From an uncultured delta proteobacterium (GTDB lineage Bacteria; Myxococcota_A; UBA9160; JAFDET01), in assembly GCA_947259215.1 (NCBI GenBank), contig CAMYLJ010000040.1, forward strand, positions 1-61,224: 61,224 nt of DNA, read 5' to 3'. Of the stretch, positions 1 through 61,224 are shown piece after piece. Both the position numbers and the translations under genes were made by a program. Under the pieces are notes generated by a model, which was given only the letters and a program-made list of their open reading frames with translations, was not told where the DNA came from and did not search any database. Position 1 is the first letter of the stretch. Each line of letters begins with the position of its first letter.

Positions 1-2
1 GG

Positions 3-113
3 CTCTTCGAGCGCTTTGGAATCTCTACTGCGCCTGTAATCGACGGCGACGAGATCAAGGGCCTCGTTGCCTACGACCAGCTCGTGCTGAAGGGACTGGC
101 AGAGCAATCGTGA
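3..113 (+). CDS. CBS-domain protein, C-terminal end only
   Basis: The frame is open from the left edge and ends at TGA 111-113, giving 36 residues. The tail contains GISTAPVIDGDEIKGLVA, which matches the last beta-strand and helix of a CBS domain (alternating hydrophobics, then a G-[LI]-[VL] turn). CBS domains usually bind adenine nucleotides and gate an attached enzyme or channel. The stop lies only 4 bases before the GTG of the P-type ATPase, so the two genes are probably co-transcribed. The N-terminus and any partner domain are outside the window. Confidence 0.6.
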   Translation, partial: LFERFGISTAPVIDGDEIKGLVAYDQLVLKGLAEQS

Positions 114-117
114 CGCT

Positions 118-2922
118 GTGGGCGAGCCCACGTACAGGCACGGACCCGCGAGGGCGACTCCAGCCGGCGCCGCTGGCGGCGGACCTGCCTGGCACGCGCT
201 CGAGCTGGAGGCCGCGGCCGAGACGCTCGGCGCCTCGTTGCTCGGCATCGGCGATGCCGAGGCCGCCGAGCGGCTGCGCGAATTCGGGCCGAACCGGCTC
301 GAGCCGCCCCGCCCGCCGTCGCGCTGGCAGATCGCCTTCCGCCAGTTCAAGAGCCCGCTCATCTACCTGCTGCTCGCCGCCTCGCTGATCGCGGCGGCGC
401 TGCGCGAGCTCTCGGACGCGGCCTTCATCGCGGCCGTCCTCGTCCTGAACGCGATCATCGGCTACACGAACGAGTTCCGCGCCGAGCGCGCGGTGCAGGC
501 TCTCTTTCGCCTGGTGCGCGCGCGGGCGCGGGTGCGCCGCGGCGAGCGCGTGCTCGACGTCGACGGCGAGGAGGTCGTCCCCGGCGACCTGCTGCTCGTG
601 GAGTCCGGCACGCGCGTGAGCGCTGACCTGCGGCTCGTGGAGAGCCAGGCCCTGCGCGTGGACGAGTCGCTCCTGACCGGGGAGTCGCTTCCCGTGGACA
701 AGGAGTGCTCGCTGCTTCTCCCCGCCGAGGCTCCACTGGCCGAGCGGCGCAACATGCTCTTCGCGGGAAGCATGGTCGCCTCGGGGCGCGGCTTCGGCCT
801 GGTCGTGGCGACGGGCATGCGGACCGAGGTGGGGGCGATCGCTGGCCAGCTCGCGGAGGTGCCTCGCGAGCCGCCCCCGCTCCTGCGCCGGATGGAGCGC
901 TTCGCGCGAGTGATCGGCGCAGCGGCGATCGGGCTGTGCGCGGTCTTGGTGGGAATGGGGGCGCTGCGCGGCGAGCGTCTCGGCGAGCTCCTCCTCGGCG
1001 CCATCGCTCTCGCGGTGTCCGCGGTGCCCGAGGGGCTGCCCGTCGGGCTCACGGTGGCGCTGGCGGTCGCGGTCTCGCGCATGGCGCGCCGGGGGGTCGT
1101 GGTACGCCAGCTCCCCGCCGTGGAGGCGCTCGGCAGCTGCGCGGTGATCGGCACCGACAAGACCGGGACGCTCACGCGCAACGAGCTCACGGTCGAGCGC
1201 GTGGTGGCCGGCTCCCTCCACTGCGAGGTGACGGGCCTCGGGTACGCGGCCGAGGGTGACGTCGTGAGCCAGGGCAAGCCCGTGCTGCCCGGGGAGCGCC
1301 CTCGGCTCTTCCGGCTGATGCGTGCCGCCGCCCTGGCCAACGAGGGCAGCCTCTCCCGGCGCGTCGGCGACGCGGGTGAGTGGGAGTGGTCGGGCGATCC
1401 CACCGACGTCGCGCTGCTCGCGCTGGCCATGAAGGGAGGCCTCGACCCGATCGTGCTGCGCGAGGTGCACGAGCCCCTCGCGGAGCTTCCCTTCGAGCCG
1501 GAGCGCCGCTACGCGGCGAGCTTCCACCGCGACGGGACAGGCGGCCTCGTATGCGTGAAGGGTGCCCCCGAGCGGGTGATCGAGATGTGCGCGGCGGAGC
1601 TCGACGACGCGGCGGAGTCGAGCACCCTGCGGCCCGTCGACCGCGAGCGCGCCCTGGTGCAGGTCGAGGCATTGATGCGCGAGGGCTACCGCGTGCTCGC
1701 GATCGCCGACGCGCAGAAGGCGGACCTTCTCGAGCGCGGCGCCGCGCCGCCCGAGCCCTCGGAGCTCGTCTTCCTCGGGCTCGTGGCGATGACCGATCCC
1801 CCTCGCGAGGGGGTGACGGAGGCGGTGGCCTCCTGCCGGCGCGCCGGCGTCCGCGTGGTCATGATCACCGGCGACCACGCCACCACGGCCTCGGCCATCG
1901 CCACGCGCATCGGCCTGATGGAGCCGGGCGAGGGCGTGGTGACCGGAGCGGAGATCGCCGCCCTCGATGACGCGGCCCTCGGCGACCACGTCGCCGACTG
2001 CGTGGTCGTCGCCCGCGCCACGCCCACCGACAAGCTGCGCGTGGTGCGCGCCTGGCAGCAGCAGGGCGCGCTGGTCGCGGTGACCGGCGACGGCGTGAAC
2101 GACGCGCCCGCCCTGCGCCAGGCGGATCTGGGGGTGGCCATGGGCCGTGGGGGCACCGATGTGGCCCGGGAGGCGGCCGACCTCGTGATCACCGACGACG
2201 ATTTCTCGAGCATCGTGGCGGGGATCGAGGAGGGCCGCGTCGCCTACGACAACGTCCGCAAGGTGACCTACCTGCTGGTCTCGACGGGGGCGGGCGAGGT
2301 CATCTGCGTCACGGCGGCACTCGCCTTCGGGCTCCCGGTGCCCTTCACCGCGGTCCAGCTCCTGTGGCTGAACCTCGTCACCAACGGCATCCAGGACGTG
2401 GCGCTGGCCTTCGAGACCGGAGAGCCGCGCGTCCTCGACCGACCCGTGCGGCCGGGGCGGGAGCGCGTCTTCGACCGGGTCATGATCGAGCGCACGCTGC
2501 TCGGAGGCGCGGTGTTCGGCCTGATCGGGTTCGGCGCCTGGCTTTGGTGGATGCACGAAGCCCGCTCCGTCGCAGAGTCTCGCAACCTCATGGTGCAGCT
2601 CTTCGTGCTCTTCGAGATCTTCCACATCGGGAACTCGCGCTCCGAGCGGATCTCGCTGTTCCGGCTGAGTCCGCTGCGCAACCGGATCCTCCTGCTCGGG
2701 ACGCTGACGGCGATGAGCGTGCACGTGGCAGCGCTCTACCTGCCCTTCACACAGCAGCTCCTCGGCGTAGCGCCGCTCGGCGCGAACGAGTGGGTCACCC
2801 TCGCCGCCATGGCGGCGACGATCGTCGTCGTGATGGAAGCCCACAAGTTCTGGTCCAACCGCCGCGAGCCCCCCGCGCTCCAGGGGACCGGGGGGAGCGT
2901 GGCCCGTCGCCGACCGGGTTAG
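118..2922 (+). CDS. Cation-translocating P-type ATPase (P2-like)
   Basis: This 934-residue inner-membrane pump uses ATP to move a cation through an aspartyl-phosphate intermediate. The N-terminal cation-ATPase domain (about 30-70) is followed by two membrane helices. The actuator loop has TGES near 186, helix M4 has PEGLP near 304, the phosphorylation site is DKTGT near 347, and the hinge is GDGVNDAP near 657. A C-terminal membrane bundle contains NLVTNGIQD. PEGLP is typical of Ca2+-type P2 pumps, but the M6 sequence is not the classical NLVTDG form, so the ion cannot be assigned. GTG 118 was chosen because it follows the upstream CBS stop by 4 bases. Length is normal and all catalytic motifs are intact. 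Confidence 0.93.
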   Translation: MGEPTYRHGPARATPAGAAGGGPAWHALELEAAAETLGASLLGIGDAEAAERLREFGPNRLEPPRPPSRWQIAFRQFKSPLIYLLLAASLIAAALRELSDAAFIAAVLVLNAIIGYTNEFRAERAVQALFRLVRARARVRRGERVLDVDGEEVVPGDLLLVESGTRVSADLRLVESQALRVDESLLTGESLPVDKECSLLLPAEAPLAERRNMLFAGSMVASGRGFGLVVATGMRTEVGAIAGQLAEVPREPPPLLRRMERFARVIGAAAIGLCAVLVGMGALRGERLGELLLGAIALAVSAVPEGLPVGLTVALAVAVSRMARRGVVVRQLPAVEALGSCAVIGTDKTGTLTRNELTVERVVAGSLHCEVTGLGYAAEGDVVSQGKPVLPGERPRLFRLMRAAALANEGSLSRRVGDAGEWEWSGDPTDVALLALAMKGGLDPIVLREVHEPLAELPFEPERRYAASFHRDGTGGLVCVKGAPERVIEMCAAELDDAAESSTLRPVDRERALVQVEALMREGYRVLAIADAQKADLLERGAAPPEPSELVFLGLVAMTDPPREGVTEAVASCRRAGVRVVMITGDHATTASAIATRIGLMEPGEGVVTGAEIAALDDAALGDHVADCVVVARATPTDKLRVVRAWQQQGALVAVTGDGVNDAPALRQADLGVAMGRGGTDVAREAADLVITDDDFSSIVAGIEEGRVAYDNVRKVTYLLVSTGAGEVICVTAALAFGLPVPFTAVQLLWLNLVTNGIQDVALAFETGEPRVLDRPVRPGRERVFDRVMIERTLLGGAVFGLIGFGAWLWWMHEARSVAESRNLMVQLFVLFEIFHIGNSRSERISLFRLSPLRNRILLLGTLTAMSVHVAALYLPFTQQLLGVAPLGANEWVTLAAMAATIVVVMEAHKFWSNRREPPALQGTGGSVARRRPG

Positions 2923-3058
2923 GGCGGGACCGGGATCCTGCCCGTGCTGCGCCGGGCCCCTAGGCTCCTCGCTGCGAGGGCACGAAGCACACGATGGCGA
3001 CGGGCGCGGCTGCGGCCGGCGGGCTAGCCGCGGATCCCCATCGATCCGGATTCGCGGC

Positions 3059-3496
3059 CTAGGAGGCGGACTCCGCGCTCGCGTTGATCTGCCAGTCTCC
3101 TTCGATCAGCAAAGAGCCCTGCTGGGTGCCCAGGATGGCCTTGCCGGTGTACGTCATCTCTCCCGTGATCCCGGTCCACTTTCCCGACCCGCGGGTCCAG
3201 CGACCCCTGCCGCTGATCTCGCCCGCCTTGATCTCCCTCCGCCCCGTCCAGGTCGCACACGCCTTGCTGCCGTCCGGATCCGTGACGATGAGTTCGCCAT
3301 TGGAGGCCTGGGTGATGTCGTCCTGGTTCTCGGTGGTTCCCAGGCAGACCCAGGACGTGCCGTCCATGAATCCGCCGGGGCTCACGTTGCTGAAGGGGCC
3401 ACTGAACGTGCCCACCCAGATCACGCTGCGCTCTCCCGACTCGAATGATCTTCCCTCTGAGGTCCATCCGAAGGTTCCCTTGAACGTCCCATTCAT
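3059..3496 (-). CDS. Small hypothetical beta-rich protein, paralogue of 6166-6564
   Basis: This 145-residue protein has no family I recognise. It has no signal peptide or membrane segment and is rich in G, T, W and S, with alternating hydrophobics that suggest an all-beta fold (VIWVGTFSG, ATWTGRREIKAGEISG, MTYTGKA). ATG 3496 is preferred over ATG 3517 because GGAAGGAG sits 8 bases before it, and because the paralogue at 6166-6564 starts at the same alignment position. The two proteins share VIW.GTF, ..TEN.D, VTD.DG.KA.A.W.GR.EIKAGE.SG, G.GK..GI.G..TY.GK. Repeated GxW and GTF elements recall lipocalin- or avidin-like barrels, but that is only a guess. Confidence 0.75.
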   Translation of the reverse strand: MNGTFKGTFGWTSEGRSFESGERSVIWVGTFSGPFSNVSPGGFMDGTSWVCLGTTENQDDITQASNGELIVTDPDGSKACATWTGRREIKAGEISGRGRWTRGSGKWTGITGEMTYTGKAILGTQQGSLLIEGDWQINASAESAS

Positions 3497-3522
3497 CTGT
3501 CGATCTCCTTCCTCCAAGCTCC

Positions 3523-3566
3523 CACCAGCCTGTCACCGTTTCGTGAGTCGGGTCAAGCGAAACGCC
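3523..3566 (-). promoter_or_regulatory. 44-bp conserved upstream element, copy 1
   Basis: This 44-bp block lies 27 bases upstream of the hypothetical gene at 3496 and matches 6619-6662 at 42 of 44 positions. It contains an inverted repeat GTTTCG-N14-CGAAAC and, read on the minus strand, CTTGACC, a possible -35 box. No clear -10 box is visible. Conservation beyond the gene itself suggests a promoter or operator shared by the paralogues. Confidence 0.5.
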
Positions 3567-3749
3567 CGCCCGCCCCAGGCTGCCCAGAACACGGGGCCTG
3601 CGGCAGGAGTGGTGAAGCAACGGGGCCCCGGCGGCGGTCGGCGGCGCACCCCTCGGATCGGACGGAGTCGGCGTTGCGGCAGGACCGATGCAGGACACGT
3701 TGAAGACGATCGGAATCACTGATGAATTCGCGACAGGCGGCGAGCGGAT

Positions 3750-4544
3750 CTACCGCAGCAGTCCTTTCATCAGTCGGTCGATCACGGGCTGCGGAGCCAA
3801 CCGCTTGACCAGACCGAGCGCGCGGGCCCGATCCATCGGGACCCGCAGGGGCTTCTTCTCCCGGGTGATCACGTCGTGGATCTTCTCGGCCACCTGCTCG
3901 GGGGTGAGCTTGCTCGCCGCCGTGTCCCGAGCCATGCGCTCGACCATCTTGTGGCTGAAGGAACCGGGACCGGCCCCGGCCACGACGTCCAGGTGCGCGC
4001 CCGTCGCCGGCCGGTCCATGGCCATGGCCACGGGCTGCATGATGACCACGTCGATCCCGTGCGGCTTCATCTCGTGGTAGAGCGCCTCGCTCATCGCCTC
4101 CAGCGCGAACTTGGCCGACGTGTAGGCGCTCATGTACGGCACCGCGAGGAGTCCGCCCAGGGAGCTCATGTTCACGATCGTGCCCCTCCCCTGCTCGCGC
4201 ATGCCCGGAAGGACCGCTTTGCAGACGCGGAGGACCCCGAACACGTTGGTCTCGTAGAGTGAACGCACCTCCTCCACGCTCTCCTCTTCGACCGAGCCGA
4301 TGAACATGCGGTTCACGCAGTTCACCACCACGTCGATGCGACGCTCGCGCTGGAGCAGCTGGTCCACGCACCTGGTCACGGAGCCCGCATCCGTGACGTC
4401 CATCGCCAGCATCGGGAAGGGAGGGTCCTGCTCGGTGCCGGCGGGCTGGCGCATGGTGCCGTAGACCGTCATGCCGCGTTCCACGAGGGTCCTGCCCAGC
4501 ACGCTTCCCAGCCCCCCCGAGGCGCCCGTGACCAGAACCACCAT
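3750..4544 (-). CDS. Short-chain dehydrogenase/reductase (classical SDR)
   Basis: This 264-residue NAD(P)-dependent oxidoreductase is of classical SDR size. The Rossmann motif TGASGGLG is at residues 6-13, the active-site serine pair at 127-128, and the catalytic YTSAK (Y141, K145) is present. The structural NNAG motif after beta-4 is replaced by NCVN (75-78), which is unusual but seen in divergent members. The basic RQP after beta-2 and the DVTD at 49-52 suggest NADP(H) use. GGAGGAG lies just upstream of ATG 4544. It is divergent from the FAD hydroxylase at 4628, and the 83-base gap presumably holds both promoters. The substrate cannot be told from sequence. Confidence 0.92.
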   Translation of the reverse strand: MVVLVTGASGGLGSVLGRTLVERGMTVYGTMRQPAGTEQDPPFPMLAMDVTDAGSVTRCVDQLLQRERRIDVVVNCVNRMFIGSVEEESVEEVRSLYETNVFGVLRVCKAVLPGMREQGRGTIVNMSSLGGLLAVPYMSAYTSAKFALEAMSEALYHEMKPHGIDVVIMQPVAMAMDRPATGAHLDVVAGAGPGSFSHKMVERMARDTAASKLTPEQVAEKIHDVITREKKPLRVPMDRARALGLVKRLAPQPVIDRLMKGLLR

Positions 4545-4627
4545 GGCCGTCTCCTCCTCCGGCAGCCCGTGCCGGGATGGCGCATTATACGATCGGACCC
4601 TCGATCGAGAGGCGCTGGAGATCCAGG

Positions 4628-6169
4628 ATGACCGGTTCTTCGTCCGACCATGACGTCGCCATCGTCGGGCTCGGCCCCGTGGGCGCGCTTGCGGCCCTGC
4701 TGCTCGCCGAGTCCGGCCTGCGGGTGGCGGTGCTCGAGCGCTCGACCGAGCACGTGATCCAGCCCCGGGCCGTCGGGCTCGACGGCGAGTCGCTGCGCGC
4801 CTTCCAGCGGATCGGCCTCGGCGACGCGGTGCACGCCATCCTGCAGCCGCCCCGGGAGCGCGACGAGGCCTGGTTCACGGACTCGCAGCGCCGGAAGCTC
4901 TTCGGCCTCGAGATCCCCCGGCACGGCTTCAACGGCTGGCGGGACATCGCCTTCTTCGACCAGCCGGAGCTCGAGGCCCTGCTCCGCGAGCTCGTCGGGA
5001 AGCACGAGCGCATCGACGTCTTTCTGGGCGAAGAGGTGGTGGAGCTCGTCCAGAGCCCCGACGGGGTGGTGCTCGAGAGCCGGAGCGCGGCCGGGCCGCG
5101 AACGCTTCGGGCGGCCTACGCCATCGGCTGCGATGGCGCCGCGAGCTTCGTGCGCCGCGCCGTCGGCATCGACTGGCTGAGCCTCGGCTACGACCAGGAC
5201 TGGCTCGTGGTCGACATCGTCCAGGGGCCCGAGGCCGAGCTTCCCATGGTGACGATGCAGGTCTGCGACCCGGAGCGACTCACCACCTATGTGTGCGTGA
5301 AGGACCCGAACCGCCGCTGGGAGTTCCAGCTCAACCTCGGCGAGACGCGCGAGGAGATGGTGCGCCCGGAGCGGATCCAGGCGCTGCTGCGCCCGTGGCT
5401 GCCGCCGGAGCAGTACGAGATCCGCCGCGCGGCGGTCTACCAGTTCCACGCGGCCACGGCCGCGCGCTGGCAGGTGGACCGCGTCTTCCTGGCCGGCGAC
5501 GCGGCCCACCAGACGCCACCCTTCCTGGGCCAGGGACTCAACGCGGGCTTCCGCGACGCCGTGAACCTGGGCTGGAAGCTCCCCCTGGTGTGCGCCGGCC
5601 TCTGCGACGCGCGCCTGCTCGAGAGCTACGCCGCCGAGCGCGACGCCCACGCGCGCGACCTGGTGGAGTGGGCGGTGGCGGTCGGGAAGCTGATGGAGAC
5701 CCTGGCGGCGCGCGAGGCGGGGGAGCCGGACCCCCACCCGCAGGTCGATCAGAGCTCAGGCTACGGCCAGGGCCGCTCGGCGCCCCCGCTGCGCGGCGGC
5801 GTCCTGCTCGGAGACCAGGACCCCACGTTCGAGATCGTGGGCAACCTCATGCGCCAGCCCACGGTGCGCCGTCCCGACGGGACGACGGGTCGCCTGGACG
5901 AGCTCTTGGGGCGGAGCTTCTCCGTGATCGGCCACGACAAGGGCGACGTGCAGCTCGGCCCCGAGGCGGGGGCGATCCTCGAGCGGCTGGGCGGAAGCGC
6001 CGTGTCCCTCGAGGGCCTGGAGGTCGTCGAGGGCGCCCTGGACGCCCTCTTCCAGGCCCATCCCGCCGTCGTGCTGCGCCCGGACCGCTACGTCTTCGGC
6101 GTGGTCGACGAGCAGTGGGACCTCGATCGCCTGCTCGCTGAGCTCGGGCGCAAGCTCACGCTGATCTAG
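4628..6169 (+). CDS. FAD-dependent aromatic hydroxylase, MhpA-like
   Basis: This 513-residue flavoprotein monooxygenase resembles the MhpA/PheA family (3-(3-hydroxyphenyl)propionate hydroxylase type). The N-terminal FAD fold has GLGPVG at 14-19, followed by the family signature PRAVGLDGESLRAFQ. The second FAD site is AGDAAHQTPPFLGQGLNAG near 288. The C-terminal thioredoxin-like tail carries HPAVVLRPDRYVFG. ATG 4628 is chosen over ATG 4577 because it follows GGAG at a suitable distance and begins directly before the FAD fold. It overlaps the convergent hypothetical gene by CTAG, sharing stop-codon bases. Real MhpA substrates need not apply, and no meta-cleavage genes are nearby. Confidence 0.9.
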   Translation: MTGSSSDHDVAIVGLGPVGALAALLLAESGLRVAVLERSTEHVIQPRAVGLDGESLRAFQRIGLGDAVHAILQPPRERDEAWFTDSQRRKLFGLEIPRHGFNGWRDIAFFDQPELEALLRELVGKHERIDVFLGEEVVELVQSPDGVVLESRSAAGPRTLRAAYAIGCDGAASFVRRAVGIDWLSLGYDQDWLVVDIVQGPEAELPMVTMQVCDPERLTTYVCVKDPNRRWEFQLNLGETREEMVRPERIQALLRPWLPPEQYEIRRAAVYQFHAATAARWQVDRVFLAGDAAHQTPPFLGQGLNAGFRDAVNLGWKLPLVCAGLCDARLLESYAAERDAHARDLVEWAVAVGKLMETLAAREAGEPDPHPQVDQSSGYGQGRSAPPLRGGVLLGDQDPTFEIVGNLMRQPTVRRPDGTTGRLDELLGRSFSVIGHDKGDVQLGPEAGAILERLGGSAVSLEGLEVVEGALDALFQAHPAVVLRPDRYVFGVVDEQWDLDRLLAELGRKLTLI

Positions 6170-6564
6170 TAGTCTCCGTCGACCTTCGCAGAGCCCTGCC
6201 CGTTGGGATTGACCTTGCCGCTGTACGTCAGGTGTCCATTGATGCCGGCAAACTTTCCCGTCCCGCCTCTCCATTGAGCCATGCCGCTGACCTCCCCCGC
6301 CTTGATCTCCGTTCTCCCCTTCCAGCTCGCCCAGGCCTTGTCGCCGTCCGAATCCGTGACGATGCAGTAGCCGCTGGAGTCCTGGGATTTGCCGTCCTCG
6401 TTCTCGGTGATTCCCGGGCAGTCCCAGTTCGTGCCCTCCCAGACTGGGTCGGGACTGCTGAATTGGCCCTTGAACGTGCCCGCCCAGATCACGTGTCCCG
6501 GTTCCAACTCCCAACGTTCTCCGTCTATGGAAAAAAAGAAGGTTCCATCGAACTTCTTACCCAT
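6166..6564 (-). CDS. Small hypothetical beta-rich protein, paralogue of 3059-3496
   Basis: This 132-residue protein is paralogous to 3059-3496, sharing HVIWAGTFKG, ENEDGKSQDSSG, VTDSDGDKAWASWKGRTEIK and the GTGKFAGINGHLTYSGK region. ATG 6564 follows GGAGG at 6 bases and matches the paralogue start, so the longer ATG 6621 is not needed. No signal peptide or membrane helix is present. Upstream DNA is also duplicated (6619-6662 and about 6730-6805). The two copies flank the SDR/FAD-hydroxylase pair in the same orientation, suggesting a segmental duplication that moved gene plus promoter. Function is unknown. Confidence 0.75.
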   Translation of the reverse strand: MGKKFDGTFFFSIDGERWELEPGHVIWAGTFKGQFSSPDPVWEGTNWDCPGITENEDGKSQDSSGYCIVTDSDGDKAWASWKGRTEIKAGEVSGMAQWRGGTGKFAGINGHLTYSGKVNPNGQGSAKVDGDY

Positions 6565-6887
6565 CCCGGTCCTCCACTCATGTGTCTGGAAGGCAGAATC
6601 CCGCCGACCGCCGCGCCCCACCAGCCTGTCACCGTTTCGTGGGTCAGGTCAAGCGAAACGCCGGTGACCACGAGTGCACGGGACACCGCATGGTGGATAG
6701 GAGCCTGCGGCCAGGGCGCCCCCGCAGCCGCTGAAGGGCGAGCACGACTGCGCGCGGCAAGACAAGTGTAGAGCACGCTCAAGACGCTCGGAATCGCTGG
6801 CGAATCCGGGAACCGACGCCTGCACCCGGCGCCCTGGCTCCGTATCCTGCAACCTCTCACTCGCTCAGTGTTCCAGGAGGGCCCAGG
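6565..6887. other. 323-bp intergenic region with duplicated upstream DNA
   Basis: No credible gene lies here. The left half is the leader of the minus-strand hypothetical gene and includes the 44-bp element. The stretch from about 6730 to 6805 resembles 3672-3730, upstream of the other paralogue. The right side should hold the promoter of the MBL-fold gene (RBS GGAGG near 6875). A GGAACC at 6809-6814 lacks the CGTC partner seen at the sigma-factor promoters. Confidence 0.5.
6619..6662 (-). promoter_or_regulatory. 44-bp conserved upstream element, copy 2
   Basis: This is the second copy of the element at 3523-3566, with two substitutions and the GTTTCG-N14-CGAAAC arms intact. It lies 55 bases before ATG 6564, against 27 bases in copy 1, so spacing to the gene has drifted while the element has been kept. 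A role as promoter or operator is inferred. Confidence 0.5.
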
Positions 6888-7928
6888 ATGCCGGGACGCA
6901 TCGTCAAGACGCTCGTCGTTCTCGCGGTCGTCGCGCTGGCCGGAGGCTCCATCGCCGTCTGGTGGCTAGGCGGCATGGACGGGGTCCAGCAGCTCGCCAT
7001 CCGGCGCATGCTGCAGGATCAGCGGTCCAGCCTGTTCGAGGACGGCCGGCTTCACGTCTTCACCCTGGGCACGGGCTCGCCGCAGCTCGGCGGTAGCCGC
7101 ATGCCGGTCGCCAACGCCGTCATCGCGGGCCCGGAGTTCCTGATCGTCGACGCCGGCGAGGGGGCGAGCCGCACCATGGGAGAGCTGCGTCTGCCCGTCC
7201 AGCGGATCACCGGCGTCTTCATCACCCACTGGCACTCGGATCACTTCGCGGGGCTGGGTCAGGTCCTGAACCAGTCCTGGAACGCCGACCGCAACCACGA
7301 GGTCCAGGTCCACGGCCCGGAGAGCGTCGAGCGGGTAATGGACGGGCTCCAGCTGATGTACCGCGACGACATCCGCTACCGCTCGCTCGGCGAGGTCGAG
7401 CACAACGATCCCGCCTATGCGCTCGGCACGCCCATGACCGTCAGGGTACCGGATGGTGAGCCGGGCACCGTTGTGTTCGACCGCAACGGGGTGGTGGTGC
7501 GGGCCTTCCGCGTCGACCACGGCCACATCGAGCCGGCCTACGGCTACCGCGTCGAGTACAACGGCAAGTCCGTCGTCTTCAGCGGCGACACCGTCGCCTC
7601 ACCGCTGGTGGCCGCGGCCGCGCAGAACTGCGACCTCCTGATCCACGAGGCCCTGAACCGCCGGCTCATGGGCAACGCGGTCGTGGCGCTGCGCGACCTG
7701 GGCAACGAGGTCGACGCGCAGCGCGCCGAGGGCGTGATGGGCTACCACGCCGATACGCTCGCCGTCGCCAGGATCGCCGCGGAGGCGAGCGCCGCCAAGC
7801 TCGTGCTGTCGCACATCATCCCCGCGTCGGGGAACCCCCTCCTCGACCGGCTCTTCGTCTCGGGCATGGACGAGTACTACACTGGGCCCATCGTGGTGGC
7901 GAAGGACGGCCAGCACTTCGCGCTTTGA
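6888..7928 (+). CDS. Membrane-anchored MBL-fold hydrolase (RNase Z/AtsA-like)
   Basis: This 346-residue metallo-beta-lactamase-fold enzyme is probably anchored in or exported across the inner membrane, given the hydrophobic segment at about 8-28. The two-metal motif HWHSDH lies near 115, with further ligands in DHGHIEP, FSGDT and a late LSHII histidine. The layout (GTGSP near the start, GEG, HWHSDH, SGDT) matches the RNase Z/arylsulfatase AtsA branch rather than class B lactamases. GGAGG lies 7 bases before ATG 6888. A periplasmic position makes tRNA processing unlikely; a phosphodiesterase or ester hydrolase is more plausible. It stands alone, convergent with the patatin-like gene. Confidence 0.88.
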   Translation: MPGRIVKTLVVLAVVALAGGSIAVWWLGGMDGVQQLAIRRMLQDQRSSLFEDGRLHVFTLGTGSPQLGGSRMPVANAVIAGPEFLIVDAGEGASRTMGELRLPVQRITGVFITHWHSDHFAGLGQVLNQSWNADRNHEVQVHGPESVERVMDGLQLMYRDDIRYRSLGEVEHNDPAYALGTPMTVRVPDGEPGTVVFDRNGVVVRAFRVDHGHIEPAYGYRVEYNGKSVVFSGDTVASPLVAAAAQNCDLLIHEALNRRLMGNAVVALRDLGNEVDAQRAEGVMGYHADTLAVARIAAEASAAKLVLSHIIPASGNPLLDRLFVSGMDEYYTGPIVVAKDGQHFAL

Positions 7929-7936
7929 TCGCGAAC

Positions 7937-9592
7937 CTACGGCCCGGTGAAGCCCGCCGTGCAGCCGAAGATCTCGAAGTCGGGCGACGCACCCGGATAG
8001 GCCCGCCGCCCCTTCAGGAAGAACGGGTCGGCCGTCACGAAGGGCGCGTTGAAGCCCGCCTCGAAGAGCGCCTCCACGTCGAAGCCATCCGGCGTGTCCC
8101 AGTCCGAGCACCAGTTGCCCTCGTTCCGGGCGAGGCCCTCGGAGAAGGAGCTGTCGGGGTTGGCGATGGCGTAGAGGGCGTCGAGCTCTTCCGGGCTGGC
8201 GCCGAGCAGGGTGGTAACGTCGGTGGTGAAGCCGCCCACGCCGCCCGGGCGGTTCACGCCGACGGTGTGGCGGCAGCGCAGCGCGTCGAGGACCAGCACC
8301 CGCAGCGGGTCGTCCCAGCCGCCGACCGAGACCTGGCCGCCCGGCAGCGGCACCCCGGCCGAGAGGCCCGGCTCGGCGGGCGAAGCCGAGAGGATGGTGC
8401 GCCAGGTCGCGCGGCCGAGGGGCGCGAACTTGCGGCTGCCGAGGTCGCTCTCGCGGCGCAGGCCGCGCGCCACCACGCGCAGGTCGTCCCGGCGGCCCCA
8501 GTAGCCGAACGCCACCTCCGTGTCGAAGTCCAGGACCAGCGGGGTGGGGGTTGCCATGAAGTAGTCGCGGCGCGCCTGCTCCCACTTCGGCACGCCCGAG
8601 CCGACGATCACGCCCGTGGTGCCCAGGTTGGGCAGGAAGCGACCGATCGGGTCGTCGATGCGCGAGGGTGAGGTGTCGAGGTCGAAGCGCTCGCGGTAGG
8701 CGTCGAACTGGGCGATGAAGAGCTCGCCGCAGGTGGAGTCCCCGGCCGGGAGGGCCGCCGTGTGGTCCCAGTCCCGGTCGAGGCTCGGGACGGCGCACTG
8801 CTTCAGGAAGCGGCGTACGCCGGGCCGGTCGTAGGGGCCGTAGCCCGCGTAGAAGCTCCCGAGCCGACCGAAGAGGGTCGCGAGCTGGTCCCAGTTGAGG
8901 AGGCCCGGCCGGACGAAGACGAGCGTGTCGTCCACCTGGAAGTTCAGGGCCTTCTGGGTGGCCTCGATCACGTCGGTGATGTGGAAGACCGGATCCGGCG
9001 AGTTGACGATCAGCGCGATGAGCTCCGGGTTCACGAGGGGGCCGAGGTCGCGCAGCAGGTCCAGGAAGGCGTCGATCCCCTCCTTGAGCGTCTCGGGATG
9101 CTGGATCAGGTGGAGGATGTCCTCGTCCTGGACGCCCTGGAGGAGTTCCAGCAGGGTGGCCACGTCGAGGCCGATCCCCGTCTCCGGCAGCGCCTGCATC
9201 GTCTTCCACTGGAGCGCGATCCGCGCCGACGTCTCGAGCCGCGTGCAGGCGCGGCGGCCGCAGCGGTACATCAGCGGGTTGGCCTGGATGCTCTCCGCCA
9301 GGAAGACCGTGATGCTGCCGGAGCTTCCGCCTGCGGCCCCCCGCAGCGGACCGTAGCGCCCGGTGAGCTGCGCCTGGGAGCCGAAGTGGGCGAAGATGCG
9401 GTTGCCGTTGCCGCGAACGCCGGTGCAGAGCCCCTTGGGCGCGGCGCCCGGCAGGCGCGGCACGAAGGACGGGAAGATCTCGGGGAACTCGCCGGGGAGG
9501 TCGTCCCAGTCGGACGCGGCGCTGGGGGAAGCGAAGGTCAGGGCGATCAAGACCGCCAGGGCGAGGCGGGAGAGGGGCGGGAGAAGGGTCAC
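7937..9592 (-). CDS. Secreted patatin-like protein
   Basis: This 551-residue protein has a Sec signal peptide (LALAVLIALTFASPSAA, cleavage near 26). The mature N-terminus carries CTGVRGNGNRIFAHF, like a patatin oxyanion loop, and then GAAGGSSGS, which fits the GxSxG nucleophile elbow. The partner aspartate is less clear. Patatins hydrolyse acyl ester bonds of phospholipids or neutral lipids. The long middle region (150-400) has no domain I recognise, and several late cysteines suggest disulphides in the periplasm. It is convergent with the MBL gene, with only 8 bases between them. The patatin assignment is moderate; a catalytically divergent relative is possible. Confidence 0.65.
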   Translation of the reverse strand: MTLLPPLSRLALAVLIALTFASPSAASDWDDLPGEFPEIFPSFVPRLPGAAPKGLCTGVRGNGNRIFAHFGSQAQLTGRYGPLRGAAGGSSGSITVFLAESIQANPLMYRCGRRACTRLETSARIALQWKTMQALPETGIGLDVATLLELLQGVQDEDILHLIQHPETLKEGIDAFLDLLRDLGPLVNPELIALIVNSPDPVFHITDVIEATQKALNFQVDDTLVFVRPGLLNWDQLATLFGRLGSFYAGYGPYDRPGVRRFLKQCAVPSLDRDWDHTAALPAGDSTCGELFIAQFDAYRERFDLDTSPSRIDDPIGRFLPNLGTTGVIVGSGVPKWEQARRDYFMATPTPLVLDFDTEVAFGYWGRRDDLRVVARGLRRESDLGSRKFAPLGRATWRTILSASPAEPGLSAGVPLPGGQVSVGGWDDPLRVLVLDALRCRHTVGVNRPGGVGGFTTDVTTLLGASPEELDALYAIANPDSSFSEGLARNEGNWCSDWDTPDGFDVEALFEAGFNAPFVTADPFFLKGRRAYPGASPDFEIFGCTAGFTGP

Positions 9593-9774
9593 TGAGCGCT
9601 CCTGCTGTACTTCACCTACCCCAATCCGTGGGATAGCTGCCTGGCGAGAAGGCGCAACTGCCGGACCGATGACGAAGGCTCGAGACTACCCGGAGCGCCT
9701 GGCCGAGGTTCTCGGGGACGACACCGAGGCGGGAAGACCAGCGTGCGCTGGAGCCCGCACGGCTCCGCGCCCGC

Positions 9775-10314
9775 CTAGCGGGCGAGCGAGCGGGCGTTCC
9801 GCTCCCGGAATCGGCGCATGTACAGGCGATTCGTGAACCCGAGCACGATCCCGGTGACCTCACCGGAGGTGAACTTCTGGCGCAGCTTGCGGATGCGGAC
9901 GGGCTGGTAGTAGCTGGTCTGCTGACCCTGGGGCCGCCGCGCAGCATAGAAGCCAGCGACCAGCACCGTCGATAGGACGAGTGCGATCCAGAAGTCGTTG
10001 CCTTCGAGGAGGTTCCTGCCCAGCGCCATCTGGCCGATGGTCGCGGCCAGGAAGAGCGCCGTCGTCCACACCCCGACCACGAGTACGACGTGCAGCCTGT
10101 TCAGGGGATTTCGCGAAGCCGTGACCTGGCATTCGGGGCAGTACGGCAGCCGCCATGTGAACGCGTACTCGCTGCCCCCCATGCCGAAGTAGCGGGTCAG
10201 CTTGAGCTCGGAATCCACGGGACCGACCCGGTCCGGACTCGCGCAATTGCAGCAGAGCTCCGTCGGGAACTCGATCTCGCCACCCGTTCCGATCTCGAGA
10301 CGAGCTTCGCCCAT
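9775..10314 (-). CDS. Membrane protein with N-terminal zinc-ribbon-like domain
   Basis: This 179-residue protein begins with a cytoplasmic cysteine-rich part (CCNCASP and, 40 residues later, YCPEC), consistent with one zinc site. Two membrane helices follow (HVVLVVGVWTTALFLAATIG and FWIALVLSTVLVAGFY), and then a basic tail (RIRKLRQKF, RRFRERNARS). ATG 10314 is chosen because GAGGTGGAAGG lies just upstream, while the alternative at 10335 lacks a site. No family function is known to me. It sits alone between the patatin-like gene and AdhE, transcribed the same way. Confidence 0.7.
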   Translation of the reverse strand: MGEARLEIGTGGEIEFPTELCCNCASPDRVGPVDSELKLTRYFGMGGSEYAFTWRLPYCPECQVTASRNPLNRLHVVLVVGVWTTALFLAATIGQMALGRNLLEGNDFWIALVLSTVLVAGFYAARRPQGQQTSYYQPVRIRKLRQKFTSGEVTGIVLGFTNRLYMRRFRERNARSLAR

Positions 10315-10443
10315 GCCTTCCACCTCGCAACGCACCTCTTCGTCGAACCCCCTCGGGCCCTTTAGGCCTGGCCCGGTCCGATCCTCTCCGCGCTCATGCG
10401 CGCGACGCCGCTGCGCTCTGCCTACGACGAGGCGGCGGGCCCG

Positions 10444-13074
10444 CTAGCCCGGGCCGGGGCGGCCGCGGTACGCGGCTTCGAGGAGCCCCACCAGCTCGCT
10501 CACCAGCGGCATGCGCGGGTTCGTCCGAAGACTGGGGTCCTCGAAGGCCGCGCGGGCCAGGTCCGGGAGGGCCGCGCGAAACTCCTGCTCGTCCACGCCG
10601 GCGTCGGCCAGGGAGCGCGGGATCCCCACCTCGTCGAGCAGCTCGTCCACGCGGGCGAAGAGGCGCGCGCGCCGGCCTTGCTCGCCGGTGCCGCCGGCGA
10701 CGCCAGCGCCGCGTCCGTGCAGGCCGATCACCCAGCCGAGCTGCGCGTACTTCTCCGGGGCCACGTAGGCGGCGTAGCCCGGCGCCGGCATGAACTTGCT
10801 CGGGATCGACGCGTTGTAGCGCAGCACGTGATGCAGGAAGATGCCGTTGGCCCGACCGTGGCTGATCTTGAAGCGCCCGCCCACCGCGTGGGCCAGGGCG
10901 TGGTTCACGCCCACGAAGGCGTTGGAGAAGGCCAGGCCCGCGATGGTGGCGGCGTTGGCCATGGCGGTGCGGGCCTCGAGGTTGGAGCCGTCGGCGTAGG
11001 CGCGGGGCAGCCACTCCAGGATGAGACGCGTCGCCTGCACGCAGAAGGCGTCCGTGTAGGGCGAGGCGAAGATCGAGACCGCGGCCTCGAGCGCGTGGGT
11101 GAGTGCGTCGATCCCGGTATCGGCTGTCAGCTCGGGCGGGAGGCTCAGGGTGAGCTGCGGGTCGACGATCGCCATGTCGGGAACCAGCGAGTAGTCCACC
11201 AGCGTGACCTTGCGGTCCCCCATGGTCACCACGGTGGCCGGGGAGACCTCGGAGCCGGTGCCGCTCGTGGTGGGCACGGCCACGAGCTTCAGCGTGTGGG
11301 CGATGGCCGGGTACTTCGCCACGCGCTTGCGGGCGTCGAGGAAGGGAAGGCTCAGCTCCTTCACGTTGAGCGTCGGGTTCTCGTAGAAGAGGCGCATGGC
11401 CTTGCCGGCATCGACCACCGAGCCGCCCCCCACGGCCACCAGCAGGTCCGGCTTCATGCGCTGGAGCGTCTCCACGCCGGCCCAGATCTGGCGCTCGCTG
11501 GGCTCGGGCTCGATCTCGGAGAAGACGTGGACGGTGGCCTGCCCCAGGTACTTGTGGATCTCGTCTGCCACACCGCGGCGCTCGCTGTCGGCGTCGGTCA
11601 CGATGACGGCGGTCTTGGCCTCCAGCGTGCGCAGGTTCTCGAGGGCGCCGGTGTTGAAGTAGGTGTCCGAGGGCACGCGGAACCACTGGGGCGGGCTCAG
11701 GCGCCGCGACACCATCTTCACGTTCAAGAGGTTCTGGTAGTTGACGTTGTCGGTCGTCATGGAGCCTCCCCAGGTCCCGCAGCCGAGCGAGAAGGTCGGG
11801 GTGAGGGAGTTGTACACGCCGCCCAGCGCGCCGACGGCGGTGGGCGCGTTCACGAGGATGCGCCCGGTGCGAATGCGCCGGGCGTAGCGGTCGATCACTT
11901 CCTGATCCTGTGCGTAGACCGCCGAGGTGTGACCGAGGCCACCCTTCCGGGTGACGAGGTCGCAGGCGTCGAGGGCGTGCTCCACGGAGCGGGCGCGCAC
12001 GAGCCCCAGCACCGGCATCAGCTTCTCGTGCACCAGCGGGTGGGCGCCGAGCGCATCCAGGTCGTCCGGCAGGGGCGCCAGCAGCACCTTGTCGCTCTCG
12101 GCGACCTCGAAGCCGGCCTTGGCGCCGAGGTCGCGCGGCGTGCGTCCCACTGCCTCGATGTTGGGATCGCCGCTCTCCAGGAAGGCCAGCTTGGCGATGC
12201 GATCGACCTCGTCTTGGGAGAGCAGCCGGGCGCCCATGCGCTGGAGCTCCGCGACGAAGGCTTCGTAGATGGCGTCGTCCACCACGCAGGTCTGCTCCGC
12301 CGGGCAGATCACCGAGGCGTCGAAGGTCTTGGAGATCAGGATGTCGACGACGGCGCTCCTCACGTCGGCCGTGCGGTGCAGGTAGACAGGGGCGTTTCCC
12401 GGCCCCACGCTGATCACCGGCTTCCCGGCCTCGTTGGAGAGCCGCACGATCTTGGGCCCGCCGGTGGTCCAGATGAGGTCGATGTCCGGGTGGTGGAACA
12501 GGTGGTGGGTCACCTCGCGCGGCGCGTCGGGGATGACCTGAAGGGCGTCCGGCGGCATCCCGGCCGCCTCGCCGGCCTTGCGCAGGATCTCGACCGCGCG
12601 CAGCGAGCACTGGATGGCGCGGGGCGAGGGGCGGCAGATGAGCGCGTTGCGCGTCTTGGCCGCGACGATCGCCTTGAAGAGCACCGTCGAGGTGGGGTTC
12701 GTGACCGGGAGGATGGCCATCACGACGCCGATCGGCTCGGCCACGTACTGGAGGTTCCGCTCCGGCTCCTCGCCGATCACGCCGACGGTCTTCTTGTCCT
12801 TCAGGTAGTCGTAGAGGAACTCGGTGGCCACGTAGTTCTTGACCACCTTGTCCTCGAAGACGCCGAAGCCGGTCTCGTCGATGGCCACCTGGGCCAGGTC
12901 GACCGCCGCTTCCAGGCCCGCGACCACCATCGCCCAGACGATGCGGTCGACGGCCTCTTGGTCGAGTTCGCGGAAGGCGTCCGCCGCGGCCCGGCCGCGG
13001 GCCACGATCTCGTCGATCTCCGCCACGCGCGCGGGATCGAGCCCCGCCGTGCCTTTCGGGTCTTCGCTCGCCAT
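10444..13074 (-). CDS. adhE: Bifunctional aldehyde-alcohol dehydrogenase AdhE
   Basis: This 876-residue cytoplasmic enzyme reduces acetyl-CoA to acetaldehyde and then ethanol using two NADH; the reverse direction is possible. The N-terminal CoA-acylating aldehyde dehydrogenase (about 1-430) has the catalytic cysteine in VICPAEQ near 257 and TTGGPKIV. The C-terminal iron-dependent alcohol dehydrogenase (about 450-870) has GGGSVVDAGKAM, TTSGTGSEVSP, and metal-ligand stretches GIDALTHALE and NHALAHAVGG. Length matches E. coli AdhE, which forms filaments called spirosomes. ATG 13074 has GGGAGC upstream. It suggests fermentative or reductive capacity in an organism otherwise carrying oxygen-using enzymes. 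No linked regulator is seen. Confidence 0.95.
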   Translation of the reverse strand: MASEDPKGTAGLDPARVAEIDEIVARGRAAADAFRELDQEAVDRIVWAMVVAGLEAAVDLAQVAIDETGFGVFEDKVVKNYVATEFLYDYLKDKKTVGVIGEEPERNLQYVAEPIGVVMAILPVTNPTSTVLFKAIVAAKTRNALICRPSPRAIQCSLRAVEILRKAGEAAGMPPDALQVIPDAPREVTHHLFHHPDIDLIWTTGGPKIVRLSNEAGKPVISVGPGNAPVYLHRTADVRSAVVDILISKTFDASVICPAEQTCVVDDAIYEAFVAELQRMGARLLSQDEVDRIAKLAFLESGDPNIEAVGRTPRDLGAKAGFEVAESDKVLLAPLPDDLDALGAHPLVHEKLMPVLGLVRARSVEHALDACDLVTRKGGLGHTSAVYAQDQEVIDRYARRIRTGRILVNAPTAVGALGGVYNSLTPTFSLGCGTWGGSMTTDNVNYQNLLNVKMVSRRLSPPQWFRVPSDTYFNTGALENLRTLEAKTAVIVTDADSERRGVADEIHKYLGQATVHVFSEIEPEPSERQIWAGVETLQRMKPDLLVAVGGGSVVDAGKAMRLFYENPTLNVKELSLPFLDARKRVAKYPAIAHTLKLVAVPTTSGTGSEVSPATVVTMGDRKVTLVDYSLVPDMAIVDPQLTLSLPPELTADTGIDALTHALEAAVSIFASPYTDAFCVQATRLILEWLPRAYADGSNLEARTAMANAATIAGLAFSNAFVGVNHALAHAVGGRFKISHGRANGIFLHHVLRYNASIPSKFMPAPGYAAYVAPEKYAQLGWVIGLHGRGAGVAGGTGEQGRRARLFARVDELLDEVGIPRSLADAGVDEQEFRAALPDLARAAFEDPSLRTNPRMPLVSELVGLLEAAYRGRPGPG

Positions 13075-13214
13075 GGGCCGCGCTCCCTTCGGCCCCCCAC
13101 GTGACGGCGATTCTACCCGAAGCGCTCGGAGACCGAGTGGCGGCTACCCGACAGGCCGCGCATCCTGGCAGACGCCGCCCGCCAGCCCGGGCGGGGCGGA
13201 GGAGGCCTCCCAGC

Positions 13215-14342
13215 ATGGCGTTCGAGCGGATGGATGGCGTGCTGGCGGAGCGGCTGGCGGAGCTGGAACGGGCCGGGACGCGCAAGGGCGCGGAGACGGT
13301 GGTGGCGGCGGTGCTGCCGGCCGAGGGCGAGCGCGGGCCGCGGGTGCGGCTCGCGGGCCAGGGCGCGGGCGAGCCGGGCTTCCTGCGCATGAACTCGAAC
13401 GGCTACCTCGGGCTGGCCGGGCATCCGGAGCTGGCGGCGGCCGAAGAGGAGGCGACGCGCGCCTTCGGCACCGGGCCCGGGGCGGTGCGCTTCATCAGCG
13501 GGACGTACACGCCCCACGTGGAGCTGGAGAAGGCCCTCGCGGCCTTCCACGGCCGCGAGGCGGCCATGATCTACAGCTCCGCCTACGCGGCGGTGATGGG
13601 AGTGCTGCCGCCGCTCATCACGGACCAGACCGCCGTGGTGAGCGACGCGCTGAACCACAACTGCATCATCAACGCCACGCGCCTCGCGCAGCCCGGGAGG
13701 AAGAGCGTCTACCCGCACCTGGATCTCGCCGCGCTGGAGGCGGCCCTGGAGGAGGCGGCCGGGAGCTCGCGGCGGGCCATCGTGGTGACGGACGGGGTCT
13801 TCAGCATGCGCGGGGACCACGCGCCGCTCGCCGAAATCGCCGCACTGGTGGAGCGCTTCGACGCGCGCTTCCCGGAGAACGCGGTCCTGCTGGTGGACGA
13901 CTCCCACGGCGTCGGCGCCTTCGGCGCCACGGGGCGCGGGACGGAAGAAGTGGCGGGCGCGCGAGCCGACGTGCTGGTGGCGACGCTCGGGAAGGCGCTC
14001 GGCGTCAATGGCGGCTACGTGGTGGGCTCGCGCACGCTGGTGGAGTTCTTGCGCGAGACCTCGCCCTTCTACGTCTTCTCGAACCCGATCAGCCCGGCGG
14101 AGCTCGGCTACGAGAGCCTGCCGGGCCAGCACCCGGTGGTGCCGCTGGTGCTGCGCGACACGCCGCGCACGCGCGCGCTGGTGGCGCACCTGCGGGACGC
14201 GCGGATCCTGGCCACCGGGCTCACCTACCCGGTGGTGCCCCGGGGCGAGGAGGAGATCCGCTTCCAGCTCTCGGCGGACCACACGCCGGCGGACGTGGAC
14301 GAGGTGCTGGCGGCGCTCGGGTCGTTCGCGGAGCGGGGCTGA
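13215..14342 (+). CDS. AONS/KBL-type PLP enzyme with internal deletion
   Basis: This 375-residue fold-type I PLP protein is of the alpha-oxoamine synthase family (8-amino-7-oxononanoate synthase, 2-amino-3-ketobutyrate CoA ligase and relatives). Family blocks are present: NSNGYLGL, SGTYTPHVELE, VVSDALNHNCIIN, DDSHGVGAFG, and the PLP lysine in TLGKALGVNGG (K near 260). After FSNPISPAE the sequence jumps directly to LGYESLPGQHPVVPLV. About 36 residues that normally link these blocks (the start of the C-terminal domain) are missing, without loss of frame. ATG 13215 follows GGAGGAGG. Whether the product folds is uncertain. A biotin role is not supported, as no other bio genes are near. Confidence 0.85.
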   Translation: MAFERMDGVLAERLAELERAGTRKGAETVVAAVLPAEGERGPRVRLAGQGAGEPGFLRMNSNGYLGLAGHPELAAAEEEATRAFGTGPGAVRFISGTYTPHVELEKALAAFHGREAAMIYSSAYAAVMGVLPPLITDQTAVVSDALNHNCIINATRLAQPGRKSVYPHLDLAALEAALEEAAGSSRRAIVVTDGVFSMRGDHAPLAEIAALVERFDARFPENAVLLVDDSHGVGAFGATGRGTEEVAGARADVLVATLGKALGVNGGYVVGSRTLVEFLRETSPFYVFSNPISPAELGYESLPGQHPVVPLVLRDTPRTRALVAHLRDARILATGLTYPVVPRGEEEIRFQLSADHTPADVDEVLAALGSFAERG

Positions 14343-14375
14343 GCGGCGGGAGCCGACGCACCACCCTCGGGAAGA

Positions 14376-14404
14376 GTTTCTAAGGACCGTCCCCGTTTCT
14401 TAGG
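14376..14404. repeat. Palindromic repeat, half copy (type A arm)
   Basis: This is a single arm of the repeat seen whole at 17303-17373. It differs by one base in the part matching GTTTCTTAGGACCGTCC. The opposite arm is absent, so no long hairpin forms. The stop codon of the minus-strand methyltransferase (14380-14382) lies inside it, and the single substitution is what makes that TAG in this frame. Confidence 0.8.
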
Positions 14405-14997
14405 GCCCGCACCAGCACGTCGATCGCCTGCCGTGGCCCCTCGGGCGTCTCGACGGGCCGCTCGACCTCCTCGCAGCGCTCGACGTCGAGCCCCAGCGCT
14501 TCGAGCGCGTCGCGGATCTCCTCGGGTGTCCACAGGACGCTGGGGTGGCTCGGCCCGCCGTAGCCCTCGGCCAGGTTGCGGCGCGCGTGACCGATCATGA
14601 AGAGCTCGCCCCCGGGCGCGAGCACCGCGGCCGCGCGCGCCAGCACCGCGCGCATGGCGTCCCCCGGAAGCTGGAGGTACCCGATCAGCACCAGCCCGAA
14701 CGCGCCTTCTTCGGGCGCGTACGTCGCCAGGTCCTCGCACAGCCACTCGACCTCGACGCCCCGCCGCGCCGCGAGCTTGCGCCCCCGCTCGATCGCCACG
14801 TCGGAGTAGTCCACCGCCGTGACGCGCCAGCCCTGCTCCGCCAGCCAGATGGCATTGCGGCCCTCGCCGCAGGCCAGGTCGAGCGCCCTCCCCTGCGGCG
14901 CCCTGCCCTTCAGCTCCGCTTCGACGAAGCGGTTGGGATCGGCGCCCCAGACGAGGTCGCTGGCGGCGTAGCGCGCGTCCCAGTCGCTGCGGTCCAC
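14380..14997 (-). CDS. Class I SAM-dependent methyltransferase
   Basis: This 205-residue protein opens with WDARYAASDLVWG, a hallmark of small TehB/thiopurine-type methyltransferases. The SAM-binding loop is ALDLACGEGRNAIWLA, followed by VTAVDYSDVAIERG and the acidic ribose site. GTG 14997 is chosen because the family starts a few residues before WDARY and GGAGAG lies just upstream. The last nine residues (after VRAL) and the TAG are encoded by the repeat half-copy, so the natural end was replaced or extended by the element. The substrate is not predictable. It follows the acid phosphatase gene closely on the same strand. Confidence 0.88.
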   Translation of the reverse strand: MDRSDWDARYAASDLVWGADPNRFVEAELKGRAPQGRALDLACGEGRNAIWLAEQGWRVTAVDYSDVAIERGRKLAARRGVEVEWLCEDLATYAPEEGAFGLVLIGYLQLPGDAMRAVLARAAAVLAPGGELFMIGHARRNLAEGYGGPSHPSVLWTPEEIRDALEALGLDVERCEEVERPVETPEGPRQAIDVLVRALRNGDGP

Positions 14998-15017
14998 GCC
15001 TCTCCTCCGCGCGGCGC

Positions 15018-15869
15018 CTACTCGGGCCCCTCGAGCGCCTCGAACTTCCGGCGCAGGATCTCGTCGCGGGAGAGGCTCGAGTCGAAATCGTAGATCGCCC
15101 GCTCCCAGCCCCCGTACACGACGTTCGGCAGCAGGATCCAGCGCGTCCCCCAGTAGGAGCGGTGCTTCTCCACCACCGCCAGGCGCTCCTCGGGCGTGCC
15201 GCGGCCGCCGGAGACGAAGTCGTTCAGGTCGTCGCCCACCAGGAGCGCGATGCGGTGGGTCTCGGCGATGCGCTGGCGGCGGGAGCTCTTGTCGGACTTC
15301 CAGTCGGGCTCCTGGCTCCGCATGAGGAGGTTGCCGCCATCGGCGTCCGCGGGTAAGCCGAGCTCCCGGAGATTCTGAAGGGTGGCGGCCCGCTCGTCCT
15401 CCCGGCGGTTGGTGACGTAGAAGAGTCGGATGCCCTTCTTGCGGATGTACTCCGTGAAGGCGAGGGCGCCCGGCACGGCGGGGGCCTGGTGCTCTTCCAC
15501 CCAGCGCTTCCAGGCATCGGGGTTGAAGCTGCGCTGCGCCTTCACGTTGCCGGCCTGGAAGTGGGTCGTGTCGAGGACGACTTCGTCCAGGTCGAGCACC
15601 ACCGCGGGCGGTAGCTTCTCGTAGCCGGGGGCCGTCTGCTCGACGGCCGCCGTCCAATCTTCGTTGCCGGGCGCGAGGGCACGGTCGAGCTGGATGCGGG
15701 CCTGGTGGTAAGCCTGCTCGGCGGAGGCCACGTACTCGGCGGAGCTCTGCATCCAGAGCACGGCGTCGAGGCCCTCGTGGGGGCGCACCCCGAAGGTCGT
15801 CGGGGGCCAGGTGCGGCAGGAGGCGAGCAGGAGCGCCAGGCACAGGATGGCGTGGGAAGAGCGACGCAG
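15018..15869 (-). CDS. HAD acid phosphatase, lipoprotein e(P4) family
   Basis: This HAD-superfamily phosphatase of the e(P4)/class B type normally releases phosphate from nucleotides at the outer membrane. DxD motif LDLDEVVLDT, motif II YVTNRR and motif IV VGDDLNDF are present. The first standard start (GTG 15788) leaves no signal sequence. Reading upstream in frame gives LRRSSHAILCLALLLASC, a textbook lipoprotein signal with the lipobox cysteine at residue 18. The only start in place is CTG 15869, preceded at 7 bases by GGAGGAGG. I therefore annotate a 283-residue lipoprotein with a CTG start. This start is inferred; the family and catalytic motifs are seen directly. Confidence 0.82.
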   Translation of the reverse strand: MRRSSHAILCLALLLASCRTWPPTTFGVRPHEGLDAVLWMQSSAEYVASAEQAYHQARIQLDRALAPGNEDWTAAVEQTAPGYEKLPPAVVLDLDEVVLDTTHFQAGNVKAQRSFNPDAWKRWVEEHQAPAVPGALAFTEYIRKKGIRLFYVTNRREDERAATLQNLRELGLPADADGGNLLMRSQEPDWKSDKSSRRQRIAETHRIALLVGDDLNDFVSGGRGTPEERLAVVEKHRSYWGTRWILLPNVVYGGWERAIYDFDSSLSRDEILRRKFEALEGPE

Positions 15870-15876
15870 CTCGGAT

Positions 15877-15884
15877 CCTCCTCC
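15877..15884 (-). promoter_or_regulatory. Strong RBS that supports a CTG start
   Basis: GGAGGAGG on the minus strand lies 7 bases before CTG 15869. No ATG, GTG or TTG in the right frame follows at usable spacing, and the next candidate, GTG 15788, would discard the whole lipoprotein signal. The site therefore argues for rare CTG initiation of the e(P4)-type phosphatase. Confidence 0.6.
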
Positions 15885-15968
15885 AGGTCGCGGCGAGCGC
15901 GGGGTCGATCTTCCTCCAGCCTCGGGCCGTGGGCAAGCGAGGCCCTGGAACGCGACCCACGCCGAGCG

Positions 15969-16748
15969 TCATGCCTCCCACCAGGCGGGCAGCTCCGCGA
16001 TCGAGCCCAGCACGGCGTCCGGGCGGATCTCGCCCTCGAGGTCCGCGGGGCGGAACTTCCCGGTCCGCACGAGGACGCCGCGCAGCCCGGCGCGCTGCCC
16101 GCCGGCCACGTCGCCCACGATGTCGTCGCCGATGATCACGGTCTCGTCCGCCTTGCAGCCGAGGCTGGCCAGCGCTGCGGCGAAGAAGGCGGGCGCGGGC
16201 TTTCCGAGCACCACCGCCTCGACGCCGCTCGCGTGCTCGAGGCCGCGCACGACGAACGCCACGTCGAGGCGCAGGCCGTCGGGGGCGCGCCAGTAGCGGG
16301 TCATGCCCAGGGCCACGAGGGCCGGGCGCGGCTCGGCCATCAGCAGCCGGAACGCGCGGTTCAGGACGGGGAAGCTCCAGCCCTCGCCGAGGTCGCCGAT
16401 CACCACGCTCGCGGCCCCCGACTCGGCGTCTTCCGGCAGGCGTGGCACGGAGCGGAACTCGTCGGCGGTCGCGGCGGGGACGAAGAGCGCCGCGGGGCCG
16501 GGCGCGTGGTCCGCCAGCCAGCGGTCGGCCGCCACGGGCGGCGTCAGGATCGCCTCGGCCGAGGCCTCGATGCCGAGCGTCGCGAGCTTCTCCACCAGGG
16601 CCTCGCGCGGTCGCGAGGTGGTGTTGGTCAAGAAGAGGTGCGGGATCCCCCGCTCGGCCGTCCAGGCGACCGCCTCCGCGGCGCCCAGCACGGCCCGCTC
16701 GCCCTCGTAGAGCACGCCGTCGAGATCGATGAGGAGGCCTCGACGCAC
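15969..16748 (-). CDS. HAD-IIA phosphatase (NagD/HDHD2-like)
   Basis: This 259-residue HAD phosphatase has motif I LLIDLDGVLYEG at the N-terminus, motif II FLTNTTSRPR, the subclass IIA cap, a lysine motif in VVLGKPAPAFF, and motif IV IIGDDIVGDVAGGQ. The cap position after motif II places it with NagD, phosphoglycolate or pyridoxal phosphatase-like enzymes acting on small phosphometabolites in the cytoplasm. GTG 16748 is chosen because the frame upstream lacks HAD sequence. It is divergent from the DUF4399 gene. It is not closely related to the HAD protein at 37559-38302, which is a different cap class. Confidence 0.9.
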   Translation of the reverse strand: MRRGLLIDLDGVLYEGERAVLGAAEAVAWTAERGIPHLFLTNTTSRPREALVEKLATLGIEASAEAILTPPVAADRWLADHAPGPAALFVPAATADEFRSVPRLPEDAESGAASVVIGDLGEGWSFPVLNRAFRLLMAEPRPALVALGMTRYWRAPDGLRLDVAFVVRGLEHASGVEAVVLGKPAPAFFAAALASLGCKADETVIIGDDIVGDVAGGQRAGLRGVLVRTGKFRPADLEGEIRPDAVLGSIAELPAWWEA

Positions 16749-16836
16749 CTTCGCAAGGCTAGCGCGCCGAGGAGCGGAGACGGTCCTCGGGGCTACTCTC
16801 GGACCGAGACCCGGATCAGCGAGCGGAGGCCCTCCG

Positions 16837-17289
16837 ATGAAGAGACGACGACAAGGACGGCGGACGGCATGGGGCCTCGCGCTGTGCGGGGCGCTGCTGG
16901 TCGCGGGCAACGCGACGGCGCAGTCGGAGATCCCGCGGACAGCGTCACCGCCCGGGGCGAAGCTCTACTTCATCACGCCGGAGGACGGCGCCAGCGTTTC
17001 GAGCCCCGTCACCGTGCGCTTCGGGCTGTCGGGCATGGGGGTGGCGCCCGCCGGAGTGGACCACCCGAGCACCGGCCACCACCACCTCATCATCGACGCC
17101 CCGCCTCCCCCCGCAGACCGCCCCGTCCCCGCCGACGCGAACCACGTGCACTTCGGCAAGGGCCAGACCGAGGTGACGATCGAGCTCTCACCGGGACGCC
17201 ACACGTTGCAGCTCGTCCTCGGCGACAAGCTCCACGTCCCCCACGATCCGCCGGTGATGTCGGAGCGGATCACGATCACCGCGGAGTAG
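16837..17289 (+). CDS. Periplasmic DUF4399 protein
   Basis: This 150-residue protein has a Sec signal peptide (AWGLALCGALLVAGNATAQ). The rest matches DUF4399: LYFITPEDGASVSSPVTVRFG, a histidine-rich TGHHHLIID, then HVHFGKGQTE and LQLVLGDKLHVPH. The conserved histidines suggest metal binding, though the family function is unknown. The duplicated HHH...HVHF arrangement and all-beta character fit an immunoglobulin-like fold. ATG 16837 follows GGAGG. The 71-bp palindrome begins 14 bases after the stop and may end transcription from both this gene and the convergent patatin gene. Confidence 0.88.
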   Translation: MKRRRQGRRTAWGLALCGALLVAGNATAQSEIPRTASPPGAKLYFITPEDGASVSSPVTVRFGLSGMGVAPAGVDHPSTGHHHLIIDAPPPPADRPVPADANHVHFGKGQTEVTIELSPGRHTLQLVLGDKLHVPHDPPVMSERITITAE

Positions 17290-17302
17290 CCGCGTAGTAG
17301 CG

Positions 17303-17373
17303 GGAACTAAGAAACGGGGACGGTCCTAAGAAACTGCAGCAGTTTCTTAGGACCGTCCCCGTTTCTTAGTTCC
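17303..17373. repeat. Palindromic repeat, type A, perfect 35-bp arms
   Basis: This is the reference copy: two 35-base arms, exactly complementary, around one central A. Each arm reads GGAACTAAGAAACGGGGACG, then GTCC, then TAAGAAACTGC. It lies between the convergent DUF4399 and patatin genes, where the hairpin could act as a bidirectional terminator, although no T-tract follows. The inner tip (TAAGAAACTG) is shared with the type B copies at 36666, 51296 and 61176. Confidence 0.93.
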
Positions 17374-17392
17374 GTTTCTTGGTCGGCGGGGG

Positions 17393-18259
17393 TCAGGCGG
17401 CGTGGCGGCGGAGGGCGTCGCGCGCGAAGGCCTCGCCGTCGCGTCGGCCGAGGTCGTAGGTGCGCTGCACGAGATCCGGGCTGGTGTAATCCCAGCGCTG
17501 GACGGGGATCGTCTCCGAAGGCTGCACGTAGATGCGTCCGGCGACGCGCGGGATCCACTCTTCGGGATAGCGTTGGGTGAGGAGCACCAGGGTCAAGCGC
17601 GCGCCGGCGACCGTCTCCACCGGGACGGGGTCCGTGAGCCCGCCATCGAAGACGGCGCGCCCGCCACGCCGATAGAGCGGCGTCATGGGCGGCGAGCAGG
17701 ACGCGTGGAGGATGAGGTCGGCGATCTCGCGCGGGCTCGCGCAGCGGCGCGCGGAGATCACCTCGGTCTCGAAGCCGAAGCGCCGCGCCCAGGCGGCGTG
17801 CACCCGGCCGCTCGCCCGCTGCTCCAGCAGGAACGCGAAGAGCGCCAGCAGGAAGGCGGGGCGGTCTCCGACGCCCTCCGGCGGGCGTGCCACCGCCACC
17901 CGCAGGTCCGGCCCCTGCTGGAGCCGCCGGAACGCGGCGTCGTCCAAGGAGGCCAGGATCGTGGCCCGGTAGATCTCCTCGTGGGGGAAAACCGGCCTGC
18001 CGCGCAGGGCGTTGGCCGGGTAGGCGTTGCGCTCGTTGGCGGCGACGCGCCGGCGGAAGTCCTCCAGGACCTGCGGGACCACGCCGGCGAAGACCGAGCA
18101 GGCGAAGGCCGAGCCGGCGCTGGTCGCACCCACCACGCGAGGCGCCAGACCCAGGGCGGGCGCGGCCTCGCCCCAGAAGCCCGCCTGCCAGAAGCAACGA
18201 CAGCCGCCTCCGGCGAAGACCGCGGCGTCGTAGGGGTTGCCCTCCGTCCGCTGGCCCAC
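17393..18259 (-). CDS. Patatin-like phospholipase
   Basis: This 288-residue patatin has the glycine-rich oxyanion loop FAGGGCRCFWQAGF, the nucleophile elbow GATSAGSAFA (serine in TSAG), and the catalytic aspartate in VFDGGLTDPVP. It should hydrolyse lipid acyl esters with a Ser-Asp dyad. No signal peptide is seen, so it is probably cytoplasmic or membrane-associated. GTG 18259 is chosen because GGAGG lies 7-8 bases upstream and the family begins about 15 residues before the GGG loop. The tail is complete, with TCA (TGA) 20 bases from the palindrome at 17303-17373. It is divergent from the PilZ gene. Confidence 0.9.
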   Translation of the reverse strand: MGQRTEGNPYDAAVFAGGGCRCFWQAGFWGEAAPALGLAPRVVGATSAGSAFACSVFAGVVPQVLEDFRRRVAANERNAYPANALRGRPVFPHEEIYRATILASLDDAAFRRLQQGPDLRVAVARPPEGVGDRPAFLLALFAFLLEQRASGRVHAAWARRFGFETEVISARRCASPREIADLILHASCSPPMTPLYRRGGRAVFDGGLTDPVPVETVAGARLTLVLLTQRYPEEWIPRVAGRIYVQPSETIPVQRWDYTSPDLVQRTYDLGRRDGEAFARDALRRHAA

Positions 18260-18433
18260 TCGCAGGACCTCCGGCCCCACCCCCAAGCGGCATTCTACAA
18301 CGAGCGGAGGAGAGTGGAAGACCCCATGGGAGGGGATCCGAAGAAGCACGCAGGGGCAGCTCGGGGCAAGGCTCCTTGCGCTTGTCGGGCAGTCCGTGAC
18401 GCTCGAAGCTCGGTCGAGCGGGGAGTGGAGCGG

Positions 18434-19042
18434 ATGACGAACGCCTGGATGCGCGTCGTCGAGTTGCGTGAATCGCGGGGAGATCTGGAGCCCGGCGTCC
18501 GGACGGCACTGGCTCGGCTCGGCTACCGATTGATCTCGGCCGAGGAAGCCAAGCAGACCCCGCCCGCGGTGCGGGTGGTGAATGCACACGGGCTCGCGCG
18601 GGTGCCGGACGACCCGACGCCGATCATCGTGATCGCGCTGGAAGGCGCGAGCGTGAAGGAAGACCCGCGCATCACCGGAGTGCTGCCGCGGCCGGCCGAC
18701 CTGCTGGGCCTCTACCAGCTGCTCCAGCGCGCGATCGAGCAGTTCCCGCGCGAGTACCCGCGCGTCTCGACGAGCCTCTCCGCCCGCTGCGTCCAGGGCG
18801 ACCGCAACTGGCTCGGCGCCATCCTGGAGCTCTCGGAGAAGGGCTGCCTCCTGCGCAGCCCGACCGCGCCGGAATCCGAGGGCGCGCGGCTGACCTTCGC
18901 CCTGCCCGAGGGCGGAGTCGTGGAGGCTACCGGCGAGTCCCGCAGCCGACGCGGCCCCGACACGGGCATCTTCTTCCGCGAGATCGGCGAGGCGCACCGC
19001 ACGGCCATCGCGGAATACATCTCCGAGGTCTTGATGGACTAG
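18434..19042 (+). CDS. PilZ-domain protein
   Basis: This 202-residue protein has an N-terminal domain (1-90) with a receiver-like VRVVNAHGLARVPDDPTPIIVIALE segment, then a PilZ domain at about 100-195. The RxxxR motif is REYPR near 105. The second c-di-GMP motif, usually [DN]xSxxG, reads ELSEKG near 132, with E replacing D/N. Binding of c-di-GMP is therefore uncertain. PilZ proteins act as effectors for motility or envelope functions. ATG 18434 has GGGAG at 8 bases. Its stop overlaps that of the convergent ChaN-type gene through CTAG. A second PilZ-like protein is at 54136-54828. Confidence 0.8.
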   Translation: MTNAWMRVVELRESRGDLEPGVRTALARLGYRLISAEEAKQTPPAVRVVNAHGLARVPDDPTPIIVIALEGASVKEDPRITGVLPRPADLLGLYQLLQRAIEQFPREYPRVSTSLSARCVQGDRNWLGAILELSEKGCLLRSPTAPESEGARLTFALPEGGVVEATGESRSRRGPDTGIFFREIGEAHRTAIAEYISEVLMD

Positions 19043-20019
19043 TGGGGCGCGGGCCCCAGGGCCTCGAGCTGCTCGCGGAAGGTCTCGCAGGGATCCTTCA
19101 GGTCTTCGGCCGCCGTGTACCAGACGAAGTCGTAGCGCTGCGCCTCGGGGCCGGGATCGCGTTGGTCCGGCGGCGCCTCCACGAAGGCCAGCGCGCGCAC
19201 CGGCGTGCCGGCGTCGCGCCGCGCGAGCCACCAGGGCACCCCCCAGTCGCGGCGCACGTGGCCTGCCCCCGCGATCAGGACCGCCCCGTCGCCGCCGGCG
19301 TCGGCCGCCGCCTGGAGGGCGCGCGCCAGGTTGGCGTCGCGGGTCAGCTGGACGTCCACCATCACCGGCACCACGCGCTCCGGCAGGTGGCCGCAGTGGC
19401 CCGCCACCACGGACTCGCCGAGGGCGTCGCGCAGCGCGTCGGGCACCGGCGGGTCCAGCATCAGCGTCTCGCGCGAGCCCGGGTCGAGGCCAGCCAGGCC
19501 CCCGTGGCTCAGGCGGCCCATGGCGTGGAGCGGCAGATCCGCGGTCGCCAGCGGAAGGCCCGCGTCGAGCGCCGCGGCGAAGATCGGCTCGTAGAGTGCG
19601 AAGTCGGGCCAGCCGCTGCTGTCCCAGCCCACCGCCTCCCGCACGCTCTGCGCGGTCGCGTCCGGCGCGGCGGTGGCCCGAGCCAGGGGTGCGGACTCGT
19701 CGGACCGCAGCATCTCGAACGCCAGCGCCGGGCGCCGGCCGCGGGCGACGAGCGCGCGGATCACGCGAGCCTGGAGCCGGTGGTGCTCGGCGCGGTCGTG
19801 GCGCTCGCCCAGCAGCACGAAGCGCGCCCCCGCCAGCTCGTCGAGGAGCTTCTTCTCGTCGACGAAGGCGCCCGCGTCCACGTCGAAGACGCGGCCCGCC
19901 AGAGGCGACACGTCGGTCTTCGGCTCGGGGGCTCCGGGCGAGGCGCAGGCCGCCAGCAGGCCGGCGACGGAGACGGCCGCCAGCAGCGTCCCCAGGTGCC
20001 ATGCGCGGTGACTCCACAT
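19039..20019 (-). CDS. ChaN-family lipoprotein (putative haem-binding)
   Basis: This 326-residue protein has a lipoprotein signal with lipobox LLAAC (C25). The mature part has the family start FVLLGERHDRAEHH, then LAFEMLRSDES, DLPLHAMGRL, and GHCGHLPE, and ends with the GAGHVRRDWGVP block, as in ChaN/DUF399 proteins (EreA-like fold). Campylobacter ChaN binds haem as a dimer, and many relatives are uncharacterised. It should sit on the periplasmic face of the inner or outer membrane. Residue +2 after the Cys is Ser, so sorting to the outer membrane is expected. It is convergent with the PilZ gene. Confidence 0.85.
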   Translation of the reverse strand: MWSHRAWHLGTLLAAVSVAGLLAACASPGAPEPKTDVSPLAGRVFDVDAGAFVDEKKLLDELAGARFVLLGERHDRAEHHRLQARVIRALVARGRRPALAFEMLRSDESAPLARATAAPDATAQSVREAVGWDSSGWPDFALYEPIFAAALDAGLPLATADLPLHAMGRLSHGGLAGLDPGSRETLMLDPPVPDALRDALGESVVAGHCGHLPERVVPVMVDVQLTRDANLARALQAAADAGGDGAVLIAGAGHVRRDWGVPWWLARRDAGTPVRALAFVEAPPDQRDPGPEAQRYDFVWYTAAEDLKDPCETFREQLEALGPAPH

Positions 20020-20114
20020 GGCGTAAGGCTAGCTGCCAGCGCGCGCCTGTCGCGGAAACGGCGTTCCCGCGCCCCGATTCCCCCGCCGCGGCTCCGCGCG
20101 GTACCCTGCCTGCC

Positions 20115-21515
20115 TTGGAGACCCTGACCTCCGTCTTCCAGTGGATCGGCGCCAACGAGGCGGTGCTCTCGGGCATCGCCGCCGCGATCGTGATCGTGGG
20201 GGTGCTCTTCACACCGGTGGGCCGGGGCCTGCGGGCGCTCTTCCGGCGCGCGGAGCCGGCGGCCACCGCGTCGGGTGCGCCCGCCGCCGAGCACCCGCCG
20301 CTGGTGGTGGACCGGCCCTCCATCGCGGTCCTGCCCTTCGCCAACCTGTCGGGCGACCCGGATCACGAGTACCTGGCCGACGGCCTGACCGAGGACATCA
20401 TCCTCGGGCTCTCGCGCGTGAAGCAGTTCTTCGTGATCGCGCGCAATTCCTGCTTCACCTACAAGGGGAAGACCACGGATGCGGCGCAGGTCTCGAGGGA
20501 GCTCGGCGTGCGCTACGTGCTGGAGGGGAGCGTGCGCAAGCTCGGCGAGCGGGTGCGCGTGACGGCACAGCTGGTGGACGCGACCAGCCGCAGCCCGGCC
20601 TGGGCCGAGCGCTTCGACCGCAAGCTCGAGGAGATCCTCGAGGTGGACGACGAGGTCACCGAGGCGATCGTGGCGGCGCTGCAGCCGGCGCTGCGGCGCG
20701 CCGAAGCGGAGCGCGCCCGGCGCGCGGCGCCCGAGGACCTGACGGCCTGGTCGCTGGTAAACCGCGCCTGGGTGGCGGTGCAGAGCGACCTCGGGAGCGT
20801 CCAGGCCGCCGAGTCCGCGGTCGCCGCCTGCGAGGAGGCGCTGCGCCGGGATCCCGAGTACGCCTTCGCCCACGCCGTGCTGGGCCATGCGCGCTCGCTG
20901 CTGGCGCGGGAGGGCAAGGGCAGCATGGAGGCGGCGGACGCCTCCATGCGCCGCGCGCTCGAGCTCGGCGCCGACGACCCGCTGGTGCACCACTGCCACG
21001 CGGCCCTGCTCGGAAACTTCGGGCGCACCGCCGAGGGGGTCCGCGCCTGGGAGCGCGCCCTCGACCTCGATCCCAACAGCGCCGGCGCCCGCGCCGGGCT
21101 CGGGATCGCGCAGATCTACCTGCGCCGGCCCGAGCGCGCCCTCGCGAGCATCGACCAGGCGCTGCGGCTCTCGCCCCGCGACCCCATCACCTACCACTGG
21201 CTCGGGCACCGCGCCCTGGCCTGCCTGCTCCTCGGACGCTGGGACGAGGCGCTCGAGGCGGCGGAGGATTCGGTCGGGCGGACCGGGTCACAAGTCGGAC
21301 ACGCGGTGCAGGCGGCGGCGCTGGCGCACGCCGGACGCACGGAAGAAGCACGGATCGCCTACGCCGAGCTCCTGAAGCGCGCGCCGGGCCTCGATCCGAG
21401 CGCCTTCCAGGGGCTGGCCGACGCCATCGCGCCCGATGCGGAGCGCGCCCAGGCGATCGTCGCGGCGCTCTCCCGCGCCGCGAGGGTGGAACCTAAGAAA
21501 CGGGGACGGTCCTAA
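20115..21515 (+). CDS. Membrane-anchored TolB-like N-domain plus TPR protein
   Basis: This protein of about 466 residues has one membrane helix (about 15-35) and then SIAVLPFANLSGDPDHEYLADG, the FlgO/TolB-like nucleotide-cyclase-associated domain. It continues with ELGVRYVLEGSVRK and VTAQLVDA. The rest (about 210-450) is tetratricopeptide repeats (ALRRDPEYAFAHAVLGHA, ALDLDPNSAGARAGLG, ALRLSPRDPITYHWLG). Such modules usually accompany an adenylate cyclase or OmpR-type DNA-binding domain, but here neither is present. TTG 20115 is the likeliest start though its RBS is poor. The last residues (PKKRGRS) and the TAA are encoded by the palindromic repeat. Confidence 0.85.
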   Translation: METLTSVFQWIGANEAVLSGIAAAIVIVGVLFTPVGRGLRALFRRAEPAATASGAPAAEHPPLVVDRPSIAVLPFANLSGDPDHEYLADGLTEDIILGLSRVKQFFVIARNSCFTYKGKTTDAAQVSRELGVRYVLEGSVRKLGERVRVTAQLVDATSRSPAWAERFDRKLEEILEVDDEVTEAIVAALQPALRRAEAERARRAAPEDLTAWSLVNRAWVAVQSDLGSVQAAESAVAACEEALRRDPEYAFAHAVLGHARSLLAREGKGSMEAADASMRRALELGADDPLVHHCHAALLGNFGRTAEGVRAWERALDLDPNSAGARAGLGIAQIYLRRPERALASIDQALRLSPRDPITYHWLGHRALACLLLGRWDEALEAAEDSVGRTGSQVGHAVQAAALAHAGRTEEARIAYAELLKRAPGLDPSAFQGLADAIAPDAERAQAIVAALSRAARVEPKKRGRS

Positions 21516-22895
21516 GAAACTGCAGCAGTTTCTTAGGACCGTCCCCGTTTCGTAGGGTCGTTTCTCAGGGGCGGGCGCTCCGAGGAAGCCCAGGGTTTGG
21601 GCCTCCTGGGTCAGCTCGTCGCGGAAGTCCGGGTGGGCGATCGCGATCAGCGCCTGGGCGCGCTCGCGGATGCTGCGCCCGCGCAGCTCGGCCACGCCGT
21701 ACTCCGTCACCACGTTGTCCACGGTGTTCTTGTTGGTGGTGACCACGGCGCCCGGCGTGAGCTGGGGCCGGATTCGCGAGAGCGTGCCGTCGGAGGTGGC
21801 GGAGCGCAGCACGATGAAGGCCACGCCGCCCTTGGCGTTGATGCAGCCGCGGGCGAAGTCGGACTGTCCACCGGAGCCGGAGTAGTACTTGCTTCCGATG
21901 GACTCGGAGGCGCACTGGCCGAGCAGGTCCACCTCGAGCGTGCCGTTGATGGACACGAAGCCTTCCTCGCGGGCGATGACCCGCGGGTTGTTCACGTAGG
22001 AGACGGGCCAGAGCTCCACCGAGGGGTTGTCGGCCAGGAAGTCGTACAGGCGCCGGCTCCCGAGCGCGAAGGTGGTGACGATCTTGCCGGGGTTCAGCGA
22101 CTTCTGCGTGCCGGTGATGACCCCGCGATCGAAGAGGTCGACGATGGCGTCGCTCACCAGCTCCGTGTGGACGCCCAGGTCGCGGTGGTTCTCGAGCAGT
22201 CCGAGCACGGCCTCGGGGATCGCGCCGATCCCGCCCTGGATCGTGGCCCCGTCCGGGATGCGCTCCACCACGAATTCCGCGATCCGCTGCTCCTCGGGGC
22301 CCACCTTCGGCCGCGGCACCTCCAGCAGCGGACACTCGGACTCGGCGTAGCCGGCGATCTGGCTCACGTGCAGCTGGTTGCGCCCATGGGTGCGGGGCAT
22401 CGCGGGGGTGACCTCCAGGAAGAAGGGCACCTTCCCGATGAAGCTCGCCGCGTAGTCCGCGTTGGTCCCGAGCGAGAAGTAGCCGTGCCGGTCGGGAGGG
22501 CTCGCGGCCGCCAGCACCAGGCTGCAGCGGGTCGCGTGCTCCATCAGCAGCGGCACTTCGGAGAAGTGGCTCGGCACGAGGTCCACGTGGCCCTTGCGGT
22601 AGGGCCCGCGGGTCACGGGGGACAGGAAGTAGGAGACGTGGCGCAGGAGCCCCGGGAAGGCGCCGTGCAGGTAGGGACGGTCGTGGAGCGCGTGCATCTG
22701 GTGGATGCGCACGTCGCAGAGCTGGTCGGCCCCCTCCTCGAGGGCGTCGATCAGGGTCGTGGGCTCGCCGTTGGCGAGCGGCACGATCAGGTCGGCTTCC
22801 TCGGGGACCAGGTCGAGCACGGCCTCCGCGGGGCAGCGCTTCTGCTCCAGGAGGCGCGCGCCGTGGCGCTCGGTCGGCGGGGAGAGGGGGTTCAT
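21288..22895 (-). CDS. Acetyl-CoA hydrolase/CoA-transferase with read-through tail
   Basis: The first 445 residues are a complete acetyl-CoA hydrolase/4-hydroxybutyrate-type CoA-transferase. They include the [11 protein letters not shown] loop, [13 protein letters not shown], and the glutamate region [17 protein letters not shown] near the C-terminus; the family normally ends near HPDFRDEL plus a short tail. Here the frame continues through the palindromic repeat at 21492-21556 and 200 bases antisense to the TPR gene, adding about 90 residues. The cause is a single base: 21552 is G where the other arm predicts T, turning TAA into TAC. ATG 22895 is the start. The core annotation is firm; the extension is read directly but its reality is untested. 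Confidence 0.88.
21492..21556. repeat. Palindromic repeat, type A, one arm mismatch
   Basis: Arms of 32 bases surround a central A at 21524. The only mismatch is 21496 (A) against 21552 (G). The left arm supplies the TPR gene with its last seven codons and TAA (21513-21515). The right arm would have given the minus-strand CoA-transferase a TAA but for the mismatch. Confidence 0.92.
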
Positions 22896-23030
22896 CGCTC
22901 GCTGCTCGTCTCGCTGCGGTCCGCAAGGGTCTCTTCGGACGAATGCCGCCCGAAGCTGAGTGGCAGATCGCCACACCCCGCGGCAAATCGTACGGGCGTG
23001 CCCGCGGCACGGAGTGGTACGGTCACGCCG

Positions 23031-23465
23031 ATGGACCACATCCCGCCGATCAAGGGCGTCATGACGCCCTTTCCGCACACGATCGACGCCGAGGCGCCGC
23101 TGCGCCAGGCGCGCAACATGATGCTGGAGCACGAGATCCGGCACCTGCCGGTGAAGCGGCGCCAGCGCCTGGTGGGCGTCCTCACGGACCGCGACCTGAA
23201 GCGGGCCCTCGACCCGTCGCTCGGCCTGGCGCCGAAGAACGAGCTCTTCGTGGACGACGTGATGATCGCCGACGCCTACACGGTCTCGGTGCACGAGCCC
23301 CTGGACCGGGTGCTGATCGAGATGGCCGACCGCCACATCGGCTGCGTGCTGGTGGTGAAGGACGGCCACCTGGCCGGCATCTTCACCAACACCGACGCCT
23401 GCCGGGTGCTGGCCGAGGACCTGCGCGAGCGCTTCGGAGCGGGCGACGGCGGCGACGCGGCCTGA
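23031..23465 (+). CDS. Two-CBS-domain protein
   Basis: This 144-residue cytoplasmic protein consists of two CBS motifs and little else. The first runs [20 protein letters not shown] to [12 protein letters not shown], and the second from [19 protein letters not shown] to [18 protein letters not shown]. The [GA]-[IV]-[FL]-T-[DN]-x-D pattern ends both halves, as in nucleotide-binding Bateman modules. Stand-alone CBS pairs generally sense AMP, ATP or SAM. ATG 23031 lies 136 bases from the divergent CoA-transferase start. The hybrid kinase follows 86 bases downstream on the same strand, so co-transcription is possible. Confidence 0.9.
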
Positions 23466-23551
23466 GGCCGCCCGGCCCGGGAGCGGCCGGCAGAGGTGGT
23501 ACCCTGCTCGGGCACCGCGGCAGGCGCCGCGTGGGGAGCTCGGGGAGGACC

Positions 23552-26413
23552 GTGCAGATCCGTTTCCACCGCAGCCTGAGCGGCCGCATGCTGATCTTCG
23601 GCGTGCTGCCCACGGCCGCGATCCTGCTGGGCCTGATCGTCTACGTGGCGGTGACGATGTACGGGGCCCTGCGGGCCCAGAACGAGGAGGCCATGCGCAC
23701 CCTCGCCGACCGCGTGGCCGGCGAGATCGAGCGCGGCAACACCCGCGCCGTGCTGGCGGTGCAGGTCATGGCCTACGCCCAGGAGAACGGCCTCTTCGGC
23801 GACCGCCTGCGCTCGGTTGAGTACGCGCGCCGGGTGCTGGACGAGTTCCCGGAGTTCACCGGGGCGTACTTCGGCTACGAGCCCGACGCCGACGGCCGGG
23901 ACGCCGCCTCCCTCGCGCCCGAGCTTTCGGAGCCGCTCGGTCCCGCCATGGCGCCCACGGGTCGCTTCATCCCGTACTGGTTCCGCGACCACGAGGACAA
24001 CCAGGTGCTGCGCCTCGAGCCCCTGGTCGACATGGAGACGAGCCTCTACTACCAGGGCTGCAAGGATCTCTTCCTCGAGGCGGGCGAGCCGCGCGCCATG
24101 GTCACCGAGCCCTACGTGTACGAGGGCAAGATGATCGTGGAGCAGACGTACCCGATCCTGATGGACGGCCGTTTCGTCGGGATCGCGGGCGTGGACCGCG
24201 CGCTCTCGGACATCGAGGCCTTCCTCCAGGAGATCAAGGCGCGCGAGGAAGTGGACGTCTTCCTGGTGAGCCGCGCCGGACGCTTCGTGGCGGCCACCAC
24301 CGAGACCCGCGACGAGTCCGGCGAGTGGCGGAACCTCCTGCGCACCCGGGACGTCGCCAAGACGAAGTACGCGGAGCTCCTGGCGCCCATCCACGAGGGC
24401 CAGGACAGGGCGTTCGTTCTGACCGCCGATCCCGTGGACCAGGAGCGCTCCTATTTCGCCGCCGCGCCCGTCCCGACGGGCGACTGGACGGTGGTGGTGC
24501 GCAAGCGCGAGGCCGCCGTGCTCGCCCCCATCCGCGCCCGGCTGGCGGGGATCTTCCTGCTGGTGGGCGCGGGCATGCTGGCGGTGATGGTCCTCTCGCT
24601 GCTCGTGACCTCGGCCAGCTCGCGGCGCATCCGCCGCACCGTGGCCGTCGCCGACCGGGTGGCGCTCGGCGACGTCTCGGTGGAGAGCGACCTCGACAGC
24701 GAGGCCCGCGACGAGACGGGGCTCCTGGCCGTGAGCTTCAACCGCCTGATGGAGTCCTACCGGGACATCGAGCAGATGGCGGTGGCCGTGGCGGAGGGCG
24801 ACTTCAGCCGGCGCTTGACGAAGCGCTCCGACCAGGACGTGTTGGCCGACGCGCTGAACGAGATGAGCGAGAAGCGGCGCGCGGCCGACGAGGCCGTGCG
24901 CCGGGCGCGCGACGAGGCGGAGGAGGCCAACCACGCCAAGAGCGACTTCCTGGCCAAGATGAGCCACGAGCTGCGGACCCCGATGAACGCGATCATCGGC
25001 TACAGCGAGATGCTCCAGGAAGAGGCCGATGACCTGGGGCAGGACGACTTCATCCCGGACCTGAAGCGCATCAACTCCGCCGGCCGCCACCTGCTGTCCC
25101 TGATCAACGACATCCTCGACCTCTCCAAGATCGAGGCCGGGAAGATGGAGCTCTACCCCGAGGTCTTCGACATCGGCGAGATGATCGACGACGTGGTGGC
25201 CACCGCACAGGCGCTCATCGCGAAGAACGAGAACGAGCTGGTGGTCGAACGGGACGAGGACCTGGGCAGCATGAGGGCGGACCTGACCAAGGTGCGCCAG
25301 ACCCTCTTCAACCTGCTCAGCAACGCCAGCAAGTTCACCCAGCAGGGGCGCATCACCCTGGCCGCGCACCGCACGGCCGGCGGCGAGCGCGTGCGCTTCT
25401 CGGTGGCGGACAGCGGGATCGGGATGACCCCGGAGCAGGCGGGCAAGATCTTCGAGTCCTTCGCCCAAGCCGACTCGTCCACCACGCGCCGCTACGGCGG
25501 CACCGGGCTCGGGCTCACCATCACGAAGCTCTTCTGCGAGATGATGGGCGGCAGCATCGAGGTGGAGAGCGCGGAGGGATCCGGCAGCACCTTCCTGATC
25601 GAGCTTCCGGCTGAGCAGCCCGCCTCCGAGGAGGAGCTGGCCGCCAGCCAGGCGGCGCTCGCCGACGAGGGCGAGGCGCCGGTGCTCGTGATCGACGACG
25701 ACCGCGACGCCCGCGACATGATCCGGCGCATGGTGGAGCGCCAGGGCATGTCCGTGGTGACCGCCGCAAGCGGCGAGGAGGGGCTGCGCCTGGCCCGCGA
25801 GCGGCGACCGGCCGTCGTCACCCTGGACGTGATGATGCCGGGCAAGGACGGCTGGGCCGTGCTCGGCGCCTTCAAGGCCGACCCGGAGCTGGCCTCGGTG
25901 CCGGTCGTGATGGCCACGGTGGTGAACGACGCCGCCATGGCCTTCAGCCTGGGCGCCGCCGACTTCCTGAGCAAGCCGATCGACCGCAAGCGCCTGCTGG
26001 AGGTGGTGGGGCGCCTGGGTCGCGAAGGCGAGGCGGTGGCGCTGGTGGTGGACGACGAGGAGGACGCCCGCCGCCTCCTGCGCCAGCAGCTCGCGAACGC
26101 AGGCTGGACGGTGTGCGAGGCCACGAACGGACGCGAAGCCCTGGAGCGGCTCGACGAAGCCACTCCCGACGTGGTCCTGCTCGATCTGATGATGCCGGAG
26201 ATGGACGGCTTCGAGTTCCTGGACATCCTGCGCCAGGATCCGGCGCGGCGCGCGCTGCCCGTCGTGGTGGTGACCGCCAAGGAGCTCACCGCCGACGAGC
26301 GCCGCTTCCTCGAGAGCCGCGCCGCCAGCGTGCTCCAGAAGGGCAGCTACCGGCGCGACGAACTCACCGCGGAAGTGATGCAGCTGGCCCGCGGCGCGCG
26401 CGAATCCGGCTAG
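23552..26413 (+). CDS. Hybrid sensor histidine kinase with Cache and two receivers
   Basis: This inner-membrane sensor has about 953 residues. A first membrane helix (about 13-35) precedes a large periplasmic dCache-type region (40-335) with [21 protein letters not shown] and GVDRALSDI. Then come a second helix (about 340-360), HAMP, and HisKA with the phospho-histidine in SHELRTPMN near 471. HATPase_c follows with [16 protein letters not shown] and GGTGLGL. Two receiver domains follow: REC1 (D in [10 protein letters not shown] near 759) and REC2 (D in [10 protein letters not shown] near 877). GTG 23552 follows GGGGAGG. No separate response regulator is adjacent. Its last base overlaps the convergent hydrolase stop through CTAG. 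Confidence 0.93.
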
Positions 26414-27333
26414 CGCGCACCCGAGGCGTGCAGCGGCGAGCCGGGCTCCTCGACGGGCTCCACCGGAACATCCGCCAGACACGGCGCCAGCGCGTGCCGA
26501 CCCCGCCAACGACGACGCCCCGAGCGTTCGAGGACCGAGGCGACGGCCGTCCCAACGGCGCGCTCCAGGCAGTGGAAGTGCTCGCCGTTCACGAAGTGGG
26601 CGGAGCACGGCACTTCGAGGCGGTCGGACCGGGGAAGCGCGTCGGCCACGTGCGCCGCGTGATCGGCGGGGATCAGCCCGTCGCGCCCGAGCCACACGAA
26701 GCATGCCGGCGGCGAGAGGCCCGAGAGCCGCGTCCAGATCCCCTCCTCACCGAAGGCGGGATCGAGCGCCAGCTCGCGCGCGGCCGACAGGAAGCTCACG
26801 CGCGTGGCGGGGCAGGAGCTGTAGTAGACCACGCGCACGCAGGCACGGGCGAACCAGTCCTGCTCGAAGCGCGGCCGCGCCTCGAGCGTGTGGGCCAACC
26901 GCTCGAGCAGGGGCCAGATGCGTTCGAGCGGCAGGTACTCCCCCCAGCGCGGATCCAGGAAGCGCGCCACGGGCAGGGCCCAGCGGTAGCGACGCCAGGG
27001 CAGGTAGGGCGCGAGCATCACCGCGCCGCCGAAGGCGCGCGGCCGTCGCAGGCACGCCTCCAGCGCCACGCGGCCACCGAGCGACATGCCGAGCAGGATC
27101 GGCGGCTTCTCGAGGGAGCGGGCCAACTCGATCACGGGCGCGGCCAGGCGGGCGGGGGTGAGCGGTGCGTCGGGCGCGGGCGTGCGCCCGAAGCCCGGCA
27201 GATCGACAGCGAGCGTGCGCAGGCCCTGGTCCGCCAGGACCTGCGCCATGCCGGCGAAGGCCGTCGACTCGAGCGCCAGGGGAGCCAGGGCGATCAGCGG
27301 ATCGCCGGCTCCCCACTGCTGATAGTGCAGCAT
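26410..27333 (-). CDS. Alpha/beta hydrolase
   Basis: This 307-residue protein has the alpha/beta hydrolase core: [11 protein letters not shown] after strand 4, the nucleophile elbow GMSLGG (serine near 104), a late acid in [13 protein letters not shown], and the histidine in [11 protein letters not shown]. No signal peptide is present. It belongs to the broad esterase/thioesterase-like group. It heads the downstream end of the minus-strand lipid cluster, 19 bases after the second hydrolase, so a role in acyl-ester or lipid turnover is inferred from context. The C-terminal 40 residues are basic and proline-rich and may be disordered. Confidence 0.85.
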
Positions 27334-27352
27334 CGCGCGTCCCCGGGGCTCG

Positions 27353-28165
27353 TCACGCCGAGCTCCTGGCGGCTGCGGGCGGCAGCGCGGCCAGGAAGCC
27401 GGTCACACGCCCGGTCCAGTCCGCCATGGCCTCCTCGCTGTCCGCCACGTGCAGCTCCGCGCGCGGCAGCGTCTCCGCCAGCCGCTGCGCGGTCGAGACC
27501 GGGTGGGTCGAGTCGCCCGTCCAGGCGAGGATCAGGACGGGCACGTCGAGCGCGGCGAGCGCCTCGGGCGGCGGCAGGTCCGACTCGGCCGCGCCGCGCA
27601 GGGCGCACACCACCGAGCGCGAGTCCGCCCGCCGCAGGTGCGCCATGCCCGACCGCTCGAGCCGCGCCAGCGCAGGGTGGCTCGAGCCCGGCCGCGGCAA
27701 CCAGGCGAGGAAGCGGAAGAGCCCGAGCCCCACCCGCTCGATCACGGCGGCCAGCGCCCGGTAGATGCGCGCCTGTCGCGGCCGCGTCTGCCAGGCGGTC
27801 GGCGGCGCCATCAGCACCAGACCCGCGACGCGCCCGGGCTCCGCCACCGCCGCGTGCAGCGAGGTAGCGCAGCCCATGGAGACCCCGCCCAGCACCGCCT
27901 GCTCCTCCCCGATGCCGCCCACCAGCGCCAGCATGTCGAGAGCGAGCTCGGGCCAGCGGTAGTGGTCGGGGTCGAGGGTCGCCTGGGAGCGGCCGTGGCC
28001 GCGAGCGTCGTAGCGGACGACGTGATGCTCCTTGGCGAGCGCGGGCCAGTCGAGCAGCGCCGCGTCGTCCTCCTGGGCCGTGCTGCCCATGAGCCCGTGG
28101 CCCCAGACCAGGGCGCGTCCGTTTCCGGCCTCCTGCAACGCCAGATCGACCCCCCGGACCCGCAC
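27353..28165 (-). CDS. Alpha/beta hydrolase
   Basis: This 270-residue hydrolase has the oxyanion HG in VWGHGLMGS, YDARGHGRS, the nucleophile elbow GVSMGC (Ser near 95), and a C-terminal acid in LAWTGDSTHPVS. The catalytic histidine expected in the last 40 residues is not obvious: VADSEEAMADWTG stands where GH is common. Activity is therefore uncertain. GTG 28165 has AGGAGG 5 bases before it, and that site begins within two bases of the stop of the broken WS/DGAT gene, so the genes are translated as one operon. It is not closely similar to the neighbouring hydrolase. Confidence 0.82.
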   Translation of the reverse strand: MRVRGVDLALQEAGNGRALVWGHGLMGSTAQEDDAALLDWPALAKEHHVVRYDARGHGRSQATLDPDHYRWPELALDMLALVGGIGEEQAVLGGVSMGCATSLHAAVAEPGRVAGLVLMAPPTAWQTRPRQARIYRALAAVIERVGLGLFRFLAWLPRPGSSHPALARLERSGMAHLRRADSRSVVCALRGAAESDLPPPEALAALDVPVLILAWTGDSTHPVSTAQRLAETLPRAELHVADSEEAMADWTGRVTGFLAALPPAAARSSA

Positions 28166-28174
28166 GCCGGCCTC

Positions 28175-29484
28175 CTAGCTCGCCTGCCGCAGCGCGGCCC
28201 GGTCGTCGGCGACCGTCGCCAGCAGCTCGGCCATGGCGGTCTTCACGCCCTCGGCCAGCTCCCAGACGTCGTCCACCAGGTCCGGGTCCACCACGAAGCC
28301 CACGTCCACCTTGCCCATGTAGCTCACCACGGTGACGTTCAGGCCCTGGCTCGGCGCCAGGATCGAGAGCGGGTACATGCACTCGATGCGCGCGCCGGCC
28401 ACGTAGAGCGGCACCGGCGTCCCGCGCACGTTGGAGACGATGGCGTTCCCCGGCATGAAGGACGTCGCCATGCCGGGACCCAGGGTGCGCATGAAGAAGT
28501 TGGTCACGCCCGGCGGGAAGGCCTCGCCCATGCCCGTCGTGATGTCCGCGTCGTAGCTGGCGGAGAACTCCTTCGAGAAGTCCGCGTTGCGGTGGATCTG
28601 CTTCAGGCGCTCCACCGGGTCCGGCTCGTCGCTGGCCCAGACGCAGGGCACCATGGTCACCTGGTTCCCCACCTCGTTGTTCCCTTCCTTGCGCGTGGAG
28701 ACGGCGATGATGGCGACGAGCGAGTCTTCGGGAAGCGCGTCGCTCTGGACCAGGTGCGCGCGCACGGCCGAGCCCGTGAGGGCCAGCACGACGTCGTTCA
28801 CGGTGACGTCGAAGTGCTTCTTCACAGCCTTCACGTCGTCCAGCGAGACCGTCGGGCCGCCGTCTGGCGCAGCATGCGCGCGCCGAAGACCAGCGACTTG
28901 CGCGGCGTCTGGGCCAGGTGCAGGGCGGCCCGCAGTCCCAGCTCCAGGTCCCCGTACGCGCGCTCTTCGGCGTCCGCGGCGTTCTCGGCCGGCTCGCGCG
29001 GCGGCGGATCGGGCTGGAGGTCGCAGAGCAGCTCGCCCAGGCCGGCCCCGGCGGCGCCGTCCATCAGGCAGTGGTGGCTCTTCATGAAGAGCGCGTAGCG
29101 CCCGCCCTCGACGCCCTCGATGAACCACATCTCCCACAGCGGGCGGTCGCGGTGAAGGGCGCGGCCGTGCAGGAAGGAGGCCAGCTCCGACAGCTCGCGG
29201 ATGCCGCCCGGCGAGGGCACGGCGATGCGGTGCACGTGGCGCCGGACGTCGAAGTCCGGATCGGGCTCCAGGTAGGGGCGGTCGAGACCCAGGGGCAGCT
29301 CGCGCAGCTTGCAGGTGAAGCGCGGCTCGAGCTGGATGCGCTCGTCCACGGTGGCGAGGAGCTTCTCGAAGCCGAAGTCCGGGCTCTCGCTCGCATCGAG
29401 CACGGTGAGGCCGCCCACGTGGGCGGGGGCGTCGGGCGTCTCCATGGCCAGGAAGACGCTGTCTGCGCCGGGAAGCTGCTGCAT
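28175..29484 (-). pseudogene. WS/DGAT acyltransferase, broken by frameshift/deletion
   Basis: Two reading frames together make a wax ester synthase/diacylglycerol acyltransferase. The N-part (28831-29484) runs from MQQLPGADSVFLAMETPDAP through the active-site HHCLMDG to FGARMLRQT and then ends 9 residues into a wrong frame. The C-part resumes near 28860 with TVSLDDVKAVKKHFDVTVND and goes to the normal end (GKVDVGFVVDP). The linker of roughly 40 residues, present in the neighbour at 31304-32728, is missing, and the frame is off by one or two bases. A single out-of-frame deletion explains both. The RBS is AAAGGA. As read, no full enzyme can be made. Confidence 0.82.
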
Positions 29485-29498
29485 CGGGGATTCCTTTC

Positions 29499-31307
29499 CT
29501 AGAAGGTGCGCTCGCCGCTGCGGATGCCGGCGAGGACTTCGGGAGTCAGGGGCGCGTAGCGCTCGCGGACGTCGTCGCGGTAGTAGAGCGGGTCGGCGAC
29601 GCGGTTCGGATCGAAGCCCTCGGCCTGGAGCTCCAGCTTGCGCAGCTTGAAGGTGCCGGTGAGCGCGGCCTGGGGCTGGAGACGCAGGAAAGCGGGGCGG
29701 GCGTAGGCCGGGAGCGCCCCGCGCACGTGCGCGTAGAGGGCGCCGCCGTCGAAGGCCCCGTCGCCCAGCACCAGCGCCGCCATGCCCGCCCTGCCCTCGC
29801 AGCCCGGCACCTCGACGCCGTAGACGGCGCAGAGCTCCACCTCGGGCCGGCGCGTCAGCGCCTCGGCCACCTCCTGGGTGGAGACGTTCTCGCCCTTCCA
29901 GCGGAAGGTGTCGCCGATGCGGTCGACGAAGTAGTAGAAGCCCTCGGCGTCGCGGCGCAGGAGATCGCCCGTGCGGAACCAGCGGTCTCCCGGCGCGAAG
30001 ACGTCGCGCAGCACCTTCTTCTCACTGGCCTCCTTCGAGGTGTAGCCCTCGAAGCGTCCCGCGGCGGTGCGGCCCTCGCGGATCTCGCCGATCAGCTCGC
30101 CGGGCTCGCCGTCCGCGCACGGCAGGTAGCGCCCATCCGCGTCGCGCAGGTGCGCGTCGCCGGCCACGTCGTAGCGGACCAGCGCCACGCGGGTGCCCGG
30201 CGCGGGGCGCCCCACGCTCCCCACCTGCCCTTCCAGGTTCAGCATCGAGACGTTCGACTCCGTGGCGCCGTAGAACTCGCAGATGTGCGGGATCCGGAAG
30301 CGCTGCTGGAACGCCTCCCAGATGTCCGGCCGCAGGCCGTTGCCCACGCAGAAGCGGATCTGGTGGCGCTCCTCCCAGGGGCTGGGCGGCGCGGCCAGGA
30401 GGTAGCGGCAGATCTCGCCGATGTACTGGAAGCCGGTCGCCCCGGTCTCCACCACGTCCTGCCAGAAGCGCCCGGCGCTGAAGCGCCGCCGCAGCGCCAG
30501 CCGGGCCCCGGTCCGCAGCACCGCGTTCACGCACATGACGCCGCCCACCGTGTGGTAGAGGGGCAGCGCGCAGTAGAGCACGTCGTGCCGGTTCATCCCC
30601 GACAGCAGGCTGAAGACGCCGCCGCCCATGAAGCGCGCGTGGCTGAAGCGGGCGGCCTTGGGCAGGCCCGTGGTGCCCGACGTGTAGATGTAGAAGAGCG
30701 GATCGGCCCCGCGCAGCTCGGCGCGCACCGAGGCGAGGGGATTCTTGTCGCTGTAGCCCTCGCTCTCCTCGTCGAAGCTGCGGGTGCCCATGGGAAGCGG
30801 CTCGGAGTCGCGGGCCGGATCCCGCACCACCCGCACGTCCACACCCGCCGGCCGCTCGAGCCCGAGGCTCTCCCAGACCCCGGCGCACTCGGCGCCGAGG
30901 AGCAGCGTCTTGCAGCCGGCCGACTCCAGCACGTGCACCAGCGCGGGGCCTGCGAGGTTCGTGTTGAGCAGCGCGGTGGTGGCGCCCGTCTTGGCGAGCC
31001 CGGTCCACAGCTCCAGGTACTCTGGGCGGTTCTGCATCAGCAGCGCCACCACGTCGCCCTTCCCGATGCCGCGCTCCAGGGCCCAGTGGGCCACGCGGTT
31101 GGCGGCGGCGTTGTACTCGGCGTAGGTCCGCTCGCGGCCCTCGAACGTCACGAAGACGCGGTCCGGGTGACGCGCGGCGCAGCGCTCGACCAGATCGGCG
31201 GTGGTGCGCTTCGAGCCGGGCCCCCACAGCAGCATGCCGGGCAGCCAGCGCAGGGCGCGCAGCCCGATCCGCAACCGCAGCCAGAGCCTGGAGAGCCGGC
31301 GGGTCAT
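29499..31307 (-). CDS. Long-chain acyl-CoA synthetase, FATP/FadD6-like
   Basis: This 602-residue AMP-forming synthetase has a membrane-associating N-terminus (LRALRWLPGMLLWG). The P-loop is YIYTSGTTGLPKAARFSH near 205-220, the adenylate motif EFYGATESNVS, the hinge WFRTGDLLRRD, and FRWKGENVSTQEV with the FATP-type VYGVEVPGCEGRAGMAAL. It should activate long or very-long-chain fatty acids for the neighbouring acyltransferases, or for degradation. The start ATG overlaps the TGA of the WS/DGAT upstream (ATGA), so translation is coupled. Length and motifs are complete. Confidence 0.92.
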   Translation of the reverse strand: MTRRLSRLWLRLRIGLRALRWLPGMLLWGPGSKRTTADLVERCAARHPDRVFVTFEGRERTYAEYNAAANRVAHWALERGIGKGDVVALLMQNRPEYLELWTGLAKTGATTALLNTNLAGPALVHVLESAGCKTLLLGAECAGVWESLGLERPAGVDVRVVRDPARDSEPLPMGTRSFDEESEGYSDKNPLASVRAELRGADPLFYIYTSGTTGLPKAARFSHARFMGGGVFSLLSGMNRHDVLYCALPLYHTVGGVMCVNAVLRTGARLALRRRFSAGRFWQDVVETGATGFQYIGEICRYLLAAPPSPWEERHQIRFCVGNGLRPDIWEAFQQRFRIPHICEFYGATESNVSMLNLEGQVGSVGRPAPGTRVALVRYDVAGDAHLRDADGRYLPCADGEPGELIGEIREGRTAAGRFEGYTSKEASEKKVLRDVFAPGDRWFRTGDLLRRDAEGFYYFVDRIGDTFRWKGENVSTQEVAEALTRRPEVELCAVYGVEVPGCEGRAGMAALVLGDGAFDGGALYAHVRGALPAYARPAFLRLQPQAALTGTFKLRKLELQAEGFDPNRVADPLYYRDDVRERYAPLTPEVLAGIRSGERTF

Positions 31308-32728
31308 CGCTCGATCCTCGCCGCTTCGCGGGTGGCAGCCTTGCGCAGCTCGTCGAAGGACTCGTTCACGAACTCCGCCAGGCGCCAGAGGTCCGGCACC
31401 GTCTTCGGGCAGGCGTAGAGGCCGAAGTTCAGCTTTCCGGCGTAGCTCCAGACGGTGATGTTCAGCCCCGCCACGTACTTCACGTGCCCGACGGAGATCA
31501 GGTTCTCCACCGGACCGCCCGGCGCGTGCAGCGCCTCGCGCGGGCCGGGAACGCTCGAGACCGTGACGCCGCCCGGGAAGTCCGGGCGCAGGCGCACGAA
31601 GAGGCGCGCCGCCCGGCCGATGCTCTTGGTACCGATCGGCGGGAGCCAGCGCAGCCAGTCCTCGAGGTTGGCGCCGCGGCGACGCTTCAAGTCCTCCTTG
31701 GCCTCACGCGCGACCTCCGACGCCGCGCGGAGGCGCAGCACCGGGTCGGCGATGTGCGTGGGCAGGGAGAGCGGGCGGGTCGTGATGCGATTGCCCCAGA
31801 GCTCGTCGTCCGCGTCGCGGATGGAAGCCGGCATGTGAGCCAGGGTGGGGAGACCCGGCAGCGCACGATGGCTGCGCAGGTAGCCGCGGATCGCTCCGGC
31901 GGCCGTGGCCAGGACGATGTCGTTGACGGTGCAGCCCAGGTCGCGGCGGATCTCCTTGGCCTCGTCGAGCGACACCGTCGCGAAGTGGAAGCTCCGGCTC
32001 TCGCCCGGCGGGCCGGCGAAGGGTGTGGGCGGACTCGACAGCACGGAGATGCGCCGCCCCTGGTAGACGTGCGCGATGGGCGAGCGGCGCAGGGCGCGGC
32101 GCACCGCGTGGGTGACGCGACCGAGACGGGGCAGATCGTAGAAGGCGCTGCGGGTCCGGTCGCGCACGGCGTCGCGGATCAGGGTCCAGCGCGAGGGGAG
32201 CGGCTCACCCGGCCAGGCGGGGAGTTCCGCAGCCGCGGCCCCTTCGGCGTCGATCGGCCGCTCGGCGTACAGGCGCTCCAGCAGCTCCTTGGACGCCACC
32301 CCGTCCGCCAGGGCGTGGCTCATCTTCAGGACGGCGACGACCTTCTCGCCCTCGTAGCCCTCGAGCATCCACAGCTCCCAGAGCGGACGCCGGGGATCCA
32401 GGGGGCGGCTCGCGATCTCCGAGATCTCCTCGCAGAGCTCGCGGCGTCCGCCCGGCCGGGGGATGGCGCGGCGGCGGACGTGGAAGTCGAGATCCAGGGC
32501 CGGGTCGTCCACCCAGACGGGGTGGTAGAGGTCGAAGGGCACCCGCAGCGCCCGCCAGCGCAGGGGCGGCAGCTCGGGCAGCCGGCTGCGCACGAAACGC
32601 CGCGTGGCGTCGAGGGAGTAGCCGCCGCTCGCCTCCGGGCTCCAGACCGCCACCTTCAGCGTGTGCTGGGGCTCTTGCGGCCGCTCGTCGTAGATGAAGG
32701 CGGCGTCGTAACCGGTCATGCGCTGCAT
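31304..32728 (-). CDS. WS/DGAT family acyltransferase
   Basis: This 474-residue wax ester synthase/diacylglycerol acyltransferase has MTGYDAAFIYDE, the active-site region KMSHALADG (usual motif HHxxxDG; the first His is Ser here, the catalytic second His is kept), TVSLDEAKEIRRDLGCTVND and, near the end, SYAGKLNFGLYA. It joins acyl-CoA to an alcohol or diacylglycerol at the inner membrane to make storage lipid. ATG 32728 was chosen for CCTGGAG at 5 bases and fit to the family start. It is the first gene of the minus-strand lipid operon. The upstream promoter region carries three palindromes and faces a TetR gene. Confidence 0.92.
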   Translation of the reverse strand: MQRMTGYDAAFIYDERPQEPQHTLKVAVWSPEASGGYSLDATRRFVRSRLPELPPLRWRALRVPFDLYHPVWVDDPALDLDFHVRRRAIPRPGGRRELCEEISEIASRPLDPRRPLWELWMLEGYEGEKVVAVLKMSHALADGVASKELLERLYAERPIDAEGAAAAELPAWPGEPLPSRWTLIRDAVRDRTRSAFYDLPRLGRVTHAVRRALRRSPIAHVYQGRRISVLSSPPTPFAGPPGESRSFHFATVSLDEAKEIRRDLGCTVNDIVLATAAGAIRGYLRSHRALPGLPTLAHMPASIRDADDELWGNRITTRPLSLPTHIADPVLRLRAASEVAREAKEDLKRRRGANLEDWLRWLPPIGTKSIGRAARLFVRLRPDFPGGVTVSSVPGPREALHAPGGPVENLISVGHVKYVAGLNITVWSYAGKLNFGLYACPKTVPDLWRLAEFVNESFDELRKAATREAARIER

Positions 32729-32739
32729 GGCAGCTCCAG

Positions 32740-32787
32740 GAGAATCTTGATTCTCTTTCAGGATATCCTGCGATGACTCATAGTCAA
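32740..32787 (-). promoter_or_regulatory. Promoter with three palindromes, likely TetR operator region
   Basis: On the minus strand TTGACT (32782-32787) and TATCCT (32760-32765), 16 bases apart, form a reasonable -35/-10 pair for the WS/DGAT gene. A palindrome TGACT-CAT-AGTCA (32774-32786) overlaps the -35 box. A second, CAGGATATCCTG (32759-32770), covers the -10 box. A third, GAGAATC-TT-GATTCTC (32740-32755), spans the expected transcription start. Such overlap is typical of repressor sites. Which palindrome the TetR protein reads is not known. Confidence 0.55.
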
Positions 32788-32925
32788 GGGCTGGATATAC
32801 CAAAATTTCTCAATATTTATAGATTTTTACAACGTATATTGGAAATTGACTCCATTTGCCGCGCCTCGTTCTTGACGAAGCGTCCGCGTACGATCAGAAT
32901 CCCGTGCGGGGAGAGAGAACTGCCG

Positions 32926-33573
32926 TTGGCCCGAAAGAATCGCTCGCGTCTAGAAGAAGCGCGCCAGCGCATGTACCGGGAGCTGGTCTTCGAATCGGCC
33001 GAGCACCTCTTCGCCCGCAAGGGCTTCGACGACGCCACCATGCAGGAGATCGCCGCCGAGGCCGGCATCTCGCTCAAGACCCTCTACGCCACCGTGGAGG
33101 GCAAGGCCGAGCTCTACGACGAGGTGCTCGAGGTCCGGGGCCGGCAGTTCGTGGAGGAGACCAGCCGCGGCATCGAGGAAGGCGACTCGGCCCTCCAGGC
33201 CCTCTCCCGCGGCGTGCGCGCCTACGTGCACTTCCTGGTCGCCCACGAGGACTTCCTGCGCATCCACCTGCGCGAGGGCCGCGCCTGGGGCCTGCCCCTC
33301 GACGGGGTCGGGGAGCGCGAGCGCGAGCAGGGCGAGGCGCTCTTCGCCGCGGTGGTGCAGGCCGGGATCGAGCAGGGCGCCTTCTACCCGGGCGACCCCC
33401 ACATGATGGCCCGCACCGGCATGGCCGTGATGCAGGCGCACCTGGCGCGCGTGGCCGAGGGCATCCACGACGGCGCCACCGACGCCCTGGCGGACGAGAT
33501 CCTGACGAGCCTGCACCGGCTCCTGTGCAGGCCCGAGGTCCTGGCCAGCCAGGACCTCGCGGGCGCCGCCTAG
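32926..33573 (+). CDS. TetR/AcrR-family regulator
   Basis: This 215-residue regulator has the TetR helix-turn-helix ESAEHLFARKGFDDATMQEI plus AAEAGISLKTLYATVEGKAELYD (about 20-60), and a ligand-binding C-terminal domain with no recognised subfamily. Longer in-frame starts exist, but they add AT-rich intergenic sequence, so TTG 32926 (LARKNRSRLEEARQ) is preferred. It is divergent from the lipid operon across a 197-base region that is much richer in A+T than the rest of the window. It probably represses the operon and responds to an acyl compound; both are inference from position. Confidence 0.88.
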   Translation: MARKNRSRLEEARQRMYRELVFESAEHLFARKGFDDATMQEIAAEAGISLKTLYATVEGKAELYDEVLEVRGRQFVEETSRGIEEGDSALQALSRGVRAYVHFLVAHEDFLRIHLREGRAWGLPLDGVGEREREQGEALFAAVVQAGIEQGAFYPGDPHMMARTGMAVMQAHLARVAEGIHDGATDALADEILTSLHRLLCRPEVLASQDLAGAA

Positions 33574-33660
33574 CCCTCCCCAGCGCCCCACCCCCTCAAC
33601 CCTCAACCAGAGCCGGCTTCCGGTCGATGAGCCATCGGGGCCCCCCGAACCCGTAGGGGC

Positions 33661-33736
33661 GCCTGAGAAACGGGGGCGGTCCCTGGAAGCTGTTCCCTCG
33701 GGAACAGCTTCCAGGGACCGTCCCCGTTTCTCAGGC
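33661..33736. repeat. Palindromic repeat, variant with different tip
   Basis: Arms of 37 bases surround TC, with one G/T mismatch at 33676/33721. The outer part GCCTGAGAAACGGGG matches type A with one base change. The tip is CCTGGAAGCTGTTCCC, in place of the usual TAAGAAACTGC. It lies between the TetR stop and the TreT-like start, not touching either stop codon. A strong hairpin with no T-tract. Confidence 0.9.
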
Positions 33737-33758
33737 TGACGCCCCAGGGAGGAACGCC

Positions 33759-35225
33759 GTGATCGAGACCGTCGAGATCCAGGAGCCGCTCGGGCTGGAC
33801 GACTACGCCGAGCTCGTGCACCTGAGCGAGGCCGTGAGCGCGCTGCGGGAGGAGGCCTCGCGGCTCGTCCCGGCGCTCTCCGGCCGCAAGGTGTGGATGG
33901 TGAACTCCACCGCCCAGGGCGGCGGCGTGGCGGAGATGCTGCCCAAGCTGGTGACGATGCTGAACGAGCTCGGCCTCAAGACCGAGTGGGTGGTGATGGG
34001 CACGGAGGAGCCGCGCTTCTTCGACCTGACCAAGCGGCTCCACAACCTGATCCACGGCACCGGCGATCCCGGCATCACGGACGAAGACCGCCAGGTCTAC
34101 GCCTCCGTCAGCTCCGAGAACGCGGCCGACCTGAAGCGCCGCATCGGTCCCGACGACATCCTCGTGATCCACGACCCGCAGCCCCTGGGCATGGGCGCGC
34201 TGCTGAAGCGCGAGCTCGGGATTCCCTTCTTCTTCCGCTGCCACATCGGCCTGGACGAGGACAGCCCGGAGACCCGGGCCGCCTGGAGCTTCCTCGCTCC
34301 CTACGCCGAGGCCTGCGACTACGCGATCTTCTCGGCGCCCGAGTACATCCCCGCCTTCCTCGCGGGGAAGTCCGGCCTGATCTCGCCCGCGATCGATCCC
34401 CTGAGCTACAAGAACCGCGAGCTCTCGCCGCACAAGCTGGTCGGCGTGCTGAAGAACGCGGGCCTCGCGCGCTCGCGCCACCCGGTGGTGCCCGCCGACT
34501 ACCGGACGCAGGCGACACGGCTGCGCGTGGACGGGAGCTTCGCGCCGATGGACGAGGAGACCGACATCGGCATCCCGTTCCGTCCCATCGTGACCCAGGT
34601 CTCGCGCTGGGACCGGCTGAAGGGCTTCGAGCCCCTGCTCGAGGCCTTCGTGCAGCTGAAGCAGAGCATCACGGGGCGTGCCGTCTCCGAGCGCCAGCGC
34701 CGGCGCCTCGCCCACGTGCGCCTGGTGCTGGCCGGGCCCGAGCCCGCCGCCGTGGCGGACGACCCCGAGGCCCTGTCGGTGCTCGGCGAGCTCGTGGATG
34801 CCTACCGGGACCTGCCCCACTGGATCCAGGACGACGTCGCCCTGGTATCGCTCCCCATGGGCTCGCGCGAAGAGAACGCGCTGATGGTGAACGCGCTTCA
34901 GCACTGCGCGAGCGTGGTGGTGCAGAACTCGCTCCAGGAGGGCTTCGGGCTGACCGTGACGGAGGCCATGTGGAAGCAGCGCGGCGTCCTCGGCAGCCAG
35001 GCCTGCGGCATCCGCCAGCAGATCCGCGACGGCATGGACGGCCGCCTCATCTCCAACAGCCGCGACCCGCAGGAGATCGCCGACCTGCTCGAAGGCATGC
35101 TCGACGACCTGCCGGGGCGCCTGCTCCTCGGCCAGACCGCCCGGCGCCGCGTGCACGACGAGTTCCTGGTCTTCACCCAGGCGCGGCGCTGGCTCGAGAC
35201 CCTAACCCACCAGCTCCAGGCCTGA
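33759..35225 (+). CDS. GT4 glycosyltransferase, TreT-like trehalose synthase
   Basis: This 488-residue GT-B enzyme resembles trehalose glycosyltransferring synthase (TreT), which joins NDP-glucose and glucose. Signatures are VWMVNSTAQGGGVAEML near 45-62, GLKTEWVVMG, VIHDPQPLGM, FRCHIGLDEDS, PIVTQVSRWDRLKGFEPLL and, at the donor site, VVVQNSLQEGFGLTVTEAMW. The last motif holds the EX7E glutamates. GTG 33759 follows GGGAGG. Trehalose as product is inferred from family resemblance; related GT4 enzymes make other disaccharides. No other trehalose genes are adjacent. A structured leader separates it from the LolA-like gene downstream. Confidence 0.87.
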   Translation: MIETVEIQEPLGLDDYAELVHLSEAVSALREEASRLVPALSGRKVWMVNSTAQGGGVAEMLPKLVTMLNELGLKTEWVVMGTEEPRFFDLTKRLHNLIHGTGDPGITDEDRQVYASVSSENAADLKRRIGPDDILVIHDPQPLGMGALLKRELGIPFFFRCHIGLDEDSPETRAAWSFLAPYAEACDYAIFSAPEYIPAFLAGKSGLISPAIDPLSYKNRELSPHKLVGVLKNAGLARSRHPVVPADYRTQATRLRVDGSFAPMDEETDIGIPFRPIVTQVSRWDRLKGFEPLLEAFVQLKQSITGRAVSERQRRRLAHVRLVLAGPEPAAVADDPEALSVLGELVDAYRDLPHWIQDDVALVSLPMGSREENALMVNALQHCASVVVQNSLQEGFGLTVTEAMWKQRGVLGSQACGIRQQIRDGMDGRLISNSRDPQEIADLLEGMLDDLPGRLLLGQTARRRVHDEFLVFTQARRWLETLTHQLQA

Positions 35226-35244
35226 CCCGCGCGCCGACACCCGT

Positions 35245-35316
35245 CGCTGTGAACTCCTTCACAGCGCTCCCTCGGCGGGAGCGACGATCCTGGGACCCGA
35301 GGCGTTTCGCCTCGGG
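35245..35316 (+). promoter_or_regulatory. Structured leader with three hairpins, last one covers the RBS
   Basis: In the 100 bases before ATG 35326 are three perfect stems: CGCTGTGAA/TTCACAGCG (35245-35266, loop CTCC), CGCTCCC/GGGAGCG (35265-35283), and CCCGAGGCG/CGCCTCGGG (35296-35316, loop TTT). Stems 1 and 2 share two bases, so they partly exclude one another. The 3' arm of stem 3 includes the first bases of the GGGAGGA ribosome site. This could be an attenuator or translational switch; a chance product of high GC is the alternative. Confidence 0.4.
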
Positions 35317-35325
35317 AGGATCGCC

Positions 35326-36147
35326 ATGGCCATCCGGGCTCGCCAGACCGCTCTCCTGTGCCTTTGTGCGTCGCTGATCCCGATCCAGGCCCAGGCAGAG
35401 GGCGTACGGGAGGTCGCCACGCCCGCCTCGTCGCAGGCGGTGCTCGAGCGCGCCCTCGCCAACGTGAACAGCGACCGGCGGGAGCGGATCCGACTCACGA
35501 ACCTCACCGGGCACAACCAGGACGTGCGCGAGGTGGACGTCTGGCTGAAGCGCGACGACGACGGCTACCGGGTACTGGGAACCTTCCGCCAGCCCGGGGA
35601 CGTGCGCGGGACGTCCTTCCTGGTGCTGCCGGCGTCGGGCTCCGGGGCGGCGCGCGTCTCCGACAACCAGTACTTCGTCTACCTGCCCGCCCTGAAGAAG
35701 CTGCGCCGCATCAGCGGCGGCCAGCGCGGCGACGCCTTCTTCGGCACGAACCTCTCCCATGCCGACGTGGAGCCGCACCCGGCGAGCGACTACCACATCC
35801 TGTGGATGCGCTCGGCCGCCTACGACGGCGAGCCCGTCCACGTGCTGCGCCTGGCTCCGCGCTTCGACGGCGGCTACGACAACGTCGTCTTCACGGTGGC
35901 GCAGCAGGATGCGGCGATCCTGCGCATGACCCAGCTCGAGGAGGGACGGCCCACGCCGGTCCGCGAGATCCTCGCCCGGCGCGAGTGGCTCGAGCGCGTC
36001 GGCTCCCACGTGCTGCCGGGCAAGATGCTGGCGGTGGACGGGCGCACGGGGGAACGCACGCAGGTGGAGTTCCTCGAGCGCCAGGTGACGTCGGACATCC
36101 CGGAGTCGTACTTCTCCACCACGCACCTGCTCCGCCGCGGGCGCTAG
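35326..36147 (+). CDS. Periplasmic LolA-like lipoprotein-sorting family protein
   Basis: This 273-residue protein has a Sec signal (ALLCLCASLIPIQAQA, cleavage after QAQA). The mature part matches the outer-membrane lipoprotein-sorting (LolA-like) family that usually partners RND/MMPL-type exporters: VDVWLKRDDDGYRVLGTF, a DVRGTSFLV block, NQYFVYLPALKKLRRI, and DLxH-type FFGTNLSHADVEP. The fold is a half beta-barrel that carries lipid-like molecules. No exporter gene is nearby. ATG 35326 has GGGAGGA at 5 bases, whose first bases lie in the hairpin stem. It is followed by the Cys-rich protein on the same strand. Confidence 0.85.
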   Translation: MAIRARQTALLCLCASLIPIQAQAEGVREVATPASSQAVLERALANVNSDRRERIRLTNLTGHNQDVREVDVWLKRDDDGYRVLGTFRQPGDVRGTSFLVLPASGSGAARVSDNQYFVYLPALKKLRRISGGQRGDAFFGTNLSHADVEPHPASDYHILWMRSAAYDGEPVHVLRLAPRFDGGYDNVVFTVAQQDAAILRMTQLEEGRPTPVREILARREWLERVGSHVLPGKMLAVDGRTGERTQVEFLERQVTSDIPESYFSTTHLLRRGR

Positions 36148-36209
36148 AGCGCTACCCTCCGCTCGCGTCGCCCGGGGACGGCCGCACGACGCTCCGAAGG
36201 AGGGAATCG

Positions 36210-36662
36210 ATGACCGCCGCTGTCCGCACCGCCGCCTGCCTGACCCTGGCGCTCTGCCTCGTGCCGTGGACGGCCTCGGGCCAGGACCAGCCGCCTCCGC
36301 CGCGCGGTCCCGGTCCCGGCGGCGGCGTCTGCCACGCCGACGTGATGCGCCTGTGCAGCGCCGTGCGGGGCCAGCCCGGCGCGGTGGCGAGCTGCCTGGC
36401 CGAGCACAAGGACGAGCTGTCCGAAGCCTGCCAGGCGCAGGTGGAGCAGCGCAGCGCCCAGGGGCAGCGGATCGGCAGGCGGATTCAGCAGTCGTGCGCG
36501 GACGAGCTGGCCCGCTACTGCCCGGAGGCCCGCCCGGGCGGCGGCGGCCTCGGGCGCTGCCTGCGGCCGCACGAGGCGGACCTCTCCGAGGCCTGCCGCG
36601 CGGCGCTGCCGGAGCGCGGGCAAGGGGGACGCGGCGGCGGACGCGGCCGCCCCGCCCCGTAG
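36210..36662 (+). CDS. Secreted Cys-rich GLG1-repeat-like protein
   Basis: This 150-residue protein has a signal peptide (TAACLTLALCLVPWTASG). Two copies of a cysteine repeat follow: VCHADVMRLC...VASCLAEHKDELSEAC and SCADELARYC...LGRCLRPHEADLSEAC. Each has the C-x(5-6)-C-x(n)-C-L-x(2)-H-x(3)-L-S-x(2)-C spacing of cysteine-rich GLG1 repeats. The ends are proline- and glycine-rich ([21 protein letters not shown]). The role in bacteria is unknown; disulphide-linked periplasmic structure is expected. AAGGAGG is well placed before ATG 36210. A type B palindrome begins 4 bases after the stop. Confidence 0.8.
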   Translation: MTAAVRTAACLTLALCLVPWTASGQDQPPPPRGPGPGGGVCHADVMRLCSAVRGQPGAVASCLAEHKDELSEACQAQVEQRSAQGQRIGRRIQQSCADELARYCPEARPGGGGLGRCLRPHEADLSEACRAALPERGQGGRGGGRGRPAP

Positions 36663-36665
36663 CGC

Positions 36666-36743
36666 AGGGGACGTTGGTTCAGAAGTTAAGAAACTGCCCC
36701 CTTCGGAGGGGGCAGTTTCTTAACTTCTGAACCAACGTCCCCT
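36666..36743. repeat. Palindromic repeat, type B, long GC tip
   Basis: The outer arm is AGGGGACGTTGGTTCAGAAG, then TTAAGAAACTG; the tip is GCCCCC/GGGGGC around TTCGGA. Arms pair without mismatch outside the tip over about 31 bases. The right end gives the minus-strand gene at 36742 its TAG. It lies between the Cys-rich gene and that gene, which converge. Confidence 0.92.
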
Positions 36744-37473
36744 AAGGCGTGATCTCCTCGTACAGCGAGCGGCTCTCGAGAGTGCGGATCTCCGAGAGCC
36801 CCGAGAGGAGCTTCTGCCACTCGGCGTCGCTCGCGATCTTCGCCTGGTCGGAGACGTAGGTCGCGAGGTCGGGATAGACCACGCCGACGGCGACCGCGCC
36901 CGTGGCGGGTCCCGCGATCTCCGCGTGCCACATGCGCATGCTTCCACTGAGGCCCAGGCGTTCGTTGATGGCGGACGCGCCCCCCACCCGCTTGCGGTAG
37001 TCCTCGAGCCGGCCGGGCTTCACGCGCACCCCCGTCACGACGAGAACGCTGCCGGCACCCCCGGCGGGCGGGCTGGTCGAGATGTCGCGCCAGACGGCGT
37101 GGCTCTGGAGCGTGCGGATCGCCGGCAGACCGCTCATGATCCGCCGCCACTCGGCGTCCGCCTCGAGCTTCGCCTGGTTCTCGGCCCAGGCGGTCCCGTT
37201 CGGATACTCGACGCCCACGAGGACGCGGCCCGTCTGCGGACCCGCCGCAGTCGCCCTCCACATGCGCACCACCCCCGGGCTGCCGATCCGCTTCATCACC
37301 CCGGCGAGCTTCTTGACCTCGCCCCGGTACTGCTCGAGCTTCCCGGGCTTCACGTCCACGAGGTAGGCCTGGAGCACGGGCTCGTGGTGGGCGGCGCCAG
37401 CGGGTGCCGGAGCGGCCAGCCCGGCCAGGAACGGCGCAAGTGCCAGGGCCAGCGCGGCGATCGTACGGGTCAT
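36742..37473 (-). CDS. Secreted tandem-repeat protein, NIPSNAP/ABM-like fold
   Basis: This 243-residue protein has a signal peptide (ALALALAPFLAGLAAPAPAGA) and two homologous halves (about 33-130 and 142-243). Each half shows VxVKPGxLExYR, a RMWxAxxAGPxTG block, VGVxYPxxxxxxxxQAKxxxDAEW and IRTLxSxxxxxxI. The pattern of alternating strand and helix with a final EW fits the dimeric alpha+beta barrel (NIPSNAP, antibiotic-biosynthesis monooxygenase). Fusing two units would give an intramolecular dimer. Function is unknown. GGGGAG precedes ATG 37473. The TAG stop is formed with the end of the type B palindrome. Confidence 0.75.
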   Translation of the reverse strand: MTRTIAALALALAPFLAGLAAPAPAGAAHHEPVLQAYLVDVKPGKLEQYRGEVKKLAGVMKRIGSPGVVRMWRATAAGPQTGRVLVGVEYPNGTAWAENQAKLEADAEWRRIMSGLPAIRTLQSHAVWRDISTSPPAGGAGSVLVVTGVRVKPGRLEDYRKRVGGASAINERLGLSGSMRMWHAEIAGPATGAVAVGVVYPDLATYVSDQAKIASDAEWQKLLSGLSEIRTLESRSLYEEITP

Positions 37474-37558
37474 GGGATTCTCCCCTTCCTTCCCGACCCC
37501 CCCGGCGCGCATTCTACACGCGGAGGTGGCGCCGGGGGCTCCAAAAGGAAGAAATGGG

Positions 37559-38302
37559 TCAGCCGCGCGCGACCAGGCCCTCCGCCAGAGCCGCGTGGCT
37601 CTCGACGACGCCGTCCGCCTCCGCCAGGTGGCTGGAATCGTGGTGCGATTCCGTGATCCGCACGGTGAGCATGCCGGCGTTGCGCCCGCCCGCCACGTCG
37701 GTCCGCTTCAGGTCCCCGACGTGCACGCATCGCTGCGGCGCGACCGCCAGCGGCTCCAGCGCCGCGCGGAAGATCTCCGGCCGAGGCTTCGGCACCCCCA
37801 CCTCGTCGGAGAACGCCTGCACCTCGAGGTGCTCGAGCAGCCCGTGCCGCTCCAGGTGCTGCCGCACCACGCGGCCCGGCGTGAGCCCCGTGTCGCAGAT
37901 GAGCGCCGTGCGCACGCCGCGCTCGCGGAGCGCCGCCAGCAGGTCGCGCGCGCCGCGGAGCGGCAGCACGCGACTCGTGTGGGAGGCCTCCTGCCAGTGC
38001 GCCACCAGATGCTCGTAGGCGATGCCGGCGGGCTCGATCTTCAGGATCTCGAGGGCCCAGGTGGCGATCTCCGGGGCGCCGCTGGCCTGCTCCCGGCGCC
38101 AGAGGTTCATGTGCCGCTGCCACGCCATGTCGAAGGCGGCGCCCACCTGCTCGCGCGTCGCGGGGTGACCGCCTTCCACCGCGGCCTCGTGCAGGGCTCC
38201 CACCCGGCGGGCGTGGGCATGGGTCCAGTCCGCTTCCTGGAGGAGGGTGTTCCAGCAGTCGAAGGTCACCGCCTCCGGCAGGCCGTCGAGGGGGAGCTTC
38301 AC
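37559..38302 (-). CDS. HAD-superfamily hydrolase (subclass I cap)
   Basis: This 247-residue HAD hydrolase has motif I TFDCWNTLLQE, motif II in TALICDTGLTPG, the lysine in GVPKPRPEIFRAAL, and motif IV HVGDLKRTDVAGG. The helical cap lies between motifs I and II (about 25-95), as in haloacid dehalogenase and phosphoglycolate phosphatase types. Motif I ends CWNT instead of the common DGTL, as in haloacid-dehalogenase-type and 5'-nucleotidase-like members; the second Asp is therefore absent. GTG 38302 overlaps the TGA of the ATPase gene (GTGA), so the pair is translationally coupled. Confidence 0.85.
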   Translation of the reverse strand: MKLPLDGLPEAVTFDCWNTLLQEADWTHAHARRVGALHEAAVEGGHPATREQVGAAFDMAWQRHMNLWRREQASGAPEIATWALEILKIEPAGIAYEHLVAHWQEASHTSRVLPLRGARDLLAALRERGVRTALICDTGLTPGRVVRQHLERHGLLEHLEVQAFSDEVGVPKPRPEIFRAALEPLAVAPQRCVHVGDLKRTDVAGGRNAGMLTVRITESHHDSSHLAEADGVVESHAALAEGLVARG

Positions 38303-39588
38303 TCGCCGTAGCCCTCCGGCCAGAGCGGCAGGCGCGCCGCCACGTCGGCGACGCTCTCCTCCAGCGGGCGCGCGGTGTCGAGGACGACGCGCTCGTCCGG
38401 GGCAATCTCGTCGGGCGGCTCCCACTTGTCCCGGTACGCGGCGTAGAGGGTCTGCCAGCCGCGCGCATCCGGGGGAGCGGCGGCGTCGCGCTCGGCCAGG
38501 CGGCGGTGCGCCACGTCGGCCGCCACCCGGCACTCGACGAAGCGGAACGGAACGCCGTGGCGCTCGGCCAGCGCGCGTGCGGCCCGGCGTCGGACGGCGG
38601 TGGGAAAACCTCCGTCGAGCACGACCGGCCGGCCGGAGTCGAGGACCGCGGCGGCCGAGTCGAAGAGCACCCGGTAGGCGGCATCCTCGACGCCCGGGGC
38701 GAAGCCCTCCAGGCGCTGGGCGACGTCGGCGGGCTGGCCGGGCGCGGCGCCCGCGACGAACTCGCGCACGTGATCGCCGACGACGCGCGGCGCCGCCAGG
38801 CGCAACGCCAGCGCGCGGGCCAGCGTGCTCTTGCCGCTGGCCACGAGGCCGCCGAGCGCGACGACCGCCGGGGGGAGGAGTGGCCTGCGCGCGGTGGCGC
38901 GGGCCAGCTGGAGGTAGCGGCGCGCGTCGGCGTCCGCGCACTCGCGCTCGGAGATGGAGGCGCGCGGGTCGCGGGCCCGGCGCACGGCGCGGAGCGCCCG
39001 GGCGCAGGCACCGTCGCGCTCGTGGAAGTCCACCACCCGGTAGAGCGCGTAGTCGTCGGACTCGTCCGCGTAGGCGGCCAGCAGGCGCTCGGCCAGCTCG
39101 CTGTGGCCGCGGCTCGCGAGCTCGAGCGACGGACCGGCCACGGCGGCGCAGACGTCGCTGCAGGTCTCCCCGTCCTCGGCATCGCCCACGACGACGCGCC
39201 CGTCGTCGGCGATCCACAGCTGCGAGAGGCTCGGGGCCGCCACGCCGCAGCGCACCCGCCGCGCATCGATGCGGGCCTCGAGCCAGTCCGCGTGCGCGGC
39301 CAGAAAGCGCTCCTGGAGGGCCGCCACCTCGCGCACCGCCGCCACGGACTCGACGGCGACGCGCTCCGCCTCGGCCACCAGCGCCTTGCTGCGCGCCGCC
39401 AGCGCCTCGGGACCCGCGTGGCGGGCGGACTCGGGATCCACGGGTGCAGCGGCGTGCTCCAGTGCCAGCTGTCGGGCGAGGGCGCCGAGCTCCGCCTCCC
39501 CGAGCCGGCCCGCGGCCAGACGCGCGTCGGCCCGGTCGGCATCCGCTCGGCCAGACTCCCCCTTCGCGCGCTCGCTTCCCACCGCCAT
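38299..39588 (-). CDS. APH-like/AAA ATPase fusion lacking the kinase N-lobe
   Basis: This 429-residue protein resembles the two-domain family annotated as aminoglycoside phosphotransferase/ATP-binding protein. The C-terminal half is a small P-loop kinase: Walker A GGLVASGKST near 250, VVLDGGFPT, and a zeta-toxin-like ending. The N-terminal half contains only the C-lobe part of an APH-like kinase (WIADDGRVVVGDAEDGE corresponding to the DFE-type region). The usual first 100 or so residues with the VFL...YK lysine are missing. Upstream sequence in this frame is short and unrelated. Either the start of the gene has been lost or this is a reduced form. Coupled to the HAD gene. Confidence 0.7.
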   Translation of the reverse strand: MAVGSERAKGESGRADADRADARLAAGRLGEAELGALARQLALEHAAAPVDPESARHAGPEALAARSKALVAEAERVAVESVAAVREVAALQERFLAAHADWLEARIDARRVRCGVAAPSLSQLWIADDGRVVVGDAEDGETCSDVCAAVAGPSLELASRGHSELAERLLAAYADESDDYALYRVVDFHERDGACARALRAVRRARDPRASISERECADADARRYLQLARATARRPLLPPAVVALGGLVASGKSTLARALALRLAAPRVVGDHVREFVAGAAPGQPADVAQRLEGFAPGVEDAAYRVLFDSAAAVLDSGRPVVLDGGFPTAVRRRAARALAERHGVPFRFVECRVAADVAHRRLAERDAAAPPDARGWQTLYAAYRDKWEPPDEIAPDERVVLDTARPLEESVADVAARLPLWPEGYGE

Positions 39589-39645
39589 GCGCGGAGAATA
39601 GGGATCGCCAGGGCCCCCGACACCGCCGGCTTCCCGACAGGCTGG

Positions 39646-40101
39646 CTATCTGCTTTCAGGCGCTCCCGTCGCGGCATCGGCATCGGGAGGATGCGACCGG
39701 CAGCGGGAAGGCGCCGTCGCGAACTCCAACCAGGCGATCAGCTGGCCCCGCGCGCCGGGCTCCGGCACGCCGGCGTAGGTCATGTGGGTTCCCGGGACGA
39801 AGCCGGGCGGATCGCGCAGGAAGGCGTCGAGGCTCTCGGGACTCCAGACGATTCCGGAGCGCCGCATCGCCTCGGAGTACGGGAAGCCCGGGACCGTGCC
39901 TGCCCGGCGACCGAAGAGCCCGCAGTGCCGGGGTCCCACGCGGTCGTACTCGATCGCGTGGCAGGCGAGACAGCGACCGTAGACGTCCCGACCGGCATCC
40001 AGGTCGGCCGCCTGCATCGGGTCGCCGTTCGCGGCCAGCGCAGCCGCGAGGGCTGCGCTGGCGACGACGATCGCGGCTCCCAGCGCCGCCGCGCGCTTCA
40101 C
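39646..40101 (-). CDS. Periplasmic class I cytochrome c
   Basis: This 151-residue protein has a signal peptide (GAAIVVASAALAAALAANG). The haem-binding motif is CLACH and the axial methionine is in GTHMTYAGV. Text such as YDRVGPRHCGLFGRRAGTVPGFPYSEAM matches the cytochrome c2-like small mono-haem class. It shuttles electrons in the periplasm. The ATG overlaps the stop of the ferritin-like gene by 4 bases (ATGA), so the two are co-translated. The C-terminal 15 residues are Ala/Asp/Pro-rich. It is the second gene of the operon read leftward from the ECF promoter pair. Confidence 0.92.
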   Translation of the reverse strand: MKRAAALGAAIVVASAALAAALAANGDPMQAADLDAGRDVYGRCLACHAIEYDRVGPRHCGLFGRRAGTVPGFPYSEAMRRSGIVWSPESLDAFLRDPPGFVPGTHMTYAGVPEPGARGQLIAWLEFATAPSRCRSHPPDADAATGAPESR

Positions 40102-40685
40102 GAGACGAAAGCGACCGGCACCGGATTCTCCCCGAGGACGTAGCGCAGCACCGACCAGTGCATCGCCTCGTCTCCGAGGATGCTCGCCGCAGCCTTCGCC
40201 AGCTCCCGGTTTCCGAAGAGCGGCACCGCTCCCAGGTACGCGCTCACCGCACCCTTCTCGAGACCGGCCGCGAAGCGCAGCACGTCCGTCTGGCTCTGGA
40301 ACTGATCGACCGGAAAGGCGTAGCTGGCTCGAGGCTCCGCCGCCGTGCCCTCGAGCGCGCGCACGGTCCTGGCGAGCAGCGCGATGTGCTCCTTGTGGTG
40401 GCCCTGGAACTGGAGCGCGAGATCGAGCGCATCCTGCGCGAGGAGACCGCTCTCGGCACCCACCTGGTAGGCCGCTACAGCCTCGTGCTCAGCGGCCAGG
40501 GCCGTGTTCAGAATGCGTGCGTCTGCCGACGGATCTGCGGCACGCGCCTGCCGTGCTGCCAACAGGCCCGGCGCTCCCGCCAGCAGGCCGACGGCCACCG
40601 CCGAGAGGGTCGCACCGCCGCCTGCGAGCACGCTCCGGCGGGAGACGCGAGTCGCGGCGGGAAGAACGGAAGGGGACTTGCGCAC
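40098..40685 (-). CDS. Tat-exported ferritin-like protein
   Basis: This 195-residue protein begins with a twin-arginine signal (SRRSVLAGGG, then a long Ala/Leu stretch). The mature part is four helices with carboxylate/histidine pairs typical of ferritin-like proteins: AEHEAVAAYQ, HHKEHIALLA, EKGAVSAYLG and GDEAMHWSVL. A di-iron or di-manganese centre is expected; Tat export fits folding and metal loading before secretion. A role in oxidative-stress defence is inference. GTG 40685 has GAGGAGGAA upstream. It is divergent from the ECF sigma gene across a 134-base region holding mirrored promoter motifs, and is coupled to the cytochrome c gene. Confidence 0.88.
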   Translation of the reverse strand: MRKSPSVLPAATRVSRRSVLAGGGATLSAVAVGLLAGAPGLLAARQARAADPSADARILNTALAAEHEAVAAYQVGAESGLLAQDALDLALQFQGHHKEHIALLARTVRALEGTAAEPRASYAFPVDQFQSQTDVLRFAAGLEKGAVSAYLGAVPLFGNRELAKAAASILGDEAMHWSVLRYVLGENPVPVAFVS

Positions 40686-40737
40686 GGGAGTTCCTCCTCT
40701 GGGCTCTGGCGCCCTCCAGCGGGCACCGTCACCATCG

Positions 40738-40762
40738 GACGGGGCGCGATCCGAAAGGTTCC
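40738..40762 (-). promoter_or_regulatory. Predicted ECF sigma promoter for the ferritin-like/cytochrome operon
   Basis: On the minus strand GGAACC (40757-40762) is followed after exactly 15 bases by CGTC (40738-40741), close to the -35 GGAAC and -10 CGTC/GTC consensus of many ECF sigma factors. The ferritin-like GTG is 50 bases further on. The plus-strand twin has the same boxes and spacing. Confidence 0.65.
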
Positions 40763-40774
40763 CGGGAACCTTTC
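40753..40774. promoter_or_regulatory. 22-bp perfect palindrome between divergent promoters
   Basis: GAAAGGTTCCC (40753-40763) is followed directly by its exact reverse complement. The palindrome contains both opposed GGAACC -35 boxes, two bases apart. It could arise simply from placing two -35 regions back to back, or could also bind a dimeric regulator. It lies in the 134-base gap between the ferritin-like and sigma-factor genes. Confidence 0.8.
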
Positions 40775-40789
40775 CGGCGCTCGCGCGTC
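40765..40789 (+). promoter_or_regulatory. Predicted autoregulatory ECF sigma promoter
   Basis: GGAACC (40765-40770), 15 bases, then CGTC (40786-40789) precede the sigma gene start at 40820 by about 30 bases. The arrangement mirrors the minus-strand promoter. It suggests that the sigma factor transcribes its own gene and the divergent operon. Confidence 0.65.
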
Positions 40790-40819
40790 CATCGGGGAGA
40801 ACCGATGCACGGAGACCCC

Positions 40820-41497
40820 ATGGAGCCGTTTCCGCCCCTCCCCGCGGCCGACCTCGGCCTGAGCGACGAGGAGGTCGTCGCCCGCGTGCGGGCGGGCGAA
40901 CCCGCGCTCTACGAGATCCTGATGCGCCGCTACAACCAGCTCCTCTACCGCTCCGTGCGCTCGATCCTGCGGGACGAGGGAGAGGTCGAGGACGTGCTCC
41001 AGGACGCCTACCTGGCCGCCTTCCAGCATCTCGACGACTTCGCAGGCCGCTCGCTCGTCTCCACCTGGCTGGTACGGATCGCGATCAACAAGGCCCTCGA
41101 CCGCCTGCGGCGCAGCTCCCGGCTGGTGGGTCTCGACGGCTGGCCGGAGGAGGACCTCGTGGCCCAGTCCCCCCCGCTCCCGGTCCGACCCGACCCGGAG
41201 GCCCAGAGCTCCGCCCGCGAGCTTGCGCGCCTCCTCGCCGAGGCGATCGACGTCCTCCCGGCGCGCTACCGCGCCGTCTACATGCTGCGCGAGGTAGAGG
41301 GTCTCGACACGCGGGAGGCCGCGGCCTGCCTCGATCTGCCGGAGGCCACCGTGAAGACGCGTCTCCACCGGGCTCGAGCTCGCCTGCGCGACGAGCTCGA
41401 GCGCTTGGCAGGCACGTCGGCGGGCGAGACCTTCAGCTTCGGTGCCGGTCGCTGCGACGCCCTCGTCGCCCGCGTGCTCGCACGCATCACGAGCTGA
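40820..41497 (+). CDS. ECF-type RNA polymerase sigma factor
   Basis: This 225-residue sigma factor has region 2 (YEILMRRYNQLLYRSVRSIL, EDVLQDAYLAAFQ, VSTWLVRIAINKALD) and region 4 (LPARYRAVYMLREVEGLD, then TREAAACLDLPEATVKTRL) with the usual arginine-rich helix after it. Regions 1 and 3 are absent, as in the extracytoplasmic-function group. ATG 40820 is preferred to ATG 40805 because GGAG lies 5-6 bases before it. No anti-sigma factor gene is adjacent; the divergent ferritin-like/cytochrome c operon takes that place. About 30 extra residues follow region 4 and end with a Cys. Control could be by transcription level, by an unlinked anti-sigma, or by the tail. Confidence 0.92.
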   Translation: MEPFPPLPAADLGLSDEEVVARVRAGEPALYEILMRRYNQLLYRSVRSILRDEGEVEDVLQDAYLAAFQHLDDFAGRSLVSTWLVRIAINKALDRLRRSSRLVGLDGWPEEDLVAQSPPLPVRPDPEAQSSARELARLLAEAIDVLPARYRAVYMLREVEGLDTREAAACLDLPEATVKTRLHRARARLRDELERLAGTSAGETFSFGAGRCDALVARVLARITS

Positions 41498-41525
41498 GTC
41501 GCGCGCCTTCGCTCCCCGACACCGC

Positions 41526-41759
41526 CTAGGCGGTCAGGTAGAGGAACTCCTCCTGCACCACCTTGCCGTTCTTGATGGTGTAGAGGCCCACCTCGTTCAG
41601 CCGCATGCGCTGGCCGCTCGGCTTGTTGGTGACGTCCATGTCGAAGTGGACCACGAACTGGTCGACACGGTGGCCGCAGAAGGGGCCGGTGGCCTGGTTC
41701 TTGCCGACTTCGATTGCGGACGACAGGGGGGTCTCCTCTTCTGGGTTGCGGGCGGGCAT
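41526..41759 (-). pseudogene. SnoaL/NTF2-like fragment (C-terminal part)
   Basis: The 77-residue frame ends with VDQFVVHFDMDVTNKPSGQR, then MRLNEVGLYTIKNGKVVQEE, which look like the last three strands of a SnoaL/NTF2-like fold. The N-terminal helix and the pocket-forming first strands of this usually 110-140 residue family are missing. The start region (MPARNPEEETPLSSAIEVGK) has no good ribosome site. It lies 21 bases after the PPOX gene stop, on the same strand. It is best read as a remnant, but a short functional relative cannot be excluded. A complete SnoaL-like protein is at 50823-51299. Confidence 0.5.
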
Positions 41760-41780
41760 GCCCGGCTTGGCTGGTCTTCC

Positions 41781-42227
41781 TCAGCTCCCGGCCGACACCA
41801 CGCGGTCGACCGCCACCTCGGAAGCCGCCCAGCTCCGCACCCGCTCGGCCTCGATCCGCAGCAGCAGCGGGGCGTCGGGGTCGCGGAAGACCGGCGTGCG
41901 GGCGTACTGGGGGTACTTCGCGCGCAACGCCGCGGCGGCGGCGTCCGCGTCTCCCGACGCGCCTTCCACCACGCTCGCGTGCCCGTCGACGCGCAGCCAC
42001 CAGAGGCGGCGCCAGTCCTCGTCGTAGTGATCCAGCAGCAAGGTCACCTCGGGGTGCGCACGCACGTGGCGCACCCGCGCAAGCTCGGACACGTCCGGGC
42101 GCTTGGGCTTGGCGTCCACGGGCGACCAGAGAACGCCCGCGTGGCGCGCGAACACCACCGGCACCAGGTGCGGGCGCCCGGAGGGAGCACGCGTCCCGAG
42201 CCGCGCCACGGGCCACGCTGCCAGCAA
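41781..42227 (-). CDS. PPOX-family protein, Rv0121-type (putative F420/flavin enzyme)
   Basis: This protein of at least 148 residues has the split-barrel of pyridoxamine-phosphate-oxidase-like enzymes: RLGTRAPSGRPHLVPVVFA, VDAKPKRPDV, VTLLLDHYDEDWRRLWWLR and, at the end, RSWAASE. These words fit the Rv0121-type group often labelled F420-dependent. The family usually begins a few residues before the TTG 42227 used here. A strong GGGAGGAA lies further upstream, where the only codon at normal spacing is ATC 42257. The true start is therefore uncertain. It follows the LLM-type gene, another possible F420 enzyme, in the same direction. Confidence 0.78.
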   Translation of the reverse strand: MLAAWPVARLGTRAPSGRPHLVPVVFARHAGVLWSPVDAKPKRPDVSELARVRHVRAHPEVTLLLDHYDEDWRRLWWLRVDGHASVVEGASGDADAAAAALRAKYPQYARTPVFRDPDAPLLLRIEAERVRSWAASEVAVDRVVSAGS

Positions 42228-42281
42228 CGCCTCGATGCGGTCGGGCGGAAGCTCGATGGCCAGTTCCTCCCGCGACGACGG

Positions 42282-43148
42282 TTAGAGCACCACCTCGGCC
42301 AGCGCCTCGACCTGCCCGAGGTCCGACGACGCCGGCCACAAGAAGAGCTCGTCCATGCCGATCTCCTGGTAGCCGGCGACATGGGCGCGAATGGCGTCCG
42401 GGGTGGTGAGGAGTGCGTCGGTCATGCTACGCACGAACGCCTCGCCGCCGAAGGCGTAGTAGGCGGCCATGTTCCGGCGGCCCGCGTCCGCCTGGTCGCC
42501 CAGTGCGTAGTAGCCCGCGCCGACGAGCGGCAAACGGCCCGGGCGGCCCGCCTCCTCGCGCGCCTTCGCGGCGACGTCGTACGCACCTTGGACGGCGCTC
42601 GCCGAAACGGGCATGGCGATGAAGGCGTCGCCCAGGCGGCCGGCGCGGCGGAGCGCCGCCGGGGCCGCGCCGCCCAGCCAGATCGGCGGGCCGCCCGCCT
42701 GCGCGGGACGCGGGCCCACCGGACCGAGCCCGTCGGCCGCGGGCTCGCCCGCCCAGATGCGGCGCAGGGTCGCCACCAGCTCGTCCAGGCCCTTGCCGCG
42801 GCCGGCGAAGTCCGCGCCGCGCGCGGCGCGGAAGTCGTCGTCGCGCCAGCCCACGCCGAGGCCCAGATCGAGGCGCCCGCCCGAGAGCGCGTCCAGGGTG
42901 GCGGCCTGCTTGGCCAGGAGCACCGGGTCCCGGGGCGGCGCCACCATCACCGTGGTGGCCAGGCGGATGCGCTGCGTGGCACCCGCCGCGCCGGCCAGGG
43001 CCACGAGCTCCTCGTGGCTGTCGAAGACGGTGCGGCCGATGGTGCCGAGGCTCGAGAAGCCGGCCGCCTCGGCGCGGCGGGCCCACTCCACGAGGCCGGG
43101 GCCCGGCGTCGCGGGTACGCCGGTGGGAAGTCCGATCGCGATCTTCAT
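42282..43148 (-). CDS. LLM-class (luciferase-like) oxidoreductase
   Basis: This 288-residue TIM-barrel flavin or F420 oxidoreductase starts MKIAIGLPTG and has the family blocks EWARRAEAAGFSSLGTI, IRLATTVMVAPPRDPVLLAK, LDALSGGRLDLGLGVGW, the RR.W.GEP helix, and GGPPIWLGGAAPAALRRAG. The pattern matches F420-dependent LLM proteins common in mycobacteria and in some Gram-negative soil bacteria. AGGAGG lies 7 bases before ATG 43148. The substrate is unknown. It heads a short operon with the PPOX gene and the SnoaL-like fragment. Cofactor choice (FMN or F420) cannot be decided from sequence alone. Confidence 0.9.
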   Translation of the reverse strand: MKIAIGLPTGVPATPGPGLVEWARRAEAAGFSSLGTIGRTVFDSHEELVALAGAAGATQRIRLATTVMVAPPRDPVLLAKQAATLDALSGGRLDLGLGVGWRDDDFRAARGADFAGRGKGLDELVATLRRIWAGEPAADGLGPVGPRPAQAGGPPIWLGGAAPAALRRAGRLGDAFIAMPVSASAVQGAYDVAAKAREEAGRPGRLPLVGAGYYALGDQADAGRRNMAAYYAFGGEAFVRSMTDALLTTPDAIRAHVAGYQEIGMDELFLWPASSDLGQVEALAEVVL

Positions 43149-43310
43149 GAGGGGTCCTCCTGAGGCGCGTTCTGACTTGGATGCAAGGCGGGAGCGAAGG
43201 GTTCGCCGGGGCAACCCGCGGGCGGGGCCGGAGGGCCCCGCACGGGCCGACCCCGCGAACCAATCCGGCTCTTCAGGCGTACCATCTCCTGCACGACCCA
43301 GGAGGAAACC

Positions 43311-43697
43311 ATGACCACCGAGGCCCCCGCTCGGAGCGCGCTCGACGAGCCCGTCATCGAGCGCGGCGAGACCGGCATCCGGATCCTGCTGACCATCCTC
43401 TACGCCATCGCCTTCCGCGTGGCGTCCACCGTGTTCTTTGCCTTCGTGATCTTCGAGCTCGGCTGGGCGCTGGTGACGCGCCGGGTGCCGCACGACCGGG
43501 TGCGCGCCCTGGCGAATCGCATCCTCTCCTACATGTACGAGACCACCCGCTACATGAGCTACAACCTGGCCGACCGCCCCTTCCCGCTGTCGGATTTCAC
43601 CCCGGAGTTCGAGTCCGTGCCGAGCGCGGAAGAGCTGGCTCCGGACGTGGAGGCTGCCGCGGAGCGGACGCCGACGGACGAGCCCGACGCTGACTGA
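43311..43697 (+). CDS. DUF4389 membrane protein
   Basis: This 128-residue protein has one or two membrane segments (IRILLTILYAIAFRVASTVF and FAFVIFELGWALV, about 24-57). They are followed by the DUF4389 features LANRILSYMYETTRYMSYN and RPFPLSDF. The C-terminal 30 residues are acidic. The family is widespread in Proteobacteria and of unknown function. GGAGG lies 5 bases before ATG 43311. It is divergent from the LLM gene over 162 bases, which also contain an 8-bp GC stem-loop at 43222-43241. Confidence 0.88.
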   Translation: MTTEAPARSALDEPVIERGETGIRILLTILYAIAFRVASTVFFAFVIFELGWALVTRRVPHDRVRALANRILSYMYETTRYMSYNLADRPFPLSDFTPEFESVPSAEELAPDVEAAAERTPTDEPDAD

Positions 43698-43764
43698 CGG
43701 CCTCCGCGGGCGGCGCCCGATCGCCTATCCTCTCCACCACACCAACCGGTGAGGGGGAACCGTC

Positions 43765-44013
43765 GTGTCCGATTCCGAACAGGACCTCAAGCGTCAGGTC
43801 GAGGAGCTGAAGTCGCAGCTCGAGGCCGAGAAGTCCAAGAGCAAGCGGGAAATCCGCCTCCAGGTGAGCGCCAAGGGCGGCGTCTCGCTCTATGGGATCC
43901 GCCGCTTTCCCGTGACGTTCTACCAGGAGGAGTGGCACAAGATCCTCGGCATGTCCGAGGACATTCGCGGCTTCATCGCCGAGCACGCGGGCGAGCTCAC
44001 GACGAAGGACTGA
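43765..44013 (+). CDS. Small coiled-coil protein, hypothetical
   Basis: This 82-residue cytoplasmic protein starts with a charged helix of about 25 residues (DLKRQVEELKSQLEAEKSK, heptad-like). A short conserved-looking domain follows: IRLQVSAKGGVSLYGIRRFP and VTFYQEEWHKIL. The second part resembles the small proteins that accompany phage or plasmid genes in some genomes, but I recognise no family. GTG 43765 follows GAGGGGG. It is in the same direction as DUF4389, 67 bases downstream. Codon use is like its neighbours, so it is likely a real gene. Confidence 0.7.
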   Translation: MSDSEQDLKRQVEELKSQLEAEKSKSKREIRLQVSAKGGVSLYGIRRFPVTFYQEEWHKILGMSEDIRGFIAEHAGELTTKD

Positions 44014-44238
44014 AGCGCGCGTTTGGTCCCGGGGTAGGCTACCTTCCCGGACAGCGCCCAGCATCGACGAGGCAGGCACTCGACCATGCAGCCCGGCGGC
44101 TCGCCACCCCGGGGACGTTGCTCCAGCTCTCGCGAATGCGTCCCCAGCCGCCCGTGTCCAGCACCCGCCCCACACGGCGCCGATGGGACGAACGCGCCCG
44201 CCCGGCTCGCCGCGGCGGGTGGCGGAGGCAGGCGGGTC

Positions 44239-44433
44239 ATGGGGAAGAAGCTCCGACACAGCGAGGCGCGCGAGCGCGTGGGGCGGGACCTGACGCCCTC
44301 GAGCGGGCACGCGTTCGGCTCGGACCTGCGCTGCGCCTGCGGCGCCAGCTGGTTCACCCACCGCGGGCGCGACGAGCCCTGCCCGTTGCGCGCCTGCGAC
44401 CGCAAGGGCGGGCGCCACACCGGCGGAAGCTGA
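44239..44433 (+). CDS. Small Cys-containing protein, possible zinc binder
   Basis: This 64-residue basic protein contains LRCACGASWFTHRGRDEPCP and then LRACDRKGG. The four cysteines in CxC...CxxxxC spacing, together with His, suggest a single zinc site. No family is recognised. ATG 44239 follows GGAGGC; an in-frame ATG at 44086 would add a low-complexity segment and is less likely. It stands alone between the coiled-coil gene and the TPR lipoprotein. The short length makes the call moderate. Confidence 0.5.
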   Translation: MGKKLRHSEARERVGRDLTPSSGHAFGSDLRCACGASWFTHRGRDEPCPLRACDRKGGRHTGGS

Positions 44434-44491
44434 GCCCACCCGCGACCGCGGTAGCCTGGGGCCGGGTCGCGCGCCCGTTATACTCCGCCGC

Positions 44492-45478
44492 GTGCGAGCT
44501 GCGGGAACGGGATTGGGGTGCGCTCTCGCCGCGCTCGTTGGCTGCTTCACGCCTTCGGTGGACGTGGACTCGGAGGCCGAGGCCTACGAAGCCGCCGAGG
44601 TCTGCGCGCGCGGCGGCCCCGGAGCGATCTCCTCGTGCACGGGCGCCATCCGCTCGGGACACCTGGACGACGAGAACCAGGCGCGCGCCTACCTGAACCG
44701 CGGCGTCGCCTACGACCACGAGGAGCGCTACGGGGACGCCGTGGCGAGCTACACGGGCGCCATCCAGCTGAAGCCGGGCTACGCCAAGGCCTACGGCAAC
44801 CGGGCGGGGGCCTACTGGGCCGAAGGGGACCTGGAAGCCGCGCGCGACGACTACCAGGTCGCCTACGAGATGACGGGCGAGCAGGAGTACCAGCAGTACT
44901 ACGAGCGGCTCGCGGCCGAGATCGAAGGCGAGCAGCCGGCGGAGCCAGGCTACGCGCTCTGGTTCAACGGCTTCGCCTGCGAGCGCATCGGCGAGGATCC
45001 GGACTCGACCGCGGCCAACGAGATCTTCCTGACGGTCGTCGTGCAGCAGGCCGACGGCAGCGCGAAGACGGAGATCCTTCCGGGCGGGGGGAGCCCCTAC
45101 TACCCGGACGTGCGAGGCGGCGACGTGCGGCGCGGCTCGCTACGGATCTGGCGCGGGGACGACCAGCTGCTGACCCTGCGCGCGAGCCTGTGGGAGCACG
45201 ACGAGGGCGGCCCGTCGGTGAACGTCGTCGCCAACGCCATCGTGGCGTCGATCACCGGGCGCACGCGCCGCGGGCAGGACCTCGACCTGGGCCACGTGCC
45301 CCGCTCGGTGCTCGAGAGCCAGCACGACTTCCTCGGCGCCGGCGGCTTCCGCGAGTTCTCCCCCGCCGACCTCGCCCGCGAAGGCGCGAAGCGCGAGCGC
45401 GACATCGAGTACCACCTCCGCATCCGCCACACCCAGGACGCGGACTGCACCAGCTACTACCTCGCCGCCCAGGACTAG
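44492..45478 (+). CDS. TPR lipoprotein with C-terminal beta domain
   Basis: This 328-residue lipoprotein has a signal with lipobox LVGC (C18 from GTG 44492). Residues 35-140 hold tetratricopeptide-like repeats (ARAYLNRGVAYDHEERYGDA, then AIQLKPGYAKAYGNRAGAYW). From about 150 onward is a beta-rich domain with ANEIFLTVVVQQADG, GGSPYYPDVRGGDVRRGSL and LRASLWEHDEGG, whose LWEHD turn recalls C2-type folds. The C-terminal part contains DCTSYYLAAQD. It probably sits in the periplasm attached to a membrane. Function unknown; TPRs suggest protein-protein contacts. Confidence 0.8.
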   Translation: MRAAGTGLGCALAALVGCFTPSVDVDSEAEAYEAAEVCARGGPGAISSCTGAIRSGHLDDENQARAYLNRGVAYDHEERYGDAVASYTGAIQLKPGYAKAYGNRAGAYWAEGDLEAARDDYQVAYEMTGEQEYQQYYERLAAEIEGEQPAEPGYALWFNGFACERIGEDPDSTAANEIFLTVVVQQADGSAKTEILPGGGSPYYPDVRGGDVRRGSLRIWRGDDQLLTLRASLWEHDEGGPSVNVVANAIVASITGRTRRGQDLDLGHVPRSVLESQHDFLGAGGFREFSPADLAREGAKRERDIEYHLRIRHTQDADCTSYYLAAQD

Positions 45479-45529
45479 CCACGCAAGAGCGCGAACGTCC
45501 CCGCTCATTGCGCGTCCCGTCTATTGCGC

Positions 45530-46588
45530 TCAGGTGGCGAGCAGGCCCTTGCCGGTGATGAGGGGGAGGTCCAGCGGGGTGAGGGGGCGCGGGGGGGCGG
45601 CGACGACGGCGGGGATGGCGTTCACCAGCCGGGTGGCGGTCAGGAGCACGCCGCCAACGGCGTGATCGCCGTGCTCGTCTTCCATGTCGAGCTTGCAGAC
45701 GAGGCGCGGGACGCCTTCGATGATGATGTGGTAGCCGCCGTCGCTGCGGGGCCAGTCGGGCGCCAGGTCATCGTGCATGCGGGTCACGTGCTCCACCACG
45801 AGCCGGGGCTCGCCGCCCACCACGCCCATCACCTCGAAGCGCAGGGCCGCGCGAGTGCCTTCGGCGATCAACCCCATCGGGGTCTCCAGGTCGCGCTCGG
45901 CGGGCAGGCACTCGTAGCGTTGGCTGATCTCGTCGAGCTCGAGGCCGAGGCCCTCGGCCAGCAGCCGGATCGTGCCGCCCCAGGCGATCGTCAGCATGCC
46001 CGGCTGCAGCAGCAGCGGCAGCTCGTCCATGGGCTTGCCGAAGCCCATGGTGCCGAGCACCACCTCCGGCTGGTCGTAGGTGGCGTAGTTCACGATCTCC
46101 TGGATGCGGATCTGGGTCCAGCGCTCCGCAAGACCCGACAGCACGAGCGGTAGGAGATCGTTGGCGAAGCCCGGATCGATGCCGTTGAACCAGAGGCTCG
46201 CGTTGCCCTCGCGGCAGGCGTCCTCCAGCTTCTGCTGGATGTCCGGGCCCATGTGCGCCGGGTGCACCAGCGGAACGATGGAGCTCGAGACGACGTTCTT
46301 GCCCGCGCGCAGGATCCGGCAGACGTCCTCCACCGCCTCCAGCAGGCGCACGTCCGCGGTGGCGGTGTAGACGACGCAGTCGGCGTCGCTCTCCAGCAGG
46401 CTGTCGGCGTCGTTGGTCGCGATCACGCCGACGGGGCCCGTGCCGCAGAGCTCGCCGGCGTCACGCCCGGCCTTCTTCTCGCTGTGGACCCAGACGCCCG
46501 CGAGCTCGAGCTCCGGATGGTTCAAGATGGCACGCAGGCTGTAGCGCCCGACGTTGCCGGTGCTCCACTGGATGACGCGGTAGGCCAT
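45530..46588 (-). CDS. DAP-dehydrogenase-like NAD(P)-dependent oxidoreductase
   Basis: This 352-residue protein has a Rossmann start YRVIQWSTGNVGRYSLRAIL, then VWVHSEKKAGRDAGELCG, a DCVVYTAT strand end, and a C-terminal catalytic/substrate domain (IQEIVNYATYDQPEVVLGTM, VVEHVTRMHDDLAPDW). It matches the family annotated as dihydrodipicolinate reductase-like or NAD(P)H-dependent amine dehydrogenase, abundant in mycobacteria. The true substrate is unknown. The gene is divergent from ydbH: GGAGGAG precedes ATG 46588, and the ydbH start is within 100 bases, so promoters overlap. Confidence 0.88.
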   Translation of the reverse strand: MAYRVIQWSTGNVGRYSLRAILNHPELELAGVWVHSEKKAGRDAGELCGTGPVGVIATNDADSLLESDADCVVYTATADVRLLEAVEDVCRILRAGKNVVSSSIVPLVHPAHMGPDIQQKLEDACREGNASLWFNGIDPGFANDLLPLVLSGLAERWTQIRIQEIVNYATYDQPEVVLGTMGFGKPMDELPLLLQPGMLTIAWGGTIRLLAEGLGLELDEISQRYECLPAERDLETPMGLIAEGTRAALRFEVMGVVGGEPRLVVEHVTRMHDDLAPDWPRSDGGYHIIIEGVPRLVCKLDMEDEHGDHAVGGVLLTATRLVNAIPAVVAAPPRPLTPLDLPLITGKGLLAT

Positions 46589-46667
46589 GGGGGGCTCCTC
46601 CTCTGCCGTCGCGGTCGGCCGGGCGACCGTAGCGCATGGGCCGGGAGTGGCCCTGCGCCGCGGTTTG

Positions 46668-48785
46668 GTGGACCGTCTCCGCGTGCGGCGATGGATCTAC
46701 GCGCTGGCGGTGCTGCTGGCCCTCGTCGGGCTGGTCCTGATGCTCTTCGTGCAGTCCGTCGAGTGGGGCATCCTGCGGCTGGCCCGCGCGGCGGGCGTCG
46801 AGCACCTGGAGCTGGACGTACGAAGCGTCGGCTGGGGCACGATCGCGCTGGCGAATGTGCGGCTCGGCGAGGGCGAGCCCGTGAGGGTGGACGCGGTCGA
46901 AGCCGTCTGGAGCCGCGCCGGCCTCGCCCAGGGACGCCTCGACCGCCTGCGGCTCGACGGGCTGGAGGTGGACGGCGTCTGGACGCCGACGGGTCCGTCG
47001 ATCCCGGGCCTCGAACGCGACGAGCCCGAAGAGGAGCCGCCGGCGCTCGACCAGCCCGTGGAGCCGGAGCCCGAGGCGGACGCCTCGCTGCTGCCCGCCC
47101 TTCCCGCGCGCGAGATCGAGCTGCACGACGCGGAGATCGTCTTCACCGGACCGGACGGCAGTTTGCGGATCGAGGCCGACGTGAACGCCCGCGGCGAAGG
47201 CAGGATCGCGGCCAGCGCGCGCGGACTCGTACTCCGGGGCGTCGGCGAAGGACTCGAAGCGGAGTGGCGGCTCGACCTCGAGCGCGACGGGGACGTGCTG
47301 CGCTTCGCCGCCGCGGACGGGCTGCGGCTGCGCGCCGAGCGCCTGGACGCGGCGGAGGGAGAGACGCCGGCGGGTCCCGCAACGCTCTCGCTCGAGACGC
47401 GTGGCACCCTCGCGTGGCTGGACGAAGAGGGGCAGGCGGAGCTGCGCCTCGCACCCGGGGACGTGGACCTCGTCTGGACGGGTGCCGGCAGCGACGATCC
47501 CCTGCGACTGGAGGGCGTGACGCCCGCCGTCATCGTCAACGCCGCGCCGAGCCGGGGCCGGATCGCGCGCCTGCACCTGCGCGCGGGCGGAGGGTCGCTG
47601 GCGCTTCCGGCCCAGGAGCTCGCGGCCAAGGACTTCGATCTGGACGTGCGCCTGCGACCGGGCGAACCGGACGCGCCGCCTGCCGGCCACGCCCGGATCG
47701 CGCGCCTCGTGAGCCGCAGCGACCCGCCGCGCTTCGCGCCGCTCCGGCTCGACGCGGCGCTCGCCCCGGACGACGCGGCGCCGCGGCTGGTGGCGCGCGT
47801 GCTGCCGGCAGGCTCCGACGAGCTGCTCGTCTCCATCGACGCGCGCGGCGCACTGGCAGCAGGCACGGCGCAGGTCACGCTCGGCCCCGTGGATCTCGGC
47901 AGCCTGCGGCGCGTGGTGCCGGTCCTGGGCGCCAGCCTCGAGGCGGCCGCAGGCCTCGTGCAGGGCGAGGGCACGTTCGGCTGGTCGGACGCGGCGTTCG
48001 ACGCGGACCTGCGCCTGCGGCTCGAGAACGCGTCGATCGGCTACGAGGGAGACACGATCGAACAAATCGCCGGCCAGCTGCGTCTCAGGGGGTGGCCGCC
48101 GGCGACGACGGCGCCGCAGACGCTGCGCGCGGGGCGTGGCGTCTGGGGGTTGCCGTTCACGGAGGGCGCAATCGTCTTCAGCCTGGATGCCAAGCAGCGC
48201 CTGACGATCCGGGAAGCCGGGGCGTCCGTGGCGGGCGGTCGGCTGCGCGCGTCGGGCGTGCTCGATCCCGCCGCCGAGGAGCAGCGGCTCGACGTGGTGC
48301 TCGACGGGATCGACCTGGGCGCCCTGTTCGACCTGGCCGAGGTGGAGGGGCTCGAGGTGAGCGGCGTCGTCGACGGCACGCTGACGGGCGTCCTCGGTGC
48401 CGGCGGCGTGCGCTACGAGGACGGCCAGCTGGAGACGCGGCCCGGCGGGGGCACGATCCGCTACCGGCCGCCGGGGCAGCCGCCCGTCGCCTACGACGAG
48501 GTCGACACGACCCGCGTCACCCGCGCGGCGCTCCAGAACTTCCGCTACGAGCAGCTGCGCGGTACGCTGGCCGGCGAGGCGGAAGGAGACCTTCACATCG
48601 AGCTGCGGCTGGACGGAGCCAACCCGGACCTCTACGACGGCCACCCGATCCGGCTCGACCTGAACTTGAACGGCCCCTTCCTGCGCCTCGTGCGTAGCTA
48701 CCGGGCCTACGAGGACCCGCTTGGCGACCCCGAGCTGCAGCGCCAGCTCGAGGAGCGCCGACGTGGGACCGGGGAGACGCGATGA
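46668..48785 (+). CDS. ydbH: YdbH-type AsmA-like protein
   Basis: This protein of about 705 residues has one N-terminal membrane helix (WIYALAVLLALVGLVLMLF) and a long periplasmic beta-rich region typical of AsmA-like bridge proteins: repeated short strands with LRLDGLEVDGVW, AREIELHDAEIVF, and the C-terminal YdbH domain (GGTIRYRPPGQPPVAYDEVD, LHIELRLDGANPDLYDGHPI, LDLNLNGPFLRLVRSY). In E. coli YdbH is one of three partly redundant proteins that carry phospholipid to the outer membrane. The identity is supported by the two following genes, ynbE and ydbL types. The start is uncertain (GTG 46647 or 46668). Its TGA overlaps the next ATG. Confidence 0.88.
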   Translation: MDRLRVRRWIYALAVLLALVGLVLMLFVQSVEWGILRLARAAGVEHLELDVRSVGWGTIALANVRLGEGEPVRVDAVEAVWSRAGLAQGRLDRLRLDGLEVDGVWTPTGPSIPGLERDEPEEEPPALDQPVEPEPEADASLLPALPAREIELHDAEIVFTGPDGSLRIEADVNARGEGRIAASARGLVLRGVGEGLEAEWRLDLERDGDVLRFAAADGLRLRAERLDAAEGETPAGPATLSLETRGTLAWLDEEGQAELRLAPGDVDLVWTGAGSDDPLRLEGVTPAVIVNAAPSRGRIARLHLRAGGGSLALPAQELAAKDFDLDVRLRPGEPDAPPAGHARIARLVSRSDPPRFAPLRLDAALAPDDAAPRLVARVLPAGSDELLVSIDARGALAAGTAQVTLGPVDLGSLRRVVPVLGASLEAAAGLVQGEGTFGWSDAAFDADLRLRLENASIGYEGDTIEQIAGQLRLRGWPPATTAPQTLRAGRGVWGLPFTEGAIVFSLDAKQRLTIREAGASVAGGRLRASGVLDPAAEEQRLDVVLDGIDLGALFDLAEVEGLEVSGVVDGTLTGVLGAGGVRYEDGQLETRPGGGTIRYRPPGQPPVAYDEVDTTRVTRAALQNFRYEQLRGTLAGEAEGDLHIELRLDGANPDLYDGHPIRLDLNLNGPFLRLVRSYRAYEDPLGDPELQRQLEERRRGTGETR

Positions 48786-48964
48786 CCCTGCGCATGGCCT
48801 TGTTCGTGGCGCTGGCCCTGGCGGCCTGCACGCCCAAGGTGGAGGTCCAGGCACCGAAGGAGCCGATCCACCTGATCGTGGACGTGAATGTGAAGCACGA
48901 GCTCTACGTCAAGCTCGACAAGGACGCCGAGAAGCTGATCAACGAGAACGAGGACATCTTCTGA
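48782..48964 (+). CDS. ynbE: YnbE-type small outer-membrane lipoprotein
   Basis: This 60-residue lipoprotein has lipobox LAAC (C16). The short mature part reads PKVEVQAPKEPIHLIVDVNV and KHELYVKLDKDAEKLI, which matches the YnbE family. In E. coli YnbE is thought to oligomerise at the outer membrane and pair by beta-strands with the end of YdbH. The IHLIVDVNVKHEL strand is clear here. It overlaps ydbH at ATGA and ydbL at TGATG, so the three genes are translationally coupled in the same order as in enterobacteria. Confidence 0.88.
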   Translation: MTLRMALFVALALAACTPKVEVQAPKEPIHLIVDVNVKHELYVKLDKDAEKLINENEDIF

Positions 48965-49323
48965 TGAGCCGATCCACCCGAATTCCCTTGACCGCCGTCG
49001 CGTTGCTGGCCTTCACGCTGTCGGCGCTGGTGGCGACGCCGGCGAGCGCCCTGCCCGAGGCCTTGGAGGACGCCAAGGCGTCCGGCGCCATCGGCGAGCA
49101 GGCCGACGGCTACCTGGGCGTGCGCACGAAGGTATCCGCCGATGTGCAGGCTGCACTCGACGGCGTGAACTCCCAGCGCAGCGCCGAGTACGCGAAGATC
49201 GCCGAGAAGCGTGGCACCGACCCAACCGCGGCGGCGGCGGTCACCGGCGCGCGGCTTCTGGGGCGCGAGCCTGCCGGCCACTGGATCCGCGACAAGAACG
49301 CCAAGTGGGTCCAGAAGCAGTAG
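48964..49323 (+). CDS. ydbL: YdbL-type periplasmic protein (DUF1318)
   Basis: This 119-residue protein has a Sec signal (ALLAFTLSALVATPASA). The mature part contains LEDAKASGAIGEQADGYLGV, SAEYAKIAEKRGTDPTAAAA and the terminal GHWIRDKNAKWVQK, as in YdbL/DUF1318. YdbL is believed to act as a periplasmic helper for YnbE assembly. It is the last gene of the three-gene operon; a 15-bp stem hairpin and degenerate palindromic repeats follow within 30 bases and may end transcription. Confidence 0.92.
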   Translation: MSRSTRIPLTAVALLAFTLSALVATPASALPEALEDAKASGAIGEQADGYLGVRTKVSADVQAALDGVNSQRSAEYAKIAEKRGTDPTAAAAVTGARLLGREPAGHWIRDKNAKWVQKQ

Positions 49324-49340
49324 GCCGGAACGCCGAACCC

Positions 49341-49457
49341 AGAAACAGGGACGCTCCTGGACTCGACGTCCAGGAGCGTCCCCGGCTCAGTCCGCAGGCC
49401 GATCGGCCAGGAGTGTCCCTCGGCGCAAAGGTCGAGGAACGTCCCCGTTCTTACGGC
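49341..49457. repeat. Degenerate palindromic repeat cluster
   Basis: AGAAACAGGGACGCTCC at the left resembles the type A arm AAGAAACGGGGACGGTCC. A perfect 15-base stem (49348-49362 with 49368-49382, loop TCGAC) is followed by a GGCCGATCGGCC palindrome (about 49398-49409), then by GGAACGTCCCCGTTCTTA. It looks like two or more decayed copies lying between the convergent ydbL gene and the NPC-repeat gene. The hairpin may act as a terminator. Confidence 0.65.
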
Positions 49458-49771
49458 TGGCAGGGATTACAGGGGTTGCAGGGGTTTTCCTTGGCGCAGA
49501 GTTCCTTGCCCTGCTCCTTGGCGCGCTTGCCCATCTTCGCGTTCCAGTCGTCGCGCAGGGCCTGAACCTTCTCGGCCGGCTCGCCGGCCATCTTGGCGGC
49601 CTGCTTCGAGTCCTTGTAGGCCTTCCACTCTTCCGCGGTTGCCACGTCCTTGCCCTTCACGCACTCGGCGGCGGCTTCGCCGCCCTCGTGATGCTCCGCA
49701 GCGGCCAGGGGCGCGAACCCTGAGACGAGTGCGGCAACGGCGACCGCGCAGACGATGCGTCGAATATCCAT
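49451..49771 (-). CDS. Secreted small protein ending in NPC repeats
   Basis: This 106-residue protein has a signal peptide (VCAVAVAALVSGFAPLAAA), a His/Glu-rich start (EHHEGGEAAAEC), a charged helical middle (TAEEWKAYKDSKQAAKMAGE) and the C-terminal tail CAKENPCNPCNPCQP. The three Cys spaced every third residue could bind a soft metal such as copper or form a modification site. I recognise no named family, though Cys-Pro tails of this type occur on small periplasmic proteins of several Proteobacteria. GGAGGG is 4 bases from ATG 49771. It ends inside the degenerate repeat cluster. Confidence 0.75.
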   Translation of the reverse strand: MDIRRIVCAVAVAALVSGFAPLAAAEHHEGGEAAAECVKGKDVATAEEWKAYKDSKQAAKMAGEPAEKVQALRDDWNAKMGKRAKEQGKELCAKENPCNPCNPCQP

Positions 49772-49817
49772 ACAGCCCTCCTTGAAGATCGGAACTCCGA
49801 TCGTAAGGCCCCGGACC

Positions 49818-50318
49818 CTAGCAGCTGAGTTCCGCAAGTCCCGTGATCCACCGCACCAACGTTCCCCCCTGGGTGGCAGCCTTGAGCCCATGGTCGTCGT
49901 CCCGCTCGAGGAGGCGCACGTGGGCCGGATTCCCCGCGGCGGCCAGCTCGCGGCTGTCCTGGATCGGGACCACGAGGTCGTCTCTGGCGTGGGCGATCCA
50001 GACGGGCACCTCGGCGGGGAGCCGAGCCGGCAGTCCCCGGCGCAGCCCGGCCTGGGCGAGCAGCAGTGTCGGGCCGCGCCAGGCGCCGCGTTGCAGGAGC
50101 GCCAGCACGACGGCACCGCCGTACGACGAGCCGACCAGCACGTGCGGGTCGAAGTCGCGGACGAGCTCCGCGTGCAGGCGCACGCAGGCCTCGAAGTCGC
50201 TGGTGTCCATGGCCGGCGTGCGCGCGTGGAAGTGTTCGGCGAGCACCCGCGCCTTGCGGCCGCGAGGGCTGCCCTCGAGGCCGTGGGCGAACTGGACGCG
50301 GACGTCGGAGCGAGCCAG
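49818..50318 (-). CDS. Alpha/beta hydrolase, YqiA/dienelactone-like, start unclear
   Basis: The protein of about 166 residues starts near VQFAHGLEGSPRGRKARVLA, has the nucleophile elbow VGSSYGGAV, the acid in IAHARDDLVVP, and the histidine in RDDDHGL. This is the small esterase type (YqiA-like; HG.EGSP start). No ATG, GTG or TTG lies at the expected place: the nearest ATG (50555) would put 80 unrelated residues first and overlap the upstream gene. CTG 50318 is used here; it starts directly after the upstream TAG. Translation may depend on re-initiation. The family is clear, the start is not. Confidence 0.72.
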   Translation of the reverse strand: MARSDVRVQFAHGLEGSPRGRKARVLAEHFHARTPAMDTSDFEACVRLHAELVRDFDPHVLVGSSYGGAVVLALLQRGAWRGPTLLLAQAGLRRGLPARLPAEVPVWIAHARDDLVVPIQDSRELAAAGNPAHVRLLERDDDHGLKAATQGGTLVRWITGLAELSC

Positions 50319-50320
50319 GG

Positions 50321-50755
50321 CTAGGGCGTGGCCACGCGGACTTCGAGCTTCTCCACCGCTGCAGCGAGTCGGACGAGCGTGCCGTCCAGGGACTCGAGCC
50401 GCTGGTCGACGCCCTGGAGACGCTGGTCGATGCCGTCGAGCCGGGCGTCGAAGCGGTCCATCTGGGCGTCGAGCCGCTCGATGGCACCGTCCAGTCGCCC
50501 GAGGGATCGGGTGGCCTCGAACAGCTGGGCGTTCATGGTCTGCTGACTGTTCCACAGCAGGCTGAACCCGAAGACCGCCACGGCGATGGTCGGCCCGCTC
50601 ACCCGCAGCCAGCCGCGGAGCGACACGCGGTCCAGCGCGTCAGCGCGCGCGCTCGGATCGGCTGTGGGAAGCTGGGACACGGTCGTCGCGAGCTCCTCGA
50701 AGCCCCGCTCCAGGCGGTCCAGACGGCTCGAAAACTCCTCGGTCGTCGGGGGCAC
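50321..50755 (-). CDS. Membrane protein with long heptad coiled coil
   Basis: This 144-residue protein has an N-terminal helix (EEFSSRLDRLERGFEELATT), one membrane segment (GPTIAVAVFGFSLLW), and a periplasmic or cytoplasmic coiled coil of unbroken heptads: IERLDAQ, MDRFDAR, LDGIDQR, LQGVDQR, LESLDGT, LVRLAAA. The near-exact seven-residue repetition indicates recent repeat expansion or strong register selection. GTG 50755 follows GGGAGG at 7 bases. Function is unknown. It precedes the small hydrolase by three bases, suggesting an operon. Confidence 0.75.
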   Translation of the reverse strand: MPPTTEEFSSRLDRLERGFEELATTVSQLPTADPSARADALDRVSLRGWLRVSGPTIAVAVFGFSLLWNSQQTMNAQLFEATRSLGRLDGAIERLDAQMDRFDARLDGIDQRLQGVDQRLESLDGTLVRLAAAVEKLEVRVATP

Positions 50756-50822
50756 GGCGGCCCTCCCGGGACCGCGCGGGGCGCTAGTACGGTAGCGTAC
50801 CCAGGCATCCGTCGGAGGAGCC

Positions 50823-51299
50823 ATGGCGAGCGAACGCACCTACCCGCCCGAAGAGATCCGCGCCAGCTACGACCGCTACGTCGCGACCCGCGACCGGGTG
50901 GAGGCGGGCGAGCTGCCGTGGGACGCGTTGGCGGAGTTCTTCACCGACGACGCCGTCTTCCTCGACCCGGCCTGGGGCCGCGTCGAGGGGATCGCGAAGA
51001 TCCGCGACTTCCTGGTGGAGTCGATGGAGGGACTCGAGGACTGGCACTTCCCGCGCGAGTGGACCGCCGTGGACGGCAACAGACTGATCTCGTGCTGGCA
51101 GAACCGCCTTCCCGGCGAGCGCCCCGACGGCACGCCCTACCAGGCCCCCGGCATCTCGATCATGACCTACGCCGGCGACGGGAAGTTCTCCAGGGAAGAG
51201 GACATCCTCAACATGGTCCACGTGACCGAGCTGATCCGCGAGAGCGGCTGGAAGCCCGGTCCGGCCTTCAACCTGCCCCCCCGCCAGCCCCAGCGCTAG
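50823..51299 (+). CDS. SnoaL/NTF2-like domain protein
   Basis: This 158-residue cytoplasmic protein of the cone-shaped alpha+beta barrel class (SnoaL-like, ketosteroid-isomerase fold) has an N-terminal helix (EEIRASYDRYVATRDRVEAG), DALAEFFTDDAVFLDPAWGR, then GIAKIRDFLVESM, and the late strands NRLISCWQNRLPG and GISIMTYAGDGKFSREED. The conserved D and W in the pocket are present. Such proteins bind steroids, polyketides or act as small enzymes. GGAGG precedes ATG 50823. Its TAG is the left end of the type B palindrome shared with the convergent amidase. Confidence 0.88.
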   Translation: MASERTYPPEEIRASYDRYVATRDRVEAGELPWDALAEFFTDDAVFLDPAWGRVEGIAKIRDFLVESMEGLEDWHFPREWTAVDGNRLISCWQNRLPGERPDGTPYQAPGISIMTYAGDGKFSREEDILNMVHVTELIRESGWKPGPAFNLPPRQPQR

Positions 51300-51364
51300 G
51301 GGACGTTGGTTCAGAAGTTAAGAAACTGCTGCAGTTTCTTAACTTCTGAACCAACGTCCCCTAG
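51296..51364. repeat. Palindromic repeat, type B, perfect, stops at both ends
   Basis: Thirty-four-base arms (CTAGGGGACGTTGGTTCAGA, then AGTTAAGAAACTGC) pair exactly around a central T at 51330. The TAG at 51297-51299 ends the SnoaL-like gene and the mirror TAG (51361-51363, minus strand) ends the amidase gene. The two convergent genes therefore end in the two arms of one element. Confidence 0.94.
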
Positions 51365-52863
51365 ACCGCGCTCGTGCCGGGCCAGCGCTCGGCCCACGGG
51401 CGGGCCTGCTCGAGCTGCGCCGCCATCCGCAGGAGCAGCGCCTCTTCGCCGAAGCGCGCCTGGAAGTGCATCCCGATCGGGAGTCCGGCGTCGTTCCAGT
51501 GCAGGGGCACCGACATGGCTGGGACGCCGAGGGCGTTGGCGAGTGGCGTGAAGCCCACGTAGCGGGTGAGCTGGTCCACCAGCTCGTCGAAGGGCTTCGA
51601 CTGGTCGATCGCGCCGAGGCGCAGCGGCGGGGATCCCAGCACCGGACCCAGCAGCAGATCGTGCTCCTCCTGGAAGGCGGCCACGGCGTAGCCGATGCGG
51701 TGGATGGTGGACCAGGCGGCCGACACGTCCGCCGGCGTGTACTCGCGGGCGTGGGCGTCGAGGGCCCAGGTCCACGGCTCGAAGAGCTCCCGGTCGGGCG
51801 TGCGTCCGAGCGCGCGGGTGGCGTTCTGGATGATCGACGACGCCATCTGGGCCCACAGCAGGATGAAGGCGCGGTTGAAGGCGGCGCCGTCCACCGGCGC
51901 CGGCTTCTCCACCACCTCGTGCCCGAGCTTCTCGCACAGGCGCGCGGTGTCCCGCACGCCGGACTCGCAGTCGATGTGGACCGAGCGGCCGAGGAAGTCC
52001 TTGGTGCTGAAGGCGATGCGCAGGCGACCCGGCGGCGCTCCGACCTCCTTCAGGAAGGGCCGCTCGGGGGCCGGCGCGTGCCAGCGGTCGCCCGCGACCG
52101 CGCCCTGGGTGGCGTCGAGCGCCGCGGCGCTGTCGCGCACGGAGCGCGACACCACGTGGTAGACGCTGAGGCCCGACTCGCCGGTGGTGGGGCGCTGGGG
52201 GTGGCGGCCCCGGCTCGGCTTCAGGCCGAAGATGCCGCAGGCCGAGGCCGGGATGCGGATCGAGCCGCCGCCGTCGCTCGCCTGGGCGACGGGCACGAGC
52301 CCCGCCGCCACCGCGGCCGCGGCTCCGCCGCTGGAGCCGCCGCTGGAGTAGGTGAGGTTCCAGGGGTTGTGGCAGGGCCCATGGATGGCGGACTCCGTGG
52401 TCGGGAGCAGCCCGAACTCCGGGGTGTTGCTCATGCCGAGCACGACCAGCCCCGAGGCCTCCATGCGGCGCGCGAACTCGTGGCTGAGCTTCGCCACGTT
52501 CTTGGCGAAGAAGCGCGAGCCGTACGTGAGCCGCGCCTCCTCGTAGAGCGTCAGCTCCTTCATCAGCGTGGGGACGCCGCGGAACGGGCCCGCTGCGATC
52601 CCGGCCCGGGCCCGCGTGAGGGCGCGCTCGAAGAGAGGCGTCACCACGGCGTTGAGCTTCGGGTCGAGGGCCTCGATCCGCGCGATGGCCGCTTCGACGA
52701 GCTCGCGCGGCGTGACCTCGCCCTTGCGCACCAGCTCCGCCTGGCCGAGCGCGTCCAGCCGGGCGAAGGAATCGGCCGCCGCCCGGGCGCGCCCCGGCAG
52801 TCCGCCCGCCGCGGCCAGGGCCAGGGTGGCCCCCGTCGTCTTCAGGAACTCGCGTCGCTTCAC
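51361..52863 (-). CDS. Tat-exported amidase (amidase signature family)
   Basis: This 500-residue enzyme has a twin-arginine signal ([20 protein letters not shown]). The amidase-signature triad is visible: Lys in PTLMKELT, cis-Ser in the [12 protein letters not shown] block and the nucleophile Ser in GGSIRIPAS. It hydrolyses amide bonds in the periplasm; the substrate is unknown. Export by Tat is unusual, as most family members are cytoplasmic. GTG 52863 follows GGGAGGAGG-like sequence. Codon and length are normal. The last base of its stop belongs to the perfect type B palindrome. Confidence 0.92.
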
Positions 52864-52904
52864 GGATCCTCCCTCCCCGGCGAAAGCGGCAGTATACGCC
52901 CGAC

Positions 52905-54098
52905 TCAGGTCCGGATCGGAAGCTTTGCGTAGCCCCGGACCGTGCTGGTGTGCACCATCTCGGCCGCGTCCGGATCCACCCGCCACTCCGGGAAGCGCGC
53001 CAGGGTCTCCTCCAGCGCCACGCGTCCCTCCAGCCGCGCCAGCGAGGCGCCCAGGCAGAAGTGGATCCCGTAGCCGAGGGAGACGTGACGCTCGAAGCGG
53101 CGCTCCACGTCGAAGCGGTCCGGGTCCGGGTACTCGCGCTCGTCGCGGCCGGCGGATCCGGTGAGGAGCAGCAGGGTGGCGCCGGCCGGGACGCGCCGGC
53201 CGTGCCAGCGGGCGTCGCGGGTCAGGGTGCGGCCCTGCACCGGCGAGGGGGCTTCGTAGCGCAGGAGCTCCTCCACCGCGTTCGGGATCAGGCCGGGGCG
53301 CTCCACCAGCGCGCGGCGCTGGTCCGGGAAGCGCGCCAGGGTGTCGCCCGCCCAGCCGAGCAGCCGCGCCACGGTCTCGTTGCCCGCCGCCGAGAGGAGC
53401 CCGATGAAGACCAGCACCTCGACGTCCGTCAGTCGCCGGGCGCCCCCTTCCTCCTCGATCTCGGCTTCCAGCAGGTCCGTCATCATGTCGTCGCGGGGCG
53501 CGCTGCGGCGCTCCGCGATGTAGCGGGCGAAGTAGCCCCAGAGCTTTCCCTGCACCTCCGACATGCGTGCGTCGTCCAGGGTCTCGCCGGGCTCGCGGTG
53601 CAGGACCGCGTCGGTCCAGCGCCGGATGTCGTCCCGGTCCGCCTCCGGGACGCCGAGCATGGAGCTGATCACCATGCTCGGGAGCTTCGCGCCGAAATCG
53701 GCCACGTAGTCGAAGCCCCCGGCGCCGACCTGGGCGTCGAGCAGGCCCCGCGCGATCTCGCGCACCGGCTTCTCCAGCTCGGCCATGCGCCGCGGCGAGA
53801 AGGCGCGGGAGACGAGCTTGCGCAGGCGCGCGTGCTCCGGCGGGTCGCGGAAGATCATGGGCGCCGGCTCGGGGATCTTGTCGATCAGCTCGAGCACCGT
53901 GCCGCGCGCCGACGAGTACGTCTGCCAGTCGACGCTCACCTCGAGCACGTCGGCGAAGCGCGACAGCGCCCAGAAGTCGTAGTCCGGGTTGTGGTAGAGG
54001 GGCGCCTCGTCGCGCAGGCGTCGCCAGACCGGATGCGGGTCGGCGTCGATGTCGTAGTCGTACGGGTCGTAGCGCAGGTCCGGAGGCTGGCTCGCCAT
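52905..54098 (-). CDS. Cytochrome P450
   Basis: This 397-residue soluble bacterial P450 has the I-helix motif SAAGNETVAR near 238 (acid-alcohol pair replaced by N-E-T, as in several bacterial families), the K-helix ExxR in EELLRYE, and the haem-cysteine loop SLGYGIHFCLGASLAR near 347. The start MASQPPDLRYDPYDYDIDAD and the FRDPPEHARLRKLVSRAFSP block resemble the CYP125/CYP142/CYP107-like group. A steroid, lipid or terpene substrate is plausible. Ferredoxin and reductase partners are not next to it. It is transcribed toward the amidase, 41 bases away. Confidence 0.94.
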   Translation of the reverse strand: MASQPPDLRYDPYDYDIDADPHPVWRRLRDEAPLYHNPDYDFWALSRFADVLEVSVDWQTYSSARGTVLELIDKIPEPAPMIFRDPPEHARLRKLVSRAFSPRRMAELEKPVREIARGLLDAQVGAGGFDYVADFGAKLPSMVISSMLGVPEADRDDIRRWTDAVLHREPGETLDDARMSEVQGKLWGYFARYIAERRSAPRDDMMTDLLEAEIEEEGGARRLTDVEVLVFIGLLSAAGNETVARLLGWAGDTLARFPDQRRALVERPGLIPNAVEELLRYEAPSPVQGRTLTRDARWHGRRVPAGATLLLLTGSAGRDEREYPDPDRFDVERRFERHVSLGYGIHFCLGASLARLEGRVALEETLARFPEWRVDPDAAEMVHTSTVRGYAKLPIRT

Positions 54099-54135
54099 GC
54101 CCGCCGGAGGGTACCGGACGCAGCGGCGCTCCGGG

Positions 54136-54828
54136 TCAGACGGCCAGCGACGCCAGGCGCGTACCGACGAAACGCTCGATGGCCACCACCGCGGCGTCGT
54201 CGATGCGGCGGAAGGAGACGGCCATCCCCGGCGGCAGGTCCGGGTGGCGCCGCGCGTCGCCGGAATTGGCCAGCACCACCTGGGCGCGGGTGCGCGAGCG
54301 GTCGAGGCCGAGCGGGATCTCGAGCGCTAGCCGGCGCCCGGGCCGCAGGGGCTTCTCGGTGGCGAGATAGGCCCCCGCCGAGGACAGCGTATACACCCGC
54401 GCGGGCTGCCAGCTCCAGCCCGCGCGCAGCTCCACCAGCCAGTCCACGGGCGCCCGGGGGGTGCGGCGCGCCTCCCCCGGCGTCCCGGCCAGCGCCCGGT
54501 TCAGCTGGAATCGCAGGACGCTCGGGTCGAGGGGCTCGTAGAGGGCCAGCTCCAGCCCGGCCCCGCGCAGGCTCCGGCGCTTGCCGGTGCGGGGGGGGGC
54601 GCCCCAGGCGATGGGCACCAGCGGCCGCTCCGGGGACAGGGCGGCCAGGGAGGCGAGCGCCCGGCGCAGGCAGCGCACGGGGACCTCCACCGGCACCACC
54701 GCCGCCCTGCGGCCGCTGCCCCGGTCCACCAGCACGGCCGGGACGCCGCCGCCGGTTTCCACCTCGGCCGCCGGGTATCCCAGGTCCCAGAGCCGCTGGG
54801 CCAGCCCGCGCAGTTCGATCTCGCTCAC
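54136..54828 (-). CDS. PilZ-like domain protein
   Basis: This 230-residue protein has an N-terminal region (1-110) of unknown fold with FQLNRALAGTPG, followed by a PilZ-like barrel: RRTPRAPVDWLVELR (the RxxxR region as R-R-T-P-R), YTLSSAGAYLATEKPL (position of [DN]xSxxG reads LSSAG), LALEIPLG and a final SFRRIDDAAVVAIERFV. The motifs are degenerate, so c-di-GMP binding is not assured. GTG 54828 follows GGAGGAG. It lies divergent from LptF by 94 bases, and beside the P450 gene. Probably a regulator of envelope functions. Confidence 0.72.
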   Translation of the reverse strand: MSEIELRGLAQRLWDLGYPAAEVETGGGVPAVLVDRGSGRRAAVVPVEVPVRCLRRALASLAALSPERPLVPIAWGAPPRTGKRRSLRGAGLELALYEPLDPSVLRFQLNRALAGTPGEARRTPRAPVDWLVELRAGWSWQPARVYTLSSAGAYLATEKPLRPGRRLALEIPLGLDRSRTRAQVVLANSGDARRHPDLPPGMAVSFRRIDDAAVVAIERFVGTRLASLAV

Positions 54829-54922
54829 AGCTCCTCCTCGCCCCTGGGGCCCCCGCCCCTTCGTCCCGACGCGCCCGGGCGCCCGTGACGCTCCCCACAG
54901 TTGCCGGCTATGTTCCGGCGCC

Positions 54923-56050
54923 ATGCGGATCCCCTGGATCCTCGGCCGCTACCTGGCGCGCGAGACCCTCCAGTACACGCTCCTCGGGCTCGTCGTCTTC
55001 TCGATGATTCTGGTGAGCCAGAACGCCCTGCGCGTGCTCACGGACATCCCGCCCGAGGTGCGCCCGCGCTTCGGCGACCTGATGTCCATCCTGGCCCTGC
55101 TCGTGCCCATCATGGTGGCCTACGCGGTTCCGGTGGCGTTCCTGTTCGGCGTGCTGCTGGCGATGTCGCGCCTGGCCTCCGAGGAGGAGATCGCGGGCAT
55201 GCGCTCGTGCGGGGTCAGCCTGGGTCAGATCTGCTCGCCGGTGGTCCTGCTGGGCGTGCTGGTGTCCCTCCTCACCGCCTACCTGATCGTGCATGTGGAG
55301 CCGTCCGCGCGCCGCCAGGAGCAGGCGTTGCTCCGGCGCCTGGCGGCAAACTACGTGCAGATCGAGCCGGGCCGCTTCCACAGCTTCAAGCGGCGAGTGG
55401 TGTACGTGCGCGCCCGCGACCTCGAGGGCCGCCTCGACGGCGTCATGATCTGGGACCAGACCGATCGCCGGAACAGCTTCGCGGTCTTCGCCGAGAGGGG
55501 CGACTTCTACTTCGACGGCGAGACCGCCGAGATGCGCTTCGATCTGGAGAACGGCGATATCCACCTGGAGCCCAGCCAGGAGGAACCGGCGCGCTACCGC
55601 CGCATCGCGTTCGAGGGGCTCGAGTACTCCTTCGACCTCTCGGACCACCTGGCCGCCGATCTGGAGACCCGGCATCCGCGCGAGATGACCCTGGGCGAGC
55701 TCTCGGACGGTGCGAGACGCCTGCGCGCCGGCGAGGAGGCGCGGGAGCTGCGCGTGCGCGACCCGGCCCGCTACGACGTGCAGGTGCACCGGCGGCTGGC
55801 GCTGCCGGCGGCCCCGATCTTCTTCGCGATGCTCGGTGTCCCACTCGGGATCCGCCGCGCGCGCGGCGCGCGCTCGTTCAGCGCCCTGCTCTGCGTGGTG
55901 ATCGTCTTCGTCTACTACGTGCTGCTCACGGTGGCCGAGTTCCTGGGGGTCGAGGTGGGCGTGCCGGCCGTCCTCGCCATGTGGCTCCCGAACCTGGTCT
56001 TCGGGCTGATGGCCCTGTGGCTCCTGCGCCGCACGCAGATGGGCGTCTGA
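54923..56050 (+). CDS. lptF: LptF/LptG-family permease
   Basis: This 375-residue inner-membrane protein has the start IPWILGRYLARETLQYTLLG, further helices (SILALLVPIMVAYAVPVAFL, VLLGVLVSLLTAYLIVH) and three C-terminal helices, flanking a periplasmic beta-jellyroll (FHSFKRRVVYVRARDLEG). YjgP/YjgQ (LptF/LptG) extract lipopolysaccharide from the inner membrane with LptB. The characteristic EEIAGMRSCGVS segment after the third helix is conserved. LptF is favoured over LptG by size and sequence style, but this is moderate. No lptB or lptG is next to it. It leads the run towards the SGNH and PEP-CTERM genes. Confidence 0.9.
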   Translation: MRIPWILGRYLARETLQYTLLGLVVFSMILVSQNALRVLTDIPPEVRPRFGDLMSILALLVPIMVAYAVPVAFLFGVLLAMSRLASEEEIAGMRSCGVSLGQICSPVVLLGVLVSLLTAYLIVHVEPSARRQEQALLRRLAANYVQIEPGRFHSFKRRVVYVRARDLEGRLDGVMIWDQTDRRNSFAVFAERGDFYFDGETAEMRFDLENGDIHLEPSQEEPARYRRIAFEGLEYSFDLSDHLAADLETRHPREMTLGELSDGARRLRAGEEARELRVRDPARYDVQVHRRLALPAAPIFFAMLGVPLGIRRARGARSFSALLCVVIVFVYYVLLTVAEFLGVEVGVPAVLAMWLPNLVFGLMALWLLRRTQMGV

Positions 56051-56084
56051 GCTCCGCCGTGGCGCAGGCGAAGGTCCCCCGGCG

Positions 56085-57569
56085 ATGAGCTGGAAGCGCG
56101 CGGCCCGACCGCTGGCGCTGGCCCTGCTGGCGGGGCTGGCCGTGGCGTGGCTCGTCCCGAGCGACCTCCCCAAGCTGATCGCCCGGGGTGAGCACGTCCT
56201 GCTGGGCCGCTATCCCGAGGCCCGGCTGGTGAGCCTCGGGCTTTCGACCCTCGTCGGCCTGCTCGTGGCGGGGCTCCTGTGGGCGCGGGTGCGGCCGCTC
56301 GAGCTGCTGCTGCGCACCGCACTGGTCGTGGGCTTCTCGGCGCTCACCTGGTCGGGGGTCTCGATCTGGATGGCCTCGGGCCCGGTTGCGAAGAGCAAGC
56401 CGCGCTACCTCGAAGAGTCGATCCACGAGCTCGTGCCCGAGGCGCCCGTCGAGCTGGCCGGCACCACGCGCCGCCGCCATCCCGACCTGAGCGTCCGCTT
56501 GAAGCGCCGCGACCGCCCGGGCCCCGCGCGCAGCTACCCGCGCGCGCCCGAGGGGTTGCCCGACGCCCGGGTCGCGCTCAGCACGGACGCCGAGGGCTTC
56601 CGCAACTCCGAGCGCCCCGCCCGCGCGGACGTGGTGGTGCTGGGCGACTCCTTCGCCGAGGGCTCCATGGTCGACAACGCGGACACCTGGTCCGCGCTCC
56701 TGGCCGAGCGCACGGGGCTGCGCGTCTACAACGCCGCAGTCTCCGGTGCCAGCGTGCGCCAGTACCTGAACAACCTGGCCGCCTTCGGCATGGACCTGGA
56801 GCCGGGCCTGGTGGTGGTGACGCTTTACGAGGGCAACGACTTCAAGCCGGACTCGGGCCGCCACTGGCGCGCGCCGGATCCCGAGGAGGGCGACTGGGGG
56901 CGCCTCGTCGCCGGCTTCGAGCGCACCCGGCTCTACGCCTTCAAGCTCTCCCCGCTGCGCTACCGGCTGAAGCGCTGGCTCGTGCAGAACCTGGGCCCGC
57001 TGAACGCCGACGCGCCGGTGCCGGCCTCGCCGGGGCTCGACTGGATGCCCGTCGCGCTCGAGACGCCGGCGGGCGTGCAGCACTACGCCTTCGAGCCGAA
57101 GAGCCTGATGCGTCTCTACTGGGAGCGCGCGCGCTTCGAGAAGGCGCGCCACTGGACCACGAACCGCGACCTGCTCGACGAGATCGAGGCGCTGGCGCGC
57201 GCGGGGGGCGCGCGGGTGCTCTTCGTGTACGCGCCGAGCAAGCCCCACGTGCTGATGCCCCTCGTGCGCGACCGGGTCCCGGCCGCGGGCCTGCGGGAGT
57301 TCGCCGGCTGGGGAGACGACGATCTGCCTCCCGCCGAGGAGTTCGAGCCGCTGCTCTTCGAGCGGCTGGAGACCCAGGAGGCCGTCTTCCTCGCCTGGTG
57401 CCGGGATGCCGGCCACGCTTGCATCAGCCTGACCCCCGCCCTGCGCGGGGCCATGGCCGCGGGCGAGCCGGTCTACTTCACCTACGACCAGCACTGGACC
57501 CGGCAGGGCCACGAGCGGGTGGCGGAGATCCTGGCGCCCTCCCTGTCCGGCGGAGGATCGCGCCTCTAG
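56085..57569 (+). CDS. SGNH-hydrolase, AlgJ/AlgX-like, membrane-anchored
   Basis: This 494-residue protein has two N-terminal membrane segments (ALALLAGLAVAWLV; LGLSTLVGLLVAGLLW plus a third) and a periplasmic SGNH domain: block I VVLGDSFAEG, block III TLYEGND, and the final DQHW in FTYDQHWTRQGH. The DQHW ending and the ISLTPALRG context match the AlgJ/AlgX and DHHW groups that acetylate or deacetylate polysaccharides. A role in cell-surface glycan modification is plausible. It lies 35 bases after LptF and 120 bases before the PEP-CTERM-like gene. Confidence 0.85.
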   Translation: MSWKRAARPLALALLAGLAVAWLVPSDLPKLIARGEHVLLGRYPEARLVSLGLSTLVGLLVAGLLWARVRPLELLLRTALVVGFSALTWSGVSIWMASGPVAKSKPRYLEESIHELVPEAPVELAGTTRRRHPDLSVRLKRRDRPGPARSYPRAPEGLPDARVALSTDAEGFRNSERPARADVVVLGDSFAEGSMVDNADTWSALLAERTGLRVYNAAVSGASVRQYLNNLAAFGMDLEPGLVVVTLYEGNDFKPDSGRHWRAPDPEEGDWGRLVAGFERTRLYAFKLSPLRYRLKRWLVQNLGPLNADAPVPASPGLDWMPVALETPAGVQHYAFEPKSLMRLYWERARFEKARHWTTNRDLLDEIEALARAGGARVLFVYAPSKPHVLMPLVRDRVPAAGLREFAGWGDDDLPPAEEFEPLLFERLETQEAVFLAWCRDAGHACISLTPALRGAMAAGEPVYFTYDQHWTRQGHERVAEILAPSLSGGGSRL

Positions 57570-57645
57570 CGAGCTCCTGGCCACCAGCCGCTACCGGCTC
57601 AGAAAATTGGGTGGTTTTCGCCCCCTTTTTCGGGTCTCTTCCACG

Positions 57646-57651
57646 TATACT
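57646..57651 (+). promoter_or_regulatory. Possible -10 box before the PEP-CTERM-like gene
   Basis: TATACT, a good -10 match, sits in an unusually A/T-rich patch (57601-57650, with a T5 run) in this GC-rich window. A convincing -35 at 16-18 bases is not visible, and I found no TGGCAC/TTGC pair for sigma-54, which drives some exosortase substrates. Confidence 0.4.
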
Positions 57652-57669
57652 GGCGCGGCCTGGGAAGGG

Positions 57670-57683
57670 CCTCCACGTGGAGG
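57670..57683 (+). promoter_or_regulatory. Palindrome enclosing the ribosome binding site
   Basis: CCTCCACGTGGAGG is a perfect 14-base palindrome whose 3' half is the GGAGG site, 6 bases before GTG 57690. Folded as a hairpin with a minimal loop, or as an intermolecular pairing, it could mask the ribosome site. Chance is possible given the base composition. Confidence 0.45.
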
Positions 57684-57689
57684 TCTCCC

Positions 57690-59321
57690 GTGGCCAGGCT
57701 GTCCCGCTCCGCTCGCCCGTTCCTGTTCCTGCTGGCCCTCTTCCTGGCCGCGGTGTGGCTCGCACGCGGCGGCTCCGAGCTGGGCCCGGCCGTCCCGGCC
57801 GCCGCCCTCGACCCGGCGGCGACTCCGGCGATCGACCCCGTGGAGTACCCGCCGCTGCGATCGCCGCGGCAGATCTCGCTCGACACGATCGCGGTGCGCC
57901 CTTCGCAGGAGCCGAAGTCCCGGGCGCGGAGGCGCGGGCCGACCCTGCCCGAGGCGCCGCGGGTGGCCGATGCCTCGCCGCTCCAGCGCGGCGCGGCGCC
58001 GGTGGTGTCCGAGGCGCCGCCGTCCTCCGCGCCCGCGCTGCCCGCGGCGCCCGCGCCGCCCCCGATGCGGCGCAAGCCCAGCGCGTGGCCTTCCTTCCCT
58101 GGGCTCCCGGTCTCGAACGCGACTGGGGGGCTGTCGTTCGACGACGGCTCGGACAAGATCGAGCCTCCCGGGCGGCCCGTGCGTCGGCCATTCGTGGATC
58201 CCGACGAAGGCGCTCCGCCGGCACGGCCGCCCGCGACGGCGCGGCCGGTCGCGGCCGTGCCCCCGACCCCGAAAGTGGCGTCGCTTCCCGCTCCGGCCGC
58301 CACTCCGTCGGCGCCGGTGGTCGCGCGGAAGCCCGAGGTCGTACAGACCCTCCCGGGTCCGCTGCCCGAGCGGCGGCCGCCGCTCGTCTGGGCACCGTCC
58401 ACGCTGCGCCCGGACGTTCCGGCGGGCAAGCCGGGCGCGGGCTTCACGCCGCGTCCCGTCGACGGTGCCGCGCCGGCGGTCCCGACCCGTCCGCCCGACG
58501 TCGCTGGCGTGCTGCCCCGGCCGACGCCGGTCCGGGACGTCCCGGCCCTCAGGCCGTTGCCGGTTCCCGCGGCACCGGCGCCCAGGCTCCCGCCCGTGAT
58601 CGCGACCCCGGCTCCCAAGACCCGGCCGGTCCGCGTGAGCCCGGCGTCCACCCCGTCCCCCGTGCGCGACGCCCCGAGCCTGGGCTTCGCGCCCATCGAG
58701 ATCGCCGGGTTCCGGGAGGTGGAGGCGCTCGCGTGGCCCGGCAAGGCGGGCGGGGCGGTTCCGGGCGACGTCGCCGTGGCGCGCGGCGGCACCCTCGGCG
58801 GGAGCGGACGCATCGCGGGCGGCCTGGCCAACGCGGGCGTGTTCGCCCCCGGTCATTCACCGGGCTACGTGGAGGTGGCGGGCGACTTCATCCAGCAGGA
58901 GGAGGCCGTGCTCGAGATCGAGCTGGCCGGGACCGAGCTGGACCAGTTCGACCGCATCGTCGTGGAGGGCATCGCGGTCCTCTCGGGCGTGGTGAGGGTG
59001 GTGCTCCTCGACGGCTTCGTGCCCGAGGCCGGCGACGTCTTCGACGTCCTGCTGGCGGAGGAGATCCAGGACGCGGGCGTCCTGTTCGAGCTGCCCGAGC
59101 TGCCCGAGCTGCCGGAGTGGCTCGTGCTGGGGCCGAACGTGATCTCGGGCGGCGAAGGGGACGTGCTGCGCCTCGTCGCCTCCGAGGTGGAGCGGGTGCC
59201 GCTCGGCGTGCCCGAGCCGTCCGTCGGCTGGCTGCTCGTCGTCGGGGCGGTGTCGGTCCGGCGGCGCCGCGCGCGGCGCGCCCGCTCGGGGCACGCGGCG
59301 CCCGGGGGACCCGTCTGCTAG
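57690..59321 (+). CDS. PEP-CTERM-like exported protein with proline-rich stalk
   Basis: This 543-residue protein has a signal/anchor (FLFLLALFLAAVWLARG). A disordered Pro/Ala/Val region of over 300 residues follows (ALPAAPAPPPMRRKP; PVPAAPAPRLPPVIATP). Then comes a beta-helix-like segment (GGTLGGSGRIAGGLANAGVF, FAPGHSPGYVEVAG, DRIVVEGIAVLSGVVRVV), and the end VPEPSVGWLLVVGAVSVRRR, which has the PEP, hydrophobic and basic parts of a PEP-CTERM sorting tail. It should be exported and processed by an exosortase encoded elsewhere. GTG 57690 follows GGAGG. Stalk and tail suggest a surface or matrix protein. Confidence 0.8.
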   Translation: MARLSRSARPFLFLLALFLAAVWLARGGSELGPAVPAAALDPAATPAIDPVEYPPLRSPRQISLDTIAVRPSQEPKSRARRRGPTLPEAPRVADASPLQRGAAPVVSEAPPSSAPALPAAPAPPPMRRKPSAWPSFPGLPVSNATGGLSFDDGSDKIEPPGRPVRRPFVDPDEGAPPARPPATARPVAAVPPTPKVASLPAPAATPSAPVVARKPEVVQTLPGPLPERRPPLVWAPSTLRPDVPAGKPGAGFTPRPVDGAAPAVPTRPPDVAGVLPRPTPVRDVPALRPLPVPAAPAPRLPPVIATPAPKTRPVRVSPASTPSPVRDAPSLGFAPIEIAGFREVEALAWPGKAGGAVPGDVAVARGGTLGGSGRIAGGLANAGVFAPGHSPGYVEVAGDFIQQEEAVLEIELAGTELDQFDRIVVEGIAVLSGVVRVVLLDGFVPEAGDVFDVLLAEEIQDAGVLFELPELPELPEWLVLGPNVISGGEGDVLRLVASEVERVPLGVPEPSVGWLLVVGAVSVRRRRARRARSGHAAPGGPVC

Positions 59322-59376
59322 CTTGCGCGCCGCTCCGAAGCGTTCGGAGCGTCCCCCACAGCCAGTGAGCCCCGCC

Positions 59377-61179
59377 GTGAAGCGCCCGCGCAAGGATCTC
59401 CGCAACCTGGCGATCATCGCCCACGTGGACCACGGGAAGACCACCCTGGTCGACGGGCTCCTGCGTCAGACCGGGGCCTTCCGCGCCAACCAGGCCGTGG
59501 TCGAGCGCGTCATGGACGGCGGGGACCTGGAGCGCGAGCGCGGCATCACGATCCTGGCCAAGAACACGGCTGTCGAGTTCGAGGGCGTGCGCATCCACCT
59601 GGTGGACACGCCGGGCCACGCCGACTTCGGCGGCGAGGTGGAGCGCGTCCTCGGCATGGTGGACGCGGTGCTGCTGCTGGTGGATGCGGTGGAAGGCGTC
59701 ATGCCCCAGACCCGCTTCGTGCTGCGGAAGGCGCTCGAGCACCGGCTGCGCCCGATCGTGGTGGTGAACAAGATCGACCGCCCCGAGCAGCGCGCCCACG
59801 CCGTGGTGGACGAGGTCTTCGATCTGCTGGTCGAGCTCGGCGCCGACGACCGCCAGCTCGACTTCGCCACGGTCTTCGCCTCGGCCAAGCAGGGCACGGC
59901 GTCCCTCGAACCCGAGGGCGAGCGCGCGGACCTGCGCCCGCTGCTCGAGGTGCTGCTCGAGCAGGCCCCGCCTCCGGAGGTGGACCTGGAGGGGCCGCTG
60001 CAGTTTCAGGCGGTGACCCTGGGCTACGACGACTACGTGGGCCGGCTCGTGATCGGGCGCGTCGAGCGCGGCGTGCTGCGCCGCGGTGCCCAGGTGGTGC
60101 GGTTGGCGGAGGACGGGTCGAAGGAATCCTTCCGCGTCACCAAGCTCTTCGGCCACCGCGGCCTCGATCGCGTGGAGCTCGAGGCCGCCGAGGCCGGCGA
60201 GCTCGTCACCCTGGCGGGCGTCGACTCCGTCGAGATCGGCGACACCATCTGCGACCCGTCGGCGCCGGAGGCGCTCACGCGGATCCCGATCGATCCGCCG
60301 ACCATCCGGGTGCGCTTCTCGCCCAACACGTCGCCCTTCGCCGGGCGCGAGGGGAAGTTCGTCACCAGCCGTCAGATCGGCGAGCGCCTGCGCCGGGAGG
60401 CGCTCGGCAACGTGTCGATCCAGATCGAGGCGGGCGACAGCGCCGAGAGCTTCGAGGTCGCGGGACGCGGCGAGCTGCAGCTCGCGGTGCTGATCGAGAC
60501 CATGCGCCGCGAGGGCTACGAGTTCAGCGTCTCACGCCCGGAGATCATCCTGCGCGAGATCGACGGCAAGCGCTGCGAGCCGGTGGAGGAAGTCGTCGCC
60601 GAGGTGCCCGAGTCCGCTGCCGGCGGCGTGATGGAGCGGCTGGCCGCGCGCAAGGGCCGCATGGAGGCCATGGAGCACCGGGGCGAGCGCGTGCTGCTGC
60701 GCTACGTGGCGCCGAGCCGCGGCCTCTTCGGCTACCGCGGCGAGTTCCTGACCCACACCCGCGGCGAGGGCGTGCTGTACCGGACCGTGCGCGACTACGA
60801 GCCCTGGGCCGGCGACCTGGAGGGCCGCAGCGTCGGCGCCATCGTGGCCAGCGAGGCCGGCCAGACCACCGGGCACGCCCTCGGCAACATCCAGGAGCGC
60901 GCCACCATGTTCGTCGGCGCCGGAGTGCCGGTCTACGAGGGTCAGGTGGTGGGCGAGAACCGCCGCCCCGGCGACATGAACGTCAACGTCTGCCGCGCCA
61001 AGAAGCTCACCAACATCCGCGCCGCCGGCAAGGACGACGCGGTGCTGCTCACCCCGCCCCGCCAGCTCACCATCGAGACCGCCCTCGAGTGGATCACCGA
61101 CGACGAGCTCCTCGAAGTCACCCCCGAGAACCTCCGCCTCCGCAAGCGCACCCTCTCCGCCAGCCACCGCAAGCGCTAG
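59377..61179 (+). CDS. typA: Ribosome-associated GTPase TypA/BipA
   Basis: This 600-residue translation-factor GTPase has G1 AHVDHGKTTLVDGL, G2 DLERERGITILAK, G3 DTPGHADFGGEV and G4 NKIDRPEQR. Then follow domain II, an EF-G-like domain III (RFSPNTSPFAGREGKFVTSR), domain V, and the TypA-specific C-terminal block (YVAPSRGLFGYRGEFLTHTR; EWITDDELLEVTPENLRLRK). TypA aids 50S subunit assembly and stress or cold adaptation. The length is near the usual 600-610 residues. GTG 59377 (or 59365) is the start; the RBS is weak. The TAG stop begins the truncated palindrome at the window edge. Confidence 0.97.
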   Translation: MKRPRKDLRNLAIIAHVDHGKTTLVDGLLRQTGAFRANQAVVERVMDGGDLERERGITILAKNTAVEFEGVRIHLVDTPGHADFGGEVERVLGMVDAVLLLVDAVEGVMPQTRFVLRKALEHRLRPIVVVNKIDRPEQRAHAVVDEVFDLLVELGADDRQLDFATVFASAKQGTASLEPEGERADLRPLLEVLLEQAPPPEVDLEGPLQFQAVTLGYDDYVGRLVIGRVERGVLRRGAQVVRLAEDGSKESFRVTKLFGHRGLDRVELEAAEAGELVTLAGVDSVEIGDTICDPSAPEALTRIPIDPPTIRVRFSPNTSPFAGREGKFVTSRQIGERLRREALGNVSIQIEAGDSAESFEVAGRGELQLAVLIETMRREGYEFSVSRPEIILREIDGKRCEPVEEVVAEVPESAAGGVMERLAARKGRMEAMEHRGERVLLRYVAPSRGLFGYRGEFLTHTRGEGVLYRTVRDYEPWAGDLEGRSVGAIVASEAGQTTGHALGNIQERATMFVGAGVPVYEGQVVGENRRPGDMNVNVCRAKKLTNIRAAGKDDAVLLTPPRQLTIETALEWITDDELLEVTPENLRLRKRTLSASHRKR

Positions 61180-61224
61180 GGGACGTTGGTTCAGAAGTTA
61201 AGAAACTGCAGCAGTTTCTTAACT
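61176..61224. repeat. Palindromic repeat, type B, cut by window edge
   Basis: It begins CTAGGGGACGTTGGTTCAGA and proceeds through AGTTAAGAAACTGCAGCAGT to the start of the second arm; the rest lies beyond the window. The TAG (61177-61179) is the typA stop. It is the same as the copy at 51296 except for the centre of the tip. Confidence 0.9.

Follow-up and report, generated by a model that had tools for sequence, protein, structure and literature searches.

The 61,224-nucleotide stretch of DNA analysed here (hereafter the window) carries a perfect inverted repeat between the gene of an ECF sigma factor and a divergent operon for a ferritin-like protein and a cytochrome c, and this locus raises the questions of whether the repeat places both transcription units under the same sigma factor and of how an ECF sigma without a partner anti-sigma is held off. 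A base-by-base check shows the repeat, GAAAGGTTCCCGGGAACCTTTC at 40753-40774, to equal its reverse complement at 22 of 22 positions, and the flanking bases (C/C) end the palindrome at 22 bp. It consists of two extended -35 boxes set back to back, with GGGAACCTTTC on either strand, so that GGAACC lies at 40765-40770 on the plus strand, facing the sigma gene, and two bases away at 40757-40762 on the minus strand, facing the ferritin-like/cytochrome operon. On both strands a spacing of 15 bases leads from GGAACC to CGTC, which we predict from the pattern and its conservation to be the -10 box of the sigma-gene promoter (40786-40789, plus strand) and of the operon promoter (40738-40741, minus strand). 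The palindrome, the box coordinates and the spacing had all been described in the initial annotation of this DNA, and all proved exact.

The sigma factor and its divergent partners

The sigma gene (40805-41497, plus strand) starts at either ATG 40805 or ATG 40820, both being possible. As the predicted transcription start of the plus-strand promoter (about 40796) lies only about 9 nt upstream of ATG 40805, the start site or the gene start may differ from the positions given. The 230-aa product matches PF04542 and PF08281 (regions 2 and 4) above cut-off, as expected for an ECF (group IV) sigma-70 factor, which has both regions in some 200 residues and no large additional ones, and its fold matches include E. 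coli sigmaE. It belongs to the family NF008888/PRK11922, scoring 251.5 bits over residues 19-229 against a curated cut-off of 204; the NF008888 model has no described function, and a literature search for PRK11922 by name found no paper. The protein ends in a C-terminal extension of about 30 residues, FSFGAGRCDALV, whose single invariant cysteine, Cys217, is present in 39 of 39 aligned sigmas and lies near the start of a confidently modelled helix (residues 214-229). All 39 scanned sigmas that form a trio with the ferritin-like and cytochrome c genes match NF008888 including its C-terminal part, while sigmas of the window's class that fall under the NF008888 cut-off match the model only to about position 200 and thus appear to be without this extension. 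Directly downstream of the sigma gene, on the minus strand (41526-41759), a 77-aa ORF resembles by eye the C-terminal part of a SnoaL-like protein and is possibly a gene remnant.

On the other side of the palindrome, the first gene of the operon (40098-40685, minus strand) encodes a Ferritin_2 protein (PF13668, 115.6 bits against a cut-off of 24.7) with the twin-arginine signal SRRSVLAGG at its N-terminus, which predicts Tat export. Its structure model is four-helix, and six residues (E66, H97, H100, E143, E173 and H176, protein numbering), invariant in 33 homologues, would constitute a putative six-ligand dinuclear metal site. The closest solved relatives in sequence and fold are the ferritin-like metabolite phosphatases RvFeMP-1, from a tardigrade, and DRB0118 (PMC11616004; PDB 8kce, 8w9k), which likewise hold a dinuclear site in a four-helix bundle. 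RvFeMP-1 is the best fold match, and in a profile alignment most of the six putative ligands fall on its metal ligands. Four of the six positions agree in kind and two differ, Glu90 of RvFeMP-1 aligning with His97 here and Asp135 with Ala146; His176 may add a ligand. Identity to RvFeMP-1 and DRB0118 is about 25%, and phosphatase activity is only putative for the family described here. The start of the second gene (39646-40101, minus strand) and the stop of the ferritin-like gene share 4 bp, which suggests translational coupling; the second gene encodes an exported mono-heme cytochrome c (CLACH). Its similarity to Cytochrome c-550 CycA (NF043008) stays under the cut-off (85.5 bits against 240) and its CxxCH is invariant in 27 homologues, so that this mono-heme cytochrome c belongs to a different subfamily.

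Spread of the trio and conservation of its predicted promoters

A genome scan for the ferritin-like family yielded 80 loci, mainly in Alpha- and Betaproteobacteria, to which the two copies present in this genome were added (82 in total). The gene pair is well kept in these relatives: 71 of the 82 loci have a sigma gene close by, on the side or strand expected (64 upstream and co-directional, 6 divergent and 1 downstream), and about 79 have a cytochrome c. The combination of an ECF factor with an exported ferritin-like/cytochrome pair, presented in the initial annotation as an unfamiliar arrangement, is therefore kept by dozens of Alpha- and Betaproteobacteria, most often in the form of a co-directional operon. 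Our literature searches found no paper on the trio or on PF13668 combined with a sigma factor; the group may already stand in the 2021 ECF re-classification. A plasmid search for annotated homologues gave five matches, with sparse annotation. Few genomes of the window's class have the trio, which occurs twice in this genome and in two others (G009 and G079, the latter locus being L074/L100) among 91 genomes, a distribution that probably reflects horizontal spread or frequent loss. The next commonest neighbour family, at most 15 loci, is a calcineurin-like phosphoesterase. This metallophosphoesterase gene (L028:4949-5707 and up to 14 other loci) is worth recording because the ferritin-like protein has a phosphatase as its closest relative of solved structure.

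The second copy in this genome (contig C1, about 14.3-16.4 kb; L009 9288-11447) comprises the whole module, with a mirrored element at C1:14993-15044 that contains the identical palindrome and precedes paralogous sigma, ferritin-like and cytochrome c genes. The sigma and ferritin-like proteins of the two copies are 87-88% identical and the cytochromes 76%. Homology extends over 2.2 kb at 82% identity (window 39299-41494), ends on both sides and takes in the start of an AAA_33 kinase gene, cut to about 99 codons in the second copy, beyond which the flanks are different. This sequence comparison identifies the second copy as a duplicated or acquired block rather than a second strain; with a match of only 2.2 kb at 82%, two differing flanks and an estimated contamination of 0.82%, we rejected assembly contamination as unlikely. 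Between the copies, 30 of 30 box bases are identical, as compared to 69 of the 89 other intergenic bases (20 differ; Fisher p = 0.003).

The reading of the boxes as ECF-type promoters is supported by conservation in independent loci. In a de novo dyad count over the 67 other sigma upstream regions, made with no prior motif, the top pair was GGAAC-N17-CATC, found in 31 of them. Of 69 loci, 52 have the pattern GGAAC/GTAAC/GTCAC-N16/17-[CG][AG]TC[CTG]A ahead of the sigma gene, as compared to 0.26 when dinucleotides are shuffled and 2 for the reverse strand; under this pattern, the box pair is absent from the remaining 17. Divergent loci, which provide the strongest test because each gene there requires a promoter of its own, carry a box pair before both genes in six out of six cases, that is at all twelve promoters, including those of the two paralogous copies, which are not mutually independent and leave five independent divergent loci. 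Within each of these loci both sides carry one and the same -35 variant (GTCACC twice in L046, GGAACG twice in L061, and GGAACC twice in the window, L009, L047 and L074), and the variant tracks the sigma tree, with 17 changes against 35.1 when shuffled. Such agreement within loci and with the tree would be predicted from a reading of both promoters by the adjacent sigma. What is kept in relatives is hence the boxes and not the palindrome, which the other four divergent loci do not have: counted from first base to first base, the two -35 boxes are 3 apart in both copies here, but 40, 48, 77 and 251 apart elsewhere. In most co-directional loci, a clear second promoter ahead of the ferritin-like gene is missing. 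Orphan ferritin-like genes, with no sigma gene adjacent, were dropped as candidate regulon members because a clear box pair is mostly missing before them, L024 and L038 being the exceptions.

Readings of the mirrored element

Could the inverted repeat and the short box matches be coincidental in high-GC DNA? Taken alone, the bare pattern would allow it. GGAACC-N15-CGTC, with which the initial annotation had proposed to define a regulon, gave 23 matches in the 5.7-Mb genome and is thus no commoner than its reversed control (28), for which reason we abandoned it for that use; moreover, a GGAACC/CGTC pattern with a spacing of 13-18 reached three matches in 20 of 100 shuffles of the window. However, the extended pattern GGAACNTTT-N12/13-CRTC, likewise scanned by pattern matching only, has four matches in the same 5.7 Mb and its reversed control has none, the four being the mirrored pairs of the window and of the second copy. 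These counts, the divergent loci, the conservation of the boxes over distant loci far above shuffles and their sparing from substitution between the copies refute chance in practice, and we give it next to no credence. An inverted repeat that is perfect over 22 bp and lies between divergent genes also has the usual look of a dimer operator, and since the palindrome is fully conserved between the two copies, it might mainly serve some other, dimeric transcription factor as the site from which both genes are repressed or activated. We consider this improbable, as the repeat is wholly accounted for by two extended -35 boxes, the single-box GGAACCTTT is also seen in co-directional loci, where it forms no palindrome, and no regulator gene recurs beside the trio; the palindrome was dropped as a conserved operator because the four other divergent loci, with box pairs 40-251 bp apart, do without it. 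The palindrome is the mere appearance of two -35 boxes placed back to back and, as far as the compared loci indicate, a local fusion of two promoters limited to this genome's two module copies.

Both promoters might instead be real but served by one or several other ECF sigmas, the adjacent sigma being only one of the target genes. Different ECF groups do have overlapping promoter boxes, many ECF factors are probably encoded in the genome (29 candidates at a first look), and a CGTC -10 box is common to the ECF26 sigmas of S. meliloti (PMC6527743). Against this speak the -35 variant, equal at both promoters of a locus and in step with the phylogeny of the adjacent sigma, and the restriction of the extended sites to the two module copies, and we regard service by a different sigma as unlikely. 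It is probable, judging from these sequence patterns, that the adjacent sigma itself reads both promoters, which would make the module positively autoregulated.

If the adjacent sigma does read both, it would guide RNA polymerase to a pair of nearly identical promoters with a common palindromic -35 region, one reading into the sigma gene and the other into the operon for the Tat ferritin-like metalloprotein and the exported cytochrome c. Two RNA polymerases could hardly fit on -35 boxes that are two bases apart. The overlapping promoters are consequently expected to compete, and mutually exclusive occupancy is more plausible than simultaneous initiation; with probably one promoter occupied at a time, sigma synthesis would be tied to output. 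Of the simultaneous autoregulation and output control that had initially been predicted, the wiring is supported by the box pairs before both genes in every divergent locus, whereas simultaneous firing is unlikely. The overlap offers a natural case in which to measure autoregulation against output competition, and the trio as a whole presents itself as a compact, portable regulon whose promoter code is open to testing and goes with the sigma factor throughout the Proteobacteria.

Control of the sigma factor

No anti-sigma gene adjoins the sigma gene in the window, where the neighbours are AAA_33, PNPOx-like, luciferase-like and DUF4389 genes, and no anti-sigma family recurs beside the trio in the homologous loci, in agreement with what had been noted at first. 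This sets the trio apart from the ECF26 sigmas RpoE1/RpoE4 of S. meliloti, which go with the sorT-sorU-azu operon, a CGTC -10 box, a GGAAT(A) -35 box and a downstream anti-sigma partner (PMC6180224, PMC6527743). The two systems are alike in that an ECF sigma controls itself (as it would here) together with exported redox proteins including a cytochrome c, and in the -10 CGTC, but the module in the window has GGAACC as its -35 box, no adjacent anti-sigma and a ferritin-like output. We rejected an assignment to ECF26, given that two defining features, the downstream anti-sigma partner and the GGAAT(A) -35 box, were not found and only the -10 agrees. A further parallel comes from plasmid p2 of Acidithiobacillus sp. 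AMEEHan (L103), on which an ECF sigma likewise lies beside a related ferritin-like gene; unlike the trio sigmas, it is shorter, without the C-terminal extension, and has an RskA-like (RskA_C) anti-sigma partner. This cluster appears to be an independent wiring and suggests that ferritin-like genes were recruited repeatedly by ECF systems.

Sigmas of the CorE type, with a cysteine-rich domain and CXC motif, and of ECF41, with a SnoaL-like domain (PMC8999054), share with the trio sigma the combination of no anti-sigma partner and a C-terminal extension, from which that of the trio sigma differs in its length of about 30 residues and its single invariant cysteine. The likeliest control point would be the sigma itself, sensing oxidative or metal stress through this extension. 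Cys217 is a candidate sensor for such self-sensing, which we put forward tentatively; control by an unlinked anti-sigma factor is possible as well, and an oxidative or metal signal is our best guess. If this one-cysteine extension were the sensor, it would be unusually small for an ECF factor. In the full picture, which is decidedly speculative, the NF008888 sigmas of the trio would be self-sensing, with the invariant cysteine replacing an anti-sigma, and would respond to oxidant or metal by driving a widespread and undescribed envelope defence whose components are a ferritin-like metalloenzyme and the cytochrome c that belongs to it, and in this lineage, the fused promoters would make each activation yield either more sigma or more output.

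In the window's class, NF008888 sigmas above the cut-off that have no adjoining ferritin-like gene sit by other exported or redox proteins. One of them (L105) has as neighbours a sulfite-oxidase-like molybdopterin enzyme together with a cytochrome c-like protein; the neighbour of another (L109) is a cytochrome c-like protein. A third such arrangement was observed in genome G024 (L106), where an NF008888 sigma is flanked by an Fe/Mn superoxide dismutase gene on one side and a DUF4142 gene on the other, and the box-like sequence GTAACC-N15/16-CGTC stands before both the sigma gene and the DUF4142 gene.
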